From NCBI GenBank assembly GCA_030041985.1, contig JASIAM010000090.1:1-42579 (forward strand): a stretch of 42,579 nt of DNA. The letters are read 5' to 3'. Positions 1-42,579 of the stretch are shown here, in pieces. Each line of letters opens with the position of its first letter. Positions within the stretch are counted from its first letter, which is position 1. The notes beneath the pieces were generated by a model, which saw only the letters and a list, made by a program, of their open reading frames with translations, ran no database searches and was not told the origin of the DNA. This stretch comes from Bryobacteraceae bacterium. GTDB lineage: Bacteria; Acidobacteriota; Terriglobia; Bryobacterales; Bryobacteraceae. A program made the translations under genes and the position numbers.

Positions 1-2
1 CG

Positions 3-122
3 ACTGCGCAGCAGTTGACTCAAGCTGACCGATGGCGGGTGATTCTCAGCGCTGCCTTCCAGCAGTTTCTTCACGGCAAGCTGCTTGGAAGCACCGGTCG
101 GCTGGCTGAAGCTATGGGCTAA
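3..122 (+). CDS. C-terminal end of an unidentified gene, cut by the window start
   Basis: Frame 3 is open from the window edge and ends in TAA at 120-122. The 39 visible residues end in GSTGRLAEAMG and look like an ordinary soluble helical C-terminus, with two Gln-Gln pairs and alternating Leu and Ala. I do not recognise the family. It points towards the window interior and is followed by the relic at 185-298. The only support is the open frame reaching the edge and a protein-like composition. Confidence 0.35.
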   Translation, partial: TAQQLTQADRWRVILSAAFQQFLHGKLLGSTGRLAEAMG

Positions 123-184
123 CTGCCGTTTTTAGGTTTACGGGTGCGGTGGGCGGCAAGGTCCGGCATTGTTCGAATAGGGCG

Positions 185-298
185 CACGGCGGGACGCTAT
201 TTCAGCACGAAATTGGGGACATGCCGGTTGGGACACAGCCAAAGATGCTATGTGCGCTGCAGAACCAGGAATTCAGCGAGTCGGGTAAAGTGGGTCAG
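185..298 (+). pseudogene. Relic of a sigma-54 activator AAA+ domain
   Basis: The plus-strand translation contains GGTLFQHEIGDMPVGTQPKM followed by CALQNQEF. This matches the Walker B and following segment of NtrC-type activators. The intact copy in this window (22626-24026) reads [20 protein letters not shown] and then RTLQNQEV at the same place. In the relic the Walker B Leu-Asp has become Gln-His, and neither the Walker A nor the GAFTGA region can be found upstream, so it cannot be functional. It is either a decayed paralogue or a recombination scar of such a gene. Confidence 0.6.
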
Positions 299-369
299 CC
301 CAGTTGGAAACCCGCCGGGCTTTCTGTTTGATCTCAGCTTTTGGTTGGCGTCAACCTAGCGGGCGCGGC

Positions 370-1191
370 TCAAATGCTGATCACGGGGCAAGGGGACGTT
401 CTCAGAATGGAGTACGCATTCTGGAAGATGTGTCCCGTTAAACCATCACCGCCGTGCCTCCCAATCACGACTAAGTCGGCCTGGTACGCCGTCGCGGCAC
501 AAGCCACTACTTTAGCCGGTTCGCCCGGATCGATATAGACTTCGGCGGACACCCCGGTTTCCGCCTTCAATTCTTCTATTCGTTTGGTGCTCTGATCGGT
601 TAGATAGCTGACGAATTCGCGCCCATAGGATTCCGCGTCGATACCCGGTATGGCGTGAATGACGGCCAGGCGGGCTTCGGTTTCGGCTGCAAGTTCGCCG
701 GCCCAACGGAGGACATCGGAGCTGCGCGCGCTGAGATCGATTCCACAAAGGATACGGCGGCAGTGTATTGCTTCAAGCTGTGGCGCCGATTCGGCATGGA
801 CGCTAGTCCAGACCGGTGTATCCAGATCGTGCAGAACCTTTGCCGTAACGGAACCGAGGAGCAGACGGCGAAAATAGCCGAGGCCGTGAGTAGGCATCAT
901 AATAAGGTCGGGCCGCCATGACTGCTCGGCTCGCGCGATTTCCTGTTCGGGTTGGCCAACCACGAAAACCCGCTCGGTAGTGAAATACTTTAGCTCATTG
1001 GCCAAGAATCTGTCCAATTGGGCCTTCCGCGCCAGCAGGAATTCCTCGACAAGCACTTCTCCGTTCCCCACGGCGTGCAACAGCATGATTTTGGCTTCGA
1101 AGCGACCGGCGAGCCATTCTACATAGCGCGCCGTGCCTTGACAGGCGGAAGAGAAATCCACTGGGAACAGAATTTTCTTTATGAGTGACAT
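370..1191 (-). CDS. Tandem universal stress protein (two UspA domains)
   Basis: This 273-residue cytoplasmic protein has two Usp folds. The first starts KKILFPVDFS and carries the nucleotide-loop signature PTHGLGYFRRLLLGS near residue 110. The second starts RRILCGIDLS near 145 and ends GRHGGDGLTG...SPCPVISI, where the final Gly-Ser of the ATP loop is missing. The family binds ATP or AMP and is induced by starvation and anoxia; I infer that role here. A weak ribosome site (AGGAAG) precedes the ATG. I found no sigma-54 site at the usual distance, unlike most other units in the window, so it may be co-transcribed with the small reading frame just upstream. Two close relatives lie at 24979 and 38004. 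Confidence 0.93.
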   Translation of the reverse strand: MSLIKKILFPVDFSSACQGTARYVEWLAGRFEAKIMLLHAVGNGEVLVEEFLLARKAQLDRFLANELKYFTTERVFVVGQPEQEIARAEQSWRPDLIMMPTHGLGYFRRLLLGSVTAKVLHDLDTPVWTSVHAESAPQLEAIHCRRILCGIDLSARSSDVLRWAGELAAETEARLAVIHAIPGIDAESYGREFVSYLTDQSTKRIEELKAETGVSAEVYIDPGEPAKVVACAATAYQADLVVIGRHGGDGLTGHIFQNAYSILRTSPCPVISI

Positions 1192-1199
1192 AAGGCTTC

Positions 1200-1364
1200 C
1201 TAGCTGTTGGATGAATGATAGTGTTCCAAAATCTTGAGGCCCGGGCCGGTCACAGCGGCGAACTCTTTCAAGCCTTCGTAACTGACCATGTTTTGCCTCT
1301 CAGTATCCAGTGACTCTACATTCGCCTCCAGATACCCCTGATGAATGGGCACGCGGGTTTCCAT
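1200..1364 (-). CDS. Possible 54-residue protein upstream of the Usp gene
   Basis: The reading frame starts METRVPIHQG and ends LKILEHYHSSNS, stopping 8 nt before the Usp start. Its residue composition is protein-like (acidic, few Arg or Cys), unlike the overlapping frames. There is no clear ribosome site, and the frame continues upstream without a stop into sequence that does not look coding. It could be a real short gene, or the surviving 3' end of a decayed gene. No family is recognised. Confidence 0.25.
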   Translation of the reverse strand: METRVPIHQGYLEANVESLDTERQNMVSYEGLKEFAAVTGPGLKILEHYHSSNS

Positions 1365-2496
1365 CGCAATCAAGCGTGGAAGCGATTGTATACGGCAAAA
1401 TGGAGCCTGCGCGGAAGGGACGGTTGGTTCAAATCGCGCAGGGGCTGGCGAGATGGCGCAGCACAGCGGACCTGGGAGATAGCAGCGAAGCTTTTGTGCA
1501 GGACGACCGCGCCTTCTGGAGTAAGCGTTCCCATGGCACCGAATAAACGCGCGAGCATCTGGCTCATCGGTGATAGCCTTGAATCGGCCACATCGTCCGG
1601 CCATGAAAGGATCTTGCACCGCCAGATCGCCAAGCAATCCGCCAAACTCTCGAGGGGATCTCTGCCATATGGCCAGGCAGTGTTCGAGCCATTCAGCCAG
1701 GCACTAGCATCGCCGGCTTGAGCAGCCAGTCCTTGGGGCGCTCCAACAGCCACTCCAGGCCGCGCGGCGCATCGGGGATGCGGATGGCCGCCGTATCTTC
1801 GCCGAGCGCCCGTGAAGCCCAGGATTCGGCGTAAATGCACGGTGAAACCGGGCCAGTTCGGAATCCTCATATTCCTCAATCAATTGTTCCATGCCCATAG
1901 AATGCTCTGGGATGTATATTGGTACGGTTCGGGAGAGACCGATCGTCTTATCAGGATCTCGTGCCGTCTCTATTGCGGCGGGAAGGGCCATGCTGGAGAG
2001 CGGAATTTCGAAAATCAGGGCAACTCGCTGAGACCCTCGTTCCCTACGCCCATTCGAACCGCCGCGGCTTAAGACACACGGTGAAGGGAAGCCGGATATG
2101 GCGGGTGTGAGGTTCCCCGTATTCCGAGAAGGCAAAGCAAACGATCTCGCGTCCTGCGGCGCCCGCGCCGACCTCGATGCTCGTAAGTTGAATGGAGATC
2201 GGGGGCTGTGGCAGAGCCTGGAGCACGCGGTGCCCGAAAAACTCTATCACGAGACCGAGACCTTCGAATGCACACGCGAGCCTGATATCCAGATGCTTGC
2301 CGGTCGGCGCATACCAAGGCCTTGAGGGTTGGCGGTAAGGTCACCAGACGCGCTAGCCAGCCACACGCGCGGGAACGGCGGCTCATTCCGCCATCCGGGC
2401 GCGGATGCTGCGATTCGCATAATACGGATGTAGATCGCAAGAGACCCCGTTTCCGGAACCGCTCGTTGCCGTAACGGGGAAAGACACACACGATCT
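1365..2496. other. Stretch without an intact gene; probably decayed coding DNA
   Basis: No frame here gives a convincing full-length protein. Short protein-like segments occur on the minus strand in different frames. Examples are IRLPFTVCLKP and FEGLGLVIEFFGHRVLQ around 2044-2300, MEQLIEEYEDSELARFHRAF near 1850, and LEWLLERPKDWLLKPAMLVPG near 1720-1790. Because the plausible segments jump between frames, I read this as one or two frameshifted old minus-strand genes rather than as a promoter region. Their families cannot be named. Confidence 0.4.
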
Positions 2497-2916
2497 TCAG
2501 CCGTTCCCGGCCAATTCTTCGATCGGTTCGCAAACATGGATTTCGATGTGCGGGGGATCGATCAAAGTATTGTGAATTAGGCAGAGCCGCACGGCGGCTG
2601 CGAGGCCTTGCTGGACCTTGTCGTCAAAATCGAAAGGCTCATGTATTTCGATCTCGATTTCGGCGATCCGGACCGGGCGCCCAGCTTTCGCACCTTTCAC
2701 TCGCACATGCAGGCCATCGACGCCGACGTTGCGCGCGAGCAAATACTCCATTGCATAATAAGCGGCACAGGAACCAAGCGAAGCAAGGAATAACTCGGGT
2801 GGCGTCATGCCGGCATCCGAACCACCTTCCTCCAGCGGCTGATCGGTCACAACCTGGTGACCGCGGGCGGTGGCCAAAAACCGTTTGCCGCGATCATAAT
2901 AGACATCAGCTTTCAT
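2497..2916 (-). CDS. OsmC/YhfA-family protein
   Basis: This 139-residue protein begins MKADVYYDRGKRFLATARG and contains the family core GMTPPELFLASLGSCAAYY, with a conserved Cys near residue 58. Members are thiol peroxidases or related redox stress proteins; the second peroxidatic Cys expected later in OsmC is visible as CLIH near residue 112. The start at 2916 is fixed by a strong ribosome site (GGGAGG) 5-6 nt upstream; longer versions of the frame lack one. It lies 19 nt after a truncated CBS-protein relic, and a sigma-54 promoter candidate precedes both, so they appear co-transcribed. It probably belongs to the stress set of this locus. Confidence 0.92.
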   Translation of the reverse strand: MKADVYYDRGKRFLATARGHQVVTDQPLEEGGSDAGMTPPELFLASLGSCAAYYAMEYLLARNVGVDGLHVRVKGAKAGRPVRIAEIEIEIHEPFDFDDKVQQGLAAAVRLCLIHNTLIDPPHIEIHVCEPIEELAGNG

Positions 2917-2935
2917 ATGTCCTCCCAACAACGTC

Positions 2936-3121
2936 CTACGGCTCCGCGCCAACCAAAGCGATCGGGCCGTGCGCGGCACGCCGGCAAATTGCCTGCAGCG
3001 TTTCGACGTGATCCGTGAAATCAATCTGCGAACCGGCTCTGCCATGGAAAATAATGTCGTCCATATTATGCTGGGGATGACAGAACTTCGCATCGCGAAC
3101 CATGATTGCTGCCACTTTCAA
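2936..3121 (-). pseudogene. Truncated copy of the CBS-domain protein gene
   Basis: The frame starts (TTG) KVAAIMVRDAKFCHPQHNM, which matches the start of the intact CBS protein at 11910 (MKVNEVMVRDVKFCHPGND). After about 18 residues the similarity ends and the frame runs to a stop at 2936 through unrelated sequence. Both CBS domains are missing and the ATG has become TTG. A sigma-54 promoter sits just upstream (3147-3162), so the promoter and 5' end seem to have survived while the rest was deleted, leaving OsmC next to the promoter. A short regulatory peptide is an alternative, but the clean loss of homology favours a deletion scar. Confidence 0.65.
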
Positions 3122-3146
3122 GGGCTGTCCGTTCCGCTGTTTTGGA

Positions 3147-3162
3147 TGCAGTTATCCGGCCA
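3147..3162 (-). promoter_or_regulatory. Sigma-54 promoter before the CBS relic and OsmC
   Basis: The minus strand reads TGGCCGGATAACTGCA, against the consensus TGGCACGNNNNTTGCW. GG and GC are separated by exactly 10 nt, with matches at TGGC, G and TGCA. The -12 C lies 27 nt before the TTG of the relic, in line with the other units. Confidence 0.6.
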
Positions 3163-3328
3163 GGCCCGTGACCTAGCAGCGGCAGGAATTGGGTCCAGCG
3201 CGTACCGCGAGAACCGCCAAATGACGCGGCATCTGCGCGACATGACTCACTGGAGGCGACCAAGCGCGTGAACATTCGGGTTAGACGATTATCTCCTGGG
3301 AATGAATGGCCAAGCTACCAGGCGGATG

Positions 3329-3344
3329 TGGCGCATACCGTGCA
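3329..3344 (+). promoter_or_regulatory. Sigma-54 promoter before the YbaK-like gene
   Basis: The plus strand reads TGGCGCATACCGTGCA, with GG-N10-GC spacing and matches at TGGC, C and TGCA. The predicted start of transcription (about 3355) falls just before the ribosome site, and the -12 C is 24 nt before the ATG at 3367. It is divergent from the site at 3147-3162. Confidence 0.55.
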
Positions 3345-3366
3345 CAAGAATCAGCGGAGACGCGAA

Positions 3367-3858
3367 ATGAAATTAATCGATTATTGGCTCACTTATCTGG
3401 CGAAGCATCACATCCGGTTCTCTCATTCCACACACCCACGAACAGAGACGGCGTTCGAAACTGCCGATGTCGGCAGGATGCCCCCGCACGACTTTGCCAA
3501 AACGGTCGTCTACCACTGCGACGATGGTTTCGGAATGGCCGTCGTGCCTGCCGACCAGTTCCTGGATTTTAAAAAGCTTACCGATGTGCTCCACGTCTCT
3601 TACATTCGGAAGGCCAACGAAGCGGAACTCGGCAGCCTGTTCCCCGATTGCGAGCTCGGCGCGATGCCGCCATTCGGGAAGAGGTATAACATGCCGGTTA
3701 TTGTGGACCGCGTTGTTGCAGGGCACGACTTCATCACGTTTGTTCTCGGAACTCACCGGGATACGATCAGCATAAGTTTCGCTGATTTCGAGCGCTTGGC
3801 TGAGCCGGTCATTGCCTCAATCGCTGCGCCTTCCGAAGTTCTTGTTTCCAGCAAGTAA
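3367..3858 (+). CDS. YbaK/ProX-type aminoacyl-tRNA deacylase domain protein
   Basis: This 163-residue single-domain protein has the YbaK pattern: an N-terminal helix (MKLIDYWLTYLAKHHIRFSH), then HDFAKTVVYHCDDGFGMAV with the conserved Lys, and GAMPPFGKRYNMPVIVD with the Gly-Pro-Phe loop. The family hydrolyses mischarged aminoacyl-tRNAs in trans. The start at 3367 is chosen for the GGAGA ribosome site and domain fit; an upstream in-frame ATG at 3268 would add 33 non-conserved residues lying across the sigma-54 promoter. Standing among stress genes, it may guard translation accuracy under stress, but that is inference. The substrate cannot be read from the sequence. Confidence 0.85.
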   Translation: MKLIDYWLTYLAKHHIRFSHSTHPRTETAFETADVGRMPPHDFAKTVVYHCDDGFGMAVVPADQFLDFKKLTDVLHVSYIRKANEAELGSLFPDCELGAMPPFGKRYNMPVIVDRVVAGHDFITFVLGTHRDTISISFADFERLAEPVIASIAAPSEVLVSSK

Positions 3859-4562
3859 GCGCTGGATAAGAGGCCGCGGCTCCAGAAGACCCGCGCGGCG
3901 GTCGGAGCGCTCTACGCTTTCAAAGCAACAGCTATCCCTGACGGCCACTGGGAAAAGTTCTCCTCTTACCCATCGTGCGCTGCACCAAAGGGATGCGACA
4001 CTACGCCGCGTTGCCGGCGCAAACCTTGACTTGCAATTATAAGGATCTGGTCTTTTGTCCACAGCCAGAGGGTCCGGGCCGAGTTCATCTCGGCCATTGG
4101 ATCGATCGGCTCATTTCGGATCTTCATTCGCCCGCGATGCGCGAGACAACACGCGCGTTCTCGACATCTTGCAGCCCCGTCAACACCGTCTTCCGGCAAG
4201 TGATTAAACACTACATCTCGAAAAGTCTACTGCGCGTTATTGAAAACGATCGCACCACCCTGGAACGCCGGCCAGGACAGCTCAGGTGGCGCTGCCCGCG
4301 AACGCGGCGCCGCTATTTTGCCAGAGGCGGCAGGTTTCCGGATCGCACTCGTAAAGCGGCCCTTCTCCGCGACCGATGCAAACGCTGACCCTGTAAGCTG
4401 GCCAATTCTCCCTAAGAGGGTCTGGGATTCTTTTACTTTCACGATCGGTCCTCTTCCGAGGAGTGCTCGCGAGTGTAACCGGACGGGTGCCTTAGTTCTG
4501 CTGCGCAACGCCGGGCTGTCGCGTACGAGCGTTGCGCCACGCAGCCTCAGTTCGCGATGCAT
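3859..4562. other. Intergenic stretch with no recognised gene
   Basis: Several open frames exist on both strands (for example 4227-4562 minus and 4240-4785 plus), but they are rich in Arg, Cys and Ser and lack ribosome sites, which is typical of chance frames in GC-rich DNA. I see no repeat, RNA gene or promoter that I would defend here. Confidence 0.5.
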
Positions 4563-5093
4563 TCAGACCTTCGCGGGCGGCGGAAAGTTGCGGAAAACAT
4601 CCACCACCGCTTTTTGCAGCTTCTTTTCGTCTTTCTCCGGATTCTGCGTCAGGGTGTCGGAACAGTCTCCATGCCAGATAACGTTCTTAGACTGCGCGTC
4701 GAAGATGTCGATGTGCAGTGTGCCGACGGGTGTGCGCTCAACAGTCGTTGTTGCGAACCCAGGACCGCCCCACCAGCCGTGGTGATACCAGCCGCCGCGG
4801 AATCCGCCATCATACCAGGTTTCGAACGTCCTCTCCGTATATGTCGAACCGACCACGACGATGGTTGCGTCGGCGCCCGAGTCGACTTTGCGCCAGCCTT
4901 TGGCCAGGAGCTGGTTGTCGATCGCGTTAGCGACCCGATCTTTCCAGAGTGGCGCCTCCACGTTGACAGCGATCCATGAGTAAGTGTGATATTCGGCAAA
5001 ATTAATCGAATGGTCGTAATCGGCAACGACTTTTGCGAACAGACAGGTGACGGAAACAACAGCTTCCAGAACCACAACCTGTGTAATCTTCAT
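4563..5093 (-). CDS. DUF4136-family exported protein
   Basis: This 176-residue protein has an N-terminal hydrophobic segment (residues 3-25) that looks like a signal peptide, followed by the DUF4136 layout. That layout is DYDHSINFAEYHTYSW near the start, the dual repeat KDRVANAIDNQLLAKGWRKVD, then TIVVVGSTYTERTFETWYD, a Gly/Trp/His-rich loop (GGWYHHGWWGGPGF) and VGTLHIDIFDAQSKNVIWHG. Function is unknown for this envelope family. The ribosome site GGAGG is clear, and a nearly perfect sigma-54 promoter lies directly upstream. The gene is divergent from the small secreted protein at 5238, which has its own sigma-54 promoter. Confidence 0.88.
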   Translation of the reverse strand: MKITQVVVLEAVVSVTCLFAKVVADYDHSINFAEYHTYSWIAVNVEAPLWKDRVANAIDNQLLAKGWRKVDSGADATIVVVGSTYTERTFETWYDGGFRGGWYHHGWWGGPGFATTTVERTPVGTLHIDIFDAQSKNVIWHGDCSDTLTQNPEKDEKKLQKAVVDVFRNFPPPAKV

Positions 5094-5116
5094 GCAGCAC
5101 CTCCGTTACCAGTTAC

Positions 5117-5132
5117 GGCAAGCCTCGTGCCA
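5117..5132 (-). promoter_or_regulatory. Near-perfect sigma-54 promoter before the DUF4136 gene
   Basis: The minus strand reads TGGCACGAGGCTTGCC. All seven bases of the -24 element (TGGCACG) and TTGC of the -12 element match the consensus, with exact spacing. The -12 C is 25 nt from the ATG and the expected start of transcription (about 5106) lies just before the GGAGG. This is the best sigma-54 site in the window. Confidence 0.85.
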
Positions 5133-5209
5133 GGATTTGGCTGGAAGTCCTGTTGAATAATTGCTGTCCCGCGAGGTCGTCATTCCCTGGGCTTTTCAAT
5201 CGCGTTTTG

Positions 5210-5225
5210 TGGCCAGACTCTTGCA
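5210..5225 (+). promoter_or_regulatory. Sigma-54 promoter before the small Ig-like protein
   Basis: The plus strand reads TGGCCAGACTCTTGCA, matching TGGC, G and TTGCA with exact GG-N10-GC spacing. The predicted transcript start (about 5236) is only 2 nt before the ATG at 5238, implying a leaderless mRNA. This agrees with the absence of any ribosome site. Confidence 0.75.
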
Positions 5226-5237
5226 TCCTACTTGAGT

Positions 5238-5606
5238 ATGAAACGAACACTTCTATTGCTTCTTCTGGTGTTATCGGCGTTTGTGACTGCTCTTGCTGTC
5301 ATACATAATAGAGCTAAAGGCGCACTCCAAGCCGACTATCCTAAGATTGTTTCCTTCAAAGCAACACCGCCGGTAATCCATGCTGGGGAATCAACGGAAT
5401 TATCTTGGGAAACCACGAGCAGAGGGTCGGTAGCAATGGAATGGTGCCCGGAAAGCGATCCCAGAGGACAGATTCATCGCATGGATGGGCTACCGCCAAA
5501 GGGCACGATGACGGTAGAGCCTAAAGAAAGCACAATCTATATTCTTGAATGCGAGACGAAGGAATGGATGTGCGCGACGGCCAGCGCCACTGTACGTGTC
5601 GAGTGA
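5238..5606 (+). CDS. Small secreted protein with an Ig-like fold
   Basis: This 122-residue protein begins with a strong signal peptide (MKRT followed by a Leu run to about residue 22). The mature part is beta-rich: IVSFKATPPVIHAGESTELSWETT, a typical opening of bacterial Ig-like or PKD-like repeats, then a closing strand ILECETKEWMCATASATVRV. Three Cys in the mature part could allow a disulphide. The ATG at 5238 is preferred over the TTG at 5232 because the latter lies upstream of the predicted transcription start. It is divergent from the DUF4136 gene. Function is unknown; it is likely periplasmic or surface-exposed. Confidence 0.8.
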   Translation: MKRTLLLLLLVLSAFVTALAVIHNRAKGALQADYPKIVSFKATPPVIHAGESTELSWETTSRGSVAMEWCPESDPRGQIHRMDGLPPKGTMTVEPKESTIYILECETKEWMCATASATVRVE

Positions 5607-5648
5607 CGTGCATTCTCATGCCCAGGACAATCACATGCTGAGGATCAC

Positions 5649-6488
5649 TTATTTGAACCATTCCGCACCCAACATAATGACCTCGATCTCTTCCGTGATT
5701 TCTTCCTGCCTCAATGCGTTGTGGCGGCGTGCAAGCTCAGCCGAAACGCGTTCGAGCCGGCTTACTGCCGATTCCATGTGCTGTAGGCGCTTCCGATTTT
5801 CTGCTGCCAATGACCGATACAGCACCTCCTGTAGCGCCGCTATCAAATACTGGTTACCTAACTCCCTAAGAAATACTTCAGGCTCCACATTCAGCATAGG
5901 CGGATACGCTGATGGCGCCAGCTTGCTTTTTGACTGTTTAAACGGTCTCAAGACGGAAATTTGGACGTCTTCGGAATCCTCGGCCTTGTGAAGAACGGTG
6001 AGACGTAGCGGGCTAGAAACTGCCCTCCCGGAAGCCAACTCGCTGAGAGTTTGGGTCACATTGGTCAGTACGGAATCCACTTCTTCCACCACGCTTGCGC
6101 CGTTGACGAATGCAGTGACCCGCAGGTCGCCGGCCATTTTATTTGCCAGCTTGCCCCCGATAACTACCAGTGCCGCCCCCCCCAGCACGCCTCCATAGCG
6201 CTCCAAGGTATGCAGCAATGCTTCGTTGAAGTCGCCGCAAAAGCCCCGTTCGCTTCCAACAATCACGTACACCTCCTGGAACCTGGCCGTTCTGGGAAGT
6301 CGTTGCGGATAAAACGAGAGGAAGTCAGCCGCCGCGGATTCTAATGTTGTGATGACTTTGTGTTGGGTATCGACCAGGCGCGCCAGACGGTGAATTTGCA
6401 TCAAGGAGAGATTCTTCATGGCATTCATGATCTCCTTGATCTCATCGAGACTGCGAATTTGCTCTTCCAAATCCCGGCACTTGCTCAT
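5649..6488 (-). CDS. atpG: N-ATPase subunit gamma
   Basis: This 279-residue protein is the central shaft of the rotary ATPase. It opens [24 protein letters not shown], the conserved N-terminal coiled-coil start, and contains the middle segment [17 protein letters not shown] and a C-terminal helix with [21 protein letters not shown]. It is divergent from F-type gamma, as expected in N-type enzymes. The start at 6488 overlaps the atpA stop as ATGA, so translation is coupled; a longer version starting at 6518 would run back into atpA. It is the last gene of the operon. Confidence 0.93.
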
Positions 6489-7945
6489 GCTGTACTCTCT
6501 GCCGGCGAAGTAAGCCACCGCCTTACCGCTTCTTTCCAGACTTCCCGATCATCTTCGAGGCGCAAGTTGCTTTGCGCGACTCCGCTGGCAAGCCTGGCCA
6601 AAGCGCCCTGAATATTGCTGGTCTCGTCAAGTAATCGTTCATTAAAGGCAATGAGCCATGCCAGATGAAACTCGGGTGTTACCGGCGATAGGCGATCTTG
6701 TTTTAGCGTTTCGCGCAGCACACGGCCGCGTTTGATCCGAGCTTCGATGGATGCCTCAAGCCGCGCGCCAAATCGCGTAAACACCTCCAGTTCTAGGAAT
6801 TGGAGATAATCGAGCTTCGTGCGGCCCACTTCCTGGGATATCTTGGGGTGTTGAGCTTTACCACCGATCCTAGAGACCGACTTGGTGACATCGATCGCCG
6901 GTAGAAGCCCACCGGCAAACAAAGCCGCATTGAAATAGATCTGGCCATCGGTGATTGAGATTAAGTTAGTGGGGATGTAGGCGGCAATTTCGCCTTCATT
7001 CGTCTCCACGATTGGAAGTGCCGTCATGCTGCCGCCTCCGTGCGGCGCTGCGAGTCGAGTGGAGCGCTCAAGCAATCTGGAATGCAAGTAGAAGATGTCA
7101 CCCGGATAAGCCTCGCGGCCAGGCGGCCGGCGCAATAGCAGAGATAACTCCCGGTATGCCTGGGCGTGCGTTGTCAGGTCGTCGTAAACGATCAAAGTGT
7201 CTCTGCCCTGATTCATCCAGGACTCGGCGATTGCACATCCGGCGAAGGGAGCAAGATATTTGAGCCCGGGCGTGCTAGTCGCCTCGGCCACGACCAAAGT
7301 CGTATGTGCGAGGGCGCCTGCGTCGCGCAGAGCGGCTATGGTGCTTACCACTGCGGATCGTTTCTGTCCGACTAGGACATAGACACACAGAACATTTTTG
7401 TCCCTTTGATTGATGACGGTATCGATGGCGAATGAGCTCTTGCCTAAGCCGTTGTCCCCAATTACTAATTGTCGCTGCCCTTTTCCAATTGGAATCAGCA
7501 CGTCCACAACCTTGTTGCCTGTGTAGAGTGGCTGGTCGACAAAGTCCCGGGCGACAATAGGTGGAGACATCGCCTCCAACTCCTGGCGCCCTGAGCACGA
7601 AGGCAGAGATCCCCCATCGAGTGGAAGGCCGAGCGGATCGACAACACGGCCAAGCAGCGCGTCACCCACGGGGGTACTGAGCCGCTGGCCTGATAAGTAC
7701 GCCGTAGCGCCTGCGGTGAGCGTAACCCCCTCTCTCAGTAGCACGGCGCCAACAGCATCCCGACCGAGCGAGAACACGACAGCTTGGCTGCCATCCTCGA
7801 AATCAACGATCTCGTCCATTGACGCGGAAGGAAGTCCATCGATTCGCGCAACACCATCCCCGATCGACAAAATACTTCCCTGTTCGGTAATCCTTGGACC
7901 GAAGCGGTAGTGGTCCAGCCAATCGTATCGATTACTCGCCGCCAT
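6485..7945 (-). CDS. atpA: N-ATPase subunit alpha
   Basis: This 486-residue non-catalytic nucleotide-binding subunit has the N-terminal barrel up to about residue 85, the P-loop [18 protein letters not shown] (atypical, as common in N-type alpha), and then [20 protein letters not shown] and [12 protein letters not shown], all alpha hallmarks. The start at 7945 (MAASNRYDW) is chosen because it overlaps atpF by only 14 nt and follows a GGCGGGA ribosome site; starting at 8059 would give 38 residues that only shadow atpF. It forms the catalytic head with AtpD. Confidence 0.95.
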
Positions 7946-8684
7946 GTCCCGCCATTTCCGAAAAGAAGCCCAGTTCGTCTTTGAGGTTGCCGTGAACGAT
8001 CCAAGGTCCGATGGAGATGCGCAATCCAGCCAATAAGCCTCTGTCTTCGCAGAATTCAATAGTCGCGCCGTTCCCGCTTATCTGCTTCAGGACTGCGCTT
8101 ACCGCATCACGCTGCACGTCAGAAATCGGAAACGCGCTTGTTACTCGTATCGGGCGGCCGTTGCTCGCACTTCCAGCGCGAAGCGCGGCCATTTGTGCCT
8201 CCGGCAGTTTTCGAAGGTCTTCCAGGATAACGGCTGTAAGCTTGGATTCCAATTCCGGAGAGGCGATCCGGGCGAACAGGCGCGCAGTGAATTCAACTCC
8301 GGCGCGCCCCCCCGCCTCCCGCGCTTTCTCTTGCAGTTCTTTAAGCCTTCGTTCTTCCAGAACATGCGCTTTCTCACGTTCCTGGCTGAGAGACTCTTCA
8401 AGAGCGGCCGTCATTTTCTCGCGACGCACTTCGATTTCCTCATTCAAGCGCGTGTAAAGTGTTTCCTTTTCCTTCTCCCATTCGCCCAAACGGTTCCGAT
8501 ATTGCCCTTCTAATGCTTTCGCCTCCTCTTGACGTGTCTGGGCATCTGCGAGTTGTTTCTCGATTGCCGCTCGCCGCTGCGCAACGGCCGCAAGCACGGG
8601 CTTATAAAGAAAGCGCTTGAGCAACCACACTAAGATTAGGAAGTTGATGATTTCGAGCCAAAAAGTGGACCAGTCGAGTTGCAC
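7932..8684 (-). CDS. atpF: N-ATPase subunit b with delta-like C-terminus
   Basis: This 250-residue protein starts at GTG. There is one membrane helix (residues about 7-25, [19 protein letters not shown]), then a long Glu/Lys/Arg coiled coil to about 160. The C-terminal domain ([19 protein letters not shown] ... [21 protein letters not shown]) resembles the C-terminal part of F-type delta (OSCP). No separate atpH is present, as usual for N-ATPases, so this fused stator arm should do both jobs. It lies 9 nt after atpE and overlaps atpA. Confidence 0.94.
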
Positions 8685-8693
8685 GACAGCCCT

Positions 8694-8963
8694 CTATTTG
8701 CCGACCAGGTACCCGATTAACGGATTCCTGAAAAGAATAATGAGCACGATCACGAGGACATAAATTGCTAAAGACTCAATCATCGCCAGACCAATAAATA
8801 ATGTCCGCGTAATGGATTTCTCGGCCTCGGGCTGGCGCGCTAGCGACTCCAAGGCCTTCACGATCGCCCGGCCCATTGCCAGCGCCGGTACCATGGCGCC
8901 GACCGCAATGGCCAACGCAGCCGTAACTGTGGATGCAAGGCTAAACCAAGTCATTTCATGCAT
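8694..8963 (-). CDS. atpE: N-ATPase subunit c (rotor ring), altered ion site
   Basis: This 89-residue membrane protein consists of two helices joined by the conserved loop ARQPEA (residues 42-47). Helix 2 carries the ion-binding Glu63 with Ser64 and Tyr68 (IESLAIY), the spacing of the Na+-binding set E65/S66/Y70 of Ilyobacter tartaricus. By hand alignment on the ARQPEA loop, the fourth ligand position (Gln32 in Ilyobacter, often Glu in N-ATPases as I recall) is Met30, and the Thr67 position is Leu65. The site therefore keeps the carboxylate but loses polar ligands, so the ion (Na+ or H+) is uncertain. Confidence 0.94.
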   Translation of the reverse strand: MHEMTWFSLASTVTAALAIAVGAMVPALAMGRAIVKALESLARQPEAEKSITRTLFIGLAMIESLAIYVLVIVLIILFRNPLIGYLVGK

Positions 8964-8973
8964 AAGATTAAGA

Positions 8974-9660
8974 TTACCCTTCTTTCGCTAGAGCCTTTGT
9001 TCCCAAGGACTGAATGCCTCCCGCGATATAGACAAGCGCTAGCATCCCGAATATGTATGCCTGCACTAAAGCTTCGATAATGTGCAGGAACAAAATGGGA
9101 ATCGGCGCTAGAAACCCTGCCACAATGATCACGAGCAGCGCCGCCATTTCCAGACTGAACATATTGCCAAACAGCCGGACCGCCAGAGCTACAGTCCGCG
9201 AAAGCTCGCTCACAATTTGAAAGGGCAGCAGTATAGGGTTCGGTTCCACGTAGTGGCGGAGGTATCGCCTCAAGCCGTGGATTTGAATACCGTACCAGTG
9301 CACCGACAGAAACACCAAGAGCGCCAAGCCGGTGGTTGTAGAAAGGTCGGCGGTGGGGCTATGTAGCCCCGGAAGAATACCCGTGAGATTGGCCGCGGCG
9401 AGATATATCCAGAGAGTGCCGACGAAGGGCAGGACTCTTTTACCGGCTTCCGGCAGAACGGCGTCTATGGCTTCCTGAATGGCCAATACGAGACCCTCCC
9501 GAGTGATTTCCCAAGCGGTTCGTTCTGTGTGGAAGCCGCGGTTGTGCCCACGACACAGGAGAAACAGGAACAACATTAGACCCCATGTTGTCACTACGGT
9601 ATCGCTTACGAATAAATGCCCTAGCCGAAATAATGCCACGGCCGGCAACTGTCCGTCCAT
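8974..9660 (-). CDS. atpB: N-ATPase subunit a
   Basis: This 228-residue polytopic membrane protein forms the ion half-channels against the c-ring. The essential stator Arg is visible as Arg162 in SRTVALAVRLFGNMFSLEM. Other hallmarks are WIYLAAANLTGILPGLHSPTADLSTT and a C-terminal pair of helices ending in VQAYIFGMLALVYIAGGI. It lies 4 nt after atpQ, where other N-ATPase operons carry atpR. Confidence 0.95.
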   Translation of the reverse strand: MDGQLPAVALFRLGHLFVSDTVVTTWGLMLFLFLLCRGHNRGFHTERTAWEITREGLVLAIQEAIDAVLPEAGKRVLPFVGTLWIYLAAANLTGILPGLHSPTADLSTTTGLALLVFLSVHWYGIQIHGLRRYLRHYVEPNPILLPFQIVSELSRTVALAVRLFGNMFSLEMAALLVIIVAGFLAPIPILFLHIIEALVQAYIFGMLALVYIAGGIQSLGTKALAKEG

Positions 9661-9664
9661 GTTA

Positions 9665-9966
9665 TTAGTCCTTCACAAACAGATAGACATTCACGGCGCC
9701 GACTATTACCCCGAGGAGTATCATTCCTACGCTCCAACGCACGCTGTAGCCTTCCGCCAAGCTGTCCAACCATCGGCCGAGGTATGCGCCGACGATCACT
9801 GGCAGCACGAACATAACTCCTAAGACGCCCAAATAGACCGATTGGCCAATGACAGTTTCGTTTTCTTTGGCGGCGCGCTTCATTCTTAGGGCTTGTTCCT
9901 TAATCCGCTTTTCAAGTCTTCTCCCATTGGCGAGCGGATTTGGTTGAGGGTTGCGTTCTGATGGGT

Positions 9967-9970
<4 letters not shown>
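9665..9970 (-). CDS. atpQ: N-ATPase accessory membrane protein AtpQ (AtpI/AtpZ-like)
   Basis: This 101-residue protein has a basic, hydrophilic N-terminal half (to about 50) followed by two membrane helices (VYLGVLGVMFVLPVIVGAYLG and SVGMILLGVIVGAVNVYLFV). This is the AtpI/AtpZ layout, and its place between atpC and atpB identifies it as AtpQ. The start at 9970 gives an ATGA overlap with the atpC stop. The second small membrane gene usual in this family, atpR, is absent. Confidence 0.88.
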
Positions 9971-11787
<1,817 letters not shown>

Positions 11788-11871
11788 TTTGGCGCTAATT
11801 TTGGGTCTAAACCCAGTCCTGCTTGGGGCGGGCTGCTAAGTAGACAGCCGCAAGCCGAATCATCGTAATTT

Positions 11872-11887
11872 TGGACTCAAAGCTGCT
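11872..11887 (+). promoter_or_regulatory. Probable sigma-54 promoter before the CBS gene
   Basis: The plus strand reads TGGACTCAAAGCTGCT followed by a T run. The spacing is exact; TGG and TGCT match, while the middle of the -24 element is poor. The -12 C is 24 nt before the ATG, the same geometry as the other units, which raises my confidence. Confidence 0.45.
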
Positions 11888-11909
11888 TTTTCAGTGGGAG
11901 GACGTGTAT

Positions 11910-12380
11910 ATGAAAGTCAACGAGGTTATGGTTCGAGACGTAAAGTTTTGCCATCCCGGCAATGATCTCTGTCAGGCTGCAGAGATCATGTCAAGAAACG
12001 GCTGCGGGGCGCTCCCGGTGTTGGACGAGTCCGGGCGTTTGTTAACTATGATTACTGATAGAGACATCTGCATTGCGCTCGGCAAACTGAACCACAGAGC
12101 ATCGGACGTATGCGTGTCGGAAGTAACTTCGGCGCGCTATTTCGCCTGCCAGGCGGACGAAGATATTCTCTCCGCCCTGCAAACGATGGCGGCTCAGGAG
12201 GTGCGCCGTTTACCGGTTTTGGATAAGGAGGGACACGTAGTCGGTATTCTATCGATCGACGACATTGTTCGGTATGCAAAGCCGAATTCGGATGTGAGTT
12301 TTGAAGAGGTTGTCATGACCCTAAAGGCAATCTATGAGCATGGAGAACATGGGGAGATTGCCCTGCCAATTCGAGAATAA
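11910..12380 (+). CDS. CBS-domain pair protein
   Basis: This 156-residue cytoplasmic protein has two CBS motifs: PGNDLCQAAEIMSRNGCGALPVLDESGRLLTMITDRDI (residues 17-55) and DEDILSALQTMAAQEVRRLPVLDKEGHVVGILSIDDI (about 85-125). CBS pairs bind adenosine nucleotides and sense energy state. The first 16 residues (MKVNEVMVRDVKFCHP) carry a Cys-His pair that is repeated in the relic at 2936-3121. A GGGAGG ribosome site fixes the start. It is divergent from the ATPase operon, which makes an energy-sensing role there attractive but unproven. Confidence 0.92.
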   Translation: MKVNEVMVRDVKFCHPGNDLCQAAEIMSRNGCGALPVLDESGRLLTMITDRDICIALGKLNHRASDVCVSEVTSARYFACQADEDILSALQTMAAQEVRRLPVLDKEGHVVGILSIDDIVRYAKPNSDVSFEEVVMTLKAIYEHGEHGEIALPIRE

Positions 12381-12605
12381 TCGCCATTGTGAATCGACTA
12401 GCGGACGAGATGGCTTATTTTCAAAGCTGTTCGCCGCAAGCCTGACGGCGCACAAGGATTACTGGGATGGGTCTGTCCGCCAGTCGTACCGCCGCGAGAT
12501 TATGGCTGGCTGCAGTCCGCATCCCAGGTGGAGCGCGGGGTTCGCGCCAAAATGAACCAGTTGTGTTCGAATAGCAGATCGCAAGGATAACGAATCCCGG
12601 CATGA

Positions 12606-13115
12606 CTAAGCCGCTGCGCGTACGACGGGAACCTTGTGCTCCTTCGGTTGGGCTGCCTTAGCAGCTATCAACTCCAGTACCCCATCGTCAAGGGTTGCTG
12701 TGGTCTTTTCGACGTCGATTGCTGATGGAACGTCTACCCGCCGGTACAGCTTTCGAGATCCCAGTTCTGAAATATGTGCTTTGCCCTCCACCTTATCTTC
12801 CTTTTGCTCCGATTGAGCTTCTATGAAAACTGTACTTGGAAGCGCTGTGATCTGGATCTCTTTGGTCTTGAATCCTGGCGCAGCAACGCGGATGCGAAAC
12901 TCCTTCTCGTTTTCGATCAAGTCGAGTGGAGGCGACCAGAGAATCTCATGTTCCGCGTTCAGCCAGTCTTCGAGATCTTGCCCGTCGCTGAATCCTCTCT
13001 CCGCAAAGAAGGAGAAAGCTCTCTGCCGAATCGCCTGGAATAACTCATCGACGTGTTTGAAAAACGGTGCTGTAGCTTCGCTTTTCGGAAGTTTTTGAAC
13101 TGCGACTGAAGACAT
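12606..13115 (-). CDS. Small heat-shock protein, Hsp20/alpha-crystallin family
   Basis: This 169-residue holdase chaperone has an N-terminal helical arm (to about 55), then the alpha-crystallin domain: PPLDLIENEKEFRIRVAAPGF, KEIQITALPSTVFIEAQSE, RKLYRRVDVPSAIDVEKTTATLDDGVLEL. The C-terminal tail holds a KVPVV motif in the place of the usual I-x-I anchor. The start at 13115 is set by a GGAG ribosome site; an upstream ATG at 13205 adds residues without family similarity. It is divergent from the por operon. The 225 bases between it and the CBS stop (12381-12605) hold nothing I can identify. Confidence 0.93.
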   Translation of the reverse strand: MSSVAVQKLPKSEATAPFFKHVDELFQAIRQRAFSFFAERGFSDGQDLEDWLNAEHEILWSPPLDLIENEKEFRIRVAAPGFKTKEIQITALPSTVFIEAQSEQKEDKVEGKAHISELGSRKLYRRVDVPSAIDVEKTTATLDDGVLELIAAKAAQPKEHKVPVVRAAA

Positions 13116-13188
13116 ATGTGACTCCTTGTTGGAATTCCGGTGATTGCCGACCGGCCGGATCGGTATGACCGTGGCCTGTTTTGCGAGC

Positions 13189-13204
13189 GGCACGTTGTTT
13201 ACCA
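13189..13204 (-). promoter_or_regulatory. Weak sigma-54 promoter candidate before hsp20
   Basis: The minus strand reads TGGTAAACAACGTGCC, with correct GG-N10-GC spacing but only TGG, A and TGC matching. It lies 75 nt from the ATG, unlike the other sites, so it may be chance. Confidence 0.25.
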
Positions 13205-13390
13205 TTCGATCGGCTAGTTAACTTAGTACTTTGATCCAACGGTCTTCGTCAAATCACGCAGGCAGGCTACCGGATTGCGTCCTTTCGCGCAGAGTAATCC
13301 CGGTCGATGATCGCTCGAGTCTTGGAAACGGAGATTGCATCAACGATTACGGTCATTTACCCGAGTTCCGAGAGAGTTGGTACGGGATGT

Positions 13391-13406
13391 TGGCGGACGG
13401 CGTGCT
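13391..13406 (+). promoter_or_regulatory. Possible sigma-54 promoter before the por operon
   Basis: The plus strand reads TGGCGGACGGCGTGCT, with exact spacing and matches at TGGC and TGCT. The -12 C is 13 nt before the GTG of porG, the same leaderless geometry as at atpD. A second candidate, AGGCTACCGGATTGCG at 13264-13279, would give a 128-nt leader. I cannot decide between them. Confidence 0.3.
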
Positions 13407-13417
13407 TGGTTTAGGAT

Positions 13418-14002
13418 GTGGTACAAGTCAGATTACATGGCCGTGGGGGGCAAGGCGTTGTCACTGCGGCTGAAATCCTTTCTGTGGCGGCCTTTCTCGA
13501 AGGCAAGTTTGCTCAGGCTTTTCCGAGCTTCGGATCGGAGCGGATGGGAGCCCCGGTGGCTTCTTATTGCCGCATAGACGATAAGCCGATACGGTCGCGT
13601 GAGCCGGTGATTCAGCCCGACGTCATTATTATTCAGGACCCCACTCTGTTGCATGACGTTCGTACGCTTGAAGGGCTGGCCCCGAATGGGTATATGCTGC
13701 TGAATTCGAGCCGTCGTTTGGAGCAAGTGAGAACCTGGAGCCAGCATGCCAACATTCCACCAAGCCACTTTTGCACGATTCCGGCAACCGAGATCGCTCG
13801 TCATCATTTGAACCGGCCCTTACCAAACAGCTCGCTACTGGGCGGCTTGGCGGCGCTGACCAGTCTGGTCCAGTTGGAATCGATTAAGGCGGCCCTCCGA
13901 AGCAAATTCGCAGGAAATATCGGAGACCGCAATGCCGCCGCAGCGGCAGAGGCTTTTACCCTCGTCCGTGAGAACACCGGCTGGGAGGGTAATCAATCAT
14001 GA
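13418..14002 (+). CDS. porG: Pyruvate/2-oxoacid:ferredoxin oxidoreductase, gamma subunit
   Basis: This 194-residue protein with a GTG start has the gamma signature at the N-terminus, VQVRLHGRGGQGVVTAAEIL, followed by GSERMGAPVASYCRIDDKPI. It is part of the four-subunit type of pyruvate oxidoreductase, which converts pyruvate and CoA to acetyl-CoA and CO2 with release of low-potential electrons. The stop overlaps the porA start as ATGA. No clear ribosome site precedes it. The true substrate (pyruvate or another 2-oxoacid) is inferred only from the family and the neighbouring acetyl-CoA gene. Confidence 0.92.
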   Translation: MVQVRLHGRGGQGVVTAAEILSVAAFLEGKFAQAFPSFGSERMGAPVASYCRIDDKPIRSREPVIQPDVIIIQDPTLLHDVRTLEGLAPNGYMLLNSSRRLEQVRTWSQHANIPPSHFCTIPATEIARHHLNRPLPNSSLLGGLAALTSLVQLESIKAALRSKFAGNIGDRNAAAAAEAFTLVRENTGWEGNQS

Positions 14003-15252
14003 GGAAACAGATTGAAGGGTCGCGCGCTGTAGCCGAGACGGTTGCCCTTTGCCGCCCGCAAGTGATCTGCGCCTACCCGATCACACCGCAGACACACATT
14101 GTCGAAGCGCTCGGGGAGATGGCCGGTTCCCGCAACCTGCAGCCTTGCGAATTCATCAATGTGGAATCGGAATTCGCCGCGCTATCGGTAGCCATCGGCG
14201 CATCGGCTGCGGGCGCGCGCGCCTATACTGCAACCGCAAGCCAAGGGCTTCTATATATGGCCGAAGCCGTCTACAATGCTTCCGGATTGGGGCTGCCGAT
14301 TGTCATGACGATCGGGAATCGCGCCATCGGCGCTCCTATTAACATCTGGAACGATCATTCGGATTCGATGGCTCTGCGCGATGCGGGGTGGATTCAGCTT
14401 TACGCCGAAACCAACCAGGAAGCTGCGGATCAACATATCCAGGCATTCCGGCTGGCAGAGGAGTTGTCCTGCCCGGTGATGGTGTGCATGGATGGCTTTA
14501 TCCTTACCCATGCGTACGAGCCTGTCGACATACCCGTGCAACAGCAGGTGGATGATTGGCTGCCCGCGTTCGATCCCCGCCAGGTGCTGGATCCGGCCGA
14601 GCCCATTTCCATAGGAGCCATGGTCGGGCCGGAGGCGTTCCTGGAAGTTCGGTATCTGGCGCACCATAAACAGGTCCGCGCGCTGGAGCGGATTCCCCAG
14701 TTGAGCGAGGACTTTCGAAAATCGTTCGGGCGTGATTCCGGCGGTCTCCTGAGAAGTTATCGCGTAGAGAATGCGGAGACGATTGTGGTCGCGCTTGGCT
14801 CGGTCAACGGAACTATCCAGGAGGTCGTGGACGAAATGCGTGTTCACGGGCATTCTATCGGATCGCTCAGCATCACTTGCTTTCGACCATTTCCTCGCGA
14901 GGCTCTCCGGGCCGCGCTGGCGGGCGCCAGGCGGGTGGTAGTTATCGAAAAGTCCCTGGCCGTGGGGAGCGGCGGGATATTATCGGCCGATGTCCAAATG
15001 GCTCTAGCGGGTCGGGGCACGAGGCTTTACACGGTGATTGCTGGCCTCGGCGGACGGGCAGTCACGAGGACCTCACTCCAGCGATGCTTCGAACAAGCCA
15101 TAGCAGACCGCCTGGAACTTCTGACATTTTTGGACCTAGATACAAGACTGATCATCAGGCATCTCGAACGGGAACGCCTGCGAAGACGATCCGGTCCCGT
15201 GGCGGAGAATCTACTGCACGATATCGACCTCATCGCCGCACAAATCGGATGA
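13999..15252 (+). CDS. porA: Pyruvate/2-oxoacid:ferredoxin oxidoreductase, alpha subunit
   Basis: This 417-residue protein has the alpha hallmarks: GSRAVAETVALCRPQVICAYPITPQTHIVE (domain I), ESEFAALSVAIGASAAGARAYTATASQGL, and GLPIVMTIGNRAIGAPINIWNDHSD. Its later part (ETIVVALGSVNGTIQEVVDEM) is the domain that contacts CoA in this family. The length is normal for PorA. It is coupled to porG by an ATGA overlap and followed by porB after 7 nt. Confidence 0.94.
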   Translation: MRKQIEGSRAVAETVALCRPQVICAYPITPQTHIVEALGEMAGSRNLQPCEFINVESEFAALSVAIGASAAGARAYTATASQGLLYMAEAVYNASGLGLPIVMTIGNRAIGAPINIWNDHSDSMALRDAGWIQLYAETNQEAADQHIQAFRLAEELSCPVMVCMDGFILTHAYEPVDIPVQQQVDDWLPAFDPRQVLDPAEPISIGAMVGPEAFLEVRYLAHHKQVRALERIPQLSEDFRKSFGRDSGGLLRSYRVENAETIVVALGSVNGTIQEVVDEMRVHGHSIGSLSITCFRPFPREALRAALAGARRVVVIEKSLAVGSGGILSADVQMALAGRGTRLYTVIAGLGGRAVTRTSLQRCFEQAIADRLELLTFLDLDTRLIIRHLERERLRRRSGPVAENLLHDIDLIAAQIG

Positions 15253-15259
15253 GTAATTT

Positions 15260-16261
15260 ATGGCATCGCAACCTATCAAGTTCTTTCAAACAGGGACATT
15301 TACCATCGGCAACCGGCTGCTCCCGGAGGCGGCCCGCTCGATACAGTCTGATCCACTCCGCGCCAATTCGCTGAACTGCGGCCATCGGGCCTGCCAGGGC
15401 TGCGGGGAAGCGCTGGGCGCGCGCTACGCGATTGACGCCGCCATCCGGGCTGCGCAAGGAAAGCTCATCGTGGCTAATGCGACCGGCTGCCTGGAGGTGT
15501 TCTCCACACCTTACCCCGAAAGTTCGTGGCAAATTCCGTGGATGCATTCTTTGTTCGGAAACGCGGCGGCCGTAGCCACCGGTATCGCTGCAGCGATGAA
15601 GGTCAAAGGCCGGACCGATGTCCGCGTGGTCGCGCAGGGTGGAGATGGCGGCACGGCCGATATCGGTCTGGCCTGCTTGTCCGGAATGTTCGAGCGTGCC
15701 GACGACGTGTTGTTTATCTGCTACGACAACGAAGCTTATATGAATACAGGCGTACAGCGCTCGAGTGCAACTCCTCCCGCCGCGCGCACCGCGACCACTC
15801 CAGCAACAGGCGGGCAGCGCGGGGCGAGGTTCGGCCAAGGAAAGAATCTGCCGTTGATCGCCATGGCCCATCACATCTCATATGTAGCCACGGCTTCGGT
15901 GGGGGATCTACGAGATCTGGAAGCGAAGGTCGAAAAAGCTATCGGCATGGGCGGAGCGCGCTACATTCACGTCCATGTACCGTGTCCGCTAGGGTGGGGA
16001 TCGGCGCCCCACGACACGATTAAAGTCGCGCGCGCCGCGATGGAAAGCGGCCTGTTCCCGATCATGGAAGCAGAGCACGGCGAGGTCATCGGCCGCAGGC
16101 TGATCCGAAAAAAACTCCCGGTCGAAGAGTACCTCAAGCTACAGAAACGCTTTGCGCACCTGTTTTCGCCAGTTCGCGATGCTGCGGCGATCGCTGCCAT
16201 TCAGGCCATTGCCGACGGAAACATTCGAAAGTTCGGACTAATGGAGGAACACCAGCAATGA
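15260..16261 (+). CDS. porB: Pyruvate/2-oxoacid:ferredoxin oxidoreductase, beta subunit (TPP-binding)
   Basis: This 333-residue protein carries the thiamine diphosphate site: GGDGGTADIGLACLSGMFER followed by CYDNEAYMNTGVQRS (GDG...N, Mg and TPP ligands). Cys residues for the proximal [4Fe-4S] cluster are at CGHRACQGCGEALGAR (residues about 35-50) and later. The segment SATPPAARTATTPATGG is a typical PorB loop. The stop overlaps the next gene by 4 nt, so all four genes are one translational unit. Confidence 0.95.
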   Translation: MASQPIKFFQTGTFTIGNRLLPEAARSIQSDPLRANSLNCGHRACQGCGEALGARYAIDAAIRAAQGKLIVANATGCLEVFSTPYPESSWQIPWMHSLFGNAAAVATGIAAAMKVKGRTDVRVVAQGGDGGTADIGLACLSGMFERADDVLFICYDNEAYMNTGVQRSSATPPAARTATTPATGGQRGARFGQGKNLPLIAMAHHISYVATASVGDLRDLEAKVEKAIGMGGARYIHVHVPCPLGWGSAPHDTIKVARAAMESGLFPIMEAEHGEVIGRRLIRKKLPVEEYLKLQKRFAHLFSPVRDAAAIAAIQAIADGNIRKFGLMEEHQQ

Positions 16262-17883
16262 GTCACCCGTTTGCGGCCACCCTTGAGGTCGGATCGAGCC
16301 TGGTAAATCGCACGGGATCGTGGCGAACCGAACGGCCAGTTTACGTCTCGCGGATGCCGCCTTGCAATCACGCGTGTCCTGCCGGGGAAGAGGTGCAACT
16401 CTGGCTGTATCACGCGGAATCGGGCGACTATCAGGCCGCTTGGAAGACGCTGGTTAAACGTAATCCGTTTCCCGCCACCATGGGCCGGATCTGTTATCAC
16501 CCCTGCGAGTCACAATGCAATCGCGGGCAACTGGATCAGTCCGTCAATATTCACGCCGTCGAAAGATTCTTAGGAGATGAAGCGATTCGCCGCAACTGGC
16601 AGTTTGAAAGAACCGCATCCCCGACAGGCAAGCACATTCTAGTCGTAGGGGCTGGCCCTTGCGGCCTTTCGGCTGCGTATCAATTGTCCCGGCTTGGGCA
16701 TGACGTCACTGTCCACGAAGCGGGGCCTCTGGCCGGCGGCATGATGCAGTTTGGCATTCCCAAATACCGGTTGCCGCGAGAAATACTCAACGCCGAAATC
16801 GCACGTATCGAAGCGGGTGGTGTCAACATTCTACTGAACGAGAATGTAGACGATCTCGCGGACGTGGTGGCATCCTCCCGCTTTAACGCGGTTTTCCTCG
16901 CCACAGGCGCTCAGATTGCGAAACGAGCCTGGATTCCGGCTGGCGATGCCAGCCGTATTGTGGATGCACTCCAATTCTTGCGCGAATCGGGAATCGGGGA
17001 GCCCCCATCACTGGGCCGGAGGGTGATCATCATCGGCGGCGGTAATACGGCCATGGATGCCGCGCGTACTGCCAGGAGGCTCGGCGCGACCGATGCCCTG
17101 ATCGTGTACCGCAGAACGCGTGAGAAAATGCCGGCACACGAACAGGAATTACAGGAGGCTCTGGAAGAAGGGATCAAAGTCAAGTGGCTTTCGACCATCA
17201 AAGCTGCGGAAGGCCAATCGATCACCGTGGAGAAGATGCGACTCAATAGCGCCGGGTTCCCGGAGCCGACCGGAGAGTTCGAAACAATCGAGGCCGATAG
17301 CGTGGTTCTTGCCCTCGGCCAGGACACCGATCTGGATTTCCTGCGCAATGTCAAAGGCCTTGAATTTGAGGATGGCTTAGTCAAGATGGATGGCAACATG
17401 ATGACTGGGTATCCCGGCATATTCGCGGGCGGTGACGTGGTCCCCTCCGAGCGCACAGCCACCGTCGCCATTGGGCACGGCAGAAAGGCCGCTTTGTGCA
17501 TGGACGCTTATCTTCGGAATGCGGCGCCTGAACCGGAGTCTACCTTGGAGTTGGCATCATTCGACCGTCTGAACACCTGGTATTACTCGGATGCTCCAAA
17601 GACGGTTCAGAGTGTGCTCGATACTGTCCGGAGACAGACGACGTTTGCAGAGGTCATTGCCGGGCTGGATGAAAGCAACGCGTTGTTTGAGGCGCGACGC
17701 TGCCTTTCCTGCGGCAATTGCTTTGCGTGCGACAACTGCTATGGCGTGTGCCCCGACAATGCAGTAATCAAGAGCAAGAATGGGCAAGGCTACCGGTTCA
17801 ACTATGACTTCTGCAAAGGCTGCGGGTTGTGCGCCGCAGAGTGCCCCTGTGGCGCAATCCGTATGGAACCGGAAGAAATTTAG
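16258..17883 (+). CDS. GltD-like NAD(P)H flavoprotein fused to a 2[4Fe-4S] ferredoxin domain; electron partner of Por
   Basis: This 541-residue protein has three parts. The N-terminal Fe-S domain (residues about 35-110) carries CNHACPAGEE and CYHPCESQCNRGQLD. The flavin core has an FAD fold VVGAGPCGLSAAYQLSRLG near 125 and an NADPH fold IIGGGNTAMDAARTARRLGA near 260. The C-terminal ferredoxin has two clusters (CLSCGNCFACDNCYGVCP and CKGCGLCAAECPCGAI, from about 480). The separate PorD ferredoxin subunit is missing from the operon, and this C-terminal domain probably replaces it. Electrons from pyruvate could thus pass directly to NAD(P)+ or be tapped from the flavin. It ends 9 nt before the convergent acyl-CoA synthetase gene. 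Confidence 0.9.
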   Translation: MSHPFAATLEVGSSLVNRTGSWRTERPVYVSRMPPCNHACPAGEEVQLWLYHAESGDYQAAWKTLVKRNPFPATMGRICYHPCESQCNRGQLDQSVNIHAVERFLGDEAIRRNWQFERTASPTGKHILVVGAGPCGLSAAYQLSRLGHDVTVHEAGPLAGGMMQFGIPKYRLPREILNAEIARIEAGGVNILLNENVDDLADVVASSRFNAVFLATGAQIAKRAWIPAGDASRIVDALQFLRESGIGEPPSLGRRVIIIGGGNTAMDAARTARRLGATDALIVYRRTREKMPAHEQELQEALEEGIKVKWLSTIKAAEGQSITVEKMRLNSAGFPEPTGEFETIEADSVVLALGQDTDLDFLRNVKGLEFEDGLVKMDGNMMTGYPGIFAGGDVVPSERTATVAIGHGRKAALCMDAYLRNAAPEPESTLELASFDRLNTWYYSDAPKTVQSVLDTVRRQTTFAEVIAGLDESNALFEARRCLSCGNCFACDNCYGVCPDNAVIKSKNGQGYRFNYDFCKGCGLCAAECPCGAIRMEPEEI

Positions 17884-17892
17884 AGGATGATG

Positions 17893-20577
17893 TCAGACGG
17901 ACTCGTTCTCCAGTACTATGGACGCCTCAACTACGCCATCTTCAATGGAGTAGCGCATCTCAAATCCAAGCTGCCGGCAGATCTCCTGCATTGTATGGTT
18001 TTCAGTCAGGATTTGCCCGAAGACACGATGGATCTTTTCATTTCTCGCTGCCGAAAGCAGACTTCGAAGGAGTTCGGTTCCCAAGCCGCGCCCGTGCCAA
18101 CCGTCGGACACAAGAAGTGCAAATTCGCCTGCGGATGAGGATTTGCGCATTAGCCGGCCTACGGCAACGATATCGCCATCTGGGGATTCGGCCACAAGGA
18201 CGGTAGCACGGTCGTAATCCACAAAACAGATGCGGCTCAGGCGCTCGTGGGTCACACGCGCGCTCAGACCCATCTGGTGGAAATATCGTAGGTAAACGCT
18301 GTGCTCGCTGAGTGATTCGTGAAAACGTGCCATCTTGGGTTCATCTTCGGGGCGGATAGGGCGAATCGTCATCGACAAGCCGTCTCGCGTAGTCCAGTTC
18401 TTCACATAGACCGACGGATAAGGACGAATCGCACTCCGCGGCAGATCCTGATCAGGTATATGCCAATCATGTAGCACGACGCGCGCATCGAGAGCAGTGA
18501 TGGCATCCGGCGATGCCAGCAGCGGGTTGATATCTGCTTCCTGGATACGAGGCAAATCAGCCACAAGCAAACTGAATCGAACAATGATCTGTTCAAGTAG
18601 TTCACTATCCACGGGCTGCCTTCCGCGCACACCGGCGAGGGCTTTCGCAATCTTTGTCCGCTCCATCATGCGGCGCGCGAGTGTTGAATTCAGGGGAGGC
18701 AATCCGAGTGCCCGGTCGCGGAAAACCTCCACAAGCTGGCCGCCCAGGCCGAACAGGAGCATAGGCCCAAACTGCGGGTCAGTGCTCGATCCAAGAATCA
18801 GCTCATAAGCCTCCGCGAGTCGCATCATCGGTTGGACGGTCACACCCTCAAACCCGCCGGCAAGCGAGCGGGCCGCAACATTGCTTTCTATCCGCTTCCA
18901 TGCGGAGCGTACACCGGATTCGTTGCGGATACTGAGCTCGACACCCCCGACGTCGGTCTTGTGGCTAATGGTGTGCGAGTGGAGCTTAAGCACAACAGGG
19001 AATCCGATTTCTGCCGCAAGCCTGACCGCCTGGTCTTCCGTAGCCGCTATTTCCGTGCGCGTTACCGGAATCGCATAGGAGGCCAGCAGGCACTTTGATT
19101 CCTGCTCGGTCAGCAACACCCGGCCTTCCGCCCTCGCCCGGTCGAGTATCGAAGCAACTGTTTGGCGATCGGCCGCTGCCGCCATCGGCTCCGGAGTCTC
19201 ATACAAGGCGCGGAGGTTCTCGCTGTATTGCCACATATAGGAGAATGCCCGGGCCGCCGAGTCGGGATAAGGGAATGTGGGGATACCGGCGGCGTTCAAG
19301 ATCTCTATCCCTTGGGCCACGCTCGCGCCGCCCATCCAACTCGCCAGGATCGGTTTTCCATCCATCTGCGCGAATGATTGGATGCGTGTAGCGACTTCTG
19401 CCGGGTCAGTCATGCCTTGCGGGGATAGAGTGACCAGCAGTCCGTCGACGCCAGGATCGCTCTTTACGATTTCCAGGGTTTGCGCGAAGCGCTCCGGCGG
19501 GGCGTCGCCAATGATGTCAATCGGGTTCTGCCTACTCCAGTGCCGAGGCAGTTTCTGGTCTAACGCGGCAATTGTTCCGGCAGAGAGTTCCGCCAGTTGG
19601 GCGCCTTCGTCGATAAGAGCGTCGGTTGCAAGCACTCCCGGGCCGCCCGCATTAGTGACGATCGCCAGGCGTGGACCTTTCGGCTGCGGCTGTTTGGCGA
19701 GTACATCGGCCATGTAAAACAGATCGCTAATCCGCCGGACGCGAAGCACACCGCAGCGCCGGAGAGCTGCATCTAGAACCTCGTCGCTGCCCGTGAGCGC
19801 GCCGGTGTGGGAACTGGCAGCGCGTGCCGCCTGCTCTGTACGGCCGGCTTTGATGAGAATGATGGGCTTGGTGAGGGCCACTTCCCGCGCCGCGGAAAGG
19901 AACGATCGCGCTTCCCCGACCGACTCCATGTAGATCAGAATGGCGTGAGTGTGAGGATCATCTCCCAGATAATCGATCAGGTCTCCCCAGCCGACGTCCA
20001 GCATCGACCCGGTGGACACGAATGCACTGAAGCCGACCATTTCGCGGAGGCTCCAATCCAGAATGGTTGTACATAAAGCGCCGCTCTGACTGACAAACGC
20101 GACCGAACCGGGCCGGGCCATCGAGCCGGCAAAGGTGGCGTTCAATCTCGCCGGCGGGTTCATCACACCCAAACAGTTCGGTCCAATGATGCGCATCGAT
20201 CCGCGCGCCTGGAGAATCTCGCGCTCCAGTTCCGCCCCCCGCGGGCCTATTTCTTTGAAACCGGCAGAAATGATGACCGCGGCGGGGACTTTAGCGGCCG
20301 AACACTCGCCTACAATGGTTGGAACAGTTTGCGCTGGAGTGACAATTACGGAGAGATCGACGGGCCCCGGCACCTCACTTATGGAGGGATACGCTTTCTT
20401 CCCCAGGACGCTGTCGCGTTTCGGGTTCACCGCGTAGACTTTGCCTGGAAAAGAAACGAGGTTTGTGAGAACCGCGCGGCCGACGCTGGCCTCAGCTTCA
20501 GTAGCTCCGATAACTGCGACACTGGATGGGTTAAAGAAATACTCGAGAGGGCGGTGACGTAAGACAAGTCCGTTCAT
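17893..20577 (-). CDS. ADP-forming acyl-CoA synthetase (alpha-beta fusion) with C-terminal GNAT domain
   Basis: In this 894-residue protein, residues about 10-460 are the alpha part: a CoA-binding fold [22 protein letters not shown] and the phosphorylated His in SSHTGAL (His257). Residues about 480-720 are the beta part, an ATP-grasp domain with [24 protein letters not shown]. Residues about 730-885 are a GNAT acetyltransferase with [12 protein letters not shown]. The same layout occurs in the Pat/YfiQ protein acetyltransferases, where as I recall the His is replaced; here it is kept, so acetyl-CoA + ADP + Pi to acetate + ATP is chemically possible. Downstream of Por this would conserve energy from pyruvate. 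It may also acetylate proteins. It lies 86 nt after the REC gene. Confidence 0.9.
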
Positions 20578-20609
20578 ACACGAGATATGACTGGTGTTGC
20601 GCTAAAAGA

Positions 20610-20625
20610 CGCAGTTCGTGTGCCG
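20610..20625 (-). promoter_or_regulatory. Possible sigma-54 promoter before the acyl-CoA synthetase gene
   Basis: The minus strand reads CGGCACACGAACTGCG, with exact spacing and matches at GGCAC and TGC. The -12 C lies 34 nt before the ATG at 20577. The outer bases T and W are lost, so confidence is moderate. It would allow the gene to be transcribed apart from the regulator operon. Confidence 0.4.
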
Positions 20626-20663
20626 ATTCACGCTCTTGGCGTATCTGATCTCGCAAGGATCGT

Positions 20664-21041
20664 TCACGAAGGTTCACCGCCTCCGAGAAGCAGTTCCACT
20701 TCTTTCCTGAGTACCGATAACGGGATCGGCTTACTGATGTAACTATCGAACCCAGCGCTGAGTGCCCGCTGCCGGTCTCCCTGCATGGCGCTCGCGGTCA
20801 GGGCCATGACCGGAGTTGCCGCCAGCGTATTGTCTTTGCGTAGCTCCGCCAGCACGCCGAAACCATCAGCGCCAGGCATGTGAATATCCAGAATAATCAG
20901 ATCAGGATGAATCTGCCGGGCGTACTGCAATGCCTCAAGGCCATCACTAGCTTCAATAACCTCATAACCTGAGGTCTCCAGCACAGTCCGAATCAACTCC
21001 CGGCTCGTCTCGATATCATCTGCTACTAATATTTTTTTCAT
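20664..21041 (-). CDS. Stand-alone response-regulator receiver (REC) protein
   Basis: This 125-residue protein is a single receiver domain with acidic pair Asp8-Asp9, phospho-acceptor Asp52 ([10 protein letters not shown]), Thr in MALTAS and Lys in YISKPIP. There is no output domain, so it acts as a phosphate relay or by protein contact (CheY/DivK type). The start at 21041 overlaps the histidine kinase stop as ATGA, tying it to that kinase. Confidence 0.93.
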
Positions 21042-22555
21042 TTTGCTACTAAGGGAAGAGTGAAAGTAAAACGGCTCCCCTTGCCCGGCTCGCTTATGAG
21101 CCATATGCGCCCGCCATGCTCCTCGACGAGCCGTTTGGTGATCGGCAGCCCTAGTCCGGTGCCTTCGCCCATGCCAATGGTAGTTGCGCCAACCTGGTGG
21201 AATTTGTCGAAAATCGAATTGTGCTCGGCCGCCGGAATACCGATTCCGGTGTCACTGACAGATACTTGGGCAAACCCATCCACACCAATGATTTCAACCA
21301 GGACTCGCCCCCCCTCGGGTGTGAATTTGACCGCGTTGCTTAACAAGTTGTAGAGAATCTGCTTAACGCGCATGTGGTCTCCATTAACGGACAGCGGGGC
21401 AGGGATATTCGTTTCGATCCCAATCGACTTGGCTGCGCCTTGCGAACCAATCGACGAAAGCACGTCCTCCAGCACCGCACCGATGTCAAGAGCCTCCCGC
21501 TGCAATTGAACCCTGCCTGCCTCAATCTTACTGAGATCGAGAATCTCGTTGATCAGTGCCAACAAATGCTGAGCATCCTTGTGTATATGGTCGATAAAGC
21601 GTTTCTGGCTCGGGTTCAGCGGTCCCTTGGTTTCTTCAGCCAGAAGCTCCGCGAACCCGATCACAGTATGCAATGGCGTTCGCAACTCGTGACTCATGTT
21701 GGCGAGGAATTCGCTTTTCAACCGGTTGGCCTGTTCAATCTCCCGGTTGCGCAGTTCCAGTTCGGAAGTATATTGCTTCTGTAGCGCCTGCAGCCGTTCC
21801 TCGGATTGCTTCCGTTCTGTAATGTCCCGAATGATCGCGGTAACGCGAAAGCCATCATCCGATATTACAGGACTGAGGCTGATTTCGACCGGGAAAGAAG
21901 AGCCATTTTTCCGCCGTCCATACAGCGCGAGACCGCTCCCCATTGGGCGGGTTACAGGATGGCTCCAATATCCGGCCCGATGCCCGGCGTGCTGCCTCCG
22001 TACGTCTTCGGGAACTAATAACTCGACAGGCTGGCCCAGAAGTTCCTCACGCCGGTAGCCGAACATTTTTTCTGTCACCATATTGAGCGTCAAAATGTGG
22101 CCTTCGCGGTCCACTTCAATAATCCCATCGGGGGCTGCTTCCAACAGTTCGCGGAATCGCCGCTCGGCATGCATTTGGGTACGCGCTGTCAGTTCCCGCT
22201 CCCTCAAGCCTTGCATCTCCCGTTCCGCACTGACACGCTGACTAACATCGGTAAGGATTAAAATCCTTCCCTTCTCCCAGTGGGCCGTCCGCAGATCCAA
22301 GTCGATGGCTCTGCCCTCGCGGCCGAGAACATGAATTTCTGCGTCCTCGTGGTTCCGATCAGGCAATCGGATGTCCAAAGGCAGAGGGCGGCCGATCGCT
22401 TCCTCTTCCGTCCAGCCTAGGATTCTTTGAGCACCAAAACTCCAGAGCTGTACCAGACCAGCATGGTCGAGAGCGACGATGCCGAAGGGCAACGCATCTA
22501 ATAGCGTCTCCAGGAATTTGCCGGGGTTTTCGAAGGGCAAGTTATGAGTCCTCAC
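21038..22555 (-). CDS. Soluble PAS-PAS hybrid-partner histidine kinase
   Basis: This 505-residue protein without membrane segments has PAS 1 at about 12-110 ([20 protein letters not shown]) and PAS 2 at about 130-255 ([22 protein letters not shown] ... [12 protein letters not shown]). HisKA carries the phospho-acceptor His in [16 protein letters not shown] near 290. HATPase_c has [26 protein letters not shown] and [18 protein letters not shown]. It senses an internal signal, possibly redox or oxygen through PAS, although no haem or flavin ligand can be assigned from the sequence. It lies 70 nt after the sigma-54 regulator gene and overlaps the REC gene. These are its likely phospho-partners. 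Confidence 0.94.
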
Positions 22556-22625
22556 TGAGCTTATTTATAGTAGCCCCGCGAGTGAAGCTGCTAGTGCGGC
22601 GTCCGTCAAAGGAAATGGGAATGTG

Positions 22626-24026
22626 CTACTCAGTCACCGAGGCGTTCTTGGTAAGCGGGAACTCGATCCCGTGCTTTTTCATCTTGTAACGTAGAGCGTC
22701 CCTCCCGATTCGGAGAGCGCGCGCTGCCTCCGATTGGTTTCCGTTCGCCTTTCGAAGCGCATCCGCAATCAACCGTTTCTCGTGGGCCTCAAATGTGCCC
22801 CCGTCCAACGGCTCGGCTACAGGCGTGGGAGAGCAATCTCGTGTTGAAGATCGCAGATAATCCGGAAGGTCCTGCACGTCAATCCGCTCACTCAGAGCCA
22901 TCATGCAGGCATGCCCCAAGACGTTTTCCAGTTCCCGAATATTGCCCGGCCAGTTGTGGCGCGCGAGGACTATCTGGGCACGCTGGGTGAGGCCACGAAT
23001 CACCTTTTGAAACTGCTGGGAGAACTTCTCCACCATATGCCTGGTCAGGAGCGGCAGATCGTCCTTTCGTTCCGCCAGCGAGGGCGTACTAATCTCGATC
23101 ATCGAAAGCCGGTAAAAGAGGTCTTCACGGAAGCGTTTTTCAGCGATTGCCGCGCGCAAGTTATGGTTGGTCGCGGCAATCACGCGCACATCAACTTTTC
23201 GGGGCGTCAATGACCCCACTCGCAATACCTCCTGGTTTTGCAATGTGCGCAGTAGCTTTGCCTGGGTGCCGAGAGGCATGTCGCCGATTTCGTCTAGAAA
23301 AATCGTGCCCTTATCTGCGAACTCGTACAAGCCGATCTTGTCCTGCGCTGCTCCAGTAAAGGAACCACGAACGTGACCGAAAAGCTCGCTCTCAAAAAGC
23401 GTTTCGACGACGGCCGAACAGTTCAGAACCACGAAGCGCCCCTTCGAAACCGGACTAAGATTATGCAGGGCACGAGCTACGAGATCCTTGCCTGTACCCG
23501 TCTCTCCAGTGATGAGAACGGTCCTATAATGCGGGGCGACGCGGCGCACCCGGGAGCACATCTCCCAGAATGCCGCACTACGGCCGATCATGCCTTCAAA
23601 CTGGGCCGTTTCCAGCATTCTGTCTTCAAGAGCATTTCCCTCATTCCTCCGCCGAGCTTCCTCAAGCAATCTGGAGACACGCTCCCGCAGCACTGAAATC
23701 GAAATAGGTTTTTGAAGATAGTCGGATGCGCCCTTGCGGATCGCTTCCACCGCGGATTCGGTTGTTGAATGGGCGGTCATCAGAATTACGTCGATAGCCG
23801 GATCAAACTCGACGATCCGATCCAATACTTCTAACCCGTTGAGACCCGGCATAACTAAATCCGTCACGACAACCTGAGGATGCTCGCGGAAGACGATGTC
23901 CAAACCTTCCTCCGGGTCTGCTGCCGTCAGGATGCGCACGTCCTCCGCTTCCAAAGCCGCAGAGAGAAGTTCAAGACTACTGGCGTTGTCGTCGATCACG
24001 ACAATCGAAACAGACGGATCCGTCAT
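22626..24026 (-). CDS. NtrC-type sigma-54 response regulator
   Basis: This 466-residue protein has a receiver domain (Asp12, Asp13, phospho-acceptor Asp56, and Lys in YLQKPIS). The AAA+ domain has Walker A GETGTGKD near 175, the sigma-54 contact loop GSFTGA near 225 (a common variant of GAFTGA), Walker [12 protein letters not shown], and the sensor segment [13 protein letters not shown]. The C-terminal Fis-type helix-turn-helix is [21 protein letters not shown]. All catalytic parts look intact. It is the natural candidate to activate the many sigma-54 promoters in this window. It heads the operon with the kinase and REC genes and may regulate itself through the site at 24045-24060. Confidence 0.96.
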
Positions 24027-24044
24027 ACGTATTTAGACTCGCGA

Positions 24045-24060
24045 TGCAATTAGTTTACCG
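24045..24060 (-). promoter_or_regulatory. Possible sigma-54 promoter before the sigma-54 activator gene
   Basis: The minus strand reads CGGTAAACTAATTGCA. GG-N10-GC spacing is exact, the -12 half TTGCA is perfect, and the -24 half is weak (GG and A only). The -12 C is 20 nt before the ATG. It suggests autoregulation. Confidence 0.45.
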
Positions 24061-24084
24061 CATTGGCCGCTACGCGTGCTCACC

Positions 24085-24100
24085 TGGCTAAAAGATTGCT
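24085..24100 (+). promoter_or_regulatory. Strong sigma-54 promoter before the small Cys protein-REC-Usp operon
   Basis: The plus strand reads TGGCTAAAAGATTGCT. Both TGGC and TTGCT match the consensus with exact spacing. The expected transcript start (about 24111) lies at the ribosome site of the gene at 24125, and the -12 C is 26 nt before that ATG. Confidence 0.75.
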
Positions 24101-24124
24101 TACTTCCTAGGCGGAGAGAGTGGT

Positions 24125-24355
24125 ATGAGACATTTGAAGGATCTTCTTGAGGAGATCGGAAGCGGCTGGTGCAGAATCTTTCACCCTCTTCCTAAGTGGC
24201 CAATTCATGGACATTATCAATGCCCGAAGTGCCTGAGGATTCATCCGGTTCTGTGGGAACAGGGATCGGCTCGGCCGATTACTCCCGGGCCGTGTCCGGC
24301 GCGAATTGGTCCGCCCGATCTCATTGCCGTACTGAGCGCTGAGCAGAGGAGTTAA
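24125..24355 (+). CDS. Small Cys-containing protein of unknown function
   Basis: This 76-residue protein starts MRHLKDLLEEIGSGWCRIFHP. In the middle is HYQCPKCLRIHPVLWE, one C-x2-C knuckle of the kind that binds zinc, but no second pair is visible apart from single Cys residues at 16 and near 58. The ribosome site GGAGAGAG and a strong sigma-54 promoter directly upstream argue that it is a real gene. It heads an operon with the REC-like and Usp genes. It could be a small zinc-ribbon regulator; the family is not recognised. Confidence 0.6.
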   Translation: MRHLKDLLEEIGSGWCRIFHPLPKWPIHGHYQCPKCLRIHPVLWEQGSARPITPGPCPARIGPPDLIAVLSAEQRS

Positions 24356-24386
24356 CTCTGTGTCGTGCTGCGCCATTCCGCTTTTT

Positions 24387-24408
24387 GGCTGCGCCATTTG
24401 GCGCAGCC
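24387..24408. repeat. 22-bp palindrome, GGCTGCG-N8-CGCAGCC
   Basis: Perfect 7-bp arms GGCTGCG/CGCAGCC enclose CCATTTGG, which extends the pairing to 9 bp arms with a 4-nt loop. The same arms recur at 28018-28039 (one mismatch) and 36340-36361 with a different 8-nt centre. Here it lies between the small Cys gene and the REC-like gene and may act as an intercistronic hairpin. The core CGCCATTTGGCG also occurs at 11783-11794, upstream of atpD. Confidence 0.7.
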
Positions 24409-24481
24409 TTGCATAGCCTGGGCACGTGAGTCTGGGCCCAGAGTGAAAAAAAATGCAAGTCACCGCCGCTTAGGAGGTAAC

Positions 24482-24961
24482 GTGAGCGAAACACTGAGTG
24501 AGATCCTAACAGTGGGTTTTGAAGATAGCGATCGCCAGATCCTCGCACAGGCTGCCAAGCATTTTAACTGTGATTTGATTGCGACCGGTACGATTCGAGA
24601 TGCGATCCGAATGCTGGCAGGCAGCACCGTCCCCGTGATTATTTGCCAATGCGACCTACCGGACGGCAGTTGGCGGGAGATCTTGGATCTGTCTACCACT
24701 TGGGAACAGCCGTCCAAGATTATCGTGGTGTCACGCCTCGCAGACAATCGGCTCTGGTCCGAGGTGTTAAATCGGGGGGCTTACGACTTGCTGGCAGCCC
24801 CTTTGGATAAGGCCGAAGTATTGCATGTGCTTGGTTCTGCATGGTACAGGAGCGCCGACGAAGCCAAGAACCAGGCCGCGGCGGCCCAAACGGTTAAAAA
24901 TTCGACTTCTCATGGAAGTCAAAGCCCAAATTGTGATCGCGAAACCAATGTCAGTTATTAG
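24482..24961 (+). CDS. Divergent receiver (REC-like) protein
   Basis: This 159-residue protein has a GTG start set by a strong ribosome site (AGGAGGT). The fold reads as a receiver: acidic Glu14-Asp15, phospho-acceptor Asp58 (IICQCDLPDG), then KIIVVSRLADN and YDLLAAPLDKAEVL. The conserved Lys before Pro is replaced by Ala (AAPL), so phospho-switching may be impaired or altered. It has a 35-residue hydrophilic tail and no output domain. It lies 17 nt before the Usp gene and should be co-transcribed with it. Confidence 0.8.
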   Translation: MSETLSEILTVGFEDSDRQILAQAAKHFNCDLIATGTIRDAIRMLAGSTVPVIICQCDLPDGSWREILDLSTTWEQPSKIIVVSRLADNRLWSEVLNRGAYDLLAAPLDKAEVLHVLGSAWYRSADEAKNQAAAAQTVKNSTSHGSQSPNCDRETNVSY

Positions 24962-24978
24962 ATGCTCGGGAGGTATAT

Positions 24979-25851
24979 ATGAACCTACAACTCTCAAGGA
25001 TTCTGGCGCCGATAGATTTCTCGGCGCGATCCGCTGGCGCAGTTGAGTACGCGGAAGCTCTGGCCTGCCATTTCCATAGTGAACTGACGCTACTGCATGT
25101 AGTTAGTCCAGTCCAAACCTACGGATACCCGGACGCCATGGCAGTGATGCCGGAAATGTTTGAAGATATTCTCGCCCAGAGCCAGGCAGCCTTAGAGAAG
25201 TTTGCAGCGGAACGGTCTAAGGGAGTGCGCATAAAGCCCGTACTGCTCGAAGGAGATCCCGCCCTGTCGATCGCGGAATACGCCAACAAGACCGGGTGTG
25301 ATCTGATCGTCATGCCAACGCACGGCTATGGGCCGTTCCGCCGCTTCCTGTTAGGCTCGGTTACAGCCAAGGTGCTGCACGATGCGCCTTGTCCGGTGTG
25401 GACGGGGCCGCATCTCGAAGAAGCGCCCACCTATTCCTCGATTGGATTTGCCACGGTCCTGTGCGCCGTAGACCTCGGTCCGGACAGCGATGCGGTGCTC
25501 CAATGGGGCGCGACGTTTGCTCGCGAATACGGCGCAAAACTGGTGGTAGTCCATGCCATTCCTCCTTCCACGGTCAGTCTTGGTGGCCTATATTTCGACC
25601 CCCAATGGCATGATCAGGTGCGGAACGAAGCAGAGAGCGCCATCCGTCTTCTGCTGAATGACATCGGATCGCAAGGTGACATTATCGTTAAGACCGGCGA
25701 TGCTCCGCATGGGGTGCGTACGGTAGCGGAAGAATGCGGCGCTAATGTGTTGGTAATTGGCCGCGGCCGCTCGGCGGGAGTGCTCGGACGCCTGCGAACG
25801 AACGCCTATGCCATTCTGCGGGAGTCGCCCTGTCCGGTGGCGGCTATCTAA
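24979..25851 (+). CDS. Tandem universal stress protein (two UspA domains)
   Basis: This 290-residue protein has two Usp domains. The first starts SRILAPIDFSARSAGAVEYAE and has PTHGYGPFRRFLLGSVTAKVLHD near 110-135, a complete nucleotide loop. The second starts ATVLCAVDLGPDSDAVLQW and ends GRGRSAGVLGRLRTNAYAILRESPCPVAAI, with no Gly-Ser. The ribosome site GGGAGG is clear. Its first domain is very close to the USP at 37130-38004, so the two are recent paralogues. It is the last gene of the sigma-54-driven operon starting at 24125, and convergent with the EET cluster. Confidence 0.95.
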   Translation: MNLQLSRILAPIDFSARSAGAVEYAEALACHFHSELTLLHVVSPVQTYGYPDAMAVMPEMFEDILAQSQAALEKFAAERSKGVRIKPVLLEGDPALSIAEYANKTGCDLIVMPTHGYGPFRRFLLGSVTAKVLHDAPCPVWTGPHLEEAPTYSSIGFATVLCAVDLGPDSDAVLQWGATFAREYGAKLVVVHAIPPSTVSLGGLYFDPQWHDQVRNEAESAIRLLLNDIGSQGDIIVKTGDAPHGVRTVAEECGANVLVIGRGRSAGVLGRLRTNAYAILRESPCPVAAI

Positions 25852-25914
25852 GCTGACACCATGGCTGAGGCGGCCGTAAGTTAGGATCGCCCCTCAACCG
25901 CCGGGCAAGCGATG

Positions 25915-27645
25915 TCAGTCGCTCTGTCCGGTGGCTTCCTGCCCCTTCTGCTCCTCGAACTTAACATCCTCGGTAGTCTCCTCCTCTGAAGATGCCCGGT
26001 AACCTGTCAGGAAAGCAGTGTCTAGCGGGTAAATGTCAGGATCGAAGATCACTGAGTAGAAGTGCCAGATCACAATCGCGCCGCCAGCCAGCACAGCTTC
26101 ATAGAAGTGAATCGAGGTCGCGAGATCGAGAATGATTTTGGGGAACAGCCGGAGCGCCAGGTCGTGCGCCCAAAGAAGCAGGCCGGTCGACGCCATGATT
26201 GCGGTGCCCCACACTACAGCCCAATACTCCACCTTTTGGATGTACCTGTGCGAAGGGCCGCTTTGGTTCAGGGGGGAGATCGATCGCAGGCCCAGGTTAT
26301 AGCCAAATTGGCCAGCCGCATCGCGAGCGTCACTCGTTCGCGGCAGCATATCTTTCCAGTGACGGCGCAACCCGCGGTTGGCGATCAGCGAAACCACATG
26401 CGTAACCGCGACCGCCATAAACACTACCGCCGCTATCCGATGGAGCAGACTCCGCACCGGTCCCACCCCCTCCAAGATAAGAAAGGGGCGCGCCCACCAT
26501 TGATCGGGATATTTCAAAGCAAACCCAGTAGCTGCAAGAACGATAAACGAAATGGCGAGTAATGCGTGTTGAATGCGCTCGAACGGGAGCATGCGCAATT
26601 CGCGGGGACTTAGGTTGCGAACCTGTGGCCGGCTGGTGCCGAATCGCCGCCGGATCAGTTTTCGAATCCAGTCGCCGGTATTGTGCGCGAACATCAGCCC
26701 CAGGGTGAGTGGAATCAGCACGAGATAGAATAAGCGCACCCATCGAAGCGGAACCGGCTCCGCGCGTCCGTCCACTAGGTGCACCTGGCTGATGGCGAAG
26801 CGCTCTCCCGCACCCGGATGGCACTTGCCGCAAGTTTGTGGCAGATTCTTCGGATTCACAGTGGACTTCGGGTCCGAGGACGGTAGTATATTATGGACAC
26901 CGTGGCAGCTTGCGCAATTAGCCACCGTTTGTGACCCGCCTTTCGCCGCCAGGCCGTGAAACGAAGCGTCGAAGCTCACCAGGCGGTCCGATGGCATTCC
27001 GAACTTGCTGGTCAAACGCACGTCGCCATGGCAACTGCCGCACGTATCGCGAATGTGCGTGGCGGATACCGGAGACAGCGGGTCGGTTGGCTTGAGGATC
27101 CGATGTTCACCGTGACAGTCGGCGCACGCCGGTGCGTCGCTCACTCCGCTCGCCAGCGCCTGGCCATGCACACTACTGCGAAATTGTTCGGCTTCTTCGG
27201 CGTGACACAGACCGCAGGTGTCCGGTTCTGCAGCGTGAAATGCCTGGGACTTCGGCGGCAACAGGTCATGCGCGCCGCCGTGGCAAACGCCGCAATCCGG
27301 CGCCGCCTCATTTCCATTCTTGCGGGCTTGCCCATGGACCCCGAGGACATATTCTCCGGCCTGATCTGCATGGCAGCCGGTGCAAACCGGCTTCGGAATA
27401 TTCGCCGGATGCGGATAGGTTTCATGCCCCTCGTGGCAGTCCTCGCAGGGCAGGCCCGCGTGGGCGCTCTTCTCCAGTTTCTGCGCCTCGGTGTGACAGG
27501 AGGCGCATGGCGGGTCCGCTGCGTAAAGAGCCTCCCCCCAAACCCCCAACGCCGCAGTTAGAACCGCCGTGCCGAGCGCCCACCTAACTAGCTTCGCGCT
27601 GACCTTTAAAGTGCCGGAGCGTTCCACGTGATCCAGATGTGACAC
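25915..27645 (-). CDS. CbcL-like nonahaem cytochrome c / cytochrome b membrane protein
   Basis: This protein of up to 576 residues has a signal-like N-terminus (LVRWALGTAVLTAALGVWG), nine CxxCH haem sites (residues about 47-280), and then five hydrophobic helices from about 300 on. His residues in the helices (FERIQHALLAIS, LLHRIAAVVF, TSIHFYEAV) suit b-type haems. Nine c haems joined to a cytochrome-b domain is the plan of Geobacter CbcL, an inner-membrane quinol oxidase for low-potential external acceptors. The start is uncertain (GTG at 27645, overlapping the previous gene by 40 nt, or GTG at 27627). It is the last gene of the EET cluster. Confidence 0.88.
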   Translation of the reverse strand: MSHLDHVERSGTLKVSAKLVRWALGTAVLTAALGVWGEALYAADPPCASCHTEAQKLEKSAHAGLPCEDCHEGHETYPHPANIPKPVCTGCHADQAGEYVLGVHGQARKNGNEAAPDCGVCHGGAHDLLPPKSQAFHAAEPDTCGLCHAEEAEQFRSSVHGQALASGVSDAPACADCHGEHRILKPTDPLSPVSATHIRDTCGSCHGDVRLTSKFGMPSDRLVSFDASFHGLAAKGGSQTVANCASCHGVHNILPSSDPKSTVNPKNLPQTCGKCHPGAGERFAISQVHLVDGRAEPVPLRWVRLFYLVLIPLTLGLMFAHNTGDWIRKLIRRRFGTSRPQVRNLSPRELRMLPFERIQHALLAISFIVLAATGFALKYPDQWWARPFLILEGVGPVRSLLHRIAAVVFMAVAVTHVVSLIANRGLRRHWKDMLPRTSDARDAAGQFGYNLGLRSISPLNQSGPSHRYIQKVEYWAVVWGTAIMASTGLLLWAHDLALRLFPKIILDLATSIHFYEAVLAGGAIVIWHFYSVIFDPDIYPLDTAFLTGYRASSEEETTEDVKFEEQKGQEATGQSD

Positions 27646-27887
27646 ACATAAGCCGCCGCCAGCAACACACTGTAGACTGCGGCGGCAATGGTGAGCAGTT
27701 TGCCCCAGCGGTCGATGACATCGAGCCGGTGAGTGATTACCACTTGCCGTCCCTCCTCACGCGGATTACTTAGGTGAAGGGTGTCTTCTTCATTTTCACT
27801 TACCAGCCACCGGTACGCAGCCAGACCCGCAACCACTACGGCGAACACGATCCATAAGACCGCGAACGGCGTGAAATTGATGTTCAT
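27606..27887 (-). CDS. Small two-helix membrane protein of the EET cluster
   Basis: This 93-residue protein has helix 1 at residues about 8-25 (FAVLWIVFAVVVAGLAAY), a hydrophilic middle (NEEDTLHLSNPREEGRQVV), and helix 2 at about 63-85 (LLTIAAAVYSVLLAAAYVCHIW) with a His. The ribosome site AGGAGAG is clear. No family is recognised. Its overlap with the CbcL-like gene suggests it is a small subunit or assembly partner of that membrane complex. Confidence 0.78.
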   Translation of the reverse strand: MNINFTPFAVLWIVFAVVVAGLAAYRWLVSENEEDTLHLSNPREEGRQVVITHRLDVIDRWGKLLTIAAAVYSVLLAAAYVCHIWITWNAPAL

Positions 27888-28017
27888 TGTCTCTCTCCTT
27901 CGCTGGCAGGTCAGTGCACGCCGCGGTCCAGAGAGGCCGGCCGCGAATCACTCCAATTGATTGAGTTCCGGCCTCCGGATCACAAACCATCGGGTCGCAG
28001 GACGCAGTAAGCGCCAG

Positions 28018-28039
28018 GGCTGCGCGAAATCACGCAGGC
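28018..28039. repeat. 22-bp palindrome copy at the end of the monohaem gene
   Basis: Arms GGCTGCG and CGCAGGC (one mismatch) enclose CGAAATCA. Twenty bases are identical to the copy at 36340-36361. It starts in the 3' flank of the 28039-28266 gene and touches its stop codon. It may stabilise or end transcripts within the cluster. Confidence 0.65.
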
Positions 28040-28266
28040 TACTGCTTCTTGTATCCATCGAGCGACTTATGCTCATTAAAATACTTGCCCGCGTCCGTGA
28101 GACTCTTGGCCGACTCGGCGTCCTTCGGGACCGCCACGGTATGACAAAAGCTGCAGGCCTTCTTTTCCTGCTTCGCGTAGGCTGCCGTGCCGTAAGTTGC
28201 TGTTGTGCAGAACGCGAAACCGCCCAGCAGAACTACCGCGGGCAGCGTTAATTTGACGTATTGCAT
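28039..28266 (-). CDS. Small exported monohaem cytochrome c
   Basis: This 75-residue protein has a signal peptide (residues 1-31, ending in TAAYA) and one haem site CSFCH at about 38, followed by KSLTDAGKYFNEHKSLDGYKK. It is much shorter than usual c-type cytochromes and has no clear distal Met, so it may be bis-His or need a partner. A good AGGAGAG ribosome site is present. It lies between the NapC-like and small membrane genes; I infer a role as a periplasmic electron shuttle. Confidence 0.8.
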   Translation of the reverse strand: MQYVKLTLPAVVLLGGFAFCTTATYGTAAYAKQEKKACSFCHTVAVPKDAESAKSLTDAGKYFNEHKSLDGYKKQ

Positions 28267-28297
28267 AAACTCTCCTTCCGATTCGGCCTTACTGATT

Positions 28298-29719
28298 TTA
28301 TTTTGCTCCGATACCCAGGTCCGTCAGAATCTTGGGCATCGGTTCCTGTACTGCGAGAAGATTGTGACAAACGTTGCAATCCTGCGTTATGGCGGTTCCT
28401 TGGCTAGAGGCGTGGTTGCCGTCATGGCAGCGGAAACATCCGGGTGAATCCATGTGCCCGATGTTGTTTGGATAAGTTCCCCAGGTTAGTCGCATCTGAG
28501 GAAAAACATTGTTGTTGTAAACCTGCAGCACACCTTCGGCCGCCGCCTTCACTTGCGCATGATTCTGCCGGTATATGTCGGGATAGTTCTGCCGATAGAA
28601 TGCATCGATAGCCGAGGGGATCTTCCGCGCCGCTTCTTCCCTGCTCAAATAGGAACGCTGAACGATTTCGAGAGCTTGCTTCTTGATAAAGGGCAAGGAG
28701 ACCGGAATATTGCCGGCGCTTAACGCCTCATTCAGGGCCCGGTCTGCGGGCTGGAAGGGATGCGACGGCCGGTTGTGGCAGTCAATACAGTCCATCTCGC
28801 GAGTCGCTTGCGCCGGCTTTTCGCCGGGCGCTGTGTAGACGGTCGAGTGGCCCGTGGCATCTGTATATTCGACCCACGGGATGGTTTGCCGGGACGCGTC
28901 GGAAGCGGCGTAGCGGACGTGGATGTTTGGTCCGACGTGCGCCCCGTGAACTCCCGCGTGGGGGCTGCCTCCTCCCACCTTCATCAGCAACACGGTTTCG
29001 GTCCGACTATTGGCCGCATCATTGCTGTACTGGGGGATAACCACGAGCTTGCCCAAGTCGAACCGTTGAGGCCAATGACACACTTCGCAAGTTTCGCGCG
29101 CCGGCCGGAGATTCTGGACGGGAACAGGGATAGGGCGCGGGTACGTGTTGAAGAGAGTGTAGAACACCTGGGCAGTGCCCGAAAGCTTACTCCTTACGAA
29201 CCAGGATGCGCCCGGTCCAATATGACATGCGACGCAATCTACTCGCGCGTGCGGGGAGTTTTGATGACCCACATACTCAGGATCCATCACTCTGTGGCAG
29301 GTCTGCCCGCAGAACGACGTAGTATCCATGTAATTGACGGCGCCATAGACAAATTGGCTGGTGATGACCACGTTGACGAAGGTGGTGATCGCGATAAACA
29401 TCGCAAGCGTCCGGAACCGCGGATTCTGCCAGTTCACCGGCGGGAAACTCTCCGGAGCCGCTCCAACCAGGCGCTCACGGCGGCGGCGCACCAGGATCCC
29501 CAGCGGTATCAGCGCGAGACCCAAGATAAACAGAGCCGGCAACAGCAGAAAAATGAGAATCCCAATGTAGGGGTGAGTGATCTCACCGCGCAAAGTGAAC
29601 GGCAGCAAGAACAACCACAGCACCGTCGCAGTGGTCACAACAACTACGCCAATGAGGCTGATCCAGTTGCTCGAAAGATACACGAATGGCGCTAGGTGAC
29701 GCCGCAAAAACGAAAGCAC
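28298..29719 (-). CDS. NapC/NirT (ImcH-like) hexahaem membrane cytochrome c
   Basis: This 473-residue protein has three N-terminal hydrophobic helices (about 18-42, 50-75, 105-130), then a periplasmic part. The first haem site is the unusual CxxxCH form, FCGQTCHRVMDPEY, followed by five CxxCH sites (CVACH, CEVCH, CIDCH, CFRCH, CNVCH). The segment NSPHARVDCVACHIGPGASWFVRSKLSG is typical of the NapC/NirT-related group that includes Geobacter ImcH, a quinol oxidase for higher-potential external acceptors (ImcH has seven haems as I recall; six are seen here). It passes electrons from the quinone pool to periplasmic cytochromes. Confidence 0.87.
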   Translation of the reverse strand: MLSFLRRHLAPFVYLSSNWISLIGVVVVTTATVLWLFLLPFTLRGEITHPYIGILIFLLLPALFILGLALIPLGILVRRRRERLVGAAPESFPPVNWQNPRFRTLAMFIAITTFVNVVITSQFVYGAVNYMDTTSFCGQTCHRVMDPEYVGHQNSPHARVDCVACHIGPGASWFVRSKLSGTAQVFYTLFNTYPRPIPVPVQNLRPARETCEVCHWPQRFDLGKLVVIPQYSNDAANSRTETVLLMKVGGGSPHAGVHGAHVGPNIHVRYAASDASRQTIPWVEYTDATGHSTVYTAPGEKPAQATREMDCIDCHNRPSHPFQPADRALNEALSAGNIPVSLPFIKKQALEIVQRSYLSREEAARKIPSAIDAFYRQNYPDIYRQNHAQVKAAAEGVLQVYNNNVFPQMRLTWGTYPNNIGHMDSPGCFRCHDGNHASSQGTAITQDCNVCHNLLAVQEPMPKILTDLGIGAK

Positions 29720-29731
29720 AATCTATACCGG

Positions 29732-30049
29732 TTATTTCAAGGTTTTGACATATGCCACCACGTCATCCACTTGATTGCCGGTGACGCTGGTGACGGGCCG
29801 CATTTTGCCCTTGCCTTCTGTGACGATCTTCTTGAGATCCGCGTCGCTCATGGACTGCACATCGTGCGACTTCAGATCCTTGATCTCGACCTTCATCATC
29901 TTCGCCACTGCCGGATTTGCGGTGCCGTCAGCCCCGTGACACGATTTGCAGGCGCGATCATAGACGGCCTTACCTGCGCCCGCGTCGGCAGCGAGAGCGG
30001 CTCCGGCAGCTAACATCGAGAAACTTGTGAGGACGAGCCATTTGCGCAT
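29732..30049 (-). CDS. Periplasmic class I monohaem cytochrome c
   Basis: This 105-residue protein has a signal peptide (1-20, ALA-AD), haem site CKSCHGADGTANPAVAKMM, and a distal-Met region GKGKMRPVTSVTGNQVDDVVAYVKTL. It is a normal c551/c553-type electron carrier. It lies 12 nt after the tetrahaem gene and 12 nt before the NapC-like gene. It likely shuttles electrons between the inner-membrane oxidoreductases and the outer-membrane conduit. Confidence 0.93.
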   Translation of the reverse strand: MRKWLVLTSFSMLAAGAALAADAGAGKAVYDRACKSCHGADGTANPAVAKMMKVEIKDLKSHDVQSMSDADLKKIVTEGKGKMRPVTSVTGNQVDDVVAYVKTLK

Positions 30050-30061
30050 AGATTCTCCTTC

Positions 30062-31171
30062 TCATTTCGTTGAGTTTAAATAAGCGATTAAGTTCGACAT
30101 CTGGCCGGACTGAAATCGCGGCCACTCGATGCCTTTGGACTGCATCTGTTGCAACATCTGCGGACCGTGGGCCCACAATGCGGAAACCATCGCCGGACCA
30201 TCAAAAGATTTTCCCGGCGCAGGCAGCTTCGGCGCGCCGCTAGCCGGATCGTTGTGGCAGACAGCGCAACGCTTCGCTGTAAATACCTTTTGGCCAGCCG
30301 AGGCATTTCCCGAATCCAGGAAAAACTCTTGCGCCCACAGATAGCTTAGAAGCGGCCGCATTTCCTCAGGATCGAGAGATGGCGCCTGCTTCCCCATTCT
30401 CGGTTCATGATTCCACATGGCGACAGCGATATCAGTCAGGGTCTTGCCTTTCAGCCGCGATTCGAGCGCCAGGGCGCCCGTGTGACAGGCCGCACAGCCT
30501 TTGGATTGGAACAGCGCCGGCCCATTCTCTCCAGGGTTGATTTCGAGTCCGGCGGTCATATTACGAGTTGCGGGGAGGTTTCGCAAATAGACCAGGATGT
30601 CAGCCAAGTTTTGCGAGGTAAGCTCTGGCCAGGGAATTCCTTGCTTGCCAAATTCCTGCTGCATGGTGGTGGCGTGGGTCCACATTGCACTCACCATAGC
30701 AATCGGCTGGTCCAAGGTCTCCCATTCTGAGACTGGTTTGGCGCCAGGGAGTTTCACTTGAGTCAACCCATGACAATTGGCACAATGCTTGGATTCGAAC
30801 GTCTGTTTCCCTCGCCCGGCATCACCGAAGATATCGAAGAAGCGCCGGGAATAAAAATATGCGAACAGATCCGCGGCGGCTTGTGGATTTAGATCGCCTG
30901 GTTGAACGTTTTGCGCGCGTATCGCCATCCACATCGCCGGAGCATGATTCCACATGGTGGCCGCCAGCGATGCCGGAGTGAAATTGCGGTCGAGGAGTTG
31001 CCCAAGATCCGGGCCGAGCTTGCCGCCTTGGCCATTCAGGTTGTGGCACTGGATGCAGGAAAGCGATTGGAACAATTGCGCGCCGCGCGAAGAGTCGGCA
31101 GCGAAGCCGGCGGCCTGAGCCAGAAGAGCCGAGAACAGAAGCCCGAACAGAATATGATGTATTCGGCTCAT
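30062..31171 (-). CDS. Exported tetrahaem cytochrome c built of four repeats
   Basis: This 369-residue protein has a signal peptide (1-25) and four class I-like cytochrome units. Their haem sites are CIQCH, CANCH, CAACH and CAVCH. Each unit is followed by a conserved segment around a Trp-x-His (MWNHAPAMW, MWTHATTM, MWNHEPRM, LWAHGPQM), which probably supplies the distal Met. The repeats diverge in sequence, so the fusion is old. A linear four-haem chain is expected to bridge the periplasm. It starts in an ATGA overlap with the barrel gene, which fits a role next to the outer-membrane conduit. Confidence 0.9.
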   Translation of the reverse strand: MSRIHHILFGLLFSALLAQAAGFAADSSRGAQLFQSLSCIQCHNLNGQGGKLGPDLGQLLDRNFTPASLAATMWNHAPAMWMAIRAQNVQPGDLNPQAAADLFAYFYSRRFFDIFGDAGRGKQTFESKHCANCHGLTQVKLPGAKPVSEWETLDQPIAMVSAMWTHATTMQQEFGKQGIPWPELTSQNLADILVYLRNLPATRNMTAGLEINPGENGPALFQSKGCAACHTGALALESRLKGKTLTDIAVAMWNHEPRMGKQAPSLDPEEMRPLLSYLWAQEFFLDSGNASAGQKVFTAKRCAVCHNDPASGAPKLPAPGKSFDGPAMVSALWAHGPQMLQQMQSKGIEWPRFQSGQMSNLIAYLNSTK

Positions 31172-33165
31172 TGCGTAAGCCTCACTCCGGTGCTCACCAG
31201 ATTCGTCCGGAATCCTTCATAAAGGTAGAACGCCTCGCCATATCCGTAGTACTGCCAATCAGCGAACCAACTGACGTGTTTACCAAGCGGCACCCGCAGT
31301 TTCACCACAGGCTGATAATAGCTGGTTGGCCGGCTTCCGGAGGAAATAAATAAGGAACCGCCCGCAGACAGCTTCGGAGCAAAACGCTTGCCATGCGGCC
31401 ACGCCAAATCTATGAGGGCCGTAGCCGTGTGACCCTCATCAAGATAACGCGACACTGCCGGCGCGAGATCCTCCGGCTCCAGATAACCGATGTTGGAAAC
31501 GAGATCGGAACGCGTGTAGGATCCCTGAATGTCGAACATCCCGCTGTTGTGGGGCGACCAGTACAGCGACAGCGACTCCTGGTGCGACGAGTATTCGTAA
31601 TTGGTTCCGGCCAGCGGATTCTGGTTGTCCAGCAGCAGGAAATCGCCGGAAACGCTCAACGTCTGTAAAGGCTGATAATGTACCTGCGCTCTTACCTTTT
31701 CGTAGTTATAAAGGCTGGTGCGGAAATAAACGCCGCTCGATGAAGCTCCTTCCACTTCGCCGGTCAGTGAAATTTTCTGGGACGGCCGGAACGTAACTGA
31801 GCCCACCCCTACATTTTGCCGGAGCTGCTCGTGATCGGCACTCGCCAGGCCCGCGGGAGGCAAGAAGGCATAAAGCGCATCGCCCCACACATACCGATAG
31901 CCACCGCGCAGTGTGAGCTTAGAGGTGGCATCGAAAAAAATGTCGAGCGACTCCTGGTTGTAGTCAGTTACCAATGTGGAATCGATCAGCGCACTGAGCG
32001 CCAGGGGCGATCCGGCGACCAGCAGGGTATCGAGGGCGTTGGAGGATCCGGCGTCGTGCATCCGGTCGGTCATCCAATTCTCTATAATCCGCACGCGCTT
32101 GAACGGCCGGATCTCAGCGCCAGCGCTACCTTGGGTATGTGGCTGCTGGGCGGCGGCGTTGACGATCTCCTGTTCGCTCGAATAGAACAGAATCTGGCTC
32201 TGCAGATAAAGATTACCCCCATCGTACTGCTGGTAGTTGACTTTGGCGTTCGGCTGGCTGTAACTAAACTGGCCGTAGATATCCAACCAACTGGCGGGAT
32301 TCGCAGAGAGCCATCCTTTGCTGTAAGCGCTCGATCCCCTAATTCCGTACGCAGCCAGCAAGTCGCTCAAGTACAACGTCTGGCCAAAGATTGGCGTCGA
32401 GGAATCGCCGGAATTCACCGATCCCGGAGTTTGATATAGGGTCTGATTGCTCTTGAAAACCGTCCCGCCCTCCTCCAGCGTTACCTGGAAATGGGGCTTG
32501 CGAAACCGGATGCCGCCGCGGTACAACTCCGTGGAATCGTTCGCGGTGTTGGGAACCGGAAATTCGTTGCTGTCGGTGACAAAAACGGTCGTGCCGTTGC
32601 CGGAATTCGAATCATGATCCCAAGCCAGGTAGGGGGTCCACCAATTGCCGGGCAAGATATCGAGTGAGAGCGCCGCGACCCGGCGGCGGTTATTAAACGA
32701 TTGCTCGTCCAAAGCGATGCCTTGGCTGAGCAGCGGGTCGGCAAACGACGGCAGTAAATTGAAATAGGCGAAGTCGCGAAAATCCCCGTTGAAATCGTAG
32801 ATGCCGGACTTCTTGGCCTCCACGTGCAGCGATTCGGACGGCTCAGCGCCCCAGGTGCTGGCGCGCACTTGAATCGTGTCGAACCACCGGTGTTTCGGAT
32901 CGGTCAGCGTGAAGTCCGCTCCGAGCAGCTTGGGTCCCGAATGAATGTCGATGATACTGCGATACGCATCGTAGCTTCCGCCGACGGGGCTGACCCAGAC
33001 GTAGCCTAGGTCCACATAACCGGTGAGCCACGATCCCGTGGGCGGAACTGGCGACCCTGTTTCGGCCGCGGGGGATTGCGCGGCCGGAGCCGGATTCCCC
33101 GCAGGTGGAGTCGCCTCCTGCGCCCATACTGGCAGAGCCAACAGCAAGCAGATGAGCGGCTTCAT
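31168..33165 (-). CDS. MtrB/PioB-like outer-membrane beta-barrel
   Basis: This 665-residue protein has a signal peptide (MKPLICLLLALPVWAQ). After a Pro/Ala-rich linker, the rest is alternating beta-strands rich in Tyr, Ser and Gly (for example LTLRGGYRYVWGDALYAF and QTLSVSGDFLLLDNQNP) to a C-terminal strand NLVSTGVRLTQ. Length and its place between two decahaem genes point to the MtrB role: an insulating barrel around the MtrA-type wire. The N-terminal CxxC of Shewanella MtrB is not present. The start at 33165 overlaps the decahaem stop as ATGA. Confidence 0.85.
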   Translation of the reverse strand: MKPLICLLLALPVWAQEATPPAGNPAPAAQSPAAETGSPVPPTGSWLTGYVDLGYVWVSPVGGSYDAYRSIIDIHSGPKLLGADFTLTDPKHRWFDTIQVRASTWGAEPSESLHVEAKKSGIYDFNGDFRDFAYFNLLPSFADPLLSQGIALDEQSFNNRRRVAALSLDILPGNWWTPYLAWDHDSNSGNGTTVFVTDSNEFPVPNTANDSTELYRGGIRFRKPHFQVTLEEGGTVFKSNQTLYQTPGSVNSGDSSTPIFGQTLYLSDLLAAYGIRGSSAYSKGWLSANPASWLDIYGQFSYSQPNAKVNYQQYDGGNLYLQSQILFYSSEQEIVNAAAQQPHTQGSAGAEIRPFKRVRIIENWMTDRMHDAGSSNALDTLLVAGSPLALSALIDSTLVTDYNQESLDIFFDATSKLTLRGGYRYVWGDALYAFLPPAGLASADHEQLRQNVGVGSVTFRPSQKISLTGEVEGASSSGVYFRTSLYNYEKVRAQVHYQPLQTLSVSGDFLLLDNQNPLAGTNYEYSSHQESLSLYWSPHNSGMFDIQGSYTRSDLVSNIGYLEPEDLAPAVSRYLDEGHTATALIDLAWPHGKRFAPKLSAGGSLFISSGSRPTSYYQPVVKLRVPLGKHVSWFADWQYYGYGEAFYLYEGFRTNLVSTGVRLTQ

Positions 33166-34061
33166 TTGAGTAGGTTCCGATCCACATAGCTGCCATGAAT
33201 CTTCTGATGGCAGACTGTGCAATTCTGAAACACGGGCGAACGCAAATCGTGAAATGATGGCGGTACCACGCCCGCGACTTTCACTGGTGACGACGGGAGG
33301 TTCGCGTGGCATTCCAGGCAGACAAAGCGGACCTCGGCGCGTGTCAGCATTCTAGGATTGGCGGAGCCATGCGGTTCATGACACGCCGTGCAGCCTTGGA
33401 ACCGCATGGGGGCGTGCTCAAACGCAAATGGCCCGCGCTTGTCGCCGTGGCATTTGAAACATCCGGGATCGTTGGCCGCGAAGGTTTGCTGCATGGCCGG
33501 GCGGGTGCTGCCATGTGGATTGTGGCAGTCCACGCAGCTCATGGCGCCTTCGGGCAGTTTGTGATGGAAAGGCCGCTGAAATTGGGCCCACACGTTCAGG
33601 TGGCAGGTCCGGCACTGGTTGACGATTGCGTCCGCCTGGCGAACTACGAGAGGCTGATCGCTCGAATGCACTTTGTGGCACGCAGTGCAGGCAATCTGAT
33701 TCCTGGCGTGACTGCTCTCCAGATGCCCGGCCTGCGTCGGCTCATTCAAATGACAAGTGAGGCAGAGTTGATCGGCGGCCGAAGGCTTTAGTTTCGCGGG
33801 GTTCCGGATGTTATCGGCCGCAGGCCCCTCGGCGTGCATCTGTCCCGGGCCATGACAGGCCTCGCAGGCTCTGCCCTGCCATCCGCGCTTCGCGCTGGTC
33901 TGGAGCACATCATGCGGGGTCTTGGTGAAGGTGTTATAGATATCTTCGTGGCAGATCTTGCAGGTGTCCGCGCCGGCGTAGCCTTGCGGAAGCCCTTGTG
34001 CGGCTACCCACCGGGGGGCAGCCGCCAAGAAGAGACCGAGCACCACTACGTGCCATCGCAT
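33162..34061 (-). CDS. DmsE/MtrA-like periplasmic decahaem cytochrome c
   Basis: This 299-residue protein has a signal peptide (MRWHVVVLGLFLAAAPRWVAAQ) and ten CxxCH sites spread evenly to the C-terminus, with many extra His for bis-His ligation (SSHARNQIACTACHKVHSS, FHHKLPEGAMSCVDCHNPHGS). This is the length, haem number and spacing of the MtrA/DmsE family, the wire held inside the MtrB barrel. The start at 34061 is preferred because it gives a clean signal peptide and does not overlap the preceding gene. Confidence 0.93.
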   Translation of the reverse strand: MRWHVVVLGLFLAAAPRWVAAQGLPQGYAGADTCKICHEDIYNTFTKTPHDVLQTSAKRGWQGRACEACHGPGQMHAEGPAADNIRNPAKLKPSAADQLCLTCHLNEPTQAGHLESSHARNQIACTACHKVHSSDQPLVVRQADAIVNQCRTCHLNVWAQFQRPFHHKLPEGAMSCVDCHNPHGSTRPAMQQTFAANDPGCFKCHGDKRGPFAFEHAPMRFQGCTACHEPHGSANPRMLTRAEVRFVCLECHANLPSSPVKVAGVVPPSFHDLRSPVFQNCTVCHQKIHGSYVDRNLLK

Positions 34062-34099
34062 AATCTGACAGAATTGGCTTCTAATTCGTTCCTGGCGGA

Positions 34100-36325
34100 C
34101 TACGGCGTATGTACCGAGTCGACGGCGAACTGTGCGCCGGAGGAGTGACATACGGTACAGGACTCACCCAACGAGTCGGTTGAGGCGCTGCCGCCATTTT
34201 CCAGGAAGTGAGATGCCTCGGCCTCGGAAACATGGCATCCACTACAAGCGGAAGAAGTGGGCTGCACCGGATTGATCCAACCCTGGGGATCGGTCACCTG
34301 ATTCAGCCCGGTCATTAACGGAAGGTCGTTTTGCTCGGTACTGTTCACGTGGCATGTCGCGCAGTTTTGCATGTAGGTGGCGTTTCCCGTGGGACTCATG
34401 ACCGGGAAGAGCGTTCCCGAGAAGTTGTTAATGCTTCCTCCAAAGCCCACGACGATGTAGGGATTTTTGGGGTTGTCAGCCGCGGTATTCACACCATTAT
34501 GAAGGCGGTGAACCAGCAGATTGAAATTGATGCCCTGTGCGGGCTGCGTGGAATACGGCGCCGCCGCGGTGGCGCGAGTGCCGGCATCCGTGTTTGACGG
34601 ATTGTGGCACAAAACGCAGTACTCCGTGTTGTTGCGCAAGTTGCCGTGCAGGGAAAGCGCGATGTGGCATTGATTGCAGTTGGTTTCGGCCACCACGGTA
34701 CGGCGGGCCGCGACGGGCGAACCATCCACAGAAAAATTGAGTACTGGGTTCGTAGCGCCCACCTCGACCACCGTCTGAACGGTGGTGCCCTGCAACAATT
34801 GCGGCACGGTCACATTCTCACGCGCTTCGCCACCGATGGTGTAGGTTCCCGTTGCGCCACTCGGAATGGCATGGGTGAAAGTGTACGTGCAAGCGCCCGA
34901 GTTGCAAGTCGCACCCGTGGCGCTTTCCGTCACGTAGCCCGGCGTGCCGGAAGTGCCGCTTCCGAAGCTCGTGTAGCCGTAATCAGTGGTAGGGCCGGCT
35001 ATGGTGAATTGCAGAGTAGTGGCCTGCGATAAGGGGATGTTGTTTCCCTTGTCATCCTGCAGAGTAAAGCTGACTGTAGGCATCTGCCCGGCGAGGTTAT
35101 TGGTGATGCCGGTGATAGCGAGGTTGATGCCGGGCAGCAATGTATCCGGATTCTGCGGATAAGTGGCGGCAGTATCGGTGGCCACGACGTGCGCTCCCAT
35201 GATTGATGCATCAAAGGGCATCTCACCCTGCGGAATATGGCAGTTGGCGCACTGCGTATCATCCGTTTGGATTCCGCCGGGATGGTTGGCGCCGGTTGCG
35301 AAATTGACGTCATCGTGACACGCGCCGCATGCGACGCGGTTCGGTTGCGTCAGGAATGCTTTCGCTTGCGCCGGGACGCTGGTTGCGGTCGGTTGGGCGA
35401 CACCCGTGCCTGGCGTGGGGCTGGCGGATTGGCTGTGGCAAACTTCGCAACGTTGAGGAGTGGCGGGATCGACAACCGTAGAAAAGTTGGTGAGGACGTT
35501 ATTGAAGCCCACAATCTGGTAAGGGACCCCGGGCGTCGTGGACGTGCCAACCACGCTGGGCAACTGCGAGCCCATATGGATCTTGTGATAAAGGACCTTC
35601 GCGTCGAGCGAATTGCCTGTAACCGGGTCGGCATTTTGGGGTTGATGGCAGAGGACACACATTTCAGTGCCATGGGCGTAACCGCCGTGGAAAGCCAACT
35701 GGTAGTGGCAGGCGTTGCAACTCTGTGTGCGGACGACGTCGCGGGTGACCGTAACCGCCGAGCCATTGGGAACGAAGTTGTAAGTGGTACCGGCATAGCT
35801 GGTGCCAAGGTTGAATGGCGTGAGATTGCGGTTGCCGTCAACTGCGACCGTAGTGGTCACAGTGGGGTCGAAACCCGTGGGAGCCTGGGCTTGAAATGTG
35901 TATTTGTATTGGCCCTGACCGAGGGAAGTTAGCATCCCGCCGCCCAATTCGAAATCGGGGCGAGTGATGGTGCCAAGCGCCGCTCCTGTAGCCTGGGCAG
36001 TCGTGTAGGCCACATATTGTGCCTGGCCCTGGGGAATGTACGCGGCGACATAGGCAAGAGAAATGACGCCTGGCGTGGTGGCGCCCGTCGCATCCAGAGG
36101 CAGTCCATTCGGATCGGTAAGGGTATATGTCACGCTGATGGCCCCAGCGCTGGAGATGCTGGCCGAATTAATAGTGATCAATAAACCCGGAGTCACGAAA
36201 TCCACTGAGGATGCGGCTAGGCGCTTACTGGTCTGCGCCGTCAAGCAAAGAAAGATCAGTGCGGCGAACGCCGCTATGCGTATTACAAGACCAAGCCGTT
36301 TCTTGTGCTTAACCGATTTTTCCAT
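34100..36325 (-). CDS. OmcA/MtrC-like decahaem outer-surface cytochrome c
   Basis: This 741-residue protein has an N-terminal export helix (residues about 10-30) without a good lipobox (IFLC lacks a small residue before Cys). It has two halves of the OmcA/MtrC plan, each a beta-rich domain followed by a five-haem domain: CNACH, CVLCH, CEVCH, CGACH, CANCH and then CNQCH, CVLCH, CATCH, CSGCH, CTVCH. The family hands electrons to minerals, electrodes or partners outside the cell. A weak ribosome site (AAGGTG) supports the start at 36325. A hairpin-forming sequence lies just upstream. Confidence 0.93.
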   Translation of the reverse strand: MEKSVKHKKRLGLVIRIAAFAALIFLCLTAQTSKRLAASSVDFVTPGLLITINSASISSAGAISVTYTLTDPNGLPLDATGATTPGVISLAYVAAYIPQGQAQYVAYTTAQATGAALGTITRPDFELGGGMLTSLGQGQYKYTFQAQAPTGFDPTVTTTVAVDGNRNLTPFNLGTSYAGTTYNFVPNGSAVTVTRDVVRTQSCNACHYQLAFHGGYAHGTEMCVLCHQPQNADPVTGNSLDAKVLYHKIHMGSQLPSVVGTSTTPGVPYQIVGFNNVLTNFSTVVDPATPQRCEVCHSQSASPTPGTGVAQPTATSVPAQAKAFLTQPNRVACGACHDDVNFATGANHPGGIQTDDTQCANCHIPQGEMPFDASIMGAHVVATDTAATYPQNPDTLLPGINLAITGITNNLAGQMPTVSFTLQDDKGNNIPLSQATTLQFTIAGPTTDYGYTSFGSGTSGTPGYVTESATGATCNSGACTYTFTHAIPSGATGTYTIGGEARENVTVPQLLQGTTVQTVVEVGATNPVLNFSVDGSPVAARRTVVAETNCNQCHIALSLHGNLRNNTEYCVLCHNPSNTDAGTRATAAAPYSTQPAQGINFNLLVHRLHNGVNTAADNPKNPYIVVGFGGSINNFSGTLFPVMSPTGNATYMQNCATCHVNSTEQNDLPLMTGLNQVTDPQGWINPVQPTSSACSGCHVSEAEASHFLENGGSASTDSLGESCTVCHSSGAQFAVDSVHTP

Positions 36326-36339
36326 TTTGGCACCTTTTG

Positions 36340-36361
36340 GGCTGCGCGAAATCACGCAGCC
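36340..36361. repeat. 22-bp palindrome copy before the OmcA-like gene
   Basis: Perfect arms GGCTGCG/CGCAGCC enclose CGAAATCA. It is nearly identical to 28018-28039. It lies in the spacer between the monohaem gene and the OmcA-like start, on the transcript of both. Confidence 0.7.
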
Positions 36362-36377
36362 TTGAGTGATTTCGCGC
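36344..36377 (-). promoter_or_regulatory. 12-bp inverted repeat (hairpin) upstream of the OmcA-like gene
   Basis: GCGCGAAATCAC (36344-36355) and GTGATTTCGCGC (36366-36377) are perfect inverted repeats around a 10-nt loop. They overlap the palindrome at 36340-36361, so two alternative hairpins can form. There is no T run, so this is not a classical terminator. It may process or stabilise the mRNA between the first and second genes, or be an operator. Confidence 0.55.
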
Positions 36378-36408
36378 AATGCCTCGCCTGACTTGCGATT
36401 ACCGAGTT

Positions 36409-36798
36409 TCACAAACCTCTGCAGGGCCTCGGCCCGCCCTCATCCTCATATGCAGGCGGCGGCGCGTCTCTCGGGTCCCCGGCAACCGCTCCTTCCCTCA
36501 CCCACTGCTCGATCGTGTCGATCTCTTGTAGAGAGAGTCCGCGCTCGTGTTCGAAGGGCATCGCTCCCATCCAAGGCGGCATTTTCGAGGTTACCACAGC
36601 ATGTTCGATTGCCTCGGCCCACGGCCGGGTTTGCCGATAGGACAAGAAAGATATCGGTGCGATTTGACCGGGCCGGTGGCAACTCAAGCAGTGCTCCTGC
36701 ATGATCGGGAGCACGTCCCGATAGTACGTGACGTTGGTCAGCCGCACGGTTCCCCAACCGCCGGCGCCTACGATTGCAGCGAGAAGTATAAGTCTCAT
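36409..36798 (-). CDS. Membrane-anchored or exported monohaem cytochrome c
   Basis: This 129-residue protein has an N-terminal hydrophobic segment (MRLILLAAIVGAGGWG), then VTYYRDVLPIMQEHCLSCHRPGQIAPISFLSY, the pattern of the cytochromes that begin with YxxDVxPIxxxxCxxCH, and later SKMPPWMGAMPFEH and SLQEIDTIEQWVREGA. There is one haem. It is the first gene of the EET cluster, with a strong GGGGAGG ribosome site and a sigma-54 promoter directly upstream. Its C-terminal tail is Pro/Glu/Asp-rich. Its place in the electron chain is unknown. Confidence 0.87.
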   Translation of the reverse strand: MRLILLAAIVGAGGWGTVRLTNVTYYRDVLPIMQEHCLSCHRPGQIAPISFLSYRQTRPWAEAIEHAVVTSKMPPWMGAMPFEHERGLSLQEIDTIEQWVREGAVAGDPRDAPPPAYEDEGGPRPCRGL

Positions 36799-37079
36799 TC
36801 GAATCGCCTCCCCTTTGTCGATAGCAATTCACTCCCCAGGATCATTTTCCGAGAACTCACACGGCCAGAAAGCGGCGATGCAGCATACTCCGAACCGCCT
36901 GTCAAACCGCTTCCCGCTAGGCACAACGAAGTTTCCGGCGGCCATGCCCTCACCAAACCCAAAAGCTCATGCTGGAGATCAAGCACCACGCGGCCTTGTG
37001 CTTGGCCATGCCGGAGCCGCTGAGCGATTGGGCGCAGCGCTGCGTGATCAGCCGAAGGATGAATTACCTTGAAGCGCAT
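36795..37079 (-). CDS. Doubtful small open frame before the EET cluster
   Basis: The frame starts MRFKVIHPSADHAALRPIAQR with a possible GGGAG ribosome site and ends in an ATGA overlap with the first cytochrome gene. The N-terminal half looks protein-like, but the second half (SLCLAGSGLTGGSEYAASPLSG) does not, and the sigma-54 promoter of the cluster lies inside it. No family is recognised. The rest of the stretch to 37129 holds nothing I can support. Confidence 0.22.
   Translation of the reverse strand: MRFKVIHPSADHAALRPIAQRLRHGQAQGRVVLDLQHELLGLVRAWPPETSLCLAGSGLTGGSEYAASPLSGRVSSRKMILGSELLSTKGRRFE
36823..36838 (-). promoter_or_regulatory. Sigma-54 promoter before the EET cluster
   Basis: The minus strand reads TGGGGAGTGAATTGCT, with exact GG-N10-GC spacing, matches at TGG and G, and a perfect TTGCT. 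The -12 C is 26 nt before the ATG at 36798, and the predicted transcript start (about 36812) sits at the GGGGAGG. Confidence 0.6.
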
Positions 37080-37129
37080 ACCGCCACGACTCCCGGTGCC
37101 TCGCTGGCGCAACCAACAAATAACTCACT

Positions 37130-38004
37130 TTAGACGCTGATCACCGGGCAAGGAGCCTGCCGAATGATGCTGTATGCATGCGTTCGTAGTCTGCCCACCT
37201 TCTGTTGCAGACAGCCGCGCCCAATCATTAGCAGGTCGGTTCCGTGCCGTCTGGCTTGTTCCGCAACTACTTCGCCAACACCCCCAGTAGCCACGTTCAC
37301 TGGCGCTGCGGTTCCGGCTTCCTTCTGAAATCCGGCGATTTGCTCGCGCGCATATTCTCGCATGTCTTCCTCAAACTGGGAATTAATCCGGGTCTCGGCC
37401 CACGGTTCCATTGGTCGTACGGCGTGGACCAGTTGAAGATTGGCGCTTAATGACTGCGCCAAGCGGTCCGCCCACTGAATAAGTCCAGTGCTCCGCCGGC
37501 TGAGGTCGATGGCGCACAGAATGTCGCGGTAGGGCAGGTGACTCTCTGGCTCGAAGGTTTCCATGTGCGCGCTCGTCCAGACCGGGCAGTCGGCATCGTG
37601 TAGAACCTTGGCCGTAACCGATCCCAGCAGCAGGCTGCGGAAAGGCCCATACCCATGCGAAGGCATCATGATCAGGTCAATGCCTCGCTGCTGAGCGAAG
37701 CGGGTAATAACGCAGGCGGGTTCTCCGTCCTCCACGTAAATCCCCCGGCACACATTTCGAAGGTGATCCGCGCGGCAAACTCCTCCAGTTGCGACCAGAT
37801 TTGGTTTTTCACATCAACCGTGTCAAGCTCGTATCCATAAGCGACGCCAAAGTCCACCGCCACCGAACAAGCCCGCATTACGTCAACAACATTCATTAGG
37901 GTGACCTTCGAGCCGAATTGCGTGGCTATCGCTTCCACGTGTGACGCCGCGGCAATCGATCGCTCCGAAAAATCCACCGGAAACAGAATTTGGGCGAATG
38001 TCAT
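37130..38004 (-). pseudogene. Tandem universal stress protein gene with a frameshift
   Basis: The N-terminal part (MTFAQILFPVDFSERSIAAAS, from 38004) runs to about 37745. The continuation (GIYVEDGEPACVITRFAQQRGIDLIMMPSHGYGPFRSLLLGS, then a full second Usp domain to 37130) lies in another frame. The switch falls at a run of five C (plus strand 37742-37746); one more base there would give a continuous 291-residue protein very like the Usp at 24979. Upstream are an AGGA ribosome site and a sigma-54 promoter. It is either a recent pseudogene, a sequencing error or a slippage-prone tract. Confidence 0.85.
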
Positions 38005-38032
38005 CTTCGAGATCCTTTCGCTCAGTGTGCTA

Positions 38033-38048
38033 TGCAAGTTCGAAGCCG
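38033..38048 (-). promoter_or_regulatory. Sigma-54 promoter before the frameshifted Usp gene
   Basis: The minus strand reads CGGCTTCGAACTTGCA. GGC and TTGCA match, with exact spacing. The -12 C is 30 nt before the ATG at 38004. Confidence 0.55.
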
Positions 38049-38234
38049 CCTGCCCGAATCGAATCAATGCAAGGACGAAATTTCAGGTGTATCGTTCTGA
38101 CGATTCAGCGGTTGTCGGCATCTCGGGTTGTCGAATCTGGGGATTCAATTTGAGTCTCCGAAAGTCGGCTGCGTCAGCACACGCAACCCAGGAAGTTTCG
38201 TGCAAAAATTTTGCTGGGTACGCAAGGAGATAGC

Positions 38235-38292
38235 GTAGGCCGCCTGCCTTACAAGCAGGAGATCCGCGGTTCGAGCCCGCGACCGCCCACCA
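38235..38292 (+). tRNA. 3' fragment of tRNA-Val (anticodon TAC), possible attachment site
   Basis: From 38235 the sequence follows tRNA-Val. The anticodon arm CCTGC-CTTACAA-GCAGG is perfect, a 5-nt variable loop follows, then a perfect T arm CGCGG-TTCGAGC-CCGCG, and ACCGCCC-A-CCA at 38282-38292. The 5' side does not supply the matching acceptor strand (GGGCGGT expected) or a D stem, so this is not a working tRNA. Such 3' ends are what integrases leave at attachment sites, and the cas3 island begins just to the right. The rest of 38049-38440 has no gene I can support. Confidence 0.7.
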
Positions 38293-38362
38293 CTTAACCA
38301 ATTGATTATCAGTAACTTGGCTCTTTGGTTGATCTCTCTATCCCACCTCATGAGCCCAAAAA

Positions 38363-38384
38363 CGTATCAAAACCGTATCAAAAC
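38363..38384. repeat. Tandem 11-bp repeat beside the tRNA fragment
   Basis: CGTATCAAAAC occurs twice in direct tandem, followed by a partial third start. It lies between the tRNA fragment and cas3. Two copies only, with no spacers, so it is not a CRISPR array; it may be an integrase arm site. Confidence 0.5.
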
Positions 38385-38440
38385 GTCTTTACGGCTTCGG
38401 GACCGTATTAGCAGACTAAATAAGATGTGCGCATTTAGAT

Positions 38441-41400
38441 TTACACGCTTCGGGCCGGAGTGAAACACCGGTACCGTCCAGAAGGCATCACGATCCTCGA
38501 TTGAAACACCGTCGAAATACCGATCTCGCGCCTTCTGGTTGGCGGCCATTGCTCGGCGTCTGTGAGCGGAACAGCCAAAAGAGAACGCACCACGTCTAAG
38601 CCAATCGGGTGTGTCCAAATCGGCCAACTCCACGAGCGGCCGTCGCCTTTGCCATCGAAACCCGCTTGACCCGCTTGACGATTCGGCACGAGCGGAAATA
38701 GGGGGAGACCCTCTACGGCCAAAAAATTCGCGCCCGGGTCGGCCACCGGCGGGTTGTTCGACTTAGTGGGGTCGGAGGATTGCAGAGCATATTGCCGTTT
38801 CTCGTCCTGCGTATCCCAGCGCATCGATACGGCGCCGGTTGAATAACGCCAGCCTGTAAACAGTGAGCGTTGGAGATCCGCTCGCGTGCAAATCTCTTTG
38901 AGCTGACGCAACATGCCCACAAAAGCCTGCTGTCCCGCGGTGAAGTCGAAACGGGTCCTGAATGCGATCTGATTTCCCTCTTCTTCATCCGAGGAGCCGG
39001 TTTCCGCCGCCCACACCGCGGCGAATTCCGCCAACACTGAAGAGCGCTCCCTAGCGGAACAGCAGAATTGCCGAAAGGGATTGACCGGGAATTTCAGCTT
39101 ATCCTTCCAGCTCGCCTCACCCTTTTTGTTCTTCGGGCTGGCGGTAATAGTCGAGGCGAGGAGATCGTCGGAAAACATACCGGTGAGGTCCAAGCCATTG
39201 CGCCACAACTCCTCACAGATGCGCGCCTCATCCAGCGGCTCGGCGGTCCAAAGCGCCGGTCGCCAGGCGCCCATGCGCTGTTCCCAATTTAAGCGGGGAT
39301 GGTATTGCGGAAGGATTCGCGTCAATAGGCGCAGTGTGCCCAGAGCCGCAAGGAAAGCAAGCGGATTGGCGCCGTCCAGAGCGTTGAGAGCAATGCGATG
39401 GGAGACCGCGGGGGCTTCCGACGGGGCTACAGAAGTCATGGGAAGCGCCTTCGGCCGAACCACGCGCCCTCGGCTTGCTTCCCAGTCGGCCAGCCGAAAT
39501 ACGCTCTCAAGATAAGCCAAACCCCACCACCCGTAACGCCGGGTCAAGCGCCAGAAGCGCTCCGGCACGCCAGAATCGATGCGGTGTACCGGCGTCATTG
39601 CTCCCCGCTCCGCCCCGCTGAGGATATCTGAAATGCCGGCGGCGTTCAGGCATAGGTCACCCGCGCTGCCGTCCGCGACCAGTTTGTCAGGCATCGGTGG
39701 CGCAAAGGGACGCGCATATCCGTGATGGCTCGCAATCAGGTGCAGCACAAGCTCCCATGAGTCCTGATCGGCCGGCCCCAGCCCGAAACGCTCCGCAAGC
39801 TGCATGGACAGAAATTCATGGCGAAAACCTTTTGGTAAGCGTGCGTCCTCGTTGATTTCCTGCCAGGTCCGCTTCCGGCTGGGCAACGCGGCCGATTTGG
39901 CGAGAGGTTCGAGGGCGGACATCGCTGTCCAGTCGCCGCCGCGGAGCAACAGTTGGAACCGCCAATCCAGCTTGCCGAGGTCGTGAGCTTCTGCCGCGGC
40001 CAGAAAAGCTTCTACGAACGCATGGTCCGCACAGCGCGCTGCAAACTCCGCAGCGAAGCCCTTCACTCGGTCCGTGTGTGCCTGCAAGGAAACAGGCTCG
40101 GTGGATTCGGAAGTCAGATCGTCGGCGTCCGCGAACAGATCGTCCTCATCCACACTCCCCAAGTTCGTCTTCCCGATCAGAACCACACCGCCGGCGGGAT
40201 GCTCCTCGATGTGTAGGGGGGCCGCCAGCAAATCGGCAACGGTTTCCGTCAGCCATTTGGGTAAAGGACCGGACCTTTCCTGCTCAGGCCCTTCTATGCT
40301 CGCACTGTCCTCGTCCAGAACCGCGCCCAACGCCTCCAGCAGTTCACCCCTCTCCGGGCCGGACTCCGCCACACGAATCAAATCGGCCACCGACGCGTGA
40401 CTACACAGCGGCTCGAGCACGGACCGATGCACCCGAAGAACAGCCCGCCCCCGGGCCTGGCGGAATGCGCGCTCCGCCAAATCGAGGCGGTCCTGCCCCA
40501 GTCCTTCGGCGCCGCCGGTCTCCTGACCCAGTTCGAAAATTGCTTGCTTGGACGTTAAGACCAGTACGTCATTCGGCCGCACGCGCCCAACGTCATCCGT
40601 CACCTCAGAACGTTCACGCCCCCTCCAAATCACGAACCTGCAGCGGGCTGACTTCCGCGAATCGCCGGCACCCGCGTCCAGACGCGCGCCCTCCACATCG
40701 CCGCCTACGTCTTCGGCTTCGGCTTCTTCCAGAAGCCATGCCTTCAGGCGGTGCATGGGCACTGTCAGCATTTCCGGGCTTGTCGGCGGAACGATGGATA
40801 AAGTCTCTACGTCGCTATCGTCACCTTGGAGGTCGGCTCGGAAAGTCACGCGAACCTCGGCAGCCGCCGGCCCCTTCCCGTGCAGGAAAAGACTGATATC
40901 CGGTGCCGGAACCGGGCGGGGCGAAGTCTGGCAAAGCAGGTCCAGATGCGCTGGCAATAAAACAGGGGCCTCGTCCGATGGAGCCAGGAGTTTCTGTAAG
41001 CCCTGCGGATCCGCCGTCCGCAGCGCGCCGACACGTTCGTCCATGGCCACGTAGCCGAAGTCCACAGTCCCCTCGGCCCTCTGCTGCTCGGGCTTGCTGA
41101 GCCAGGTCCAGGTTTCATAAAGCGCTTTGCCGTAGATCGGGTCGCCGTTGCCCTTCGGCTGCTTCGTGGCGCTCGCGCGGATAAGAATTGCCGCATAAGA
41201 TTCCGCTAAATCGCCGAGTCGGTCAAGGCGGCCGAAGCGTTGTCTGAGCGAGTCGAGGCTCGCGCACTCTGTCACGAGCGAATCGAAACTGAAATCCGCC
41301 CCCACTTCCAGGCACTGCGTGGTAACAACGATAACCGGCTTTTGCAGGGCTTCGGTAGAACCGGCTTTGAGCACGCGCTTCCACCGGCTCATCAGCGCAT

Positions 41401-42327
41401 CCCGATCCAACGGGCGTAGGCGGCCTGTCAGGAGGACCACATCGGCGGAGTCGCCGCATTCACCACGTACCCGGCTGGCGATGTTGCGAGCCGTGGCTAC
41501 GCGATTCACCATCACCGCTACCCGCTGCTTTCCTTGATCCCTAAAATTCAGAGCCAGCCTGGCTGCCTCCGCCTCGAATTGGCCGTCACCCCCTTTCACC
41601 GGCTTTTCCAGCTCGGCAACCTTTCGCGCTGTGATCCGCTTTTGAAGACGTGGATGACCGAGCGCGGCGGCGCGCTCCGAAGCCATTGGGAACACCGCCG
41701 TTTCTTCGATGCTTTCCGGCGGCGTTGCCGACATTACGCAGCAGAAGAATGGGGTCTCCACCACCCGTTCGCTCCAGGGAGCGCGGCGGTATTGTGCCAC
41801 TGCCTCCAGCGTCTGCATAAATGGCATGGCGCAGTGCGCCTCATCCAGAATAATCATGCTGTCGTGAGCCACGAGTCCGGCGTAGATACTCGCGGTCTCC
41901 GGGCTCCGGCCGTAAGCTCCGAACAGCAGCGCCGACCCCACCTGATCGACGGTTGAGCAGATGATCGTAGGCTGGCTGGGACAACGCCCCCAGTGCTTCG
42001 AAGTCCAGGTGCCGCCGCGCAGCCGCGCCACCGCGAGCGGCCTTGTGGTGCCCGAGAGCGAGCAAAGCGCGCGAGCCACTTCCCCGAGTGATCCCCCGGC
42101 GGCCTCCGCGAGCTTGGATGCAAGCGTCTCGGCTCGCTCGAACGCCTCATCCACCACAACCCGGCGATCCACAACAAACCAGATCCGGCGTGGGAGGCGT
42201 TTCTCAGCACCCCGATCCGCTGTTGCGGCGAGGCCGAACACAGCGGCGTCAAGACAGGCAGTCTTGCCACTGGCCGTTGGCAAATTGATAGCCCTCGGCC
42301 ACTCGCCCGTTGCCGCGCGCTCTGCTA
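38441..42327 (-). pseudogene. cas3: Cas3 helicase-HD with C-terminal extension (type I-G-like), 5' end cut off by an IS630 element
   Basis: About 1295 residues remain. The helicase starts just before Walker A (WPRAINLPTASGKTACLDAAVF), with motif II IILDEAHCAMPF and later CLEVGADFSFD and QRFGRLDRLG. The HD nuclease comes after the helicase (AEAHDLGKLDWRFQ, FRHEFLS, IASHHGYARPF, residues about 760-900), the order known from type I-U/I-G Cas3. The last 300 residues (HRIALNALDGANPLAFLAALGTLRLL to FTPARSV) fit the Cas3-extension family of type I-G as I recall it. Upstream the frame is open to a CTAG where the IS630 end begins, so about 20-30 N-terminal residues are lost; the TTG at 42283 is not a believable start. 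Other cas genes would lie beyond the window. Confidence 0.85.
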
Positions 42328-42579
42328 GTGCTTAATTGCATAAATTAATAATCGTATTTTGAAGCTGGCTGCCCTTGACCTCCGCTTGCGCCAGCGGAAC
42401 GGCTTGGCGCGCTCGTTGTGCCTCCGGATGAAAGCTTCAATAGCCTCACGCAACTGATCTTTGTTTTTGAAGCTTCCGCCGTTGAGTGTCTTGCGCTGGA
42501 GCAGGCTGAAGACGATTTCAATCTGATTCAGCCAACTTGCAGATGTCGGCGTGAAGTGAAACTGGACTCGACCCTCGAA
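42325..42579 (-). CDS. IS630-family transposase, C-terminal part
   Basis: The minus frame is open from the window edge and reads HFTPTSASWLNQIEIVFSLL followed by QRKTLNGGSFKNKDQLREAI and FIRRHNERAKPFRW. This is the end of the IS630/Tc1-type DDE transposase, with the last catalytic Glu in NQIE. It stops with TAG at 42327-42325, whose bases come from the target-site TA and the flanking cas3 base. The 5' part is outside the window. Confidence 0.88.
   Translation of the reverse strand, partial: FEGRVQFHFTPTSASWLNQIEIVFSLLQRKTLNGGSFKNKDQLREAIEAFIRRHNERAKPFRWRKRRSRAASFKIRLLIYAIKH
42326..42579 (-). mobile_element. Right part of an IS630-family insertion sequence inside cas3
   Basis: The junction with cas3 is at CTAG (42325-42328), the preferred target of IS630, where TA is duplicated. 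The element's end begins GTGCTTAATTGCATAAAT at 42328, is AT-rich unlike its surroundings, and leads into the transposase gene. The other end is outside the window. Confidence 0.75.

Follow-up and report, generated by a model that had tools for sequence, protein, structure and literature searches.

A type I-G CRISPR effector locus, which reaches the right end of the window (the whole 42,579-nt stretch that was analysed, contig C49 of a Bryobacteraceae draft genome), combines two modules in one gene, a Cas3 followed by a domain that profiles and a structural model place with the Cas8g-type large subunits. This gene belongs to a csb1-csb2-cas3::cas8g operon, which was assembled with an IS630 element at one junction and without it at a second, uninterrupted junction. 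We consider it probable that the element occurs in part of the population only and that a mini-CRISPR guide beside the operon represses its own locus. In the product, Cas3::Cas8g, the type I-G nuclease-helicase would share one polypeptide chain with its large subunit, and its gene is the last of the effector operon. Csb1 (Cas7) and Csb2 (Cas5-Cas6) would hold the guide RNA, the Cas8g part would read the target DNA, and the Cas3 part would already be present in cis, without a recruitment step.

Features of the type I-G locus in the window and on contigs C219 and C15
Feature	Position	Strand	Evidence or remark
tRNA-Val(TAC) 3' half, 54 bp	38239..38292	+	second copy C219:4783-4836, 53/54, same orientation
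22-bp exact direct repeat, inside the tRNA repeats	38363..38384	+	second copy C219:4656-4677
cas3::cas8g fusion gene, 3' 1296 codons and stop	38441..42331	-	ORF and profile search
Fused extension, Cas8g-type large subunit (predicted function), N-terminal domain only	38444..39388	-	NF049934, PDLC01514, hhalign, fold match
Type I-G Cas3 part, helicase then HD	39470..42283	-	TIGR02621, motifs
Exact overlap with C219:1-127, 127 nt	42202..42328	-	sequence match
CTAG, IS630 insertion site	42325..42328		junction sequence, element copies
IS630-type element 3' end, final transposase codons; remainder off contig	42329..42579	-	profiles, copies
csb2 (Cas5-Cas6), I-G signature gene	C219:211-1761		TIGR02165, 280.8 bits, cut-off 45
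csb1/cas7	C219:1767-3155		TIGR02570, 69.6 bits, cut-off 38
Target of the C219 unit	C219:3288	+	PAM TTA, 12/15 seed positions
Mini-CRISPR	C219:3561-3670		two degenerate repeats, outside array, beside cas operon
Target of the C15 unit	C15:7181	-	PAM TTC, 12/15 seed positions
Mini-CRISPR	C15:7200-7307		two degenerate repeats, outside array, beside cas operon

The fusion gene and its extension

The gene is a single reading frame bounded by an upstream in-frame TAA (42334-42332) and its terminal stop (38443-38441); the earliest in-frame start past the insertion is a TTG at 42283, from which the residues of the fusion protein are numbered. The type I-G Cas3 model (TIGR02621, GSU0051 type) matched residues 1-938 with 617.6 bits (cut-off 400) over positions 37-854 of its 854, and a further domain follows at the C-terminus, in agreement with the earlier note, which had recognised a large fused Cas3 and had advised a search with I-G Cas3 and extension models. 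The helicase C-terminal domain (residues 253-355, PF22590) precedes the HD domain (residues 750-857, PF18019); the note had read this order correctly, but as a peculiarity it does not stand, being the ordinary order in the I-G Cas3 model. The Walker A segment LPTASGKT (42283-42260) and the motifs DEAH, QRFGRLDR, AHDLGK and HHG are all kept.

Both the sequence and the predicted fold of the 315-aa extension identify it as a Cas8g-type large subunit, and the gene is accordingly named cas3::cas8g. Residues 966-1278 matched the NCBIfam model NF049934, 'Cas3-extension family', with 227.7 bits (cut-off 65), the PADLOC Cas8g profile PDLC01514 matched with E 2.1e-63, and hhalign against an alignment of two Csx17 proteins gave a probability of 96% (E 4e-9, 254 columns). 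An AlphaFold2 model of the extension (pTM 0.82) found the I-G effector 8b2x as its best PDB match in Foldseek (E 4.8e-5) and was superposed on the large subunit of that complex with Z 17.7 and rmsd 4.1 over 258 residues, while the runner-up structure, 7tr6 of type I-A, reached Z 8.0. The likeness is confined to columns 8-308 of the 667 of Csx17 and to residues 12-380 of the 8b2x chain; the helical, Cas11-like C-terminal half of Cas8g1 (Csx17) was absent from the extension in both the hhalign and the fold comparison. The Cas-like character of the domain had been suspected from the segment ALGTLRLL, which proved to be its first conserved block, whereas the statement that it has no described function is superseded by the existing family model and by the profile and fold matches.

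An unrelated family was considered for the C-terminal domain and ruled out, as NCBIfam, PADLOC, the profile comparison and the fold agree on Cas8g; a Pfam search of the extension returned no match. Designed ankyrin repeats and their fusions were matched in a sequence search of solved structures (profile A1, 11 sequences, best E 5.4e-6), which we read as an effect of composition, because the fold search does not reproduce them. The comparison by hhalign with the Cas8g2-like protein of locus L037 was weak (probability 4, E 0.0097); that protein matches TIGR04106 and NF049934 below both cut-offs (76.5 against 125 and 32.1 against 65 bits). With respect to Cas8g2 (GSU0052, TIGR04106), NF049934 is the extension's own model, and its name indicates that NCBI curators had already linked the extension to Cas3.

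At loci where all four models match, the gene order is csb1-csb2-cas3-extension. The domain is mostly encoded by a separate gene directly after cas3, in contrast to the fused form described here, which was seen in 3 of 52 extension rows; an intact locus with the fusion is L041, from Acidobacteria RI_231. The fusion label requires three changes on a Cas3 tree of 51 rows, and the well-supported branches force three, either as three independent gains or as a single gain with two later losses; the tree and the fusion counts omit L009, extension matches of at most 200 aa and Cas3 matches of at most 600 aa.

The IS630 insertion and the uninterrupted junction

The transposase fragment at the window's edge exceeded the DDE_3 cut-off (35.1 against 28.6 bits); its score against NF033545, the IS630-type transposase model, was below the cut-off (52.3 against 100 bits), because the fragment measures only 84 aa. 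Three IS630 copies, in the window and on C251 and C78, terminate at CTAG, a TA-type insertion site as in IS630, the far end of the window copy lying off the contig. Since the copies on C251 and C78 share the same end up to CTAG and diverge beyond it, the junction in the window is a true element end. As the earlier note had placed it, the junction lies just before Walker A, about 40 nt upstream; the Walker A residues are retained and the first 29 codons are lost, among them the conserved P, W and Q positions, each of which is shared by 45 of the 48 aligned rows.

Contig C219 begins with the last 127 nt before the element and extends cas3 in frame with an uninterrupted 5' end, followed by csb2 and csb1, both free of stops. 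Of the items that the earlier note had advised looking for past the right edge, the cas3 5' end, csb1 and csb2 were recovered, and the locus does have other cas genes nearby. Both the interrupted and the uninterrupted junction were assembled; the empty-site form stands on its own contig and is seen no further than the 127 nt. This length may be the word length of the assembler, which is no more than plausible given an overlap of 197 nt at another pair of contig ends. The alleles were judged from the contigs of the assembly, and the two junctions may reflect a polymorphism, a strain mixture or a misassembly.

The earlier note took the cas3 gene to be inactivated by the element, and a fixed pseudogene in a dead locus would fit a window that ends in IS630, a draft genome in which neither cas1 nor a matching array was found, and a protein that deviates at five conserved Cas3 columns, where the median across aligned rows is 2. 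We regard it as unlikely, since an uninterrupted junction was assembled with 127 identical nucleotides and a joined frame open through 1323 codons, every helicase and HD motif looked for is kept, and csb1 and csb2 exceed their model cut-offs without stops; inactivation is therefore not established for the organism. The element most likely breaks the gene in only some members of the sampled population, or in just one strain of two, and the allele that carries it would lack both the nuclease and the large subunit. The suggestion that the system binds targets but does not degrade them is unlikely, because both Cas3 and the large subunit are encoded downstream of the insertion. It is further disfavoured because stable target binding by the I-G complex of Thioalkalivibrio sulfidiphilus required Cas8g as well as Cas3 (PMC9638904).

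Mini-CRISPR units and their targets

Both I-G loci of the genome, on C219 and C15, carry a degenerate mini-CRISPR with one spacer upstream of csb1. Its first repeat retains the 8-nt handle and its second the hairpin, which are the needs of a mature crRNA. A first scan covered 24 csb1-upstream regions, of which six scored at least 24; L053 was dropped as an ordinary array edge and five were kept. The second scan, of 56 whole loci at a cut of 23, gave 18 distinct isolated sites, and seven were kept, the five and those of L102 and L105. Eleven were set aside by eye, L053, L058, L060, L067, L072, L100 and L106 as opposite-strand arrays or array edges and L065 and window position 6925 among the others as lone low scores. 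The background of the unit score was 12 of 1500 random regions at 24 or above.

In six of the seven units, the neighbouring non-coding region contains a match to the spacer behind TTN, with 12-14 of 15 seed positions in the best match; the L041 unit lacks such a target, and the spacing of the L105 unit is abnormal. Within each of the six loci, no more than one of the 371 decoy spacers did as well, as did 0-4 of 2000 shuffles, and 17-position scoring without a PAM condition ranked the same site first, behind TTN, in the same six units. Position 6 was matched in none of the six and position 12 in one. The 15-position score was adopted after one that counted the unbroken seed run, by which neither the C219 target (equalled by 110 of 200 shuffles with the PAM) nor L041 (172/200) was singled out; L010 (4/200), L056 (0/200) and L063 (4/200) did stand out by it.

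On C219 the target is on the side of csb1, with 133 nt between it and the first ATG in the frame of that gene, and we infer that the target stretches on C219 and C15 are the cas promoter. A promoter scan found no sigma-70-like promoter at the C219 unit and two weak sites at C15, which overlap the target. As a candidate role, the mini-CRISPR is most likely a CreR-like self-targeting guide; it and the second unit on C15 are the sole guides seen in the assembly for these effectors, and the complex would most likely use its guide to repress its own locus.

The unit could instead be a CreTA-type antitoxin that restrains a toxin such as the adjoining VapC-like gene, rather than a cas regulator. A PIN-domain gene (PF01850, E 4.3e-11) does adjoin the C219 unit, the C15 unit has next to it an 85-bp piece with 92% identity to part of that gene, and CreT toxins can be tiny RNAs. 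We give this explanation little weight, since the C219 target is located towards csb1 and not at the PIN gene, and C15, with a PIN fragment only, has kept both the unit and its target match.

Genomic context and relation to known systems

Halves of a tRNA-Val gene enclose about 8.8 kb with the whole cas locus, and an entire tRNA-Val is found on C185; ARAGORN detected no whole tRNA in the window, C219 or C15, because each copy at the flanks comprises only the 3' half. No Rfam family reached the gathering threshold in the window or C219, and none of the 27 plasmid records with relatives of the protein reached 60% identity. These flanks also bear on whether C49 and C219 stem from different strains or from two copies of the locus, so that their overlap would say nothing about one gene. 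The assembly, with its 355 contigs, a contamination of 1.79% and contig-end overlaps of varying length (127 and 197 nt), would allow for it. It is somewhat less probable still than the pseudogene, as the 127-nt stretch was located at just two places in the genome (the C49 end and C219), frame and operon order run on across it, and both sides are bordered by tRNA-Val repeats that point the same way.

A cas1 search (PF01867) had no match in this draft genome and was positive in 9 of 14 control genomes; the locus is therefore filed as an effector locus and not as a complete system. The two-handle array pattern was present in six of the eight genomes searched and absent from this draft genome and G016, and both the array and cas1 may have dropped out during assembly or binning; the end of C15 is reached some 0.5 kb beyond its extension gene. 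A 36-nt repeat in C15 was ruled out as a CRISPR array, since it sits inside the extension gene. The csx17 model TIGR04113 matched nothing in this genome or in any control genome, and a two-protein csx17 model recovered only its own two source proteins; this is a weak test of absence, because the latter was built from the proteins it recovered and the former had no positive control. Terminal CRISPR repeats are often degenerate, and with cas1 and a matching array missing from the draft genome the units might be taken for functionless remnants, left by erosion at the trailing ends of once complete arrays. This is the least probable of the alternatives, as L041, L056 and L063 have arrays plus a separate unit, the repeats retain the features required in a mature crRNA, positions 6 and 12 are spared in spacer-target matches that come with a TTN, and hardly any decoy array spacer was as good.

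The locus shares csb1/cas7, csb2, Cas3, the Cas8g N-terminal fold, the 36-nt repeat with its 8-nt handle and the TTN PAM with the I-G system of T. sulfidiphilus (8b2x), in which Cas3 associates via Cas8g (PMC9638904). Here, however, a single protein comprises Cas3 and the large subunit and lacks the Cas11-like half of Cas8g, and neither cas1 nor an array was found in the draft genome. Cas3-Cse1 fusions occur in some I-E systems, which the literature search did not confirm; compared with Cas3/large-subunit fusions of other subtypes, the present one belongs to type I-G and joins a whole Cas3 to the N-terminus of a Cas8g N-terminal domain. For the 2025 classification, fused Cas3 domains were removed from the Cas8 and Cas10 models (PMC12669027).

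CreR, a crRNA-like RNA that regulates cas genes, is placed in types I-B, I-E and V-A by one source (PMC13131331) and in 'Type I and Type V-A' by another (PMC12737573). The mini-CRISPRs resemble it in being degenerate units beside a cas operon with a PAM-flanked seed match in the local non-coding region, and differ in their I-G type and in that no ordinary array was found in the same genome. Among the papers listed in our literature search, to which the original CreR description did not belong, no report of CreR in type I-G was seen. CreA of CreTA likewise has two diverged repeats that give an 8-nt 5' handle and a 3' handle, and a seed of positions 1-5 and 7-11 with 6 and 12 free, with a TTC PAM in one studied module (PMC8501985). 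The mini-CRISPRs share the diverged repeats, handles and seed pattern, whereas no toxin target was seen for them.

Type I-G is described as the least well understood type I subtype (PMC9638904). Fusions of Cas3 to the large subunit, scattered as they are, provide evidence from evolution, separate from the biochemical work, for a Cas3 that belongs permanently to the I-G effector and docks on Cas8g. They also suggest that the large subunit can do without the Cas11-like half, and the fusion would make a compact DNA-targeting complex of three proteins. If the units are indeed guides against their own loci, CreR-type self-regulation extends to type I-G. Only tentatively do we propose, beyond this, that I-G effectors including Cas3::Cas8g are kept in a genome without cas1 or array, with CreR-like mini-CRISPRs as their sole guides, that the complex may act as an RNA-guided regulator, or addiction device, of its own locus on a tRNA-Val-flanked island, and that CreR-type self-regulation may be found more generally in I-G systems across several phyla.

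Structure of the fused Cas3 and its extension

The cas3 fusion lies in a single open frame on the minus strand of the window, from a stop codon at 42334-42332 to 38441, in which the type I-G Cas3 model TIGR02621 is matched at positions 37-854 of 854, with the first positions alone missing, and the NF049934 domain comes next; the large fused Cas3 with a Cas-like extension described in the earlier note is thus borne out. The position of the HD domain behind the helicase, which that note pointed out, is ordinary for type I-G, as TIGR02621 itself runs likewise. The motifs TASGKT, DEAH, SATPP, QRFGRLDR, AHDLGK and HHG are kept, and in a 48-row alignment, where 134 columns reach at least 90% conservation, the protein deviates at 5 of them (median per Cas3 row 2, maximum 13). 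The conserved P, W and Q columns absent from it are located 5' of the insertion.

The extension had been thought to lack a described function, and membership of an unrelated family was also considered, but its PADLOC label (Cas8g, effector large subunit), profile comparison and predicted fold all give the Cas8g type. Below its cut-off, NF049934 matches the N-terminus of two Csx17/Cas8g1 proteins (TIGR04113 above cut-off) and one protein with a TIGR04106/Cas8g2 match, itself below the TIGR04106 cut-off. Profile comparison aligned columns 1-278 of the extension with 8-308 of the two Csx17 proteins (96%, E 4e-9). An AlphaFold2 model from 24 sequences (mean pLDDT 76, pTM 0.82) had one PDB match with E < 0.001, the I-G effector 8b2x, to which VIA-align fitted 258 residues on chain positions 12-380 (Z 17.7, rmsd 4.1); next came a chain of a type I-A Cascade (Z 8.0), and chains of types I-B and I-C did not exceed Z 4.4. 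Since the structure paper (PMC9638904) handles residues 1-381 as the N-terminal part of Cas8g, the extension is, on its predicted fold, Cas8g minus the Cas11-like half. The same paper describes three I-G variants differing in large-subunit size, association of Cas3 via Cas8g, and near-complete target binding that required Cas8g and Cas3, and a short Geobacter protein was already termed an apparent deteriorated Cas8 in 2011 by Makarova (PMC3150331).

Interrupted and uninterrupted cas3

The window is an entire contig (C49) of a draft genome of 6.0 Mb in 355 contigs (98.17% complete, 1.79% contamination). It closes with 251 bases from the 3' end of an IS630-type element. Two other copies, one on C251 (84%, query 1-255) and one on C78 (87%, query 194-255), stop at the same CTAG and diverge beyond, which marks a true end of the element. 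Contig C219 (19,400 bases) has exactly 127 nt in common with the window, from the CTAG into cas3, beyond which it runs not into the element but into the cas3 start, which overlaps the csb2 end; the joined frame is open for 1323 codons. Within the genome, the 127-nt stretch was found on these two contigs alone, and no contig was found joining the far junction of the element to the csb2-side DNA. The size of the overlap by itself proves nothing, because another contig-end overlap in this genome measures 197 nt. Because C219 continues in frame past the CTAG without the element, the assembly contains both forms of cas3, so that the reported insertion stands while fixed inactivation of the gene is not established. 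The simplest reading of the two junctions is an insertion present in a subpopulation, though a mixture of strains may also lie behind them.

Operon, fusion distribution and genomic setting

Beyond the right window edge, the cas3 5' end, csb2 and csb1, which the earlier note had proposed to look for, were all found on C219 (Table). A second I-G locus, on C15, repeats the order csb1, csb2, cas3, extension, with the extension as a gene of its own, and its Cas3 is 40% identical to that of the window; near the C-terminus of this extension gene, a 36-nt stretch is repeated 72 nt apart (L010 606-713). In a survey of 33 loci on genome contigs to which the extension aligned and 20 further stretches, the extension directly follows cas3 wherever both models match. 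The two are fused in 3 of 52 extension rows, namely those of the window, of L041 from Acidobacteria RI_231 and of L056 from Victivallales. In a Cas3 tree of 51 rows made by a quick method, the fusion label needs three changes, and the starred branches force three; the history may thus comprise three gains, or a single gain followed by two losses. The Csx17 profile matched L113 and L114 alone and says little on distant csx17 genes, because it was built from these two. At L066 the cas3 match falls in two short frames (8535-9688) that match the model in no more than parts 17-177 and 836-1007, a large internal loss ahead of an extension gene of intact appearance.

The cas locus is flanked by two 3' halves of tRNA-Val(TAC), with a 22-bp repeat inside them, and the whole tRNA is on C185. 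The 8.8 kb in between holds a PIN gene, a possible antitoxin frame, a mini-CRISPR and the cas genes and looks like an integrated island, judging from sequence; no integrase was identified among the frames searched there. The vapBC-like pair with the PIN domain (L009, that is C219, 3867-4597) adjoins the mini-CRISPR; its first frame, the possible antitoxin, had no Pfam match, and next to the C15 unit are 85 bp that share 92% identity with part of the pair. The two contigs also carry a large nSTAND1 NTPase with WD40 repeats, truncated at the contig end (L009 15529-19398), and multihaem cytochrome genes with an MtrC/MtrF-like domain (window 33162-36412).

Cas1 (PF01867) had no match in the draft genome, by a search positive in 9 of 14 control genomes; the family is present in 6 of 8 genomes, this one being among the eight. 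The 38 kb of window downstream of the fusion gene held no array of at least three copies. The two-repeat-handle pattern, absent here, turned up in 6 of the 8 genomes searched, although a few of the matches, in G017, look like chance.

Features of the two I-G loci
Feature	Position	Strand	Remark
csb2	C219:211-1761	-	upstream of cas3
csb1	C219:1767-3155	-	upstream of cas3
tRNA-Val(TAC), 54-bp 3' half	window 38239-38292; C219:4783-4836	same orientation	direct repeats around cas locus
mini-CRISPR unit	C219:3561-3670		upstream of csb1; two repeats, 38-nt spacer
seed match	C219:3288	+	behind TTA
second mini-CRISPR unit	C15:7200-7307		same make-up as C219 unit
target	C15:7181	-	overlaps weak promoter-like sites

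Mini-CRISPR units and their predicted targets

In the C219 unit, the first repeat (3561-3596) keeps the 8-nt handle ATTGAAGC and lacks the repeat hairpin, and the second (3635-3670) keeps the 8-bp hairpin with an altered end. In type I-G, guides carry an 8-nt handle after processing by Csb2, which also binds their 3' hairpin (PMC9638904), so the unit keeps the requirements of a mature guide. The second C15 repeat ends in a T run that scores as a terminator. Scanning 24 csb1-upstream regions gave five units (C219, C15, L041, L056 and L063), and a whole-locus scan of 56 loci added L102 and L105, the latter with odd spacing. A small Cas2-like frame was seen by eye between the L102 unit and csb1 (6687-6920).

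Targets were scored as the best TTN-preceded match at 15 seed positions (1-17 minus 6 and 12) within the 0.75-0.94 kb around each unit. The score was 12 at C219, C15 and L105, 13 at L056 and L063 and 14 at L102; among 371 decoys, which were spacers of real arrays, at most 1 did as well at each of the six units, as did 0-4 of 2000 shuffles; the L041 spacer scored 7 (295 of 301 decoys, 1986 shuffles) and has no target in its surrounding region. This score was adopted only after one requiring an unbroken seed run with PAM, which singled out C15, L056 and L063 (4, 0 and 4 of 200 shuffles) and not C219 (110) or L041 (172). A 17-position score without the PAM condition placed the same site first in all six units, always behind TTN, and each of the seven spacers except that of L041 fitted its own region best. 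Matches at positions 1-17 over the six units were 6, 6, 5, 6, 5, 0, 6, 6, 3, 5, 6, 1, 6, 5, 5, 3 and 3, and the poorly matched positions 6 and 12 are those described as without importance in CreA (PMC8501985). Most sites precede the first repeat on its 5' side by no more than some tens of bases; those of C219 and L105 are instead close to where csb1 starts. Because the seed matches stand behind TTN, spare positions 6 and 12 and lie near csb1 or the first repeat, we read the units as CreR-like, that is, as putative self-targeting regulators of the cas locus; CreTA modules with an unseen toxin are a possible alternative. One review (PMC13131331) lists I-B, I-E and V-A as the types with CreRs, whereas a second (PMC12737573) speaks of 'Type I and Type V-A'.

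The best explanation overall, which we hold to be quite probable, is a Cas3::Cas8g effector operon with an IS630 disruption in part of the population and a putatively self-repressing mini-CRISPR; our confidence is reduced because the csx17 test had no independent control and the three changes on the tree may include losses. The wider locus is of greater interest than the fused, interrupted cas3 that was first noted.
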